Shown here in pieces: positions 1 to 44,716 of a stretch of DNA of 44,716 bases. The notes under the pieces are model-generated. The model was not told where the DNA came from and searched no databases. It saw only the letters and a list, made by a program, of their open reading frames with translations. This DNA comes from Candidatus Gastranaerophilales bacterium (lineage in GTDB: Bacteria; Cyanobacteriota; Vampirovibrionia; Gastranaerophilales; Gastranaerophilaceae), in NCBI GenBank assembly GCA_944322935.1, contig CALUQO010000021.1, positions 1 through 44,716 on the forward strand, given 5' to 3'. Within the stretch, counting starts at the first letter, position 1; every line of letters starts with the position of its first letter. The position numbers and the translations under genes were made by a program.

Positions 1-2
1 TT

Positions 3-77
3 GTGTCGGTAGCTCACCGTTGAATCTTTAACGAAGTTAAAGTTCAACTATATTTATTTTTTTTATCCGACTGAGCT
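3..77. repeat. Partial tRNA-Arg copies flanking a hairpin
   Basis: Bases 3-16 repeat the first 14 bases of the tRNA-Arg gene at 109-122. Bases 65-77 are the exact reverse complement of tRNA bases 117-129 (the D-arm). Between them, 19-48 fold into a hairpin: GTTGAA/TTCAAC and CTTTAAC/GTTAAAG around a GAA loop, with one bulged base. This looks like debris of a tRNA copy or of an element that used the tRNA gene. The mechanism is inference. Confidence 0.6.
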
Positions 78-84
78 TGTATGA

Positions 85-90
85 TATAAT
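85..90 (+). promoter_or_regulatory. -10 element of the tRNA-Arg gene
   Basis: A perfect TATAAT lies 18 bases upstream of the mature tRNA 5' end. No good -35 box is visible at the usual spacing; the antisense tRNA fragment (65-77) lies across that position. Confidence 0.5.
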
Positions 91-108
91 TAGTTTATTC
101 ATAACCCT

Positions 109-182
109 GTGTCGGTAGCTCAGTCGGATAGAGCGGCAGTCTCCGAAGCTGCAGGTCGGGGGTTCAATTCCCCCCCGGCACA
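109..182 (+). tRNA. tRNA-Arg (anticodon CCG)
   Basis: A full cloverleaf can be drawn. The acceptor stem 109-115 pairs with 175-181 (seven pairs, one U-G), with discriminator A at 182. The D-stem is GCTC (118-121) with GAGC (131-134). The anticodon stem 136-140 pairs with 148-152 around the loop CTCCGAA, giving anticodon CCG, which reads CGG (Arg). The T-stem GGGGG (158-162) pairs with CCCCC (170-174) around TTCAATT. The 3' CCA is not encoded, so it must be added after transcription. A terminator follows at 202-245. Confidence 0.95.
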
Positions 183-201
183 AATTAAAAAGACACCGTA
201 A

Positions 202-245
202 GGTCTGTACCTAAGAAGATTAAGTACAGACCCAAATTTTTTGTT
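202..245 (+). terminator. Terminator after tRNA-Arg
   Basis: GGTCTGTAC (202-210) and GTACAGACC (224-232) form a perfect nine-pair stem, followed by a T-rich run from about 236. Confidence 0.8.
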
Positions 246-263
246 TTGCAAAACATAAAGAAT

Positions 264-615
264 CTAATCTAGTGTCGCAGTTGCTGCCGGCTGACCGCAG
301 CCAGCACCTGCTCCCCCTTGCATTCTTTTGCCTTCTTTTTCCACTCTGCCGAATAAAAGCTGACTAAATGTCAGGCTTTATTTTTATGAGAGGCTTTGAT
401 TTTGTGAAAATTGTAAAAATGGGGGCTTCACTATGTGAACAATGTGTCACTCGCCTACACTTAACTTCGTTAAGTTTCCCTGACAGGCTCACAAGTATCG
501 CTTACGCTCTACTGTTCGCTTTGTCAAAAAATTCGTTCACGTCGCTTACCTCTCACAAAACCAGCCACTGGCTGCTTTTGTTCGGCAGAGCCTTATCACG
601 AATTTTTCTCGAACA
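264..615 (-). repeat. Dispersed intergenic repeat, long copy
   Basis: Read on the minus strand, this stretch shares four collinear exact blocks with 20802-20922: 591-615 (25 bases), 524-547 (24), 440-450 (11) and 264-313 (50, itself a hairpin). The shorter copy lacks the three segments between the blocks. Those segments here hold further hairpins, including ACTTAAC/GTTAAGT with a TTC loop near 459-475 and the stem at 556-580. No convincing gene lies inside. With the terminator and the small gene at 632, it accounts for most of the 183-981 gap. Confidence 0.85.
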
Positions 616-631
616 ATCTAAAATAAAAAGC

Positions 632-808
632 TTAAAACATTTCAAGGCCACTATATTGAGTTCTTGCAACGTTGGCTGTATTTTCCATAGCCATTGTTAA
701 AAATTTTTCTACCGCGGCACGAACTTTTTTTATGTCTTTTTGTAATATGTCATGTCTTTGCTCTTCGGATTCTTTTAATGCATTTTTGAATTTTTGAAAA
801 CTGTACAT
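632..808 (-). CDS. Small hydrophilic protein, 58 residues, unknown function
   Basis: This is a short minus-strand frame opening ATG-TAC-AGT and ending TAA at 632-634. It is preceded by a GGGAG ribosome site nine bases before the ATG, and further upstream by TTGATT (874-879) and TATATT (852-857) spaced 16 bases apart. The protein starts MYSFQKFKNALKES. It is rich in Lys, Glu and Gln and should be mostly helical, perhaps a short coiled coil. It has no membrane segment or signal peptide. I do not recognise a family. The 3' end stops about 17 bases from the dispersed repeat at 264-615. Gene status rests on the promoter, ribosome site and gene-like composition. Confidence 0.6.
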   Translation of the reverse strand: MYSFQKFKNALKESEEQRHDILQKDIKKVRAAVEKFLTMAMENTANVARTQYSGLEMF

Positions 809-851
809 TTTGAAATACTCCCTATTTAAACAATTTAAACAATCTACTTAC

Positions 852-879
852 AATATACTTATCGGCATTTATTAATCAA
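852..879 (-). promoter_or_regulatory. Promoter of the 58-residue small gene
   Basis: On the minus strand, TTGATT (874-879) and TATATT (852-857) are separated by 16 bases, about 45 bases upstream of the ATG at 808. Confidence 0.45.
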
Positions 880-942
880 ATCTTTAGAGATAAGAGTTAT
901 TTGTTAACAAATATTTACACAATATTACACAAACAAAACAGT

Positions 943-972
943 TTGCACTTAGCGTAAATAATGATTTATAAT
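943..972 (+). promoter_or_regulatory. nanE promoter giving a nearly leaderless mRNA
   Basis: TTGCAC (943-948), an 18-base spacer and a perfect TATAAT (967-972) place the transcript start near 979-980, two or three bases before the ATG at 982. No Shine-Dalgarno sequence is present. Confidence 0.6.
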
Positions 973-981
973 TAAACTGTT

Positions 982-1671
982 ATGGATATACTTGCACAAA
1001 TTAAGAATAAAGTAATTGTATCTGTTCAGGCGATGCCATCCGAACCGTTGTACAAGGAAGATTGCATGGTCGCAATGATGCAGTCCGTTGTAAAAGGCGG
1101 GGCTGCTGCATTAAGGGTTGCCGGGGTAAGAGATGTAATAAATGCCAAAAAGCTTTTTAAAATCCCTGTAATAGGTATAACAAAACCTGAAGTTATTCCT
1201 CCAAACTGGCGCGAAATAGTTTATATAACTCCAACGATAAAAGATGCAAAGGATTTGATACAGGCAGGAGCAGATGTTATAGCATTTGACGGTACTTCGC
1301 GACCCAGAGGGGAAAATAACCTGACCCAGCTAATAAGATTTATAAAAATTAATAAAAAGATTGCAATGGCTGATGTATCGACTCTGCAAGAGGGCGTTGC
1401 CGCAAGAATACTCGGCGCTGATATAGTTTCAACAACTTTATCCGGCTATACATTGGAATCTCCTGAAGTATCAGATCAGCCGGATTTCGGATTGCTGGAA
1501 AAACTTGTTGAAGCCGTTGATTGTCCGGTTATATTAGAGGGGCGTATCTGGACACCTGAACAGGTTGATAAGGCTTTTTCCATCGGTGCACATGCTGTTG
1601 TTATAGGCTCTGCCATAACAAGACCCCAGCTGATAACAAAAAGATTCGTGAACAGAGAAAAGGCGATTTAG
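982..1671 (+). CDS. nanE: N-acylglucosamine-6-phosphate 2-epimerase (NanE)
   Basis: Cytosolic epimerase that interconverts N-acetylmannosamine-6-phosphate and N-acetylglucosamine-6-phosphate, feeding sialic acid or ManNAc breakdown into amino-sugar metabolism. The 229 residues match the usual family length and TIM-barrel layout. The N-terminal IVSVQA segment, a central GADVIAFDGT strand, and the C-terminal EGRIWTPEQV and VIGSAITRPQLIT segments are NanE signatures. The ATG follows a strong promoter so closely that the message would be almost leaderless. The stop codon is directly followed by the ATG of the ROK kinase, so the two form an operon. No lyase (NanA) or sialidase is in the window, so the physiological substrate source is unknown. 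Confidence 0.93.
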   Translation: MDILAQIKNKVIVSVQAMPSEPLYKEDCMVAMMQSVVKGGAAALRVAGVRDVINAKKLFKIPVIGITKPEVIPPNWREIVYITPTIKDAKDLIQAGADVIAFDGTSRPRGENNLTQLIRFIKINKKIAMADVSTLQEGVAARILGADIVSTTLSGYTLESPEVSDQPDFGLLEKLVEAVDCPVILEGRIWTPEQVDKAFSIGAHAVVIGSAITRPQLITKRFVNREKAI

Positions 1672-2583
1672 ATGAAAAAGGCTCTTGGTATTGATATTGG
1701 CGGAACAAAGATTCTATACGGTATTGTGAATGAAAACGGAGAAATTGTATCTGAGGTAAAAAAAACATTTACCCCCAAAACAGCCGATGCGATTTTTTCT
1801 ACACTAAAAACGATAATTGATGAACATTATACAGAAATTGAAGTTGTAGGTTTGTCTTCTGCAGGAGCGGTAAATTTAGAAAACACAAAGGTGTTGAGCT
1901 CTACCCCAAATTTGCCTGACGGATATAATCAGATAGATTTTTCCGCTTTGTGTGATAAAAAAGTTTATGTTGAAAATGACGCAAATTGTGCTTGTGCTGC
2001 GGAATATAAAAACGGGGCAGGCAAAGGTTTCAACACCGTTTTGATGATTACAATAGGTACCGGTATAGGCGGCGGAGTTATTTCTGACGGAAAATTGTTT
2101 AGAGGCGCCAAAGGGAACGCTCTTGAAGTCGGAAGCATGAAAATATTTGCTGATAAAAGACAAAAATGTACCTGCGGAAGATATGACTGCTGGGAATCTT
2201 ATGCATCGGGAACAGGTTTAAAAAACTGTGCCACAAAAGGAGCAAAAGAGTATCCTGAGTTTAGGGAAAGTATTTATAAGGATAAGCAGCCTGATGAAAT
2301 TACAACATATGACATAACAGACGGAATACAAAAAGGTGACGCTTATTCAATAAAAGTTTTTAATCAATGGATGGAATATATGTATGTCGGGCTTGTTTCG
2401 CTGACGGATATTTTTAACCCCGATTGCATTGTGATTTCCGGCGGAATGTGCTCTTTTGTTGATACCGAAATGCTTGAGCAAAAAATTAATGCAGAATCCG
2501 TAGTAACGGATGTAAAGGTCTTACGTGCGACAACGGGAAATAATGCAGGCATGATTGGCGCTGCAGTTCTTGCTTTTGGCTAA
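1672..2583 (+). CDS. ROK-family sugar kinase, probably N-acetylmannosamine kinase
   Basis: ATP-dependent sugar kinase of the ROK family; beside nanE, the likely substrate is N-acetylmannosamine (NanK role), but glucose or other hexoses cannot be excluded. The 303 residues show the N-terminal phosphate loop GIDIGGTK (6-13), the catalytic Asp in ENDAN (D103), the glycine-rich ATP segment GTGIGGG (129-135), and a C-x-C-G-x-x-x-C zinc cluster (C166, C168, C173). Oddity: the zinc-site His normally found in an E-I-G-H-M segment is Ser here (EVGSM, S155), and the usual G before the last Cys is D. It starts with zero bases after the nanE stop and is convergent with the patatin gene. Confidence 0.85.
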   Translation: MKKALGIDIGGTKILYGIVNENGEIVSEVKKTFTPKTADAIFSTLKTIIDEHYTEIEVVGLSSAGAVNLENTKVLSSTPNLPDGYNQIDFSALCDKKVYVENDANCACAAEYKNGAGKGFNTVLMITIGTGIGGGVISDGKLFRGAKGNALEVGSMKIFADKRQKCTCGRYDCWESYASGTGLKNCATKGAKEYPEFRESIYKDKQPDEITTYDITDGIQKGDAYSIKVFNQWMEYMYVGLVSLTDIFNPDCIVISGGMCSFVDTEMLEQKINAESVVTDVKVLRATTGNNAGMIGAAVLAFG

Positions 2584-2607
2584 ACGTCCAAAATGTCTTG
2601 CACAGGA

Positions 2608-3816
2608 CTACATATTGTATTCTTTAATATATTCTTCAAGCTCAATGCATCTTTCGAGCACATCATTATATAGATTGTTTAAATAAAATTCAACCTCTCT
2701 TTTATCCTTAAGTTGAGTTGTTTTCCAGAAAAAGCTTTCTGTAATATGAGAGAAAAAGTAATCTTTAAACTTTACGGAAGAGTCATAGATTGAAGAATCT
2801 ATATATCTTTTGGCCTCACAAAGGTAGATAAACAAATCACAAATCTGAGATTTTGCGCTCAAGATTCTATTTAGAGCAAGCGCATTTTTTATCTTTATTA
2901 AATGGTCTAAAATTACGTTATACCTTGGGAGTAACTCTTTTTTCTTTTGAGGGAGCGTCTTTTTGAAATATTCCAAAGTGGTATTATAACCGATTTCGAC
3001 CAGCTTGTCTCGTTCTGATTGAGGCAGCGTAAACTGCACAGGCAAGATATGGTCTGTATCTATTTTTATATAGTCAAATTTATCTTTCGGCTGGTATGTT
3101 TGCATAATATATTCCGTGGCAAAATTGGACATTGTTGCAAAAACAGCATTCAAATATTCAACGGAATTTTTTACATTCGGCCAGCACTTTGCGCCTTCCA
3201 GCCTGAATTCGATAACACGGCAGTCTTTCGGACACAGGATGTCGCAGATACGCCACATAGGCCAGCTTTTCATAATATCACCGTCAATTAAAACATTGTT
3301 TTCAAATTCACACGGTTCCAAAAGCCCTGGCAAAGATGTGGAAATCAGCACGGCCTGCGCTATTTCAAAATCAGGAGTTGTGTATTTTGAAAAAATATAA
3401 GGTGTGCATCCGTTTATGTTGGTGGTTATTACAAAAAAATCTTTGTCTATGTCTTTGAATGTTACGGGTTTATTTTTACCCTTTTCGTATTTGTCAGCAT
3501 AAAACTTTTTTTCAATACCCGTACGAATCCAATCTAAAAAATGTTCCCCTTTGCTTATTGCAAACTTTTTGGTCAAATCCAGACGAACATCCCTAAAAAG
3601 ATCAAAATTGACTTCTTTAAATATTTCTTCAAATTCTTCATAAGTATAATTTAAAGAAGCATAAGCGGCAAAAACTGCGCCGACCGACGAACCGGCAAAA
3701 GATTTTATGTTGATGCCAGTTTCTTTCATTGCTCTGAGCGCGCCAAGATAAGCAAGCCCTCTTATTGCTCCGCCGCCAAAGATACACAAATACTGTTTTG
3801 ACCCTATTTCGCTCAA
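2608..3816 (-). CDS. Patatin-like phospholipase family protein
   Basis: Predicted serine lipid acyl hydrolase. The oxyanion loop GGGAIRG (14-20), the nucleophile elbow GSSVG (Ser44) and the dyad Asp in the segment IDGDIMKSWP match the patatin Ser-Asp fold; the usual D-G-G/A reads D-G-D. At 402 residues it is longer than a bare patatin domain. The C-terminal third (from about residue 280) is helical and Lys/Glu-rich, with no recognised domain. No signal peptide is seen, so it is cytosolic or an exported effector by another route. The start is TTG, chosen because AAGGAG lies five bases upstream. Its 3' end converges on the ROK kinase with 24 bases between. Confidence 0.85.
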   Translation of the reverse strand: MSEIGSKQYLCIFGGGAIRGLAYLGALRAMKETGINIKSFAGSSVGAVFAAYASLNYTYEEFEEIFKEVNFDLFRDVRLDLTKKFAISKGEHFLDWIRTGIEKKFYADKYEKGKNKPVTFKDIDKDFFVITTNINGCTPYIFSKYTTPDFEIAQAVLISTSLPGLLEPCEFENNVLIDGDIMKSWPMWRICDILCPKDCRVIEFRLEGAKCWPNVKNSVEYLNAVFATMSNFATEYIMQTYQPKDKFDYIKIDTDHILPVQFTLPQSERDKLVEIGYNTTLEYFKKTLPQKKKELLPRYNVILDHLIKIKNALALNRILSAKSQICDLFIYLCEAKRYIDSSIYDSSVKFKDYFFSHITESFFWKTTQLKDKREVEFYLNNLYNDVLERCIELEEYIKEYNM

Positions 3817-3939
3817 AAAAGCTCCTTCGCTGTCTTAATTTTTATTAAAACACAAATTATTTAACAAAAATATACTCACATATAAATATCCCTCTGTTGG
3901 AGGATATAGGAGTATACAAAACAGATGTTTTATTTAATC

Positions 3940-3963
3940 AAAAAAAAGAGGCATAAAAGCCTC
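3940..3963 (-). terminator. Terminator of the AMIN-domain gene
   Basis: On the minus strand, GAGGC (3959-3963) and GCCTC (3948-3952) form a stem followed by eight T (3940-3947), about 55 bases after the stop at 4018. Confidence 0.8.
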
Positions 3964-4017
3964 ATGTATATTGTTGAGTATCGTCTATTTAAATTTCACT
4001 CTCTCATGGTTGTTAAA

Positions 4018-5238
4018 TTAAAAAGTTCTTCTTTGTGTGTGCGCCTGTGCCTTTCTTAAATTTTCTTTTAACCCCTTAGCCAAATCCGCTCTTCCGTTTT
4101 TTTCGTATATTTTTGTAATTGATTCCAAAAATTTTACACTGTCTAAATCGGAAGGAGTTGACTTCACTGACGGTATCTTGGTGTTGTGTAAAGTCTGCGG
4201 TTTTGTTGCCACAGGTGAGACAGACACCGGCTGATTGATAACAGGTTGTGTTTTTATCGGAGATACCGACTGTCTTATAATCTGTTGATGCTGTGTTTTA
4301 GGTGCAGCACCGCTTACCGGCAGAGGTTTGCGTCTTGGTATACCTGAAATACCTGAAGGTTCAACATTTGTTGTATAAGGATTTTTCTGGCTATTTTGAT
4401 AAGCTTTAAGTCCGTAACCCGCATTTACAGGATTAACAGCCCCGAGTCCGTCCGGTCTAGTTAAAGCCATATTATCTGCCATTCTGCGATTTAGTGCAAT
4501 TTCGCGTTCCATTCGGTCGGATTGTTTCGGTTTAGCCAGCAACTCGCTCAAACTCTGTGTTCTTTGAGACTGAGCTTTTTTCTTAGGTCTGAACATCATT
4601 GAAGCAATAATAAAGATTACGCCAAGAATTGTAATAAGATTAATATCCCCTGATGCTGCTTTGTTTATTGCTTTTTTTACAAGACTTTTGGTATTTACAA
4701 GCATTTCTCTTGATATATTCATTTGTGTCAAAACTTCATTCACCTGCGGGTTTGCAGTTTGGTCGTCTTGAACTTCTTCAACATTTTGATTGTATACGGG
4801 AGTATAACTTGAAACAGGAGCACCAAGCTGTATGGACTCTCCGCTTGCCGGTGTCTGCGGCACAACCGGTGCTGATTTTACATTTTCAAAATAGACTTTG
4901 CTCTCTGCAATGCCTTCGCCCGTAAAAATGATTTTTATATCACTTTTGCCAGCCGGAGCAACCGTTACATTTTCAAGATTTTCAACGTTATTATATACGG
5001 TATTCAAATCCTCCGACACTTCAACATCTTTTAGTTGAACAGTTAATCTGTTATTGTCGGCAGAAACAGTTTTTTTCATCTGAGTTGTTTCATCGGTTTT
5101 TAAAACTATGCCATACCCCGAATCTTGTGCATTAATTTGAATTTCGGAAAGCGTATTGGCAAATCCGGCTGACATTCCCATTAAAACAGCCAGTCCCGCG
5201 ATTGACAACTTAGTAGTAAATTTTACGATACCTCTCAT
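4018..5238 (-). CDS. AMIN-like domain, single-span membrane protein
   Basis: I start this at the internal ATG (5238), where GGGAA lies close upstream and a clear signal peptide follows (positive MRGIVKFTTK, hydrophobic core, cleavage after AGFA). The 406-residue protein has an exported beta-rich N-terminal region (about 30-125) resembling an AMIN domain, the module that binds peptidoglycan or the envelope in AmiC and PilQ-type secretins. One membrane segment follows (about 200-216: ITILGVIFIIASMMF then RPKKK). The tail is Pro/Thr/Gln-rich and probably cytosolic, ending in a helical segment. A link to the PilM-PilN/PilO genes nearby is possible but is inference. It stands alone with its own terminator. 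Confidence 0.6.
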   Translation of the reverse strand: MRGIVKFTTKLSIAGLAVLMGMSAGFANTLSEIQINAQDSGYGIVLKTDETTQMKKTVSADNNRLTVQLKDVEVSEDLNTVYNNVENLENVTVAPAGKSDIKIIFTGEGIAESKVYFENVKSAPVVPQTPASGESIQLGAPVSSYTPVYNQNVEEVQDDQTANPQVNEVLTQMNISREMLVNTKSLVKKAINKAASGDINLITILGVIFIIASMMFRPKKKAQSQRTQSLSELLAKPKQSDRMEREIALNRRMADNMALTRPDGLGAVNPVNAGYGLKAYQNSQKNPYTTNVEPSGISGIPRRKPLPVSGAAPKTQHQQIIRQSVSPIKTQPVINQPVSVSPVATKPQTLHNTKIPSVKSTPSDLDSVKFLESITKIYEKNGRADLAKGLKENLRKAQAHTQRRTF

Positions 5239-5337
5239 TATTTCCCAATACTCCCAAGAGTTACTCAACATTGTTTACATATAAATCATACGTATTCGGC
5301 ACGTGAAAAACATCAATCACGGGGTTTAAGATTTAAC

Positions 5338-5368
5338 AAAAAGATATTGACCATCTGGTCAATATCTT
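5338..5368 (-). terminator. Terminator of der
   Basis: A perfect 12-pair stem (5341-5352 with 5357-5368) has a four-base loop, and on the minus strand is followed by a T run. It sits about 50 bases after the der stop. Confidence 0.85.
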
Positions 5369-5417
5369 GAATCATATAAAATAACAATTTGTTTAACAGA
5401 CAGGTTATTTTATTTTT

Positions 5418-6749
5418 TTAATTTTTTTCCTTGCGTTCTCTAAAAGATAAGCGAATAGGCGTTCCGCCAAAACCGAAAGCCTCTCTCATTTTATTTTCAA
5501 GGTATCTTTTGTAGCTGTCCTGTACTAAATCTTCATCATTAACAAACAAAATAAAAGTAGGCGGCGCCGTGCGAACCTGAGTTGCATAATATACTCTGAG
5601 CTTTTTACCCTTTTTGGTAGTCGGAGGGTTCATTGCCATTGCTTCTAACAGCACTTTATTTAAAATGCTTGTGGATACACGTTTTGTGCATTGCATATAC
5701 ACTTCTTTTGCCTGTTTGTAAATGTTAACAAGACGTTGTTTTGTTTTTGCACTGATAAATATTTTTGGTGCAAAATCCAAAAACGGTGCATCATGCATAA
5801 GTTTTTGTGTGTATTTTGCCGTAGGGTCGGACTTGTCTTTGTTTTCAACCAAATCCCATTTATTCACAGCGACAATCAACCCTTTACCTGCCTCAACAAC
5901 AATCTGTGAAATCTTTTTATCCTGATCGGTAAGCCCGTCAACAGCATCTATAACAAGTACTGCTATATCACAATCTTTTATTGCTCTTATTGCTCTGTCG
6001 ACTGCAAATTTTTCCACTCCCCAGTCAACTTTTGATTTTTTTCTTATTCCGGCAGTATCTACCAGTATGAATTCTTCACCCTCATATTTTACTTTAGAGT
6101 CAATACTGTCACGCGTTGTACCGGATATGTCGCTGACAATAACTCTTTCTTCCCCCAAAAGAGCATTAACTATAGAAGATTTTCCTGCATTAGGTTTACC
6201 TACAATGGCCAATTTTATAATATCAGAATCTGTTGCATTTTCATCTATGGTAAAATCTTCGGTAATTGCTTCCAAAAGGTCGCCGACTCCGCCGGAACCA
6301 TGCAAGGCAGATATGGGATGAGGCTCACCAACAGCAAGCGCATAGAAATCAGCAATATTGTTAAAATGTTCCGGTGCATCAATTTTGTTTACAGCAAGAT
6401 ACACAGGCTTTTTGCTTCTTCTTAAAACATTAGCAATGTCATAATCTATAGGATTTATGCCTTCTTTTCCGTCAACCAGAAAAATTATTTTGTCCGATTC
6501 ATCACAGGCAACTTTTGCCTGTGTGAATATGTTGAGCATAATTTCATCTTCATCACCCGGAATAATGCCTCCGGTATCAATAAGGGTAAACTGTTTGTTT
6601 TGCCATTCAACATCAAAATATATTCTGTCGCGTGTTACTCCCGGCTGGTCATCAACAATAGATTGACGGGAGCCTACAATCCTGTTTACAAATGTGGATT
6701 TTCCAACGTTTGGTCTTCCTACAACGGCGACAATGGGTTTATTGCTCAT
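5418..6749 (-). CDS. der: Ribosome assembly GTPase Der (EngA)
   Basis: Tandem GTPase that acts in 50S ribosomal subunit maturation. The 443 residues fit the family. First G domain: GRPNVGKS (11-18), DTGG (58-61), NKID (121-124). Second G domain: GKPNAGKS (184-191), DTAGIRKK, NKWD. A C-terminal KH-like domain ends in Arg/Lys-rich residues. The ATG at 6749 gives the conserved N-terminus. It is transcribed alone and ends at a strong terminator (5338-5368). Upstream it is divergent from the methyltransferase-like gene across a region with a long palindrome (6834-6870). Confidence 0.97.
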   Translation of the reverse strand: MSNKPIVAVVGRPNVGKSTFVNRIVGSRQSIVDDQPGVTRDRIYFDVEWQNKQFTLIDTGGIIPGDEDEIMLNIFTQAKVACDESDKIIFLVDGKEGINPIDYDIANVLRRSKKPVYLAVNKIDAPEHFNNIADFYALAVGEPHPISALHGSGGVGDLLEAITEDFTIDENATDSDIIKLAIVGKPNAGKSSIVNALLGEERVIVSDISGTTRDSIDSKVKYEGEEFILVDTAGIRKKSKVDWGVEKFAVDRAIRAIKDCDIAVLVIDAVDGLTDQDKKISQIVVEAGKGLIVAVNKWDLVENKDKSDPTAKYTQKLMHDAPFLDFAPKIFISAKTKQRLVNIYKQAKEVYMQCTKRVSTSILNKVLLEAMAMNPPTTKKGKKLRVYYATQVRTAPPTFILFVNDEDLVQDSYKRYLENKMREAFGFGGTPIRLSFRERKEKN

Positions 6750-6833
6750 AATTTTATCCTTTAGTTATTGTAAAATCTTAATACAAATATGCTCAACCTC
6801 CAAATATATATATTACAAAAATTATTGACAAGT

Positions 6834-6870
6834 AATTGTTAATGTACTAATTGTTAGTATGTTAACAATT
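6834..6870. promoter_or_regulatory. 37-base imperfect palindrome, operator-like
   Basis: The left arm 6834-6850 and right arm 6854-6870 are reverse complements at 15 of 17 positions around a TTG centre. The core TACTAA/TTAGTA and the outer AATTGTTAA/TTAACAATT are perfect. It lies just after a TTGACA hexamer (6825-6830) and before the GGGAGAG ribosome site of the gene at 6899, so it would overlap that gene's promoter. Confidence 0.6.
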
Positions 6871-6898
6871 TGGATGACAGATTTACAGGGAGAGTTTT

Positions 6899-7624
6899 AT
6901 GCTGTTAAAAGACATTATAAAAGACATGGGGGATTATTGCTTTGACAACAGAGGGCTGCAATTTTTGCCCTATCTGCTGGTTATTCTTATAGAGCTTGAA
7001 GATTTTAGAAATGTAACGGAAAGCATTCCTTTTGAAATAGCCTGCTTTGCCGTAACACTGACGGGTATTATTATAAGAATTTTAACAATCGGTTATGTAC
7101 CGGAAAACACCTCAGGCAGAAACAGAGGTAAACAAATAGCAGATACGCTTAATACAAAAGGAATGTATTCCGTTGTAAGAAACCCGTTGTACGTTGGCAA
7201 TTTCTTTATTTTTCTCGGTATAACATTAATGACCCAAAGCTGGGAAATTATAGTGGCCAATTCACTTTTGATGCTTATTATATACACTCTAATCGTTTTA
7301 AGAGAAGAAGAGTTTTTGCTTAACAAATTCGAAGATACATATAAAAATTGGGCCCCAAAAGTCAACTGCTTTATACCTTCTTTTAAAAACTATGAAAAAC
7401 CGGACAGAAAATTTTCAATCAAAAAAGTTTTTAGAAATGAACATGACACATGGATTACTACAATAATTGCATTTGTCGGTATAGAAGTTATAAGAGGATT
7501 TTATGAGGTTCACACCTTCTTTTTAATACCGCTTTGGGTATACACATTTGCCGGTGTAATGCTTGTTTGGGGAATAACCAAATACCTTAAAAAAACAGGC
7601 AGATTAAAAATTAAAAAAGTATAA
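6899..7624 (+). CDS. Isoprenylcysteine methyltransferase-like membrane methyltransferase
   Basis: Integral membrane protein of 241 residues with several hydrophobic spans (about 20-35, 45-70, 100-120, 122-140 and two near the C-terminus). The central segment T-x-G-x-Y-x-x-V-R-N-P-x-Y-x-G followed by a span and R-E-E-E-F-L is the S-adenosylmethionine-binding signature of the ICMT/PEMT family. Such bacterial enzymes methylate small lipids or other hydrophobic substrates; the substrate cannot be told here. GGGAGAG before the ATG supports the start. The promoter region carries the palindrome at 6834-6870, so a dedicated repressor is plausible. It is convergent with the agmatinase gene, with a shared hairpin between. 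Confidence 0.75.
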   Translation: MLLKDIIKDMGDYCFDNRGLQFLPYLLVILIELEDFRNVTESIPFEIACFAVTLTGIIIRILTIGYVPENTSGRNRGKQIADTLNTKGMYSVVRNPLYVGNFFIFLGITLMTQSWEIIVANSLLMLIIYTLIVLREEEFLLNKFEDTYKNWAPKVNCFIPSFKNYEKPDRKFSIKKVFRNEHDTWITTIIAFVGIEVIRGFYEVHTFFLIPLWVYTFAGVMLVWGITKYLKKTGRLKIKKV

Positions 7625-7649
7625 ATAACTTCTTTGTTTAACCTGTAAC

Positions 7650-7687
7650 AAGCAGCTCCGCAGATTTTAGCGTGCTGCTTTTATTTT
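7650..7687 (+). terminator. Terminator after the methyltransferase-like gene
   Basis: AAGCAGC (7650-7656) and GCTGCTT (7674-7680) form the stem, followed by TTTATTTT. The convergent agmatinase gene ends at 7700. Confidence 0.7.
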
Positions 7688-7699
7688 ACCAATTATTAT

Positions 7700-8545
7700 T
7701 TATAAAATCATTAAAACATCACGTATAATTTTTGAGACAACAGCAGTTGAAACTCCGCTGTTATCATAATCCGGAGCCAGTTCAACAACATCAGCGCCGG
7801 CTATATCAAAGTCTTTTAAATAATGTATCCACTGTGCCAGTTCCCTGTACAAAAGCCCGTCAGGTTCAGGTGTGCCGGTTCCCGGCAAAACCGAAGGATC
7901 CAAAACATCAACATCGATAGTTAAAAATATTTTTTTATTTTTTAATATATCAATATCAGAAAAATTTTTGGCCAATGTATTATATTTTTTCATCAGCTCA
8001 AATTCTTCTTTTAATCCCGAGCGTATTCCGATTTGTTTTATATTTTCAAACCCGACTATCTCGCCGATTCTTCTCATTACCGATGCATGCGAAAGTTTTT
8101 CGCCAAGGTAATCTTCGCGCAAGTCAGTATGCGCATCAAAGTGAATAACAGCTAAATCATTATATTTTTCTTTGCACGCTTTTAGCGCAGGCAAAGTAAC
8201 AAGGTGTTCTCCGCCAATGCCAAGAAATTTTTTATCATCATTAAAGATAATACGCGCATTTTGCTCTATCAGATCCAGAGACTTGACAGTATTACCCAGA
8301 GGAAATTCCAACTCACCGGCATCATAAAACTTTACATCATCAAGGTGCCTGTCATACACCGGTGAATAATCCTCTAGCCCCCAGCTTGACGGTCTTAGTC
8401 TTTCCGGCGCAAATCTGCTGCCTGGTCTGTAAGAGCATGTTCCGTCGAACGGTAAACCGACCATGACTATAGCTGCATCAGTATAATTGTCGAGAGAACC
8501 AATCCAGTTTCTCTGCAAGAAAGGGCCAAGTCTACTCTCTGACAT
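7700..8545 (-). CDS. speB: Agmatinase (arginase/ureohydrolase family)
   Basis: Mn-dependent ureohydrolase, most likely splitting agmatine into putrescine and urea for polyamine synthesis. The 281 residues fit bacterial SpeB. Metal-binding motifs are visible: GGEH, DAHTDLR and DVDVLDPS, with the GTGTPEPDG loop typical of agmatinases. A GAGGA ribosome site overlaps the stop of the upstream pilO-like gene, only 14 bases away, so it is co-transcribed with the pilus-type genes. A related guanidino substrate remains possible because residue-level specificity cannot be judged here. Confidence 0.88.
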   Translation of the reverse strand: MSESRLGPFLQRNWIGSLDNYTDAAIVMVGLPFDGTCSYRPGSRFAPERLRPSSWGLEDYSPVYDRHLDDVKFYDAGELEFPLGNTVKSLDLIEQNARIIFNDDKKFLGIGGEHLVTLPALKACKEKYNDLAVIHFDAHTDLREDYLGEKLSHASVMRRIGEIVGFENIKQIGIRSGLKEEFELMKKYNTLAKNFSDIDILKNKKIFLTIDVDVLDPSVLPGTGTPEPDGLLYRELAQWIHYLKDFDIAGADVVELAPDYDNSGVSTAVVSKIIRDVLMIL

Positions 8546-8559
8546 ACTTATTCAGTCCT

Positions 8560-9237
8560 CTATTGGCCTTCTGCCGCAGCACCTTGAATAGCACCTGCTG
8601 CCGCTGTACCTTCTACTGCCTCATCGCCCTGATTTTCAGCTGCTCTTGCTGCTTCATAGGCCGCTTTTTGTTCAGCATTCTTTTCAGCGTAAAGGTTAAC
8701 CTGAACATCCGCTATTAATATTTTTTTATTCCCTTCATAAGGGAAAATGCTTATTTTATCTAAATTTATTAAGTAAGGATAATTTGCAATATCTTCAAAA
8801 TATGACCTGAATTGGGCATAAGTACCGATTAATTGCATTTTAACCGCACAAACATTGTAATCACTCAAAACGTTTTGTGAAACAACATCATCCGGCGGAT
8901 TTTGTGTATATTCAATTGAACGAAGTTTTAAACCGTTATATTTAGCTGCCTGTATAACATCTTCAAACATAATACCAAAAGATGCCATTGCGTCTAAAGA
9001 AGCTATATCCGATTTATAAACAGGTTTTGTCGCAATCTTTTCTTCTCTTTCATAAGCTTGTTTTTGCGCTCTCAAGTCATCAATTTGTTTTTGAGTACTT
9101 TGCACTTTAGCCTGTTTTTCCTGTACCTGTTTATATGTTGTATATGACTCTTGAACTTTCGGAATAATTAAATATAAACCAAAAGCCAAAGCAATCAGAA
9201 TTATTAATATACACACCAATTTTTGATTATCGTTCAC
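8560..9237 (-). CDS. PilO-like type IV pilus inner-membrane protein
   Basis: This 225-residue bitopic protein has a short cytosolic N-terminus, one membrane span (about 8-26), a long coiled coil (about 30-70, rich in Gln, Lys and Glu), then an alpha/beta periplasmic domain. This is the PilO plan, where PilO pairs with PilN to align the pilus machine between inner-membrane platform and secretin. The C-terminal tail is Ala/Glu/Gly-rich and probably disordered. It follows the PilM-PilN fusion by 40 bases and precedes speB by 14. Identification rests on architecture and neighbours more than on conserved residues. Confidence 0.75.
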   Translation of the reverse strand: MNDNQKLVCILIILIALAFGLYLIIPKVQESYTTYKQVQEKQAKVQSTQKQIDDLRAQKQAYEREEKIATKPVYKSDIASLDAMASFGIMFEDVIQAAKYNGLKLRSIEYTQNPPDDVVSQNVLSDYNVCAVKMQLIGTYAQFRSYFEDIANYPYLINLDKISIFPYEGNKKILIADVQVNLYAEKNAEQKAAYEAARAAENQGDEAVEGTAAAGAIQGAAAEGQ

Positions 9238-9277
9238 TTTTAAAAAGCCCTTTCATAACATTAATTATGTTAAACTA

Positions 9278-10930
9278 TTAGGTTGAAGGTAAATTAGCCG
9301 GCAAAGCAGGAACCTTTGCATCTTTTATCGGCTTACCGTCTTTGTCTAATTTTGGTTTTGCAGCCTCGTTAGGATCCGTCATTTTTACACCTTTAAAGCC
9401 GTTATTTGTAAGTTCAAAGGAATAAATGAGATTTTGTGCCACATCGATATCAAGAATACCGCCTTCATCATCAACACTCAAACTTGAAAGTATCAAATCA
9501 GATTCCGGTACTTGAGATTTTATATTTCTAAAGAATAAATATACATCATCAACAGCAGTTGTTGAACCTTTTATGCCATATGCTCCGCGAGAATCCGCAT
9601 AAAAAGAGGTCAACCAAACTTGCGCCGGTATATCAGCACCTATTGCGTAATAGTACTTAACTTTAGCCTGCAATCCCGCATCAATCTTTTTAGCTGCAGT
9701 GTAAATATCCATGCCGGTCTTTTTAGCTTGCAGTTCCCGTAATTCAGCGTCAAGCGATTGCTGCTGCGAATCAAGCTCCGAGTTTTGCGACTGCAATCCG
9801 CCAAGATATGCCTCAACTGCTTTACTTACGCCAAAACATACCAGCAAAATCGCAACGGATATCACTGCAACATAAGCATATAACTGTGATTGCGTAACAT
9901 CAAAACCGCCTATCCTTATCATATCGGGGGCTTTATAATCAGTTTTCTGTATAAAGTTCAGCTTTATACCAAAATCACCGTAACTGTATATTGCAGCACC
10001 GATAGCCTCCGGCGTAATTGCTTTTACATAATGGGGTAAGATATTCAAATCTACAGTTATAATAGAATCTTTTGCATACTGATTGCATTCCAAAAACTTG
10101 ACATCACCCGGCTGGTTAAGCTGCATGGCAAGAATTTCTGCACTTACATCATTAGATTCACTGACTATTAAAAGCTTGTCAGTCGGGAATTTATCAAGAA
10201 CTTCTCTCGCTGATTGTGAAATTGCAACATATACCTCGTCATTATTAAATGATTTAATAGCGAGAGGTTCTTCAAAGTAATCAATTATACTGTATTTTAA
10301 CATTGAAAATACCGCATAACTGTTTTGTGAAACCAAAAGAATGTTCCAGCCGCCGTGTGCAGTAGCAAAATCATCTCCGATTTTTGTGTATTGTAATGTC
10401 TTTATTAAAGAAGAATATGTATTTTCAACAGCTATTAATGTTATACCTAAATCCGTAAATATCTGTTGAATTACATTAAGAACTTCTTCCTGAATGGCTG
10501 CATATAAAACGCATCTTTTTTCGGTTCTGTTGTTTTCTTTTATATCAACCCAGCTGACAACAGGTGCATTTTTCTTAAACAGGTAATTTTCTTCAACCTT
10601 AGATACAAGAGCTGTAGTAACACCTTCATCATCCAAAACCGTAGGTAAAAACTCATGCCCGAAACAAACACTCGGCAAGTTCAATACAGCTTTAGCGTTT
10701 TGCGGCAGTATTTTAACCTCATTAAACAAATCCTGCAAATTTTGTTTAAATTCCGCATAGTCCTCAATTTCCCTGATTGATGGATTATAAGGCAAATCTC
10801 TTCTCGCATATTTCATTATTTTGTTGTTCGAAGGATCGATTTGAATAATTTCCAAACCAACGTTTGGTGATACAGATATACCTACTGTAACTTTGGTATC
10901 CGGTTTAAATTTTGATAAAAAGTTATTCAT
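9278..10930 (-). CDS. PilM-PilN fusion protein
   Basis: Single 550-residue protein that joins two type IV pilus assembly proteins usually encoded apart. Residues about 10-318 are an actin-like PilM domain (TKVTVGISVSP opening; closing IGAAIYSYGDFG). About 320-335 (GIKLNFIQ) resembles the PilN N-terminal INLLP motif that binds PilM. A membrane span covers about 350-368, then a Gln/Ser-rich coiled coil and a PilN-like periplasmic domain to about 505. The Pro/Lys-rich tail is low complexity. PilM-PilN contact is known to be essential in pilus systems, so a fusion would fix it at 1:1. PilO follows directly. No PilB, PilC, PilQ or pilin gene is in the window. Confidence 0.75.
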   Translation of the reverse strand: MNNFLSKFKPDTKVTVGISVSPNVGLEIIQIDPSNNKIMKYARRDLPYNPSIREIEDYAEFKQNLQDLFNEVKILPQNAKAVLNLPSVCFGHEFLPTVLDDEGVTTALVSKVEENYLFKKNAPVVSWVDIKENNRTEKRCVLYAAIQEEVLNVIQQIFTDLGITLIAVENTYSSLIKTLQYTKIGDDFATAHGGWNILLVSQNSYAVFSMLKYSIIDYFEEPLAIKSFNNDEVYVAISQSAREVLDKFPTDKLLIVSESNDVSAEILAMQLNQPGDVKFLECNQYAKDSIITVDLNILPHYVKAITPEAIGAAIYSYGDFGIKLNFIQKTDYKAPDMIRIGGFDVTQSQLYAYVAVISVAILLVCFGVSKAVEAYLGGLQSQNSELDSQQQSLDAELRELQAKKTGMDIYTAAKKIDAGLQAKVKYYYAIGADIPAQVWLTSFYADSRGAYGIKGSTTAVDDVYLFFRNIKSQVPESDLILSSLSVDDEGGILDIDVAQNLIYSFELTNNGFKGVKMTDPNEAAKPKLDKDGKPIKDAKVPALPANLPST

Positions 10931-10984
10931 TTACTAATTCCAATATTCCAAATTCTTAACACTAGATTTTAATAAACCTATACA

Positions 10985-11013
10985 ATTATAGTATAGTATA
11001 ATTATTAAGGCAA
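10985..11013 (-). promoter_or_regulatory. Promoter of the pilMN-pilO-speB operon
   Basis: On the minus strand, TTGCCT (11008-11013) and TATAAT (10985-10990) are spaced 17 bases apart. A plus-strand TATAAT for rlmB lies within the same stretch (10997-11002), making this a compact divergent promoter. Confidence 0.55.
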
Positions 11014-11044
11014 CAAAAAATCAAAAACCATCCAAAAGGTGTAT

Positions 11045-11806
11045 ATGAAAAATCAAAAAACCAACAATTATATTTACGGAAAAAACGCTGTTACCGAGGC
11101 ATTGTTAAAAAATCCTTCCAGAATTAACAAAATCTTGATTTCAAAAAATGTATCGACCGAGGCCAAAGTTAATGAAATTATTGACCTTGCCAAACAACAT
11201 TCCGTGGTTTTTCAAATTGTGCCCAAAGAACGTTTTTCGCAATACGGTAACTCGCCTAATCAAGGTGTTATTGCATTTGTATCACCGGTTTCATATACGG
11301 ATTTGTACGAGTTTTTAAATACGCCGAAAGAAGGTTATTCGAGGGTAATAATTCTTGACGGAGTGGAAGACCCGCATAATCTGGGGGCAATAATAAGAAC
11401 AGCGGCATGCGCCGGTTATGATGCGGTGATAATTCCGTCAAGAAGAAATGCTCAAGTGAATGCAACCGTAGAAAAAACATCGGCAGGGGCTGTAAACCAT
11501 ATTCCCATTATTCAGGTTAATAGCCTTTCAAATACAATTGATAAACTAAAAGATAACGACTATTGGATAATTGCGGCGGATGCACATGGAAAAGATAATT
11601 ATTTTGACATTAACTATACCGATATGAATTTCGCCCTTATAATGGGTGGTGAAGAAACCGGTGTATCCCAAAATAATATGAAAAAATCAGACTTTGTTGT
11701 AAAAATTCCAATGTTAAGAAATTTTAACTCGCTTAATGTTTCTAATGCGGCATGCGCAATTATATATGAATCATTAAGACAGGATATGTGTGCTTCCCGT
11801 AAATAA
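11045..11806 (+). CDS. rlmB: 23S rRNA (guanosine-2'-O-)-methyltransferase, RlmB/TrmH family
   Basis: SpoU-class 2'-O-ribose methyltransferase with the knotted SPOUT fold, predicted to modify 23S rRNA. The 253 residues hold an N-terminal RNA-binding substrate domain (YGKNAVTEAL onwards) and the three catalytic motifs: LDGVEDPHNLGAIIRTA, MGGEETGVS and IPMLRNFNSLNVSNAAC. I start at ATG 11045 because AAAAGG sits five bases upstream; a GTG at 11039 would add only two residues and overlap that site. It is divergent from the pilus operon and precedes the sigma factor gene. Confidence 0.9.
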   Translation: MKNQKTNNYIYGKNAVTEALLKNPSRINKILISKNVSTEAKVNEIIDLAKQHSVVFQIVPKERFSQYGNSPNQGVIAFVSPVSYTDLYEFLNTPKEGYSRVIILDGVEDPHNLGAIIRTAACAGYDAVIIPSRRNAQVNATVEKTSAGAVNHIPIIQVNSLSNTIDKLKDNDYWIIAADAHGKDNYFDINYTDMNFALIMGGEETGVSQNNMKKSDFVVKIPMLRNFNSLNVSNAACAIIYESLRQDMCASRK

Positions 11807-11873
11807 CGTCATCGCCCCCAAAAAATAAAAATTCCTTTACAAAAATTACAAAAAATATAATTCAACAGAATTA

Positions 11874-11904
11874 TTTACAATAGATATTAAACATAGTGTA
11901 TAAT
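11874..11904 (+). promoter_or_regulatory. Sigma factor gene promoter
   Basis: TTTACA (11874-11879) and a perfect TATAAT (11899-11904) are separated by 19 bases, about 30 bases before the start codon, which has AAAGGTG upstream. Confidence 0.5.
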
Positions 11905-11933
11905 AATATTAAATTTTAAAATAAAGGTGAAAA

Positions 11934-12941
11934 ATGACAAATAAAATTGAAAAATTTTCATCTGAGGACTTGGATTCAGCTGAAGATAACGAGGAAATTT
12001 CAATAGATAAATTAAACGAAGAATCTGACGACGACGAAGATTTGATTATGTCGGTGGAAGAGCCAAAAACTGCCGAAAATGTTTCAACGATAAATGCCGA
12101 TGATTCTGTCAAAATATACCTGCAGCAAATAGGTAAAATACCGTTGTTAACCGCTGAACAGGAGCTTGAAGTTGCAAAAAAAATTAAAGAATCAAACGAT
12201 GACAAGGCAAAAGAAGTTCTTGTCAATGCAAATTTACGGCTTGTCGTAAGTATTGCAAAAAAATACATAGGCCGTGGACTTTCCTTTCTGGACTTGATAC
12301 AGGAGGGAAACATGGGACTGATGAAAGCAGCCGAAAAATTTGACTACGCAAAAGGATATAAATTTTCTACCTATGCAACATGGTGGATTCAACAATCAAT
12401 AACAAGAGCAATTGCAGACAAATCAAGAATTATCAGACTTCCCGTTCACATGATTGAAACCCTCAGTAAAATCAAAAAAGTGACTGTGGATTTGACAACG
12501 GAAACAGGCAAGGCTCCGTCAAAAGAAGAAATAGCCTACAAAGTCGGGATTCCCGTAAGTAAACTGACAAGCCTGATAAAAGCAGCTCAGTCAACAATCA
12601 GTATAGAAACACCTGCAACAGCAAAAGATGAATCTTCTAAACTGGGCGATTTTATTGTTGATGAATCAACAGTTTCCCCTGACACAAGAGTGTCGCAGGA
12701 AAACTTGTTTGAAGACATACAAAAAATGCTTAACCAGCTAAGCCCCAAAGAACGCGATGTATTAATTATGCGCTACGGGCTGAATGATGACGGAAACAGA
12801 AAAACACTCGAAGAAATCGGTTCCAGATACGGTGTTTCCAGAGAACGTATCAGACAAATCGAAAACCGTGCAATAAGCAAGCTCAAAAAGCTGTGCAAAA
12901 ATAATAATCTCACTATCGGCCTTAAAAATTATTTTAATTAA
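11934..12941 (+). CDS. rpoD: RNA polymerase sigma-70 factor, RpoD/SigA type
   Basis: Primary-type sigma factor of 335 residues. After an acidic, probably disordered N-terminus (1-58) come region 1.2 ([16 protein letters not shown]), region 2 ([61 protein letters not shown]), region 3, and region 4 with [15 protein letters not shown] and the helix-turn-helix [20 protein letters not shown]. No long region 1.1 is recognisable, as is common in short primary factors. The perfect TATAAT boxes in this window fit a sigma-70 consensus. A group 2 factor is the alternative. It has its own promoter and is monocistronic or loosely linked to gltX. Confidence 0.85.
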
Positions 12942-13024
12942 TATTATTTATTATCCATATTACTTATTCCTTTTTATTGTTTGATGTAAAATTAACATAA
13001 GAATAAAAAGAAACGGAGAATAAT

Positions 13025-14482
13025 ATGGAAGCTAATAATGAAATTAGAGTCAGAATCGCTCCTTCACCGAGCGGAAATTTGCATATAGGTACTGCGAGAA
13101 CAGCTTTATTCAACTACCTTTTTGCAAAAAAAAATCATGGTAAATATGTTTTAAGAATAGAAGATACTGATCTTGAGCGTTCTTCTCAAGCATATATTGA
13201 TAATATTTATGACAGTTTAAAAGCATTAGGCTTAAACTGGGACGAAGGTCCGGATGTAGGCGGCCCTTACGGTCCTTATCAGCAGTCGGAAAGATTCGAT
13301 ATTTATCCGAAATATGCTCAAAAACTTATTGATATGGGATACGCTTACGAATGCTTCTGTACTCAGGAAGAATTGGACGCAGAAAAAGAAGAATCAATAA
13401 AAAATAAAAAGCCGCACAAATATTCAGGCAAATGCCGCAATTTGAGTGAAGCAGAAAAAGAAAAATTAAGAGCCGAAGGCAGAAAACCCTCTATCCGCTT
13501 CCATGTTCCCGAAGGCGAAACCTCTTACGACGACATGGTTAAAGGTCATTTGCATTTTGACAACTCTTTAATCGGTGACTTCGTAATTATGAAATCAAAC
13601 GGAACACCGACATACAATTTTGCGGTTGTAATCGATGATATGGAGATGAAAATTTCTCATATCATCAGAGGTGAAGACCACATCTCTAACACAGCAAAAC
13701 AAATCATGATTTACAATGCACTCGGAGCGGAAGTTCCTAAATTCGGACACCTCGGTATGATTCTTGCTCCCGACAGAAGCAAATTATCAAAAAGACACGG
13801 CGCAACTGCGGTTTCGGAATTCGTTGAAAAAGGTTATTTAACGGAAGCTCTCGTTAACTTTGTTGCACTTCTGGGCTGGTCACCTTCTGACGGACATGAA
13901 ATCAAAACTCTTGATGAAATTGCTGCTGATTTCAGAATTAACGAAGTTTCTTCCTCTAACTCAATTTTTGAATACGACAAATTGAACTGGATGAACGGTC
14001 AGTACATAAAGAAAATGGATTTGGCAAAACTAACACAGCTTGTTAAACCTTACCTTTCCTGCTATGACCTGAGCGAATACAGCGAAAAACAACTTGAAAG
14101 AATAGTTGAAGTAACAAGAGAACCTATCACGATACTTTCCGAGCTTACTAACGATACAAAATATTTCTTCGGTAAAGATGTTGAAATAGAACCCGAGGTT
14201 CAGGAAAAAATTCTTGACGGCGAGGTCGCCAAAAAGGTTATTCCGTATGTTATTGAAAACGAACTCGACAAATGGGATTTTGAAGATGAAGAAAAACTTC
14301 ACGAGCAGCTTGCCGATTTAAGAACCTACTTTAAAGAACAGCACGGTATCAAACCGAAAGAAACCATGTGGGCAATAAGAGCTGCTGTTACAGGCAGAAC
14401 TCACGGCGCAGACATGGTGGCAACACTTGTTCTTCTCGGCAAAGACAGAGTAGTTCACAGAATTAAAGCAGCAGTTAAGTAA
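13025..14482 (+). CDS. gltX: Glutamate--tRNA ligase
   Basis: Class I aminoacyl-tRNA synthetase that charges tRNA-Glu. The 485 residues are normal for the family. The ATP-site HIGH motif appears as PSPSGNLHIGTART near the N-terminus and the KMSKR loop as KLSKR (253-257). A zinc-site pattern C-x-C...Y-x-x-x-C lies near residues 115-140. The C-terminal anticodon-binding domain is helical. GGAGA precedes the ATG. Its stop overlaps the bioG start by one base (TAATG), so gltX is the head of a gltX-bioG-bioC operon. Confidence 0.96.
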   Translation: MEANNEIRVRIAPSPSGNLHIGTARTALFNYLFAKKNHGKYVLRIEDTDLERSSQAYIDNIYDSLKALGLNWDEGPDVGGPYGPYQQSERFDIYPKYAQKLIDMGYAYECFCTQEELDAEKEESIKNKKPHKYSGKCRNLSEAEKEKLRAEGRKPSIRFHVPEGETSYDDMVKGHLHFDNSLIGDFVIMKSNGTPTYNFAVVIDDMEMKISHIIRGEDHISNTAKQIMIYNALGAEVPKFGHLGMILAPDRSKLSKRHGATAVSEFVEKGYLTEALVNFVALLGWSPSDGHEIKTLDEIAADFRINEVSSSNSIFEYDKLNWMNGQYIKKMDLAKLTQLVKPYLSCYDLSEYSEKQLERIVEVTREPITILSELTNDTKYFFGKDVEIEPEVQEKILDGEVAKKVIPYVIENELDKWDFEDEEKLHEQLADLRTYFKEQHGIKPKETMWAIRAAVTGRTHGADMVATLVLLGKDRVVHRIKAAVK

Positions 14483-15138
14483 TGAAAGTTCATTTACAAA
14501 ACAACGGCAGCGATAATTTGATTTTATTCTTTTGCGGATGGGGAATGGATGAAAATCCGTTCTCCGTCTTAAAAAGCAGCTGTGATGTTTTGTATGTTTA
14601 CGATTACGTAACCCCTGACTTTCCTGAGTTTGATTTTTCAAAATACAAAAGCGTAAAACTTTTGTCGTTTTCCTACGGGGTTTACGCCGGTGCAATAGCC
14701 AAACTGCCCGATGATTTAAAATTGGACACAAGGGTTGCAATCAACGGAACACTCATGCCGGTTGACGACAAATACGGCGTGCCTGTCAGACAATTTGAAC
14801 TTACGGAGAAAATGGACTCTCAAACGGTTGTAAAATTCCGTCAAAGGCTTTTTGGCGGTGAGATGGCACAAAAGCATTTTGAGATATTCGAATCTCATCT
14901 TCCTCAAAGAAGTGCGCAAAGCTGCACGGATGAGCTGTTGGGAATGAAAAAATATGTGCCTCAAATACCCACACCTCAAAAAACTTTTGACAAAATCTAT
15001 GTTGCAAAACACGACCGCTGTGTTCCGACACGCAATCAGCTTAATTTCTGGCAAAAGGTCGGTGTTAATAATATAATAGAGCTGGAAACAGGGCATTTCC
15101 CGTTTTACAATTATGAAAAGCTTGAAGATTTATTATGA
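14482..15138 (+). CDS. bioG: Pimeloyl-ACP methyl ester esterase BioG
   Basis: Alpha/beta hydrolase of the BioG (DUF452) type, which cleaves the methyl ester of pimeloyl-ACP to end the BioC-primed route to biotin. The 218 residues show FFCGWGMD at 17-24, the nucleophile in SFSYG (Ser64, with Ser in place of the first Gly of GxSxG, as is frequent in BioG), the family segment INGTLMPVDDKYGVP, and the catalytic His in GHFPF near the end. It overlaps gltX by one base and bioC by four (ATGA), so translation is coupled. The BioC partner next door makes the assignment firm. BioF, BioA, BioD and BioB are not in the window. Confidence 0.9.
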   Translation: MKVHLQNNGSDNLILFFCGWGMDENPFSVLKSSCDVLYVYDYVTPDFPEFDFSKYKSVKLLSFSYGVYAGAIAKLPDDLKLDTRVAINGTLMPVDDKYGVPVRQFELTEKMDSQTVVKFRQRLFGGEMAQKHFEIFESHLPQRSAQSCTDELLGMKKYVPQIPTPQKTFDKIYVAKHDRCVPTRNQLNFWQKVGVNNIIELETGHFPFYNYEKLEDLL

Positions 15139-15881
15139 TTAACAAGAATCTTGTAAAATTCAGATTTCAAAAAAGTATTTCTACATACGACGACTCCGCC
15201 GTAATCCAAAAGGAAATGGCGCACTCTCTCATAGACAAAATTCTCTCAAACTGCGGCGATTCTTTTGACAAGGTATTTGAATTCGGCGCAGGAACAGGTT
15301 TCTTGTCAAAAAATATATTGAATAAAATTACCTTCAAAGAGTATTACGCTAACGACATTATAGAGGAATCGGAGTTTTGCATAAAAAATATTATAGATAA
15401 CGTGAACTTTGTTGCGGGTGACATAGAAAAAATCGAGTTGAATAACAATTTTGATTTAATTGTTGCAAATGCCGTTATGCAATGGATTACGGACATTGAT
15501 GAACTGTTGATTAAAATCAGAAAAAATCTTAATGACGACGGATATTTTGCGTTTACGACTTTTGGCGAGCAAAATTACAAAGAAATAAAAGAAACCACCG
15601 GAGTGGGCTTAAATTATTTAAAATCAGAAACGTTAAAAGAAAAGTGTGAATCAGATTTTGAAATTTTGTGCTTTGAAGAAAATATGCAGACCCTGTATTT
15701 TAATACTCCGCTTGAGGTTTTAAAACATATAAAATATTCCGGCACAAACGGTCTTAAATCTTTAAATTGGAGCGTTAAAAAATTAAAAGAGTTCGATAAA
15801 TATTACAGGGAAAGTTTTGGCATAAACAGTAAAGTAACATTGACATACAACCCTGTTTATATGATTTTAAAAGCTAAGTAA
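15135..15881 (+). CDS. bioC: Malonyl-ACP O-methyltransferase BioC
   Basis: S-adenosylmethionine-dependent methyltransferase that caps malonyl-ACP so the fatty acid machinery can build the pimeloyl chain of biotin. The 248 residues begin with the BioC-type F-x-K-S-I-x-x-Y-D-x-x-A-x-x-Q segment, followed by the SAM-binding motif FEFGAGTGFLS, an acidic strand end (AGDIEKIEL) and ANAVMQWI. The ATG lies inside the stop region of bioG (ATGA overlap). The transporter gene starts 24 bases after the stop and may be in the same transcript. Confidence 0.9.
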   Translation: MINKNLVKFRFQKSISTYDDSAVIQKEMAHSLIDKILSNCGDSFDKVFEFGAGTGFLSKNILNKITFKEYYANDIIEESEFCIKNIIDNVNFVAGDIEKIELNNNFDLIVANAVMQWITDIDELLIKIRKNLNDDGYFAFTTFGEQNYKEIKETTGVGLNYLKSETLKEKCESDFEILCFEENMQTLYFNTPLEVLKHIKYSGTNGLKSLNWSVKKLKEFDKYYRESFGINSKVTLTYNPVYMILKAK

Positions 15882-15905
15882 TTGAAATAAGAAATCGGAA
15901 AGTTT

Positions 15906-17222
15906 ATGGAATTATTGTTAAACCCTGTTATTGTGTCTGTAGTTGTGTTATGCGTGCTTTGCGTGTGCAGGATAAACGTTTTGCTTGCAATCATTTTTTC
16001 CGCAATTGCCGCCGGAATTTGTGCTCATATGAGTTTATCAGAAGTTATGCATGTTTTTATATCAGGCATGGGCGACAACTCCGAAACCGCTTTAAGCTAT
16101 ATTTTGCTCGGGGCTTTTGCAGCAGCGATGACGCACACGGGGCTGGCTCCGATACTTGCTAAAAAAATAGCCAATATTATTTGCGGAAGGGCATTTTTGC
16201 TGATTTTAATCATTACGGTTATGGCAATACTGTCACAAAACCTTATCCCCGTGCATATTGCCTTTATACCTATATTAATCCCGCCTTTGCTGCATGTTAT
16301 GAACAAACTTAAAATAGACAGAAGAGCGGTCGCATGTGCGCTTGCGTTCGGTTTAAAAGCTCCTTATATTACGATTCCTGCGGGTTTTGGCTTGATATTT
16401 CAGGGGCTTATTGCGGACAATTTAACCCAGAACGGTATGCAGGTTGCCGTTGGCGAGGTATGGAAAGCCAACTGGTTTTTGGGTCTGGCAATGTTTTGCG
16501 GGCTTTTGTACGCTTTGTTTATTTCTTACAGAAAGCCAAGAGAATACAAGGATGTGGAAATCGCAACGGATTCCGTTATGGCGGAAAACACGGAGAGTTT
16601 AAAATTTAACAAAAACCACTATCTTACTTTGCTTGCCGCTTTTGCAACTTTAGGGGTGCAGTTATGGACAAACTCTCTGCCTTTAGGGGCGCTTGTGGGG
16701 TTGTCGGTAATTTTCGGCACCGGAGCAATTGACCACAAAAAAATGGATAAGCTTATGAATGAGGGCATAGGGCTTATGGGCTATGTCGCTTTTGTAATGC
16801 TTGTTGCAGCAGGGTTTTCTATGGTTTTAAAACAAACCGGCGGAGTTGAAACACTTGTACACGGCGCAGCTGCAGTAATGTGCGGAAGCAAAATGCTTGC
16901 GGCAACGATAATGCTTGCCATAGGGCTTTTTATCACAATGGGGATAGGCACCTCTTTCGGTACAATCCCTATTCTGGCGGTATTGTTTGTACCAATCTGC
17001 GCAAAAATGGGGTTCAGTGTTCCAGCAACGATTATTATCATGTCGGCTGCGGCTGCTTTGGGCGATGCGGGTTCTCCGGCTTCCGACACAACACTGGGGC
17101 CGACTGCTGGGTTAAACGCTGACGGGCAGCACAATCATATCTTAGACACCTGCATTCCGACATTTGTACACTACAACGTACCGCTGATTATCTTTGCGGT
17201 ACTTGCAGTGTTTATATTCTAA
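15906..17222 (+). CDS. NhaC/YuiF-type Na+/H+ antiporter superfamily transporter
   Basis: Polytopic membrane protein of 438 residues with about 11-12 hydrophobic spans. It matches the ion-transporter superfamily group annotated as Na+/H+ antiporter or YuiF-like amino acid permease. The late segment G-D-A-G-S-P-A-S-D-T-T-L-G-P-T-x-G-L, followed by H-N-H and CIPTF, is characteristic of that group. The hydrophilic stretch at about 205-240 is the central loop between two halves. Position just after bioC might hint at cofactor-related transport, but the family is better known for Na+ or amino acid exchange, so no substrate is assigned. It is convergent with the gene at 17245. Confidence 0.75.
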   Translation: MELLLNPVIVSVVVLCVLCVCRINVLLAIIFSAIAAGICAHMSLSEVMHVFISGMGDNSETALSYILLGAFAAAMTHTGLAPILAKKIANIICGRAFLLILIITVMAILSQNLIPVHIAFIPILIPPLLHVMNKLKIDRRAVACALAFGLKAPYITIPAGFGLIFQGLIADNLTQNGMQVAVGEVWKANWFLGLAMFCGLLYALFISYRKPREYKDVEIATDSVMAENTESLKFNKNHYLTLLAAFATLGVQLWTNSLPLGALVGLSVIFGTGAIDHKKMDKLMNEGIGLMGYVAFVMLVAAGFSMVLKQTGGVETLVHGAAAVMCGSKMLAATIMLAIGLFITMGIGTSFGTIPILAVLFVPICAKMGFSVPATIIIMSAAAALGDAGSPASDTTLGPTAGLNADGQHNHILDTCIPTFVHYNVPLIIFAVLAVFIF

Positions 17223-17244
17223 TGGATGCAAACAAATTTTTTAT

Positions 17245-18003
17245 TTACCAGATATAAGGTATGCATTCTTCTGCGTCAACCATTTCAGGCATGCCATCTA
17301 CATCATAAGTTCTGGCAAATTTTTGTACTTCCTGTTCTCCGTCTGAGTAACGGAAACTTTTTTGGGTATGGCTTGCTTTTGCCTGAAGGTTTTTGTCAAA
17401 CAAAACATAAGTGTCCTCGACCGCTCTTTCACCGTTATGACTATCTATAAACTGATAGTGAGCAATATACTCGCCTTCGTTATTTTTTGAAGGTTTTATT
17501 GCAATGCGTTCAATAGGATCATCCGGAGTTTGTTTGGCAATTTCTGCAGATGCCGATACAAGCATGTGAGTTTTTTTATCATATTTTAAATTGTAACGGA
17601 TACCGTCATTATCATAAGAAATCATACTAAATTTTGCATTGGAACTTGCATCAAAGTTATCCGGACGAATTGCCTTGTCATTTAACGCTTTTGCAAAATC
17701 CATTTCATCACCGAAGAAACCGATTTGTTTGTCTTTTGCATTCCAGAAAAATTTGTCTAATACTGATTCATCATTTTGATTTTCTTTAACGCTTGTACCA
17801 AAAAGATTTGTGATACCATTTTCATAATCTTCTCTCAAAAGTCCGAAATTATTGCAAATGCTTTCGTCCTTACCTCTAAAAGAAACAGTATCTTTTGTCG
17901 GAGCTTTTGATTCAACCGGATTGGTTGCTATTGTGTCAGGCTGTGTTGCATGTACAAAATTTAATGCTTTGGGAGAGAATGTTGAAACATTAAGAATTTT
18001 CAT
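17245..18003 (-). CDS. Lineage-type hypothetical protein with N-terminal VSFRG motif
   Basis: Unknown 252-residue protein. It opens MKILNVSTFSPKA and carries the short motif TVSFRGK at about residues 38-44, with a low-complexity linker before it. The rest is soluble and beta-rich, with charged segments such as LKYDKKTHMLVS. No signal peptide of the usual kind or membrane span is present. The same kind of short F-x-G-like N-terminal motif recurs in the proteins at 28245 and 42833, suggesting a shared sorting or anchoring signal (inference). A GAAGAAAGAAG stretch precedes the ATG. It stands alone between the transporter and asnS. Confidence 0.7.
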   Translation of the reverse strand: MKILNVSTFSPKALNFVHATQPDTIATNPVESKAPTKDTVSFRGKDESICNNFGLLREDYENGITNLFGTSVKENQNDESVLDKFFWNAKDKQIGFFGDEMDFAKALNDKAIRPDNFDASSNAKFSMISYDNDGIRYNLKYDKKTHMLVSASAEIAKQTPDDPIERIAIKPSKNNEGEYIAHYQFIDSHNGERAVEDTYVLFDKNLQAKASHTQKSFRYSDGEQEVQKFARTYDVDGMPEMVDAEECIPYIW

Positions 18004-18133
18004 AAAAACTTCTTTCTTTTTTGATACAGTATTCTAAGCATGATTGTATACTATTTTAGAAATATTACAAGCATAATAGTAAAGAAATTAAAAAATGTTA
18101 AGAAAAATTTTTTATTATTAAAACAACAAATAG

Positions 18134-18160
18134 AAAAAACACCGGCAATGAAAGCCGGTG
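18134..18160 (-). terminator. Terminator of asnS
   Basis: On the minus strand, CACCGGC and GCCGGTG (18154-18160 and 18140-18146) form a perfect stem followed by six T, 37 bases after the asnS stop. Confidence 0.88.
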
Positions 18161-18196
18161 CCTATAATCAAGTTAAAAATCGTATATTTAAATAAA

Positions 18197-19477
18197 TTAC
18201 GGTTTCAATCTGTCCATTAATCTCGGGAACGGAATTGTTTCTCTTACGTGGTGCAAACCGCAAATCCAAGCAACAGTTCTTTCAATACCCAGCCCGAATC
18301 CGGCGTGTTTGCAGCTTCCGTATCTTCTTACATCAAGATACCAGTTGAATACTTCTTCCGGCAAGCCCTGTTCTTTAATTTTGGCTTTCAATTTTTCAAT
18401 ATCTTCTTCTCTTTGACCGCCGCCGATGATTTCGCCGTAGCCTTCAGGAGCAATCATATCAACACAGGCTGCTTTGTCGCCTTCCTGTTTCATATAGAAG
18501 GCTTTGATAGCCATAGGATAGTGGTGAATCATAACAGGTTTGTCAAATTCTTCCGAAATCAAAGTTTCTTCATCTCCACCAAAATCAGCACCCCATTGCG
18601 TATCGTTGCCTTTTTTCTTAAGAATTTCGATTGCTTCGTCATAAGAAATTCTCGGGAACGGACGTTTGATGTTTTCGAGTTTTGAAATATCCCTTTCAAG
18701 AACCTCCAAATCAGCTCTGTTATGTTTTACAACCTCTTGAACAATATATTCAACAAACTCTTCCGCCAAATCCATATCATCATAAATATCAAAAAAAGCG
18801 ACTTCCGGCTCAACCATCCAGAATTCCGTTAAGTGGCGTCTTGTTTTGGATTTTTCAGCACGGAATGTGGGGCCGAAGCAATAAGCCTTACCAACAGCCA
18901 TAGCAGCTGCTTCCATATACAATTGTCCGCTTTGTGTAAGGTATGCATTTTCGTCAAAGTAATCTACCTTGAACAGGTTTGTTGTACCTTCGCAGGCATT
19001 AGGGGTAAAAATAGGAGCGTCAACAAGAGTAAAGCCTTTGTTATCAAAGAAATCACGTACTGATTTAATAATTCTGTGGCGGACTCTTAAAATAGCTTTT
19101 TGTCTTAAAGAACGCAGCCACAAATGTCTGTGTTCCATCAAAAAGTGTGTGCCGTGTTCCTTCGGTGTAATCGGGTAGTCAATGGATTCACCTATAACTT
19201 TAACATCCGTTGCATCAATTTCATAACCGATTTTCGAGCGTTCATGTTTTTTGACTGTACCTGTTACTTCAACACTGGATTCCTGTGTAATTTTATCGGA
19301 AAGTTCAAAAACCTCATCAGATACATTGCCCTTAAAAACAACTGCCTGAATCTCACCCGTACCGTCACGCAGCTGCAAAAAATGCAGTTTGCCGCTTGAA
19401 CGCTTGTTATAAAGCCAGGCCTGCAGTGTTATTGTTTGTCCTTCGTACTTTGCAATGTCTTCGATGTAGATTTTCAT
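18197..19477 (-). CDS. asnS: Asparagine--tRNA ligase
   Basis: Class II synthetase that attaches asparagine to tRNA-Asn. The 426 residues hold an N-terminal OB-fold anticodon domain (about 1-100), then the class II core: motif 2 ([21 protein letters not shown]) and motif 3 ([14 protein letters not shown]). The segment [12 protein letters not shown] is typical of AsnRS and separates it from AspRS. I start at ATG 19477, which follows GAGGAAG at good spacing; an upstream TTG (19492) would overlap that ribosome site. A strong terminator lies downstream. Upstream lies a repeat-rich gap of about 460 bases. Confidence 0.95.
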
Positions 19478-19639
19478 ATAACTTCCTCTCAAATTCTAAA
19501 AGATTTTTTCATATTATAACATTAACTCTAAAATTGGTTGCATGTTATTTTATTTGTCAATTGTCTTGAGCACAATATTGCAGAAATGATTTTAATTAAT
19601 AATAAATACGGCTTGCAACGTATGCCATTATAATCAGAG

Positions 19640-19880
19640 AAGTATTATGTGCTAAATTCGTGGGTTTAGCTCATCAAAAAATGTTTGCAGCCGCATGGTA
19701 AACTTTAGCCTACATTTAACCACTCTCCTGCCGGAGAGGGTGTAACGGTAGACTGAAATCACCCTACATACTCTAATTTTGTTGATGGCGCAACGGCAGA
19801 CTAAAGTCTGCCATACGATACTGCGATACTTAATTGATATGGTCTACTCATCAATTACGTTTTTATGGGTACACTTCAAC
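19640..19880. repeat. Hairpin-rich intergenic repeat region
   Basis: This part of the 460-base gap between asnS and 19938 holds stems but no convincing gene. GCTAAA/TTTAGC lies at about 19652-19672, CTCTCC/GGAGAG with a TGCC loop at 19723-19738, and GGCAGAC/GTCTGCC with a TAAA loop at 19795-19812. A 36-base block (19844-19879) is the reverse complement of 29209-29244 with one mismatch. Two related blocks (acggYagactRaa) occur at about 19745 and 19794. The stretch looks like a decayed relative of the 29.2-29.9 kb element. Confidence 0.65.
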
Positions 19881-19937
19881 ATTACCCGACATAAGGGCTG
19901 AATTTGCGTTGCTGCCCATTTAAAATAATGAAATTAA

Positions 19938-20107
19938 TTATTCCCCAAGAACATTGTTTTTATCTAAATAATTTAAAATCCACTTTTCAAGCTCCCATGT
20001 CGGCTTTGTTTTATTGGTTTCACATGTTTGCTTGAACAACTGCCAGAGCTCTTCATTGAACATAAAAGCAACTTTACGGGTTTTGTTTGTTTTTATGTTT
20101 TAGTCAT
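19938..20107 (-). pseudogene. Possible frameshifted small gene, unknown function
   Basis: On the minus strand an ATG at 20107 opens ATG-ACT-AAA-ACA then hits TAA at once. One base out of frame, a gene-like reading continues (TNKTRKVAFMFNEELWQLF to LDKNNVLGE) and ends TAA at 19938-19940. The intact part, from ATG 20063, encodes 41 residues with two amphipathic helices rich in Trp, Lys and Glu. A one-base indel near 20095 would join the two frames into about 56 residues. It could be a remnant of a small DNA-binding or plasmid-type protein, but I recognise no family. Alternatively it is only the 41-residue gene. Confidence 0.4.
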
Positions 20108-20120
20108 CTAACACCATCAA

Positions 20121-20369
20121 CTACACTTCAACAAAAAGTTTTCTTCCGACTATATTGGGTTTTCCGTTATAATACCCCGCAAAATAGCCGCCCCTTACAG
20201 GCTGATTTTTTCCGTAAAAATTTGATGATACCGCAGAGTTTTGCATAAAAGGATTATTGGTCGCTTGAGCAGCAAACGGATTTGTTGACGCGGGGCGAAC
20301 GGTACTAACGGCCGTTGTCTGGCGGGGAGTCAATGTCTGGGAAATTAAACCTAATAGATTTTGTATCAT
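20121..20369 (-). CDS. Small low-complexity hypothetical protein, 82 residues
   Basis: This short protein opens MIQNLLGLISQTL, then becomes a Ser/Thr/Pro/Asn/Ala-rich, probably disordered middle (NPFAAQATNNPFMQN), and ends in a Gly/Tyr-rich segment (RGGYFAGYYNGKP) with a basic tail. GAAAGGA precedes the ATG at good spacing, which supports expression. I recognise no family. The repeated NPF tripeptide is noticeable but of unknown meaning in bacteria. It stands alone next to the possible pseudogene at 19938. Confidence 0.6.
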   Translation of the reverse strand: MIQNLLGLISQTLTPRQTTAVSTVRPASTNPFAAQATNNPFMQNSAVSSNFYGKNQPVRGGYFAGYYNGKPNIVGRKLFVEV

Positions 20370-20553
20370 AACAGTCCTTTCTCACACCTAATTTATTAAC
20401 AACAAATATATACGGATTTTTTAGGGGTTGTCATGATTATTATAATACATTATTAAATTTTGTTAAGACGTGTTTTTGAAAAATCACCCGAAATGCGTAT
20501 GCACATGCCGCCTAAAAGTGAGAAAATATTTACGGCACAGGAGAAATTTGATT

Positions 20554-20757
20554 ATGAAAAAATGCCCTTTTAACAACGATGCCTGCACACCTGATTGCGC
20601 TTTATTTATTGCACCGGCAGATATAAATGAGTTTGTTTCTAACAGACTTACGAGTATCGGGGTCTTTGACAGAGATAACGGCATGTGCTCTTTTAAACAT
20701 AAAGCACTGGCAAAAAGCAGAGAAGTCTTTGAAAAAAGCCAGCAAAATAAATTCTAA
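20554..20757 (+). CDS. Small Cys-rich protein, 67 residues
   Basis: The start at ATG 20554 is chosen because CAGGAG lies upstream and a compact protein results. It opens MKKCPFNNDACTPDCALFI, a C-P-F-x4-C-x3-C arrangement seen in small metal-binding or structural proteins of bacteria and phages, and has one more Cys near residue 48 (NGMCSFKHK). The rest is helical and basic. The function is unknown; a zinc-binding fold is a reasonable guess. The dispersed repeat copy at 20802 begins 45 bases after the stop. Confidence 0.65.
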   Translation: MKKCPFNNDACTPDCALFIAPADINEFVSNRLTSIGVFDRDNGMCSFKHKALAKSREVFEKSQQNKF

Positions 20758-20801
20758 AACTCTGGATTTATTATAAAAAACTATTATACTCTATATAAAT
20801 A

Positions 20802-20922
20802 TGTTCGAGAAAAATTCGTGATAAGGAGCCAAGCGACGTGAACGAATTTTTTGAGTGACACATTGAAAAGGTGAGCAGGTGCTGGCTGCGGTCAGCCGGC
20901 AGCAACTGCGACACTAGATTAG
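20802..20922 (+). repeat. Dispersed intergenic repeat, short copy
   Basis: This is the compact version of the repeat at 264-615 in opposite orientation. Blocks 20802-20826, 20831-20854, 20855-20865 and 20873-20922 match the long copy exactly (25, 24, 11 and 50 bases). The last block folds as TGCTGGCTG/CAGCCGGCA around CGGT. It ends 20 bases before the gene at 20943 and so forms that gene's 5' leader. Confidence 0.88.
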
Positions 20923-20942
20923 TTAAACAATGAAAGCATAAC

Positions 20943-21932
20943 ATGAGCGATTTAAGCCTCGGCCAGTTTCTAAAAAATGTGTTCGACTACAGCACAGGAA
21001 AACCCGTCCAGCAGCAGCCCGGGAAAGTTGCTAACGAGAATTTTCAGCGCGCACAACAAGAAGCCATGAAAATGGTTCAACAAACCGCTCAAAATATTAC
21101 CCAAAACCTCGTCCAGCAGCAAAATATTCTCCAAACACAAATGATGCTTAAAGAATTAACCCTCACGCAGCAATCGTGGCTTATGCGGCATCTGTTTGAT
21201 TTTCCCGAAAATATTGCTCAACTTCTGGAAACAGTTGTCACCGACGGAAAAAAGGTCTCCGCTCAGGAACTTATGGCTCTGATGAATAAAGAACTCGACC
21301 TGTCAAAACTCCTTGTTCTGCTGCAAACAAACGGGAAAACCGCGCTTGAAAAAATAGCTAAAATGATTGCGACAATGAATCAGTCTGGAATCTATAACAC
21401 TCAGCAGCTAAAAGAAATATCAGCTTTGATAAATGCCTGCATCCCGGCAAATGACGCTTCGCAGGCGCAAATTTTAAAAAGTTTTATGATAATGTATCTG
21501 CCCTGGCTTCCGCTTAATGAAAGCACTGGCTTCAACTTCGGTGCAATGGCCGACGATAACGGCCAGAAATCTTCCGCCGAAGACACAATAACTATTTATA
21601 TAACAACAAAAAACTACGGCATAGTTAAAATCTTTTTGTATAAGGAAAACGACGGCTATGACATGGACGTAAACTGCAGTGAGGATTTTCCTAAAGAAAA
21701 ATTCAATGAATCCGTTAAAGCTGATACCAAGTTTGTACTCAAAAACCCACCAACCTATACTGTTAGAAAAAATACAGATGAAGAGCAAAAGAAGAGTGAA
21801 ACCGATGTCAGCTTCTCCAAAAATTCAAAGGTCACACCACAGCTCTTGATAATTATTCATGCGATTATAAAACTTGTTGCAGATATTGACGCTCAGGGAA
21901 CGCTTGTTGAAAAACGCAAAGAAGAATTATAA
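20943..21932 (+). CDS. Hypothetical Gln-rich protein, 329 residues
   Basis: Unrecognised soluble protein. Residues about 15-70 are very rich in Gln (QQQPGKVANENF, MVQQTAQNITQNLVQQQN), predicted helical or coiled coil. A helical middle (about 70-180) ends in the hydrophobic MYLPWLPLNE. A beta-rich domain (about 205-260: ITIYITTKNYGIVKIFLYKEND) follows, then a charged linker and a C-terminal helix. The helix, L-P-W-L-P-L and beta-domain order loosely recalls FliK-type length-control proteins, but no flagellar gene is near and the likeness is weak. Its 5' leader contains the short dispersed repeat. It is convergent with the hydrolase at 21950. Confidence 0.7.
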   Translation: MSDLSLGQFLKNVFDYSTGKPVQQQPGKVANENFQRAQQEAMKMVQQTAQNITQNLVQQQNILQTQMMLKELTLTQQSWLMRHLFDFPENIAQLLETVVTDGKKVSAQELMALMNKELDLSKLLVLLQTNGKTALEKIAKMIATMNQSGIYNTQQLKEISALINACIPANDASQAQILKSFMIMYLPWLPLNESTGFNFGAMADDNGQKSSAEDTITIYITTKNYGIVKIFLYKENDGYDMDVNCSEDFPKEKFNESVKADTKFVLKNPPTYTVRKNTDEEQKKSETDVSFSKNSKVTPQLLIIIHAIIKLVADIDAQGTLVEKRKEEL

Positions 21933-21949
21933 AAGCAAAAAGATGATTT

Positions 21950-23149
21950 TTACTCTTCTGTTTTGTTATCAACGATTGAATAAAAATATTTATACCCGTC
22001 GTTGTAGGCCTTCACAATGCTTTTAGCAAATCTTTTTCCGTTTGACCAGTATGCCATGTGAGAAGAAAAAATATTAGTACGGCATTTTACTCCGGTAGCA
22101 TCATACAAAAATCCGCCGTTTGGAGTTATATCACCCAGACTTTGCGAATATTGCAAATCGTTTAAAGTCGGTTTTCCGGCAAGAGGCATACCTATAAAAT
22201 CGTTTTCATAATTTACTACGAGAAAGAAAACGTTATTTTCAACAAGATATTTCATTGCAAGCTGCATCAGCTGGTTGCTGGAGGAGCCTTCTTTAGGCGC
22301 TGAAGAATCAAATATGGTTAATGGTGCTCCAAAAACGACAATACCCTTTAGTGCACCCTGCGGAGAGCAGTATTTGTCAGTATATGTATCCAGGTTAGGA
22401 AATTCACGCTTCAAAAAAGATATGTCAGGATTTGCGACAAACTCGTCGTTATCCGTATAAAAAACCAGTTTGCTTTCTTTTAGAGCGTCCAGACATGTTG
22501 GTTTAAATTTATGTTTTTTGACTGTTTGTGCAAAATATCTATTCATATAAGAATCATCATCAGCCGCATTTTTAATTTCGTTTAAATCAATTATAGGCAT
22601 TTTTTGTGTAAGATATTCCGAAGCCAGCAGGCTGCCTGCACTGTAGCCGTATAAAATAACCTCATTACCTTTTGAGTATTCCTCTTTAACAACTTTAAGC
22701 AAATCATTCAAAAGCGGTGTGTAATTAACGGGTTTGCTTATCCATATTGCGTCATGCAGCAGGTGCGACAAAGTTTCTCTGCCGAATCTTGAAATAAAAG
22801 AGCCTACATTTTTCACATAAGCAAGAGCTTTATCCAATATTTTCTGGTTTTCTTCCGTCTGGTCGGCCCAGAAGAATATTATTTCTTTTTCGCCTATTTT
22901 TTTGTTGCCGTTATCTAACAGATTTTTATACATAAAAGGGTCATTTTGAAATTGTTTAACCATGTCATCGTGTACATTGCGCACAGAATTGTTAAAAGCA
23001 TCTCTGGTTTCGTAAGCACCGTGGATATAAATAATGTCTATCGGTTTTGCATCGGCAGCTATAGGCAATTCGTCTTTAGCAGTCGCAAAAGAGCAGTTGA
23101 ACAAGGATAAAAAAACTGCCAACAGTAAAATTTTACTTAAATATTTCAT
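21950..23149 (-). CDS. Secreted alpha/beta hydrolase-fold protein
   Basis: A 399-residue exported protein with signal peptide MKYLSKILLLAVFLSLFNCSF, probably cut after SFA; the Cys is not in a good lipobox. The mature part has an HG oxyanion pair in IIYIHGAYE (about 43-44), a nucleophile elbow GYSAG (Ser170), later acidic residues (DNDEF) and a C-terminal His (SSHMAYW) that could complete a Ser-Asp-His triad. The pattern suits a lipase or esterase acting in the periplasm or outside. The substrate is unknown. The smaller exported or anchored gene at 23200 lies directly upstream on the same strand, so the two may be co-expressed. Confidence 0.72.
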   Translation of the reverse strand: MKYLSKILLLAVFLSLFNCSFATAKDELPIAADAKPIDIIYIHGAYETRDAFNNSVRNVHDDMVKQFQNDPFMYKNLLDNGNKKIGEKEIIFFWADQTEENQKILDKALAYVKNVGSFISRFGRETLSHLLHDAIWISKPVNYTPLLNDLLKVVKEEYSKGNEVILYGYSAGSLLASEYLTQKMPIIDLNEIKNAADDDSYMNRYFAQTVKKHKFKPTCLDALKESKLVFYTDNDEFVANPDISFLKREFPNLDTYTDKYCSPQGALKGIVVFGAPLTIFDSSAPKEGSSSNQLMQLAMKYLVENNVFFLVVNYENDFIGMPLAGKPTLNDLQYSQSLGDITPNGGFLYDATGVKCRTNIFSSHMAYWSNGKRFAKSIVKAYNDGYKYFYSIVDNKTEE

Positions 23150-23199
23150 ACTCCGACCCCCTGATTATTTTAATATGCCTTATAGATTATTTATGCAAG

Positions 23200-23748
23200 T
23201 TATAGGAGCTCTTTACAAACACCTTCAATTTCATATTTTTTCAACAAGTAATTGTAATATGAAGAATAAAGCATATATCTTGAATTTCCATTTTTTATAG
23301 TGCGCATTTCTTGTTTGCCATTTGGATCTTTCATTGCTTCAACGAATTCTTCTAATTGTTTTGTATCAAAGTTACACTCTTTTAATGTCTTCCAAGATGT
23401 TTTTTCACTTCCCATTAAACCGGTATTAATCAATTCTTTATACACACATTTGCCATTTTGCCAGCCCCATATTTGATAAAACATATAACCATCTAAAGCT
23501 GACTGTTGAAACTTTTGACACTTTTCCATCTTTTCAAGTAACTTGTTTGAAAAAGGAGAGCCGGTAACTTCTTTGCCGTTAATCATTACAGAAGAAGAGG
23601 AAGAGGAACTTCCCATCATAGTAAGCTTTTCTACAGGCTTCATTTTAGGAAGCTTAGATATTTCAGTGGGATTGTTCTTTCCTGAAAACATAATTAGAAC
23701 AACTACTAATAAGATAACTGCAATAGCTGCCATTACTGTTTTATTCAT
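23200..23748 (-). CDS. Membrane-anchored hypothetical protein, 182 residues
   Basis: I start at ATG 23748, with GAGAGG eight bases upstream; a GTG three codons earlier overlaps that site. The protein has an N-terminal membrane anchor (MNKTVMAAIAVILLVVVLIMF), a Ser-rich linker with seven consecutive Ser, and an outer domain with four Cys (EKCQKF, NGKCVY, KECNF, GVCKEL) that could form two disulfides. I recognise no family. It precedes the secreted hydrolase by 50 bases on the same strand. Confidence 0.65.
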   Translation of the reverse strand: MNKTVMAAIAVILLVVVLIMFSGKNNPTEISKLPKMKPVEKLTMMGSSSSSSSVMINGKEVTGSPFSNKLLEKMEKCQKFQQSALDGYMFYQIWGWQNGKCVYKELINTGLMGSEKTSWKTLKECNFDTKQLEEFVEAMKDPNGKQEMRTIKNGNSRYMLYSSYYNYLLKKYEIEGVCKELL

Positions 23749-23810
23749 CTTCAACACCTCTCTATTTTTAATAATGTAAGATTTCTTTCAACAAAGCTTT
23801 TTAAAAAAGA

Positions 23811-25580
23811 TTATTTTATATAAGGTTTTACGTATTCAAGGATTTTTTCGACAGCTTCTTCTGGTTTAACCTTGAATACTTCGCCTTTTTCTCTTACCTT
23901 AAATTCGACAAAACCTTCGTTAATTGTTTTTCCGACGGTGATTCTGAACGGAAAACCGATTAAATCAGCATCTTTGAATTTTACACCGGCTCTTTCATCT
24001 CTGTCATCAAGCACAGCTTCCACTTTTGCAGCAAGAAGTTTTTCATAGATTTCATCAGCAACCTTCATCTGCAATTCGTCCTGAATATTTACAGGCACAA
24101 TATCAACATGATAAGGCGCAATCGCAATAGGCCATTTAATGCCCCATTCATCATGGTGGCGTTCAACCGCAGCGGCCGCAGTTCTTGAAATACCTATGCC
24201 GTAACAACCCATTATAAAAGGCTGTGTTTTGCCGTTTTCATCGAGATATACAGCGTTCATTGCTTTGGAATATTTTGTTCCGAGTTGGAAGATATTACCC
24301 ACTTCAATCCCTTTAGTTACATAAAGAGGCTCACCGCAATCAGGACATTTTTCACCCGCTTCAACAAGTCTGATATCGGCAAATACCGGTGTATTCAAAT
24401 CAGACCAGTTAACACCGGTAAAGTGTTTGTCTGTTTCGTTTGCACCTATGACAAAGTTCTTCATTTCTTGAGCCGTTAAATCAGCAACAACCGTAATTTT
24501 TTCGCCCTCATATTCTTCAGGAATTTTTACCTGTTCAATATCTTTCGGCCCGACAAAGCCCTTGCTTGCGCCAAAAATTGCCTCAAGCTCAGCAGGTGCA
24601 GCGCTTCTGATTTCGTTTGCGCCTACAGCGTTCATAACTTTTGTTTCTTCAAAAGTCTTATCTGCTCTGATTAAAGCCATAACGATTCTGTTATCCGCAA
24701 CATAAATCATAGATTTTAGAATAACCGTTGAGGGGATTTTTAAAAATGCTGCAAGTTCTTCGATAGTAGTTGTATTCGGGGTATCAACTTTTTTAAATTC
24801 ATTAAAACCGAATTTTGCCCCGTCAACTTCTGCAGCCTCAAGCACTGAAACTGCGTGGTTTGCGTTAGCTGCATAGCCGCAGTTTTTGTTTTTACAGAAG
24901 AATACGTCGTTTTCGCCCGCGTTGTTTTCGTTGTCGTCAATTAAAACCATATATTCATGCGATACAGCACCGCCGATTGCTCCGGAATCGGATTGTACAG
25001 CTTTGGTTTCCAAACCGCAGCGCTCAAAAATTTTGTAATAGGCTTTTGCCATATCAGCGTACGATTTTTCAAGTCCTTCCTGAGAAGAATCAAAGCTGTA
25101 TGCGTCTTTCATAATAAATTCACGTCCTCTTAAAAGACCGTAGCGCGGACGAACCTCATCGCGAAATTTAGACTGGATTTGATACAGGTTAACAGGCAGC
25201 TGTTTGTAGGATTTTATCCCTTCTCTTGCAACAGCTGTTATAACCTCTTCGTGTGTAGGTCCAAGACACATGCCGCGTCCGTGGCGGTCTTTAAGACGCA
25301 TGAGTTCTTTGCCGTAAACGTTCCATCTGCCTGATTCCTGCCAGAGTTCTTCCGGCTGAACAAACGGCATCAGCATTTCTTGAGCACCTGCAGCATCCAT
25401 TTCTTCTCTTACAATGTTTTCAACTTTTTTTAAAACTCGCCACATCAAAGGCATATAGTTATAAACGCCTTGAGCCAGTTTTCTTATATATCCTGCTCTG
25501 ACAAGCAGTTTGTGGCTTATAACCTCGGCGTCCGAGGGGAATTCTCTAAGTGTTTGTACAAACAATTTCGACATTTTCAT
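23811..25580 (-). CDS. proS: Proline--tRNA ligase
   Basis: Class II synthetase of the bacterial (ProS type 1) form. The 589 residues show the N-terminal core with motif 1 (around GAQEMLMPFVQPEELWQESGR), motif 2 (FRDEVRPRYGLLRGREFIMKDAYSF), a YbaK-like editing insertion (about 230-390) and the C-terminal motif 3 region (MGCYGIGISR) with the anticodon domain. The editing domain removes mischarged Ala-tRNA-Pro. The ATG at 25580 has AAAGGG upstream. It is divergent from rpmE. The protein fits the expected length with no break. Confidence 0.96.
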   Translation of the reverse strand: MKMSKLFVQTLREFPSDAEVISHKLLVRAGYIRKLAQGVYNYMPLMWRVLKKVENIVREEMDAAGAQEMLMPFVQPEELWQESGRWNVYGKELMRLKDRHGRGMCLGPTHEEVITAVAREGIKSYKQLPVNLYQIQSKFRDEVRPRYGLLRGREFIMKDAYSFDSSQEGLEKSYADMAKAYYKIFERCGLETKAVQSDSGAIGGAVSHEYMVLIDDNENNAGENDVFFCKNKNCGYAANANHAVSVLEAAEVDGAKFGFNEFKKVDTPNTTTIEELAAFLKIPSTVILKSMIYVADNRIVMALIRADKTFEETKVMNAVGANEIRSAAPAELEAIFGASKGFVGPKDIEQVKIPEEYEGEKITVVADLTAQEMKNFVIGANETDKHFTGVNWSDLNTPVFADIRLVEAGEKCPDCGEPLYVTKGIEVGNIFQLGTKYSKAMNAVYLDENGKTQPFIMGCYGIGISRTAAAAVERHHDEWGIKWPIAIAPYHVDIVPVNIQDELQMKVADEIYEKLLAAKVEAVLDDRDERAGVKFKDADLIGFPFRITVGKTINEGFVEFKVREKGEVFKVKPEEAVEKILEYVKPYIK

Positions 25581-25632
25581 AATATGTAAACCCTTTTTAT
25601 ATTACATTTTCTTTAATGTTACCACAAAAGTC

Positions 25633-25661
25633 TTGATAATATTTTTTCAGCAGTCTAAAAT
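25633..25661 (+). promoter_or_regulatory. rpmE promoter
   Basis: TTGATA (25633-25638) and TAAAAT (25656-25661) are spaced 17 bases apart, about 40 bases before the rpmE start. Confidence 0.6.
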
Positions 25662-25701
25662 TTAACTACTAAGCAAATTTGACAGAAGGGAATGACCAAA
25701 A

Positions 25702-25902
25702 ATGAAAAAAGATATTCATCCGGAATATAAAAAAATGAAAATCAAATGCGTTTGCGGCAACGAAATCGAAACAGGTTCCGTTGAAGAAAACATCACCGTT
25801 GAAATCTGCAACAAATGCCATCCGTTCTATACAGGCAACCAGAAAATCATGGATACTGAAGGCAGAGTTGAAAGATTCAAAAAAAGATACGAACAAAAAT
25901 AG
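25702..25902 (+). CDS. rpmE: Large ribosomal subunit protein bL31
   Basis: Small 50S ribosomal protein of 66 residues, the zinc-binding form. C-V-C near residues 16-18 and C-N-K-C at about 36-39 supply four ligands, followed by the conserved HPFYTGNQK segment and a basic C-terminus. Length and order match bL31. It has its own promoter and a strong terminator (25925-25960), so it is monocistronic. Confidence 0.96.
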
Positions 25903-25924
25903 TTCCGGTTATCTTAAAAAATTC

Positions 25925-25960
25925 AAAAAAGAGGGTTTTAATTTCAAAACCTTCTTTTTT
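25925..25960 (+). terminator. Terminator of rpmE
   Basis: A 15-base arm (25925-25939) pairs with 25946-25960 with one wobble. Its 3' arm ends in six T. Confidence 0.85.
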
Positions 25961-26060
25961 GTTTGTTACGAAAAATTAATAATTAATTTTTTCAATAGCA
26001 ATTTGGGACGACAGGCGGACTTTATAGATACATAAGGTGTAAGTAGGAAAGGAATGGACA

Positions 26061-27221
26061 ATGGCAATTAACCCCGAAAATGTCAGAAATATAACAATAG
26101 ATGCAATCTCATCACTAAAAGGCAAAGCTCTTGGCGGTGTTTCAAAAGAAAGTGCTCAAAACGCAATATCGGAAGCTGTAAACAAAGCGGTAAGATTGGG
26201 CGAAGAAGCAGTCGGCAGAGTCCAGCAGGAAATGCAGGCTCTAAGAGGTAAAACAGCACAGGAAATTGCTGATATTACATCTCAAAAAGATGCTTTTGTA
26301 TTGCAGGCAAGACAAGATGCCGCAAAACAGGTAGAGCAAGCACAGCAAAAAGCTGCCGAAGCTGTAAAACAGGTAGAGCAGGCACAGCAAAAAGCTGCCG
26401 AAGCCGTAAAACAGGCTAAAGCTACCAAAAGTGCGGAAAAAATTCTTCCAAACGGTCATAAAGAAGTCCGTTCCGTCAACAAAAACGGCGCAGTTATGGT
26501 AAAAGAATATAACGAAGCAGGTCAGCTTTTAAGAGCAAACGTAACAACACTTGACGGTTCTATCAGACGTACTTCATACAACCCTGTTACAGGCGAACCT
26601 TTAAAAACCTTCACTAATACATCCGGAAAAGATATGTTGATTGAATATAAGGCATACGGACAACACAAGGTTTCTCAGGTAAATAACAAAAAAGTAAAAC
26701 CGCAAAAACCAACCCTTGTATCACAGACAAGACCGGAATACGTAAAATCTCAATGGTCGGGTGAAAACGGTCAGACTTTTGACAGAATATATTCCGACGG
26801 TTCAAAAGAAACAATCAAAAGATTTACAAGTGATAGTAACCGTCAACCTGTTAGAACCGAGCTTGAAAGATTCGACGCAAACGGCAACAGAGTTTATGAC
26901 AAAATTGACTGGCTGGACTCTAAAAGCACACGTGAACATATATACAAAGAAAATAAAATAATCGCCAAAGAAAACTGCAATGAAAAAGGTTATGAGTACG
27001 TAACATATAATGAAACGGTATATGACCCAAATACAAACAGCCGTGTGGTTGTTAAAGCCAAATTAACAAAGGATGGTGCAACAACAACATACAAAGCTCT
27101 AAAAGATGAGTTTGGTTTCTATACCGGAACTTATCAGGCCAAGACCGTTTATCCCAAAGGCTCAGGTAAAAAGCCTGAAATATCGGAAGTTTCGCAAAAC
27201 AACATACCTTATGTATATTAA
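26061..27221 (+). CDS. Hypothetical protein with coiled coil and tandem heptad-like repeats
   Basis: Unknown 386-residue protein with no signal peptide. Residues about 40-125 form a long Ala/Gln/Glu/Lys coiled coil containing a 14-residue unit (KQVEQAQQKAAEAV) twice in tandem (26325-26366 and 26367-26408) and a partial third. The rest is a series of short beta hairpins with Asn-Gly and Asp-Gly turns (LPNGHKEVRSVNKNG, SYNPVTGEPLKTF, YSDGSKETIKRF), reminiscent of YD/RHS-type or MORN-like strands but without a clear family match. GGAAAGGA precedes the ATG. A bidirectional terminator separates it from the convergent EamA gene. Confidence 0.7.
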   Translation: MAINPENVRNITIDAISSLKGKALGGVSKESAQNAISEAVNKAVRLGEEAVGRVQQEMQALRGKTAQEIADITSQKDAFVLQARQDAAKQVEQAQQKAAEAVKQVEQAQQKAAEAVKQAKATKSAEKILPNGHKEVRSVNKNGAVMVKEYNEAGQLLRANVTTLDGSIRRTSYNPVTGEPLKTFTNTSGKDMLIEYKAYGQHKVSQVNNKKVKPQKPTLVSQTRPEYVKSQWSGENGQTFDRIYSDGSKETIKRFTSDSNRQPVRTELERFDANGNRVYDKIDWLDSKSTREHIYKENKIIAKENCNEKGYEYVTYNETVYDPNTNSRVVVKAKLTKDGATTTYKALKDEFGFYTGTYQAKTVYPKGSGKKPEISEVSQNNIPYVY

Positions 27222-27242
27222 ACAGTAATTATAAAAATAAAA

Positions 27243-27278
27243 AAGCACTGTGTATTGCTACGGTGCTTTTTATTTTGC
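27243..27278. terminator. Bidirectional terminator
   Basis: AAAAAGCACTG and CGGTGCTTTTT form an 11-pair stem with one wobble, with A and T runs on both sides, between two convergent genes. Confidence 0.75.
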
Positions 27279-28175
27279 ATTATCTTTGTTCGTTTTTTTG
27301 TCAATCTCCGAAATAACCAATCCGACCAATGTCAGGACGGTACCGAGGATTAAAAAAGTTGTTACCGGTTCTTTTAAAATCAAAGTTGCCGATACAATCG
27401 TTATAAAGGGGATTAAATAAATATACGCACTTGATTTAATGGTTCCGAGGATTTTTATGGACTCCGACCAGGAGGCAAAACACATTGCAGAAGCGCAGCA
27501 GCCTAAAAATATTAAATTTAGCGTATTAACGGGATTTAAAAATCTTGTTGCCCCCAAATGGCAATCCGAAAAAAACAAAAAAGGAATCATAAAAACAATT
27601 CCGTACAAAAATGTCCTTTTTGTAATATAAAACGTGGAAAAACCGCAATTTGTAAGCTTTTTTATCAAAACAGAATACAAAGACCACGTTAATGCGGCAA
27701 TAATTGCCAACGCATCACCAAGCGGATTCAAGTGTATGCTTATACCGTTAAACATAATAAAAGAAATCCCAGCAATGGACAGAACAAAGCCTATCAAAAA
27801 GTTTACGCTTATTTTTTCTCTGTCTTTATAGAAAAGATAAACGATAATTGCCGTAAACAAAGGCGAGATGCAGCCTATTACCCCCACATTAGCCGCCAGA
27901 GTATATGTTAAAGCGGTGTTTTCAAGAAGATAATAAAGACAAATACCCGTTAACCCTGCCAGAGCAAACAAAAGCTCATGTTTTTTTGTGGTCTTTTTTT
28001 GTTCTTTCGGGCACATAAGCCACAGAATACAAATTGCGAGTACAAATCTAATAAACAATATTTCAACGGGGTGAAATTCTTTTAACAAAATTTTTGTGGA
28101 AATAAAAGTTGTGCCCCAGATAAAAGATGTAAAAAGCGCTAAAATATGTCCGACAATCTGATTGTTTTTATCCAT
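27270..28175 (-). CDS. EamA/DMT-family transporter
   Basis: This 301-residue membrane protein has about ten hydrophobic spans arranged as two EamA repeats, the drug/metabolite transporter plan. The first half contains F-I-W-G-T-T-F-I-S-T-K near the N-terminus, the usual EamA entry. The second half begins around LNPLGDALAIIAALTWSLYSVL. The C-terminus is short and Lys-rich. Members export metabolites, amino acids or drugs; nothing here fixes the cargo. It is a single gene facing the hypothetical at 26061. Confidence 0.88.
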   Translation of the reverse strand: MDKNNQIVGHILALFTSFIWGTTFISTKILLKEFHPVEILFIRFVLAICILWLMCPKEQKKTTKKHELLFALAGLTGICLYYLLENTALTYTLAANVGVIGCISPLFTAIIVYLFYKDREKISVNFLIGFVLSIAGISFIMFNGISIHLNPLGDALAIIAALTWSLYSVLIKKLTNCGFSTFYITKRTFLYGIVFMIPFLFFSDCHLGATRFLNPVNTLNLIFLGCCASAMCFASWSESIKILGTIKSSAYIYLIPFITIVSATLILKEPVTTFLILGTVLTLVGLVISEIDKKTNKDNAK

Positions 28176-28244
28176 AATTTAATCACTATCCCTATCCATA
28201 AACATATTAGCATAAAACGTATTAATTTTGCCCGCTGATAATAA

Positions 28245-29129
28245 CTATTTGCTGTTTTGCAGTAATAGTTTTTCCAGTATTTGCTCTAATTTCGTGTCTA
28301 TGATTTTTAAAACCTCCTTGTCCAGCCCCATTTGTTCATAAATGTAGCGTATTATAGCAATTCTTCTCGGCGTTGTTGCATTGTCTTCAATTTCCTCCAT
28401 CAAATTTTGAGCTTTTAAATCACAAATTTTAAAGCTTGCCTGTCCCTTGTCTCTAAACCCCAGGGCTACTTTGTAGTTTATTATTTCGTACAATTGACCT
28501 TTGTATCCCACAATCTCCGGCATTACAGAGTTGTAATTGCGAATATTGACAACGGCTTTATCGTTATTTTCTTTTATCGCCTTTAACATTTCCCGCATAG
28601 TGACGGCATGTCTTTTATACCAGTTGGGAGAACCCGGTAAAATATCTGCATTGCTAAAGCCTTCGGGCATAAACGTTTTTATCAACTCATTAAACTTATC
28701 CTGTTTATTGTCGAAATAAGAGTGATACAAAAAATGAGTGTTTGTGTCTTTGTTGAACAAATACATAACGGAACAGTCGTACACTGACGATGTGGAAATA
28801 GGATTGTCCGCACTTGATTTAAGAAAACTATCCGACCAGCCTTCAGTATTTGTTGATAACCCTTTTTCTTTTAATTTTGCAAGTTTGGATGATTCAAATT
28901 GTTCTTCAAAATTTTCCAAAGGGATAGAATTTTTACACTCGGTGCCGAATTCTCCGCCGCGTACTTTTTTTATTTCCGTTATTCCTACAGCCGGATTGGG
29001 TCGGCTTTTTACAAAAATATCGGTCAGTAATTTTGGTGCCTTAAATCTTATACCGAAGCTTGGCGCGCTGTTGTGTTGAGCTTTTTGTGTATAAAAACTA
29101 TGATTGTTATATTTTGCTGTGATTTTCAT
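28245..29129 (-). CDS. Hypothetical protein with PSFGI motif and a Cys-His segment
   Basis: Unknown 294-residue protein. It opens with a basic, disordered stretch and the motif APSFGIRFK (22-30), like the F-x-G motifs of two other proteins in the window. The middle contains YDCSVMYLF (Cys119) and THFLYHSY (His132/His136), an order that resembles the catalytic Cys-His of CheD-like deamidases (glycine/Ser-Cys-Val, then a His after the next strand). This is a weak, motif-level likeness. Two hydrophobic amphipathic helices end the protein. No membrane span or usual signal peptide is present. Confidence 0.65.
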   Translation of the reverse strand: MKITAKYNNHSFYTQKAQHNSAPSFGIRFKAPKLLTDIFVKSRPNPAVGITEIKKVRGGEFGTECKNSIPLENFEEQFESSKLAKLKEKGLSTNTEGWSDSFLKSSADNPISTSSVYDCSVMYLFNKDTNTHFLYHSYFDNKQDKFNELIKTFMPEGFSNADILPGSPNWYKRHAVTMREMLKAIKENNDKAVVNIRNYNSVMPEIVGYKGQLYEIINYKVALGFRDKGQASFKICDLKAQNLMEEIEDNATTPRRIAIIRYIYEQMGLDKEVLKIIDTKLEQILEKLLLQNSK

Positions 29130-29321
29130 TATATAGGAATCAAAACCTCTAAAAAAAATTTTTGTCAGTGTATGAACGTATTAATTTTTGATACTATCAC
29201 ATTTTACTTTGAAGTGTACCCTTAAAAACGTAATTGATGAGTAGGACAATTAATTAATTTATAAAAAATGTTAGATAAAAAAATAAAGATTTATGCATTC
29301 TTTGCACCCCATTCTTTGAAA

Positions 29322-29401
29322 AGAACTCTGTTCAAAATGATTGAGTATCATTTTGAATAGAGGCAGGCTAAGTCAAAAGCGCAGCTTTTGCGTGCCGTAT
29401 A
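29322..29401 (+). repeat. Mosaic repeat, left copy
   Basis: Block 1 AGAACTCTGT (29322-29331), a 10-pair stem with loop TGAGT (29332-29356), block 2 (29357-29372), a 7-pair stem with a three-base loop (29374-29390) and block 3 CGTGCCGTATA (29391-29401). All 37 block bases recur exactly in the inverted copy at 29748-29829, while both stems differ. Confidence 0.85.
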
Positions 29402-29747
29402 GTAATTGTGCCCCCAAGTTCACTATTAAAAGACAATGGTATATTTGTATTATCCTTGAGTTATCGTGAAGCCATTTTTCAGGCTTCGCCACAGCTCAGC
29501 CGAAAAAGAAGGCAACCTCCCGACCTGATGCTCCGTTCATACAGAAAGTAACACAAACTTAAGCTCGGCAACTCGGGCTATAAAAATTGCTTTTCTTAGA
29601 TAAATTAAAGTGATTGTTATAATTACATAGCCCTCAAACAAACCTCGCTCGTAGTTGTTTGGCGGAATCGAACGGGGCTTTGCCCCATGCGCAGGCGGAC
29701 GTTACTCCGCCGGAGCGTTCGTATTCCAAGACTCGTTTCTTAATTGT

Positions 29748-29829
29748 TATACGGCACGCAGATACTTCGTATCTGGCTTAGCCTGCCTCTATGTAAAACG
29801 TGCCACTGGCACCTTTTACACAGAGTTCT
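29748..29829 (-). repeat. Mosaic repeat, right copy
   Basis: Reverse-strand partner of 29322-29401. Blocks lie at 29820-29829, 29777-29792 and 29748-29758. The first stem is replaced by GTAAAA-GTGCC/GGCAC-TTTTAC with an ACT loop and one C-C mismatch (29793-29819). The second is replaced by CAGATAC/GTATCTG with a TTC loop (29759-29775). Confidence 0.85.
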
Positions 29830-29939
29830 TACAAAGGTCGGCTATGATCTACATACATAAATAATAATGTTTTTATTTTAAATACGTCCTACTGATTGAT
29901 TACGTTTTTTGGGGGACAGATCATACCTGCCGAATACTT

Positions 29940-30668
29940 TTATATTAAGTCTTTATTAAAATATCCGACTATAAATTTTAATTTTTTTATTGCTTCATCA
30001 TATGTAAAAGTAATTGTATCCAAAAATCTGTGGTCGAAAAACTCTATTGTCTCAGACTGTTTGTCCGCTTTTATTACTGTGTAGCAATGGTTGTCGCTTA
30101 ATCCTTTATGAAACCCGATTGCAGTTCCTGTGACAAAGCTGTTATCCGGTTGTTGTGCGATTTTATCAAAAATCTCAATACTTTCTTTTTGTTTGGATTT
30201 TAAACTTGTTCTAAAACTGCTTTCGTTTAAAATCATTGGTTTTTTGCCGGTAAACAGCTCAAGAAAGTTTGACGGTTTATTGAATTCAAATTTTTCATTG
30301 CAATCCGGAAATCTGCAAATCCAAGGTTTTTTGGACGGGAATTGTGTTAAAAGTTTGTTCATTGCAACTTCTATTGCTTTTATAACAGGATTGTGAGGCT
30401 GGGTTAATGGCATAGGGTTCATATATTTATCCAGATATACAAGGTCATCCGTCTCCTTTTGGCTCACAAAAAAATCCTTTGCTTTCCCGTTTATATTGTT
30501 AAATTTTATACAATACCCGTCTTTGGTGTGAGCAATATTTTCCGCAAGAAATTTTCTGCCGTTGCTGCTTCTGGCCAGTGCACTGACCGACGAAACAAGA
30601 TAACAGTCTTGAAAATACTGGATTGCTGTTTTTAAGTTGTTTATTTCTGTACTTGTTATAGGTTTCAT
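29940..30668 (-). CDS. Calpain/papain-like cysteine protease-like protein
   Basis: Predicted 242-residue cysteine peptidase. The N-terminal segment Y-F-Q-D-C-Y-L-V-S-S-V-S-A-L-A resembles the calpain active-site helix (G-D-C-W-F-L-A-A-L-A). Later come the His in GLSDNHCYTVIKAD and an acidic residue in IEFFDHRF, in calpain order Cys22-His194-Asp212. The usual Asn-Pro-Trp third site is not obvious. No signal peptide or calcium-binding module is seen. The start is uncertain: I use ATG 30668, because the TTG at 30692 lacks a ribosome site, but the ATG also has only a weak one. The neighbouring 3' side is the hairpin element. Confidence 0.6.
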   Translation of the reverse strand: MKPITSTEINNLKTAIQYFQDCYLVSSVSALARSSNGRKFLAENIAHTKDGYCIKFNNINGKAKDFFVSQKETDDLVYLDKYMNPMPLTQPHNPVIKAIEVAMNKLLTQFPSKKPWICRFPDCNEKFEFNKPSNFLELFTGKKPMILNESSFRTSLKSKQKESIEIFDKIAQQPDNSFVTGTAIGFHKGLSDNHCYTVIKADKQSETIEFFDHRFLDTITFTYDEAIKKLKFIVGYFNKDLI

Positions 30669-30832
30669 ACCTGCTATAAAACCGGTAAACAATAAAATTT
30701 GCCGTTATAAATTAAAAAACATTGTAAAATATGCATTTTGACAATACTTTGTTATTCATTATAAGTATTTGTTATTTTTCAATAAAGATTTAAAATAAAT
30801 ACAAAACAGATTTATGCTAAAGGGTAGAAAAA

Positions 30833-31375
30833 ATGTCTAAAAAAGTTTTAATTATTTCCACAAGTTTAAGAAACAACAGCAACTCTGAAATTCTTGCAAA
30901 AGAATTTGCAAAAGGTGCCGAACAGGCCGGCCATGAGGTAGAATTTGTTACTTTAAAAGATAAAGAAATAAAATTCTGCAAGGGCTGTCTGGCTTGTCAA
31001 AAAACAGGCAGCTGTGTAATAAAAGACGATGCAATTGCGATTACCGAAAAAATAAAAAATTCAGACGTTATTGTATGGGCAACGCCTGTTTATTATTACG
31101 AGATGAGCGGTCAAATGAAAACACTGATAGACAGAGCAAATTCACTGTTTACAGCTGATTACAAATTTAAAGAAGTCTATTTGATTACAACGGCGGCCGA
31201 CGATGCAAAAACTGCAGCAGAACCTGTTATTAACGGGTTAAGAGGCTGGATAGCCTGCTTTGACGGTGTAAAATTCTGCGCTTGTGTAAGCGGGGGCAAT
31301 GTTACAAATGCTGCTGAAATAAATAATCAACCGCAGCTTCTGGAGCAGGCTTTTGAAACTGGTAAAAATATTTAA
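30833..31375 (+). CDS. Flavodoxin-family NAD(P)H-dependent oxidoreductase
   Basis: Cytosolic FMN-binding reductase of 180 residues. The N-terminal strand and phosphate loop STSLRNNSNSE, the segment W-A-T-P-V-Y-Y-Y-x-M-S-G-Q-M-K-T-L-I-D-R, and the C-x-x-C-x-x-C-x4-C cluster (CKGCLACQKTGSC, about 50-62) match NADPH-dependent FMN reductases related to iron-sulfur flavoproteins. Whether the Cys residues bind a cluster or act in redox is not visible. It is a single gene ending at a strong hairpin terminator. Confidence 0.85.
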   Translation: MSKKVLIISTSLRNNSNSEILAKEFAKGAEQAGHEVEFVTLKDKEIKFCKGCLACQKTGSCVIKDDAIAITEKIKNSDVIVWATPVYYYEMSGQMKTLIDRANSLFTADYKFKEVYLITTAADDAKTAAEPVINGLRGWIACFDGVKFCACVSGGNVTNAAEINNQPQLLEQAFETGKNI

Positions 31376-31398
31376 AAAATTTTTATTTAATAACAATA

Positions 31399-31450
31399 AA
31401 AATCAGCCGGTTTAATGAAAAATAATTTAACCGGCTGATTTATTAATTTT
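31399..31450 (+). terminator. Terminator of the flavodoxin-type gene
   Basis: AATCAGCCGGTT (31401-31412) pairs perfectly with AACCGGCTGATT (31429-31440), followed by TATTAATTTTT. Confidence 0.85.
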
Positions 31451-31498
31451 TAAAAATTATATAATTATTGTTGTTATCAAGAAAGAAAGTGTAATTGT

Positions 31499-31813
31499 AT
31501 GATTAGTTTAAGTTCCGTATCTGCCGAAGAACAATCTTCCGGCGTAAGCTTAAGTGCTTGGGTGTCCAAACTTCAAGAGGGCAAGAAAAGCACACAACAA
31601 CTGCAAACAGATTTGCTTACAAGTTCAGTAGAGCAGATTGAAAAAATGCAAGAAGATGCTCTTAAAAAAGCGGAAGAAAAACGCAATGAAGAAAACCAAT
31701 CAGAACAAAAGAATGAAGAAGCCGTTAATGTATCTGTTTCTTCAGTTGATGTTTCCTCGTCTTCTGATGTTCCCGAAACAGATGTGACTTCTTCTGTTTC
31801 TGTTGAAGCGTAA
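31499..31813 (+). CDS. Small acidic low-complexity hypothetical protein
   Basis: Unknown 104-residue protein. It opens MISLSSVSAEEQ, has a short helical stretch (about 45-75, rich in Glu, Lys and Gln) and ends in a Ser/Val/Asp-rich tail (SSVDVSSSSDVPETDV). No signal peptide or membrane span is present. GAAAG stands before the ATG. Codon use looks like its neighbours. A bidirectional terminator follows. Probably a real gene, but the composition carries no functional clue. Confidence 0.55.
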   Translation: MISLSSVSAEEQSSGVSLSAWVSKLQEGKKSTQQLQTDLLTSSVEQIEKMQEDALKKAEEKRNEENQSEQKNEEAVNVSVSSVDVSSSSDVPETDVTSSVSVEA

Positions 31814-31837
31814 CAACAAAAATCTTTGTTAAAATAT

Positions 31838-31877
31838 AACTGCTGCTGTATTTAATTCCGGCGGCAGTTATGTTTTT
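31838..31877. terminator. Bidirectional terminator before era's 3' end
   Basis: AACTGCTGCTG (31838-31848) and CGGCGGCAGTT (31859-31869) form an 11-pair stem with two wobbles, then a T run on the plus strand and a weaker T-rich tail on the minus strand. Confidence 0.65.
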
Positions 31878-32764
31878 TAAACCCAGTTTTCTAAATCCGG
31901 AGTCTTTTTTCTCCAGTCTTTGGACACTTTTACATTGAGCTCAAGAAAAACCCTTTTATCCAACATTTTTTCAAGCTCTATCCTTGCCTGAGTTCCGATT
32001 TTTTTGAGCATTTGCCCCTTTTTGCCTATCATAATGCCTTTCTGGCTCTCGTGTTCCACATGTATAACAGCGGAAATTCTGTCTATGTCATCTTTTTCTT
32101 CATATTTTTCAATAATAACTGCAACACTGTGAGGTATTTCGTCTTTAGTGTTTAACAAAATCTTCTCTCTTATGATTTCCTGTGCAATAGAGCGCATGCT
32201 CTCATCCGTAAGGTCATCTTCATCATAGATTGGCACGCCTTGCGGAAGTTTGCGCATTATTGTAGAAATAAGCGTATCTATATTTCTTCCGGTTTGGGCA
32301 GAAATCCTCGCAGTCGGAAGATTTGTATCAAAAAGCATTTTGTATGTAAGTATATTCTGTTCTTTTTTTATCGGGTCTTTTAGTTTATCGACCTTATTAA
32401 GAACAATGATTACAGGTATATTCGTTTTTTTGAGCAGATTTTCAACAATCCATTTGTCGCCTGCACCGGCAGGTTCTGACGCATCAACAATAAACAAAAT
32501 CAAATCAGCATCGGGTATAGAGCATTTTGCTTCGTCCATAAGAAATTCACCGAGTTTGTCAACAGGCTTGTGAATCCCCGGAGTATCTATAAAGACAATT
32601 TGGCCTTCTTCATTTGTGTAGATGCCTTTTATTCTTTTGCGTGTTGTTTGTGCTTTGTCTGTAGCAATAACAATTTTTTGACCTATAACCGTATTGAGCA
32701 GCGTTGATTTGCCTACATTAGGCCTGCCAATAACTGCTACAAAACCGGATTTAAAATCTTTCAT
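31877..32764 (-). CDS. era: GTPase Era
   Basis: Ribosome-associated GTPase needed for 30S assembly and 16S rRNA processing. The 295 residues have the G1 motif GRPNVGKST (13-21), G3 DTPG, G4 NKVD, and a C-terminal KH domain with MIGKKGQMLKKIGTQAR. The protein ends in the typical VKVSKDWRKK segment. It lies 45 bases after prfA on the same strand. No good ribosome site precedes the ATG; instead two six-codon frames overlap each other and the era start by ATGA (32761-32798), so translation may depend on reinitiation. Confidence 0.96.
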   Translation of the reverse strand: MKDFKSGFVAVIGRPNVGKSTLLNTVIGQKIVIATDKAQTTRKRIKGIYTNEEGQIVFIDTPGIHKPVDKLGEFLMDEAKCSIPDADLILFIVDASEPAGAGDKWIVENLLKKTNIPVIIVLNKVDKLKDPIKKEQNILTYKMLFDTNLPTARISAQTGRNIDTLISTIMRKLPQGVPIYDEDDLTDESMRSIAQEIIREKILLNTKDEIPHSVAVIIEKYEEKDDIDRISAVIHVEHESQKGIMIGKKGQMLKKIGTQARIELEKMLDKRVFLELNVKVSKDWRKKTPDLENWV

Positions 32765-32798
32765 AAGCTAAAATCTTTCATAAGCTAATATTTTTCAT
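32761..32798 (-). promoter_or_regulatory. Tandem mini reading frames leading into era
   Basis: Two six-codon frames, MKNISL (32778-32798) and MKDFSL (32761-32781), each end in TGA overlapping the next ATG (ATGA). The second overlaps the era ATG in the same way. They arise from a 17-base duplication of the era start. No Shine-Dalgarno sequence is obvious for any of them. Confidence 0.6.
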
Positions 32799-32809
32799 AA
32801 GGCCACCCG

Positions 32810-33892
32810 CTAATTGATTTCGGCCAATTTTTCAAGCTTAAGCTTCTGATCGTGTTCCATAAGCAGATTAATCAACTCGTCAAGATCACCGTCAATAACA
32901 GTCCATACGTTAAGGTTTTGACCGATTCTATGGTCTGTAAGACGGCCCTGAGGGAAATTATAAGTCCTGATACGTTCGGAGCGGTCTCCTGTACCTACCT
33001 GAGAACGTCTGAGGTCAGTTATTTCCTGCATTTGTTTTTGGGTTTCTATATCGTATAATTTTGCTTTTAATATTTGCAGCGCACGTTCTTTGTTTTGAAG
33101 CTGAGAACGTTCTTCTGTACAGAAAATCATAATTCCTGACGGTTTGTGAAATACTCTTACGGCGGTTTCTACCTTGTTAACATTTTGTCCGCCTGCACCG
33201 CCTGAACGTGCTGTTGAAATTTCAAGGTCATTGGGGTTCAATTCTATTTCAACATCGTCAACTTCTGGCATAACGGCAACTGTTGCTGTTGATGTATGTA
33301 CTCTGCCCTGAGATTCTGTCTGGGGAACACGCTGTACACGGTGAACTCCGGATTCATATTTTAACTTAGAATAAATGCTGTCACCCTTGATAGAGATGAT
33401 AACTTCAGAAACACCGCCGGCCTCGCAATCGGTTTTGCTCAAAATTTGTGATTGCCAGCCCTGCTTATCCGCGTAACGCAGATACATTCTCATAAGGTCG
33501 CCCGCAAATATGTTAGCCTCATCGCCGCCGGCTCCGCCTCTGATTTCGAGCATAATATCTTTGTCATCCATCGGGTCGCGCGGAAGCAGAAGAACCTTCA
33601 TTCTTTCTTCAAGTTCTTTATTTTTTTCTTCATTAGCATCAATTTCTCCGTGGAGATATTGTTTCATCTCAGGGTCATTTTCAGATTTTAAAAGCTCTTT
33701 TGCGTCGTCAATGGCATCCATGTTATCTTTCCACTGATGATATACATCAACGGTTTCTTCCATTGCTTTTCTTTGTTTTGATAAATCTCTGAATTTTTCA
33801 TAATCGGCAATGACATCCGGATCTGACAAAATTTTGCCCAGTTCAACATATTTTTCTTCTATTTGAAGAATTTTATCCAACATATCTTTCAT
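32810..33892 (-). CDS. prfA: Peptide chain release factor 1
   Basis: Class I release factor that recognises UAA and UAG and triggers peptidyl-tRNA hydrolysis. The 360 residues are normal. The tripeptide anticodon sits in [14 protein letters not shown] (P-x-T form), and the catalytic GGQ lies in [17 protein letters not shown]. The conserved HRVQR and [17 protein letters not shown] segments mark RF1. The first of two close ATGs (33892) has AGGGAA about ten bases upstream. It probably shares a transcript with era. Confidence 0.96.
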
Positions 33893-34092
33893 AGTGTGCG
33901 TATTCCCTATCTGTTTGTTATTTTATAATAACGCAAGCAGAATTTTTATAAAAGTACCCGCATTAAAATATTTTTTATGCTGGCTAAAGAAAGCGGGTGA
34001 TATTAATGCAATGTTTGATTGTATTACCTGCAAACATTCCGAAATCCGCCTGCAGAACAATATTGCTGCAAAATAATTCTCCCGGCAGCTGC

Positions 34093-36126
34093 CTAATAAA
34101 CATTAATGTAAACCCAGTAGCTTCTGAAAACCTTCTTGATATATTCTGCGGTCTCGGGATAGGGAATATTCTCCACAAATTCATCAAAGTTTGTGTAGCT
34201 GAGATTTTCCTTCCAGCTTTGTACTGCATTAGGCCCGCCGTTATATGACGCAACAACAAGCAAATCATCGTTGTGCAAAGTTGTTTTAACATAGTGAAGA
34301 TAAGAACACCCGATGTTTATATTTGCCTGTGGATTGTATAGCTCGCTGACCCCGCTGTAGGGAATAGCGTTTTTGTTCGTAATATAGCGAGCTGTTGAAG
34401 GCATAATCTGCATCAGACCGGCCGCGCCAGCAATACTTTTTGCATTTTTGTTAAAATAGCTTTCTTCTCTGATTATTGAAGTGACAAGATACGGGTCGAG
34501 TTTATATCTCCTTGCGGTATTATTAATAGTATCCTGATAATGAAGCTGGTAAGCAAGCTTGTACAAGCTATCGTCAAAATCAGGCTTTTGTTCAAGCGAG
34601 TCTATAAAATCACGTGCAAGCACAGCAGATGCATAGTATTCGCCCTCTTTATACTTAATCCAGCTTAACAGAGCTTTGTTATTTTCATCGATTTCCTGTA
34701 TAAGTTTGAAGTCGTTAAGCTTTAAGATTGTATCAACAACGCTTAAATTGTCGTCTGTAATATTTGTATATTTAGCAGGGAATTCAATATACACGGATTT
34801 TTCAGGCAGCCTGTGCGAGGCTCTTGTTTTCCAATCGGCGTTCTGTCCGTGTCCTGCAAGTTTTGAGGCTCTATAAGCGTAATAGCTGTCGGGATATTTT
34901 GATACAACCCGCTGATACAGAGCTTTTGCCTCGCTTTTATGTCCTTCTTTTGCAGCAATTTTTGCACTCCAGAAAAGGACTCTGGGGGCGGAGTTTGTAT
35001 TCGGGTAATCTCTTGTATGGATATTGCCGAGCATTTTTGCTTCTTGAAAATCGCCTCTTTTATATGCTTCCCAGAACAGGTTAGCGACAGCATCACCGGC
35101 GTATTTCCCACTGCTGTACTGTGTAAAAATAAGCCTGTTCAATCTGTTTCTTTCCTCGCCGCTAACGAGTTTTGCCAGTCTGTACAGGATATAATCCTCT
35201 CCCTGTGCACGATAATTCTGAGCAAGCGACAGAGCCTTGTACCAGCCGTCTTTCATCCCCACTGGGCTCAAAGAAGCGTAGTTCTCAAGCACCGCCGGAA
35301 GCTCATCTGCGGCAATATTATCGGAATATTTTATATAGTTGGTTTCAAAAATTTCTCTGGCTTTAAGATACTCGCCTCTTTTTGTATAAAGTATGCTCAA
35401 ATACCCCCATGCCAGCCTCATATCCGACAAATTAAAATTGTTAAACGCACGCTGATACTGTGCTGTTTTAAAGCATGTCTGGCCTATCAAAAAGTATTCA
35501 TAGGGCGTAATGGGCAGCCCTAAAGCGGCTATTTCGTTTATACAATCCGTTGCAAAACGCCCGTCCGGCGTGGTCGCAAGGTACTGGACAAAAAACGCTT
35601 TTGCCTTAAGTTTTTTTTGCAGGATATCTTTTTCGTTATCATTTTCTTTTATTTTTTCTTTTTGAATCAACCCGAGGTAATAATCCGAGGCTTTAGCATA
35701 ATCGCTGTCTTTAAAGAGTTTTCTTATATCATTAAAAGTTTTCTCTGCTCTATTGTAGTCCTTTTCTTTAAAGCAGTTTTGCGCAAGCGAATAGTAGGCT
35801 TTTTCAATAAACACAGACTCGGGATATTTTTCTATAAACATTCTGTATTTTTTTGAGGCAGTCTGGGCATCATTCAGCTTATCTGCGCTCATTGCCTGAC
35901 GCAAAAGTGCAATTTCATATATCCCCGAAGTCTTTGACACGTTAGAAAAGTTAAAATAAGCGTTTTCAAAATCGCCCTGCCTTACGTATTGCAGCCCCTG
36001 ATTGTACGCTTTCAAATCCTTTTCAGATACACGTGTCATCTTAAAAACATTTGTCAGCACTATTAAAATCACTACTGCAAAAGCTGAGGCTATCAGTATG
36101 AATTTTAGTTTCTTTTTCCAATCCAA
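34093..36126 (-). CDS. Soluble lytic murein transglycosylase-like protein with TPR repeats
   Basis: Envelope enzyme predicted to cleave peptidoglycan between MurNAc and GlcNAc. The 677 residues comprise an N-terminal membrane anchor (about 8-27), a long helical part with tetratricopeptide-like repeats (about 30-500: YNQGLQYVRQGDFENAYFNF and similar), and a C-terminal SLT domain. In the SLT domain, SIIREESYFN holds the catalytic Glu, followed by AGAAGLMQIMPSTA and VASYNGGPNAV. The start is TTG with GGGAACGGAA upstream. It is a single gene divergent from the 50-residue gene at 36285. The downstream 200-base gap to prfA holds no clear feature. Confidence 0.88.
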   Translation of the reverse strand: MDWKKKLKFILIASAFAVVILIVLTNVFKMTRVSEKDLKAYNQGLQYVRQGDFENAYFNFSNVSKTSGIYEIALLRQAMSADKLNDAQTASKKYRMFIEKYPESVFIEKAYYSLAQNCFKEKDYNRAEKTFNDIRKLFKDSDYAKASDYYLGLIQKEKIKENDNEKDILQKKLKAKAFFVQYLATTPDGRFATDCINEIAALGLPITPYEYFLIGQTCFKTAQYQRAFNNFNLSDMRLAWGYLSILYTKRGEYLKAREIFETNYIKYSDNIAADELPAVLENYASLSPVGMKDGWYKALSLAQNYRAQGEDYILYRLAKLVSGEERNRLNRLIFTQYSSGKYAGDAVANLFWEAYKRGDFQEAKMLGNIHTRDYPNTNSAPRVLFWSAKIAAKEGHKSEAKALYQRVVSKYPDSYYAYRASKLAGHGQNADWKTRASHRLPEKSVYIEFPAKYTNITDDNLSVVDTILKLNDFKLIQEIDENNKALLSWIKYKEGEYYASAVLARDFIDSLEQKPDFDDSLYKLAYQLHYQDTINNTARRYKLDPYLVTSIIREESYFNKNAKSIAGAAGLMQIMPSTARYITNKNAIPYSGVSELYNPQANINIGCSYLHYVKTTLHNDDLLVVASYNGGPNAVQSWKENLSYTNFDEFVENIPYPETAEYIKKVFRSYWVYINVY

Positions 36127-36284
36127 TTTGTTCCGTTCCCTTGATTATTTAAATTTAAAAAAAAGTTTTAAGTATCCCTCTGATTGGTATAAGAGAGCAA
36201 AGCTATTTATCAATAAATATAGCATATATAAAGTGTAGTTGTTAATGCGCTAAAGTGAAATGTTTACAAAGAGAGGGTGAAAAT

Positions 36285-36437
36285 ATGCACATTTATTCTT
36301 TTGACGAGTTTGAAAAAAAGCAGAGAGAATATATTAAAAAGAATATGTATAGGCCTGTTATGACAGAACAATATTTACCAAAAAATAATGTTATAAAAAA
36401 TTACATTTATTATGAAGAACCGTTCAAGTTATTTTAA
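36285..36437 (+). CDS. Small basic protein, 50 residues, unknown
   Basis: The start at ATG 36285 is favoured by GAGAGGG seven bases upstream. The 50-residue product (MHIYSFDEFEKKQREYIKK to YYEEPFKLF) is charged, Tyr-rich and probably helical in its first half. It has no Cys, signal or membrane span. I recognise no family. It ends 75 bases before mfd, and could be co-expressed or simply upstream of the mfd promoter. Confidence 0.6.
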   Translation: MHIYSFDEFEKKQREYIKKNMYRPVMTEQYLPKNNVIKNYIYYEEPFKLF

Positions 36438-36496
36438 AAATAAGGTATTTTGGCTGCATAAAAACACGTATGCCGTGATATATCAACTAAATTTCG

Positions 36497-36505
36497 TGCT
36501 ATCAT
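36497..36505 (+). promoter_or_regulatory. Extended -10 giving a leaderless mfd mRNA
   Basis: TG (36497-36498), one base, then TATCAT (36500-36505) lies six bases before the mfd ATG (36512), placing the transcript start on or next to the start codon. No Shine-Dalgarno sequence or good -35 box is present. Confidence 0.5.
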
Positions 36506-36511
36506 CTTTGT

Positions 36512-39500
36512 ATGAACGAAATACTTCAAAAAATTAAAAATAAAAGAATCTTAAATGACGAAAAACTCTTTGCGTTCCTTAAAAAGAACTGCTCGTTTTC
36601 CGTAAGCGGCCTGACTTCATTTCTTCGTCTGCTTTTGCTTGCACAAATAAGCAGCGAAAAACGTACGGTTTTTATTACCAATACCGAACAAAACGCACTA
36701 AAGTATAAACACGACCTTGAAAAGTTTTTTGAAATAGAATCAACCATATTTCCTTATCAGGATATCTCCATATATGACGGCGTTGAGCCTAACCTTTATA
36801 AATACGCACGGCAAACGGAAATTTTATCAAACCTTGAAAATATCAAACTTTTGCTAGTTCCCGTTAAAGCTCTGCTTGAAAAATTTCCGGACAGAAATTT
36901 TTATAAAAAACACAGCATTAATATAAAAATTGATGATGAAATTGATACCTCTAAAATTGCCCAGACCCTTGTTGATATGGGCTATAAACGTGTGACAATG
37001 GTGTCTGATATCGGAGAGTTTTCCATAAGAGGCGATATTATAGATGTATTTTCTCTCAACAAATACGCTTCACGTATAGAGCTATGGGGTGATACTGTCA
37101 CGGATATAAGATATTTTGATAACAAAAACCAGAGAAGCGTTAAAAAAACTAAAGAAACCACAATATCACCCGTTTATAAATTTATTCTTGATAAAGATAA
37201 TACGGAAACTTTTAAAAACGAATTAACTCAGGCAACCGTGCAAACAGAAGTAGGGGAAAATGCCGACGTAATAAGAGAAATGCTCGGTGAAACGCTGGAA
37301 AAAATCGATGAAGAAAAATACTTTGACGGCATAGATTATTTTCAATCCTATCTGAATAAAAAGATGAAAAATCTGACACAGCTGCTGGCGGATGAAGAAG
37401 AACAGCCCGTTATAGTGTTTGATGAGTCCTCTGAGATTTTTTCAAAGTTTGGTCAAATTGATGACAACTATAAAAAGCAAATAGAAGAAAATACTCAAAA
37501 GGCGCTGGCACTGCCTTTAAAAAGCACGGCTCATCTTGAATTTGAAGACTTTAGAACCAGCGTTGCAAAGCTGCAAAAAGTTTTTCTGGATAACTTTCTT
37601 GATACGGTTTCGGATTACACAATAGAATTTGACAGTTCTCTTATCCCGAGTTTTTCTTCCAAAATGGAAGATATCCTGACCTTTTGCGAACAAAAAATAA
37701 AAGAGGGCTACAAAGTTGTTATAGCAACAGATTATAAAAACCGTATAGAAGAGGTTTTTGCGGATTTTGAACTTGCAATATCAGACAATTTTGAAAACCA
37801 AAATGAGGTCTACATAACAGAAAATCTGGCTCTGGGCGGGTCTTTGATAGAGGATTTAAAACTTGTTGTTTTAACGGACAGAGAACTTTTTAACAAAAAA
37901 TCCAAGGATATTACAGCTAAAAAGCAGACATACCACAAAGAAAGCGCCGAATATATCGAATCCGTAAACGACATCAAAGAGGGCGAATATGTCGTTCACC
38001 AGATTCACGGCGTGGGACTGTATAAAGGATTGTCCAAACAGGAGATAGACGGACAGCTTAAAGATTACCTGACTATAGAATACGCACACGGCGACAAACT
38101 GCACATGCCTGCCGAACAGATTAACCTTCTTGTCAGATACAGAGGTGCTGGTGCCACAGCGCCAAAACTTTCGCGCATGGGCGGCAACGACTGGAATATA
38201 ACTAAAACCCGTGCCAAAAAAGCTATTGAAGATATCGCAAAAGATCTGCTGCATCTTTATGCAAAACGTGCAGCCGCACAGGGCATTGCTTTTGAACCCG
38301 ATACCGTATGGCAGTGTGAAATGGAAGAAGCTTTTGAATATACGGAAACTCCTGACCAGATGAAAGCCATTCAGGAAACAAAAGCGGATATGGAAGATTC
38401 CAAACCCATGGACAGGCTTATATGTGCCGATGTTGGGTTTGGTAAAACAGAGGTTGCAATCCGTGCAGTGTTTAAAGCGGTAATGTCGGGTAAGCAGGCG
38501 GCTATAATTGTTCCGACAACAATTCTTGCAATGCAGCATTATCAGACGATTTCCGAAAGGTTTAAACCCTTCCCCGTGAAGGTTGAATTGCTGTCACGTT
38601 TCAGAAGTGCAAAAGAACAAAAAGAAATCGTAAAAAAACTTTTAACCGGCGAGGTCGATGTTGTAATAGGTACACACAGGCTTTTGCAGGATGATATTAT
38701 TTTTAAAGACTTAGGATTACTTGTTATCGACGAGGAGCACAGGTTCGGCGTTAAACATAAAGAAAAGCTCAAAATGATGCGCAAAAACATAGATATTTTG
38801 AGCATGTCTGCCACACCGATACCGAGAACGCTTTATATGTCCTTATCCGGCATTAAAAACATGTCCGTTATTAATACCGCCCCAATGAACAGACTTCCCG
38901 TAAAAACTTATGTCGGCCAATATAACGAAACTTTTGTCAAAAACGCAATCAATCACGAGCTTGACCGTGACGGGCAGGTATTCTTCCTTTACAACAGGGT
39001 GGAAACAATTTATGAATTTGCGGCAGAGGTGCAAAAAATTGTACCTAACGCAAGGATTGCCGTTGCTCACGGACAAATGGACGCAAAAGTTCTGGAAAAT
39101 ATTATGCTTGAATACGCCGAGCACAAATATGATATCCTGCTTTGTACAACTATTATTGAATCCGGTCTGGATATACCTAACGCAAACACAATGATAGTTT
39201 ATGATGCTGACAGATTCGGACTTGCACAGCTTTATCAGCTTAGAGGCCGTGTGGGGCGTTCCGACAGACAGGCTTACTGCTATTGTTTCTACCGTGACAG
39301 AAAAAAATTAACCGCAGATGCACTGCAAAGGCTGAACGCAATAAAAGAATTTTCAACACTTGGCGGCGGGTACCAGATTGCACTCAGAGATATTGAAATC
39401 AGAGGTGTAGGTAATATCCTCGGAACAAAACAGCACGGGCATATGACCAGCGTGGGATTTGATACTTATTGCCAGCTTTTGGAAGAAACAATAAACGAAC

Positions 39501-40021
39501 TACAGACTGATTCTAACGGGGGTGAAAAACCGCAGCCGCCAGCTATTGTTGATATAAACGTTACGGCATTTATCCCCGATGACTGGGTAGGCTCTAAAGA
39601 ACAAAAAATGATAGAGTACAAACGTCTTGCGGATGTTAAAACGCTTGAAGAACTCGATGCAATCCACCATGAGTGGATAGACAGATTCTCCAAGATACCC
39701 GAGCCTGTGGAAAACTTAATAAAACTTATACATTTGCGTCTGCTTGCAACCGGTGCAAAAATTTCTCTTATCCGTGAAACCAGCGATAACATAAGAATTT
39801 ATATGCCGTACAACAAGGCTGAATGGTCAATTATAGCTTCACGTTTGGACAGAAATATTACAAAATATATAAAATATACCATTGCCCCCAAGTCGTGCCA
39901 GGACGGCAATTCCATACTGCTTTTCAACAACTCCGTACTTAGCTTTAAAGAAGTATTTAACATATTGTCCGATTTATTTTATTATATTAATAAAATCAGT
40001 TTTGAATACATCAACAAATAG
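36512..40021 (+). CDS. mfd: Transcription-repair coupling factor Mfd
   Basis: Translocase that removes RNA polymerase stalled at DNA lesions and recruits nucleotide excision repair. The 1169 residues follow the family order: UvrB-like N-terminal domains (about 1-330), the RNA polymerase-interaction domain (CarD-like, VHQIHGVGLYKG to LHMPAEQINLL, about 490-560), then the superfamily 2 helicase with Walker A GFGKT (642-646), DEEH box (740-743), and motifs V/VI (ESGLDIPNANT, QLRGRVGRSDRQAYC), the translocation TRG segment, and the C-terminal D7 domain. Length and motifs are complete. The leaderless-type start is noted above. The foldase gene follows 16 bases after its stop. Confidence 0.97.
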   Translation: MNEILQKIKNKRILNDEKLFAFLKKNCSFSVSGLTSFLRLLLLAQISSEKRTVFITNTEQNALKYKHDLEKFFEIESTIFPYQDISIYDGVEPNLYKYARQTEILSNLENIKLLLVPVKALLEKFPDRNFYKKHSINIKIDDEIDTSKIAQTLVDMGYKRVTMVSDIGEFSIRGDIIDVFSLNKYASRIELWGDTVTDIRYFDNKNQRSVKKTKETTISPVYKFILDKDNTETFKNELTQATVQTEVGENADVIREMLGETLEKIDEEKYFDGIDYFQSYLNKKMKNLTQLLADEEEQPVIVFDESSEIFSKFGQIDDNYKKQIEENTQKALALPLKSTAHLEFEDFRTSVAKLQKVFLDNFLDTVSDYTIEFDSSLIPSFSSKMEDILTFCEQKIKEGYKVVIATDYKNRIEEVFADFELAISDNFENQNEVYITENLALGGSLIEDLKLVVLTDRELFNKKSKDITAKKQTYHKESAEYIESVNDIKEGEYVVHQIHGVGLYKGLSKQEIDGQLKDYLTIEYAHGDKLHMPAEQINLLVRYRGAGATAPKLSRMGGNDWNITKTRAKKAIEDIAKDLLHLYAKRAAAQGIAFEPDTVWQCEMEEAFEYTETPDQMKAIQETKADMEDSKPMDRLICADVGFGKTEVAIRAVFKAVMSGKQAAIIVPTTILAMQHYQTISERFKPFPVKVELLSRFRSAKEQKEIVKKLLTGEVDVVIGTHRLLQDDIIFKDLGLLVIDEEHRFGVKHKEKLKMMRKNIDILSMSATPIPRTLYMSLSGIKNMSVINTAPMNRLPVKTYVGQYNETFVKNAINHELDRDGQVFFLYNRVETIYEFAAEVQKIVPNARIAVAHGQMDAKVLENIMLEYAEHKYDILLCTTIIESGLDIPNANTMIVYDADRFGLAQLYQLRGRVGRSDRQAYCYCFYRDRKKLTADALQRLNAIKEFSTLGGGYQIALRDIEIRGVGNILGTKQHGHMTSVGFDTYCQLLEETINELQTDSNGGEKPQPPAIVDINVTAFIPDDWVGSKEQKMIEYKRLADVKTLEELDAIHHEWIDRFSKIPEPVENLIKLIHLRLLATGAKISLIRETSDNIRIYMPYNKAEWSIIASRLDRNITKYIKYTIAPKSCQDGNSILLFNNSVLSFKEVFNILSDLFYYINKISFEYINK

Positions 40022-40037
40022 AATAAGGAGTATAAAG

Positions 40038-41177
40038 ATGAGTAAGCTGAAATTATTGGCAACAACACTCGCCGCATCTGCGACACTGCTGTTATGCGGT
40101 TGTGTAAATCATAACGCCGTTGTTACGGTTAACGGAGAGGCAATTACAAAAGCTCAGTATGAAAAAGCTTTTGATGCTATTGCAAACAACTCTATGTTCA
40201 CACAGATGGGTATAGATGTAAAAAAAGACCCGAACAGTTTTATGCATTTGATGATTAAAGACAGAGTCATAAATGAACTTATCATTAAAGAACTTCTTGA
40301 TCAGGACATCGAAAAGAAACACATAAAAGTTTCCAAAGAAGATTTGGATAAACAAATTAAATTGATTATCGACAAAGTAGGTTCAAAAGAAAAGTTCAAC
40401 CAGCTTCTTAAAGAAAATGGAATTTCGCCTGTACAGTTCAAAAAAGATTTAACTGACGAAGTTAAAATCCAAAAACTTGTTGATACTATAGCAACAGTTT
40501 CTGTAACAGACAAACAGGCAGAAAAATTCTATAAAGAAAATCAGGACAAATTCAAAACTCCGGATCAGGTAAGAGCTTCTCACATACTTGTAAGCTCAAA
40601 CCCCGAAGAAATCAAAGCAAATATCCAGTCTAAAGACGGAAACGAAAAAATGTCCGAAGCTGATTTAAAAGCTGCTGTAGAAAAACAGATGGCTGAAAAT
40701 AAAGCTAAAGCTGAAAAAATTCTTGCAGAAGTTAAAAAAGATCCCAAATCTTTTGCAAAAATTGCAAAAGACGAGTCTGACGACACACAAAGTGCAAAAC
40801 AAGGCGGTGATTTAGGATTCTTTGGCAAGGAAGAAATGGTAGAACCGTTCTCCAAAGCTGCATTTGCTCTTAAACCAAATACCTTGAGCGGCATCGTTCA
40901 AACACCTTACGGTTACCACATTATTTATGTTACCGACCGTAAAAAAGCGGGTGTTGAACCTTTCAAAAACGTAAAAGAAGAAATTAAAGATTATTTGACA
41001 AATCAGGGCAAAATTGAAGCTCTTCAAAAATACGTTGATACTTTGAAAAACAACGCAAAAATTGAATTTAATGACCCGAGCTTCGATCCCAAAACAATTC
41101 AAAAACAGTTGAAGGAACAGTCCAAAACAAACCCTGCGGCACTTGTTCCAGAATCACAAAAATCTGCTAAAGAATAA
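40038..41177 (+). CDS. PrsA/SurA-type peptidyl-prolyl isomerase lipoprotein
   Basis: Exported foldase of 379 residues. The start is ATG 40038, because AAGGAG lies seven bases upstream and a lipoprotein signal follows (MSKLKLLATTLAASATLLLCGC, lipobox LLCG-C). An N-terminal SurA/PrsA-like helical domain (about 25-180) surrounds a parvulin PpiC domain (about 185-300) with VRASHILVSS, AKQGGDLGFFGKEEMVEPF and QTPYGYHIIYVTDR. The C-terminal helix and Lys/Ser-rich tail complete it. It would assist folding of secreted or outer-membrane proteins. It lies close after mfd and ends at a strong terminator. Confidence 0.9.
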   Translation: MSKLKLLATTLAASATLLLCGCVNHNAVVTVNGEAITKAQYEKAFDAIANNSMFTQMGIDVKKDPNSFMHLMIKDRVINELIIKELLDQDIEKKHIKVSKEDLDKQIKLIIDKVGSKEKFNQLLKENGISPVQFKKDLTDEVKIQKLVDTIATVSVTDKQAEKFYKENQDKFKTPDQVRASHILVSSNPEEIKANIQSKDGNEKMSEADLKAAVEKQMAENKAKAEKILAEVKKDPKSFAKIAKDESDDTQSAKQGGDLGFFGKEEMVEPFSKAAFALKPNTLSGIVQTPYGYHIIYVTDRKKAGVEPFKNVKEEIKDYLTNQGKIEALQKYVDTLKNNAKIEFNDPSFDPKTIQKQLKEQSKTNPAALVPESQKSAKE

Positions 41178-41179
41178 TA

Positions 41180-41222
41180 AGATAAGGGGTGCACGCTGAC
41201 GGCGCACCCCTTATTTCGCTTT
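41180..41222 (+). terminator. Terminator after the foldase gene
   Basis: TAAGGGGTGC (41183-41192) pairs perfectly with GCACCCCTTA (41204-41213), followed by TTTCGCTTTT. Confidence 0.85.
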
Positions 41223-41248
41223 TATACAAACATAACGGGAGTTTTTTT

Positions 41249-42274
41249 ATGAACAAAACCTTAAAAAACAAACTGATTGCGCACATCGACAAATTTAAAG
41301 AATCTAAAATACTCGTAGTCGGGGATATAATTCTTGACGAGTATTTGTGGGGAATGGCCAACCGCCGTTCACCGGAAGCTCCCGTACCTGTTTTGCAGGT
41401 AAAGCGAAAAACATATCTTTTAGGCGGGGCTGCTAACGTTGCCAATAATATTGCGGCAATGGGCGCCAAAGCAATACTCGCAGGTGTAATTGGAGAAGAC
41501 CCCTATAGCAGCGTTGTGCTTGATATGCTAAAAAAAAGCCATGTTGACTCTCAATTTGTACTGAAAGACAAAACTCGCCCCACAACAGTTAAAACAAGAC
41601 TTATTGCACAAAACAACAAACATCTTGCACGTGTGGACAGCGAGTCATTAGAACCGATAAGTGATGAACTTACAAAAACCATTTATGAAAATATCGAAAA
41701 AGTTATTGATGATGTGGATTTGATTATTTTATCAGATTACATAATCAGTGTTTTAAGCGCAAAGCTCATAAAAGATATTGTTAAACTTGCAAACAGACAC
41801 GATAAAACAGTTCTTATGGATCCGAAAGGTCAGGATTTTGCAAAATATTCCGGTGTTGATGTGCTCGTTCCCAACATGGAAGAAGCTTTGATAGCAACAA
41901 AATCTTCACCCGATAAACCCGTTAAAAAAATTGCAACAGCTCTGCGCAAAATTGCAGACAAAGTAATAATCACCCGCAGTGCCAACGGAGTTTATTATTA
42001 TGACGGTGCTGATGAGATTAACCTTGACTCCTTCAGCGTAGAGGTTATTGACGCAACAGGGGCTGGCGGGTCTTTTGTGGCAATGCTCGGATTGACTCTT
42101 GCGGCTTCCGGCTTTGATTATGCAGAATCCGTGGAAATGGCAAATTACGCTGCTGCTGCTGCCGTGCGCAAGGTTGGTACTTATGCGGTAAAACCCGTTC
42201 AGCTTAAAGAGATTATAGAAGTTGCCTACAATAACTCTGTCAAAGGCTCAAAAAACAAAAAGGCGGCAAAATAA
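41249..42274 (+). CDS. hldA: D-glycero-beta-D-manno-heptose-7-phosphate kinase-like (HldE kinase domain)
   Basis: PfkB-family kinase of the HldA/HldE-N type, which phosphorylates C1 of heptose-7-phosphate for ADP-heptose and lipopolysaccharide core. The start is ATG 41249, with GGGAG upstream. The 341 residues have GDIILDEYLWG (25-35), RRSPEAPVPVL (39-49) and GGAANVANNIAAMG (59-72), all HldE-like. Two key sites deviate. The catalytic G-A-G-D motif reads GAGG (271-274, codon 42068-42070), losing the base Asp, and the S-D-Y-x-K-G loop reads SDYIIS (162-167). It may be inactive, altered in substrate, or mis-sequenced at one base. It overlaps the adenylyltransferase gene by one base. Confidence 0.85.
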   Translation: MNKTLKNKLIAHIDKFKESKILVVGDIILDEYLWGMANRRSPEAPVPVLQVKRKTYLLGGAANVANNIAAMGAKAILAGVIGEDPYSSVVLDMLKKSHVDSQFVLKDKTRPTTVKTRLIAQNNKHLARVDSESLEPISDELTKTIYENIEKVIDDVDLIILSDYIISVLSAKLIKDIVKLANRHDKTVLMDPKGQDFAKYSGVDVLVPNMEEALIATKSSPDKPVKKIATALRKIADKVIITRSANGVYYYDGADEINLDSFSVEVIDATGAGGSFVAMLGLTLAASGFDYAESVEMANYAAAAAVRKVGTYAVKPVQLKEIIEVAYNNSVKGSKNKKAAK

Positions 42275-42750
42275 TGGGACAGGTAGTTAAAAGAGAAGAT
42301 ATAACAAAACTTGTTGCGGATTTAAAATCGCAGGGCAAAACAATTGTTACCACAAACGGCTGCTTTGATATACTCCATGTCGGACATGTTCGCTATTTGC
42401 AAGCAACAAAAGCTTTTGCGGATGTTATGATTGTGTGCCTGAATTCTGATGTTTCCGTAAAAAAAATCAAAGGTCCTGACAGACCCATTAACAATGAAAA
42501 TGACCGTGCGGAAATTTTATGCGCACTCGAGTGTGTGGATTATGTTGTGTTGTTTGACGAATCCTCGCCGGTTGACCTGTTGTGTGAAATAAAGCCCGAT
42601 GTTTATACAAAAGGTGCTGATTATACAATAGAAACGCTTCCCGAGGCCAAACCCGTTATGCAAAACGGCGGCAGAGTCGAGTTCATCAGTTTTGTTGAAG
42701 GCAAATCCACTACAAACGTTATTAAAAAAATCGGTGCACAGACACATTAG
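42274..42750 (+). CDS. hldC: D-glycero-beta-D-manno-heptose 1-phosphate adenylyltransferase
   Basis: Nucleotidyltransferase that turns heptose-1-phosphate into ADP-heptose, equal to the C-terminal half of a fused HldE. The 158 residues show the N-terminal TTNGCFDILHVGHVRYL with the HxGH signature (HVGH), K-K-I-K-G-P-D-R-P-I-N, and the late E-G-K-S-T-T-N-V-I-x-K-I nucleotide segment with STTN. All catalytic positions I can judge are intact, unlike the kinase partner. It starts inside the stop of the kinase gene (TAATG), so the two are translated together. A GmhA isomerase or GmhB phosphatase is not in the window. Confidence 0.93.
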   Translation: MGQVVKREDITKLVADLKSQGKTIVTTNGCFDILHVGHVRYLQATKAFADVMIVCLNSDVSVKKIKGPDRPINNENDRAEILCALECVDYVVLFDESSPVDLLCEIKPDVYTKGADYTIETLPEAKPVMQNGGRVEFISFVEGKSTTNVIKKIGAQTH

Positions 42751-42832
42751 CGGATTTTAAAAGATATCTGCCGCAAAGAAGCTTTTATTTACCCTGATGA
42801 GTTTTATCAATTCAATATATTGATAAAAAATA

Positions 42833-43990
42833 CTATTCTTCGGCATCCTGCTGCTCATTATAAGCGTTGAGCAATTCGAGCAGTTCTTTTGAATCGGCAA
42901 TGAGTAAGTCTGCATTTGGCGAGAATAACGAATCACCGCTTGGGTAAACAATATGCCAAGCTTCTGCTCCGCCGCTGAGCCCTTCTTTTTTTATTAAGTA
43001 ATACGGGGTAAATTTACCATCTTTGGCTTTTTCAGCGGAATCTTTTGTGCTTAGAATCCATCTTTCTTGATCATCATCGTAAGAAAGAGAGTAGTTTTCT
43101 TTTTCTCCAAGAGCGTCTTTTAATGCTGCTTTGAATTTTCTTACCGATGTCTTTTCATCGGCAAATTCGTCAAAAATGGGTACAGCGCTTGTACCTTCAA
43201 TTTTTCGTTCGTATTTTCCGTCGGCACTGACTACCGACATACTTCCGTCAGGTCTGATGTTAAAAGATACAAAAGGTACGGGCCCGTCTATTGTCATTGC
43301 AGGCATACGGCTTAGTACAACCATATCGTTTTCTTTGTCATATTTAAAAGAGTAGTTTTTATCATACTCAGCCTTACGGAACATTTCCTTTCTGACTTCA
43401 TTTATGTATTTTTTAACCGTTTTGCTGTTTTCGATAAAAGGTTTTTCCGTATGCGTAACAAATTTGCCGGTACCGTCACCGTTGTCTATGTGGGTGTTTT
43501 CCGGCGGAACAAAATCCGGTCCGCCGATAAGAGCAGCCGAACCGTCGTTTTGTAATCTGTAAACATTGTGTTTTGGCGAATAATTCAGTTTTTTATCTAT
43601 TTTATGTACTAAAATAACTTCATCTAATTCCACATCATATCTTGGAGAATAATCATTTGATTTTAAATCTCTTGCAAATTTCAGCTCAACAGGCATCGGG
43701 TTTTTGTCTGCTTTTTTGGCGCTTAATTTGTTAAGAACATAATCAAAAACCAAGCCTGTTGCAATACCTGTGCCTAAAAGCACACCTGCCTGCGGTAACA
43801 CGCTTTTAACTTTTCTCACAAGAGAAAAACCGTTATTTTTGCTTGCGGCAATAAAAATATCAGTGCCTGCGGCAGCAGCCCCTGCCAAAGTTCCGACTGT
43901 TGTACAGAGTCTTGTTTTTTTATAATCATTACCGTTTTTTGTTTGAGAAACAGATGCTTTAAAATTAGGTATGCCTGCAACCTTAGCCAT
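42833..43990 (-). CDS. Hypothetical protein with NFKA motif and triplicated beta units
   Basis: I start at ATG 43990, which has AGAAGAA upstream; a TTG further out overlaps it. The 385-residue protein opens MAKVAGIPNFKASVSQ (an F-x-G/A-like motif near residue 9), followed by two hydrophobic, Gly/Ala-rich segments (about 35-50 and 70-95) that may enter a membrane. Three similar beta-rich units follow, each starting Y-x-x-x-Y-D and holding a V-x-L-S/V strand and a D-G-S turn (around 117, 220 and 310). The C-terminus is acidic and helical. I recognise no family. It is convergent with hldC. Confidence 0.7.
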   Translation of the reverse strand: MAKVAGIPNFKASVSQTKNGNDYKKTRLCTTVGTLAGAAAAGTDIFIAASKNNGFSLVRKVKSVLPQAGVLLGTGIATGLVFDYVLNKLSAKKADKNPMPVELKFARDLKSNDYSPRYDVELDEVILVHKIDKKLNYSPKHNVYRLQNDGSAALIGGPDFVPPENTHIDNGDGTGKFVTHTEKPFIENSKTVKKYINEVRKEMFRKAEYDKNYSFKYDKENDMVVLSRMPAMTIDGPVPFVSFNIRPDGSMSVVSADGKYERKIEGTSAVPIFDEFADEKTSVRKFKAALKDALGEKENYSLSYDDDQERWILSTKDSAEKAKDGKFTPYYLIKKEGLSGGAEAWHIVYPSGDSLFSPNADLLIADSKELLELLNAYNEQQDAEE

Positions 43991-44099
43991 AAAAAATTCT
44001 TCTTGGAGTATCAATGCATTAATTATACCAGATTAACGCATGAAAATAAATTATTTTGCTATTTTAGGTTGCAAATATTAAGAATTGTTATTTGAGTGG

Positions 44100-44620
44100 A
44101 ATCTCGCTTGTTTGTCCACTCCTATCGGAGCGGACACAATGCCCCCCTCTCCGATGGGAGAGGGGTTAGGGGTGAGGGTCTGTAAAATAAGAACATAAAA
44201 AAGCTGTCATTACGAGGGAGTGATCTGAAGCGTCAAGTGTTTGAAGCTTTTATCAGTCTTGTGGGTTCAGAATCTGACCGGCGATGTTTGGTTGTCTTTT
44301 ACTATTGGTAAGATCCTGAGCTCGCTCGTTTCACTCGCTCCTCAGGATGACAATTTTATTATTTATTCAACCCTCACCTGCATATGTAGCTCACTATCGT
44401 TCGCACATCTGCTGTCCTCTGTCTTGAATTTTCTTTTCGCTCGGTACTGTCGTTCGTTGTGCTTCTGTCCCTCGCTTACCGGACTGTGTCCGTCCGTTCA
44501 CTATTTACTGATATCTGTTTATTTTTACAACTTAGATAACAGTTTCGTGAAGCCATTTTGCACGCTTCGCTTAATTTTGTCCTGCTCATCGGCAAAAGAT
44601 GGCAAATTCGCTCCCGACGG
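44100..44620. repeat. Terminal hairpin-rich repeat region
   Basis: No gene is visible from 44015 to the window end. The stretch holds GTCC-CTCC/GGAG-GGAC (44114-44135), CCCCTCTCC/GGAGAGGGG (44144-44165), ATCCTGAG/CTCAGGAT around a CTCGCTCG-type inner part (44313-44348), and CGGAC/GTCCG with a TGT loop (44480-44492). Bases 44545-44570 match 29464-29489 with a few changes, and nearby motifs (GGCAA, CTCCCGAC) follow in the same order in both places. The CTCTCC/GGAGAG stem also has a relative at 19723-19738. Confidence 0.6.
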
Positions 44621-44716
44621 AGAGGGCATAATTGCCGGATTAACCAATCTGCACATTCGGATTAAAAAAGTTATACACAGCCTTTGCCGCACGGGTGTGG
44701 ATTTTTTCTTTAAGCT

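Follow-up and report, generated by a model that had tools for sequence, protein, structure and literature searches.

Hairpin modules with common feet and variable, complementary stems at tRNA ends and in a non-coding carrier of Candidatus Gastranaerophilales

Known hairpin repeats and the modules of the window

REPs and REPINs are short extragenic palindromes that are present in numerous copies and frequently form inverted pairs (Di Nocera et al., 2013, PMC3733652; PMC3116915), and in REPINs the ends are kept while the middle of the hairpin varies with compensatory changes (2011 REPIN paper, PMC3116915). In TIRtrons and TIRYTs, RAYT genes are flanked by inverted repeats that are not related to the GTAG REPs, and some of these repeats make up dispersed families (PMC3733652). 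The repetitive hairpin-forming and double-hairpin elements of mitochondria are tiny, intergenic, sometimes tandem or doubled, and their enzyme is unknown (PMC2800124 and works cited therein). Finally, template switching can create and maintain stems, and hairpins maintained in this way explain double-sided stem changes without G-U intermediates as well as inverted copies (Monttinen and Loytynoja, 2022, PMC8794818).

We analysed a stretch of 44,716 nucleotides of a Candidatus Gastranaerophilales genome, here called the window. Two hairpin modules lie in inverse orientation within a single non-coding element of 352 bp at 264–615. Module A (344–393, plus strand, CTCTGCCGAATAAAAGCTGACTAAATGTCAGGCTTTATTTTTATGAGAGG; 59 bits) consists of the foot CTCTGCCGAA, the stem TAAAAGCTGAC/GTCAGGCTTTA with the loop TAAAT, and the foot (T)GAGAGG. 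Module B (549–590, minus strand, CTCTGCCGAACAAAAGCAGCCAGTGGCTGGTTTTGTGAGAGG; 66.7 bits) has the same feet around the stem CAAAAgCAGCC/GGCTGgTTTTG, which contains a G.G mismatch and is closed by the loop AGT. The start CTCTGCCGAAnAAAAGC and the end (T)GAGAGG are common to both. A preliminary description had placed the two segments at these positions and had seen common feet around differing, pairing stems; the sequence and the folds of the stems as single-stranded DNA (z −2.6 for module A and −4.3 for module B) bear this out. The first stem pairs as described, but its details had to be corrected: one G is bulged, and the 3′ side is T-rich and longer. Copies of this stem type that are shorter read GTCAGGTTTTATGAGAGG.

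Module B had also been said to follow the plan of a hairpin near 29.8 kb. Indeed, the hairpin at 29786–29825 (minus strand; 45.7 bits; z −7.7) is built alike: its mismatch is G.G (C.C when read on the plus strand), its inner pairs number five, and its loop is AGT (ACT on the plus strand). The feet described for the pair at 344–590 do not extend to this region, where they read CTCTGTG/ACATAGAGG in the right hairpin and CTCTGTT/AATAGAGG in the left one (29326–29363, plus strand; loop TGAGT; z −7.5). Both regions belong to one superfamily and are therefore not independent cases, although the one had been taken as independent support for the other. The surrounding stretch 29230–29900 forms another mosaic element, made of pieces that are present about a hundred times across the genome in differing combinations. 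The second hairpins of many units (e.g. 29375–29395 of the window, or the one after the module of locus L145) have three-base GAA, GCA or GTA loops, which are very stable in DNA.

The modules resemble REPs and REPINs as extragenic palindromes of many copies (83 copies of about 38–50 bp, the REP criterion being 20–40 bp) whose conserved ends enclose a hairpin-forming middle that varies by compensatory changes. They differ in that an unpaired GTAG or CGTC foot tag is missing, the feet being CTCTGCCGA and GAGAGG, in that the apical loop recurs, in that they are concentrated at duplicated tRNA ends, and in that they do not flank a RAYT; in this genome the RAYT has GTAGGTTGGG palindromes on both sides. 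This also separates them from TIRtrons and TIRYTs, since the RAYT here has GTAG palindromes as its flanks and is simply situated within a module. With the mitochondrial elements they share the form of a tiny hairpin repeat without a known enzyme, but they are bacterial rather than organellar, and whereas the sponge mitochondrial elements have conserved stems and varying loops, the modules show the reverse. The template-switch hairpins of PMC8794818 represent a mutational process in RNA genes, while the modules form a mobile repeat family. The details of this family are new and its general kind is known, be it REP/REPIN-like or like the mitochondrial hairpin elements. The literature on repeats in Gastranaerophilales/Melainabacteria and on tRNA-associated mobile hairpins yielded nothing specific.

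Spread of the family and the carrier element

A genome search for CTCTGCCGAANAAAAGC with at most two mismatches gave 54 matches compared with four for the reversed pattern, far more than chance would give. The single covariance model that the preliminary description had proposed (R1, trained on twelve hairpins of both element types) recovered a large family with 83 matches in the 2.3-Mb genome. Neither of the outcomes that were to speak against the description, a lack of further copies or inserts without pairing, was found; the observation is real and the predicted test succeeded. Joint recovery of both types by a model trained on both is no independent proof, which is provided by the spread to other species. 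By the same model, all 23 genomes of the genus contain 12–127 hairpins, two other genera of the family 10–12, and 15 genomes of the order that fall outside the family 0–5 each.

A pattern of the feet and one loop, with the arms left free, matched at least 110 stretches in public genomes. Among the matches listed, all came from Candidatus Gastranaerophilales or unnamed gut MAGs, except for one labelled Muribaculaceae. This contig (JAMPCZ010000013.1, locus L136), on which the module lies upstream of tRNA-Met, probably stems from Gastranaerophilales and was mislabelled or misbinned. The pattern had no match in the viral contigs scanned, and a phage origin was rejected on this ground. Equally rejected was a known RNA family, as tRNA was the sole match of Rfam 15 at the gathering score in the window.

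The element at 264–615 (plus strand; CTAATCTAG ... CTCGAACA; z −4.4 as folded single-stranded DNA) serves as a carrier of modules A and B and has 55 BLAST matches in its own genome. In the window it sits between tRNA-Arg with a terminator-like repeat and an ORF at 982, whose product we take to be an N-acylglucosamine-6-phosphate epimerase. It is a recent, lineage-specific insertion, because the orthologous site of sister species (seven aligned across the junction) is without it. Non-autonomous elements of the IS200/IS605 type carry a subterminal hairpin, leave no evident duplication of the target and prefer a particular 5′ flank. Judged by its sequence, the carrier seems similar: its ends are constant among copies, an imperfect hairpin lies subterminally on the left (277–311, plus strand, GCAGTTGCTG..CAGCACCTGC) and is paired in the carrier fold, AT precedes 12 of the 13 left ends listed, and no target duplication or repeated flank was evident at the AT-rich sites, which blur the junction. 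The right end, however, differs from that type, and the genome has no Y1 transposase besides the RAYT.

Each module occupies a slot that is filled in some carrier copies of this genome and empty in others. The left slot reads CTTTTTCCA-[module A]-CTTTGATTT in 11 copies and CTTTTTCCA-AAAT-CTTTGATTT in six, which may represent one lineage. The right slot reads GATAAG-[module B]-AAGCG in 17 copies and GATAAG-GAGCC/TAACA-AAG in three, among them the short copy at 20802–20922 of the window (minus strand), which has neither module and carries GAGCC in place of module B. Some of these differences could be losses. All filled left slots contain stems of the first type and all filled right slots stems of the second, which does not support the stem exchange that had been proposed as an event.

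Covarying stems and the tRNA neighbourhood

The general plan of the family is a hairpin of about 38–50 bp with fixed feet, of which CTCT and AGAG can pair. The stems vary yet stay complementary; G.G or tandem G.A mismatches are frequent in them, and apical motifs are few (ACTAAATGT, C-NGT-G and TTGAGTA). When loci of the own genome, which had been picked through module searches, were scanned by the feet alone, 39 of 41 loops fell into these three types (ACTAAATGT 22, CNGTG 16, TTGAGTA 1), and the remaining two were near variants of them.

Among 100 of the public pattern matches listed there were 64 different arm pairs. Of the six innermost free positions a mean of 5.48 was paired, compared with 3.86 (maximum 4.22) when the arms were re-dealt 2000 times. 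For 68 distinct members of 44 nt, in which the search pattern imposed the invariance of the feet and of the ACTAAATGT loop, the covariation score was 0.342 versus 0.038–0.090 for partners slid by 1–3 columns. Ten of the 12 stem pairs were changed on both sides, and at column pair 17–31 GC, CG, AU and UA were all present, with one unpaired case. G.T pairs made up only 11 of 579 standard pairs where shuffled columns predict 66; the G.U intermediates expected from RNA drift are thus scarce. Most mismatches were either G.G at a single position (31) or tandem G.A/A.G close to the base. The rarity of G.T, the covariation and the small number of loop types together argue for a hairpin of DNA in which one arm is copied from the other by template switching and/or the arms are under tight selection, although covariation could also be obtained through selection on an RNA hairpin.

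Across species, hairpins that differ at a single base pair do so on both sides in 27 sequence pairs and on one side only in 14; many stems are thus connected through concerted single-pair steps. Wholesale swapping of stems was rejected on these counts in favour of stepwise concerted change, and the exchange of the preliminary description is better read as a concerted change of arms within a family than as a swap of ready-made stems.

The modules are frequent near tRNA genes: of 100 listed public matches, which share one loop type, 47% have a tRNA gene at most 300 bp away, compared with 6.7% of random positions at the same loci. In 50 of the 52 tRNA-associated cases, which represent 14 tRNA species, the tRNA is located 3′ of the hairpin on the strand of the hairpin, 40 times in sense and ten times in antisense. 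The nine bases before the hairpin (one skipped) recur in the neighbouring tRNA in 42 of the 52. The polarity is largely set by the joining of the module to a tRNA fragment, so that the 50 cases do not amount to as many independent observations.

The usual layout is a promoter side with a tRNA 5′ end, the hairpin, the rest of the D-arm, a spacer and the intact tRNA; the alternative is its mirror image with the tRNA 3′ end and terminator, in which the module lies on the strand opposite to the transcript. Some joins are exact inside the tRNA D-arm (GCAGTTG^[ACTCT..GAGAG]GTAGC), and inverted copies of tRNA arms adjoin modules. An identical module occurs next to both tRNA-Lys and tRNA-Leu in the own genome (C28:818 and C58:7067). 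Of the 30 tRNA genes detected in this genome, 16 have exact 9- or 10-mer copies of a tRNA end at a distance of at most 350 bp; these are copies of the 5′ end at eight genes and of the 3′ end at 13, and some of them enclose other palindromes. Several tRNA-derived units fold as junctions closed by tRNA-derived arms (z −3 to −12). The window itself contains a unit at 3–108 (plus strand; z −3.7 as single-stranded DNA) with a 5′ tRNA fragment (3–16), a hairpin (19–48), an inverted D-arm copy of 13 nt (65–77, the reverse complement of 117–129) and a spacer, directly upstream of an intact tRNA-Arg(CCG) at 109–182 (plus strand; Rfam RF00005, 67.8 bits; anticodon by ARAGORN). It is laid out like the module-bearing units elsewhere but encloses another hairpin.

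Tandem arrays of a tRNA 5′ end plus hairpin also occur, with identical units and periods of 90–140 bp. Identical arrays of a truncated tRNA 5′ end plus hairpin were seen directly 5′ of an intact tRNA at L170 130–443 and at C12:30498–30741 of the own genome. A dispersed multi-branched palindrome, GGATTTGCGGACGGAC...GCAAATCC, lies in duplicated tRNA 3′ ends on contigs C22, C43 and C58 (loci L242, L237 and L260).

Origin and maintenance of the modules

No mobilising enzyme for the modules was found; the RAYT, as the one Y1 protein of the genome, has its own GTAG palindromes. This RAYT (NF047646, 131 bits) interrupts a module at its apex, beside tRNA-Phe (L049 1222–1963; about 23.5–24.2 kb of contig C7 in genome G000). 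Together with the carrier, which shows a preference in its 5′ flank and no evident duplication of the target, and with the REPIN-like combination of conserved ends and a compensating, variable middle (PMC3116915), this location would fit ordinary REPs or REPINs of that Y1 HUH transposase with an unusual foot, the RAYT having been lost in some species. Such an origin is nevertheless quite unlikely. Both sides of the RAYT are bounded by its own palindromes GTAGGTTGGG...CCCAAC, which are present in 11 genome copies and are of the classical GTAG type, and the module does not bracket the other RAYTs of the genus. RAYT matches occurred in 12 of the 23 genus genomes, seven of them above the cut-off, and modules are also present in the 11 genomes without a match, among them the module-rich G006 (127) and G014 (116), so that module number does not track the presence of a RAYT. 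The RAYT was therefore rejected as owner of the modules, and from its own palindromes and its lack in these two genomes the module is probably not its REP.

Selection on a transcript would account for the strong covariation if the modules were RNA elements (bidirectional terminators, or processing or protein-binding hairpins) that are close to tRNAs because of a role in operon termination or processing. The closed-junction folding of the tRNA-derived units and the A-rich and T-rich arms agree with this; the latter are terminator-like on both strands, with four matches found at modules A and B in 1–1000 versus 0.7 expected, the T run being part of the stem. We consider this rather unlikely, given that G.T pairs are depleted, that the modules at tRNA 3′ ends are antisense, where a transcript would bear the complement of the asymmetric loop, and that the module is missing from the slots of many copies of the same element. 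The depletion of G.T and the position of the tRNA 3′ of the hairpin, whether sense or antisense, speak for a DNA element. Spread without any transposition of modules, by tandem duplication or recombination of tRNA flanks and copying of carriers with later divergence, is in keeping with the identical tandem arrays and with carriers that move by themselves, but it is improbable in view of identical modules in unrelated flanks and of the clean presence or absence of modules in one carrier slot.

The modules occur in many sequence contexts, in carrier slots that exist with and without them, and in partial copies of tRNA ends; the mechanism of their movement we infer. We favour, with some reserve, REP-like mobile DNA hairpins whose arms are kept complementary by template switching and by selection on feet and loop. 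A module would be gained as one unit from a folded single strand, through a replication or repair process or through a trans-acting enzyme that recognises feet and loop, and would survive best at redundant targets such as duplicated tRNA ends and non-coding carriers. Template switching inside the hairpin would transfer a change from one arm to its partner, and the stems would drift with pairing kept; such paired drift between fixed feet would make stems look exchanged. Only tentatively do we suggest the further-reaching combination of an undescribed mobile hairpin in which a folded single strand is handled by non-RAYT machinery that reads the feet and the apical loop, is inserted with fixed polarity into duplicated tRNA-end arms and has its stem rewritten by template switching.

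In this family nature offers a large set of hairpins whose ends are fixed and whose stems vary freely. Compensatory change can be followed in it almost without intermediates, and whether template switching corrects palindrome arms becomes directly testable. The unusual concentration of modules at tRNA ends calls for an explanation. With this genus, non-photosynthetic relatives of the cyanobacteria join, genus-wide, the lineages that bear short mobile palindromes.
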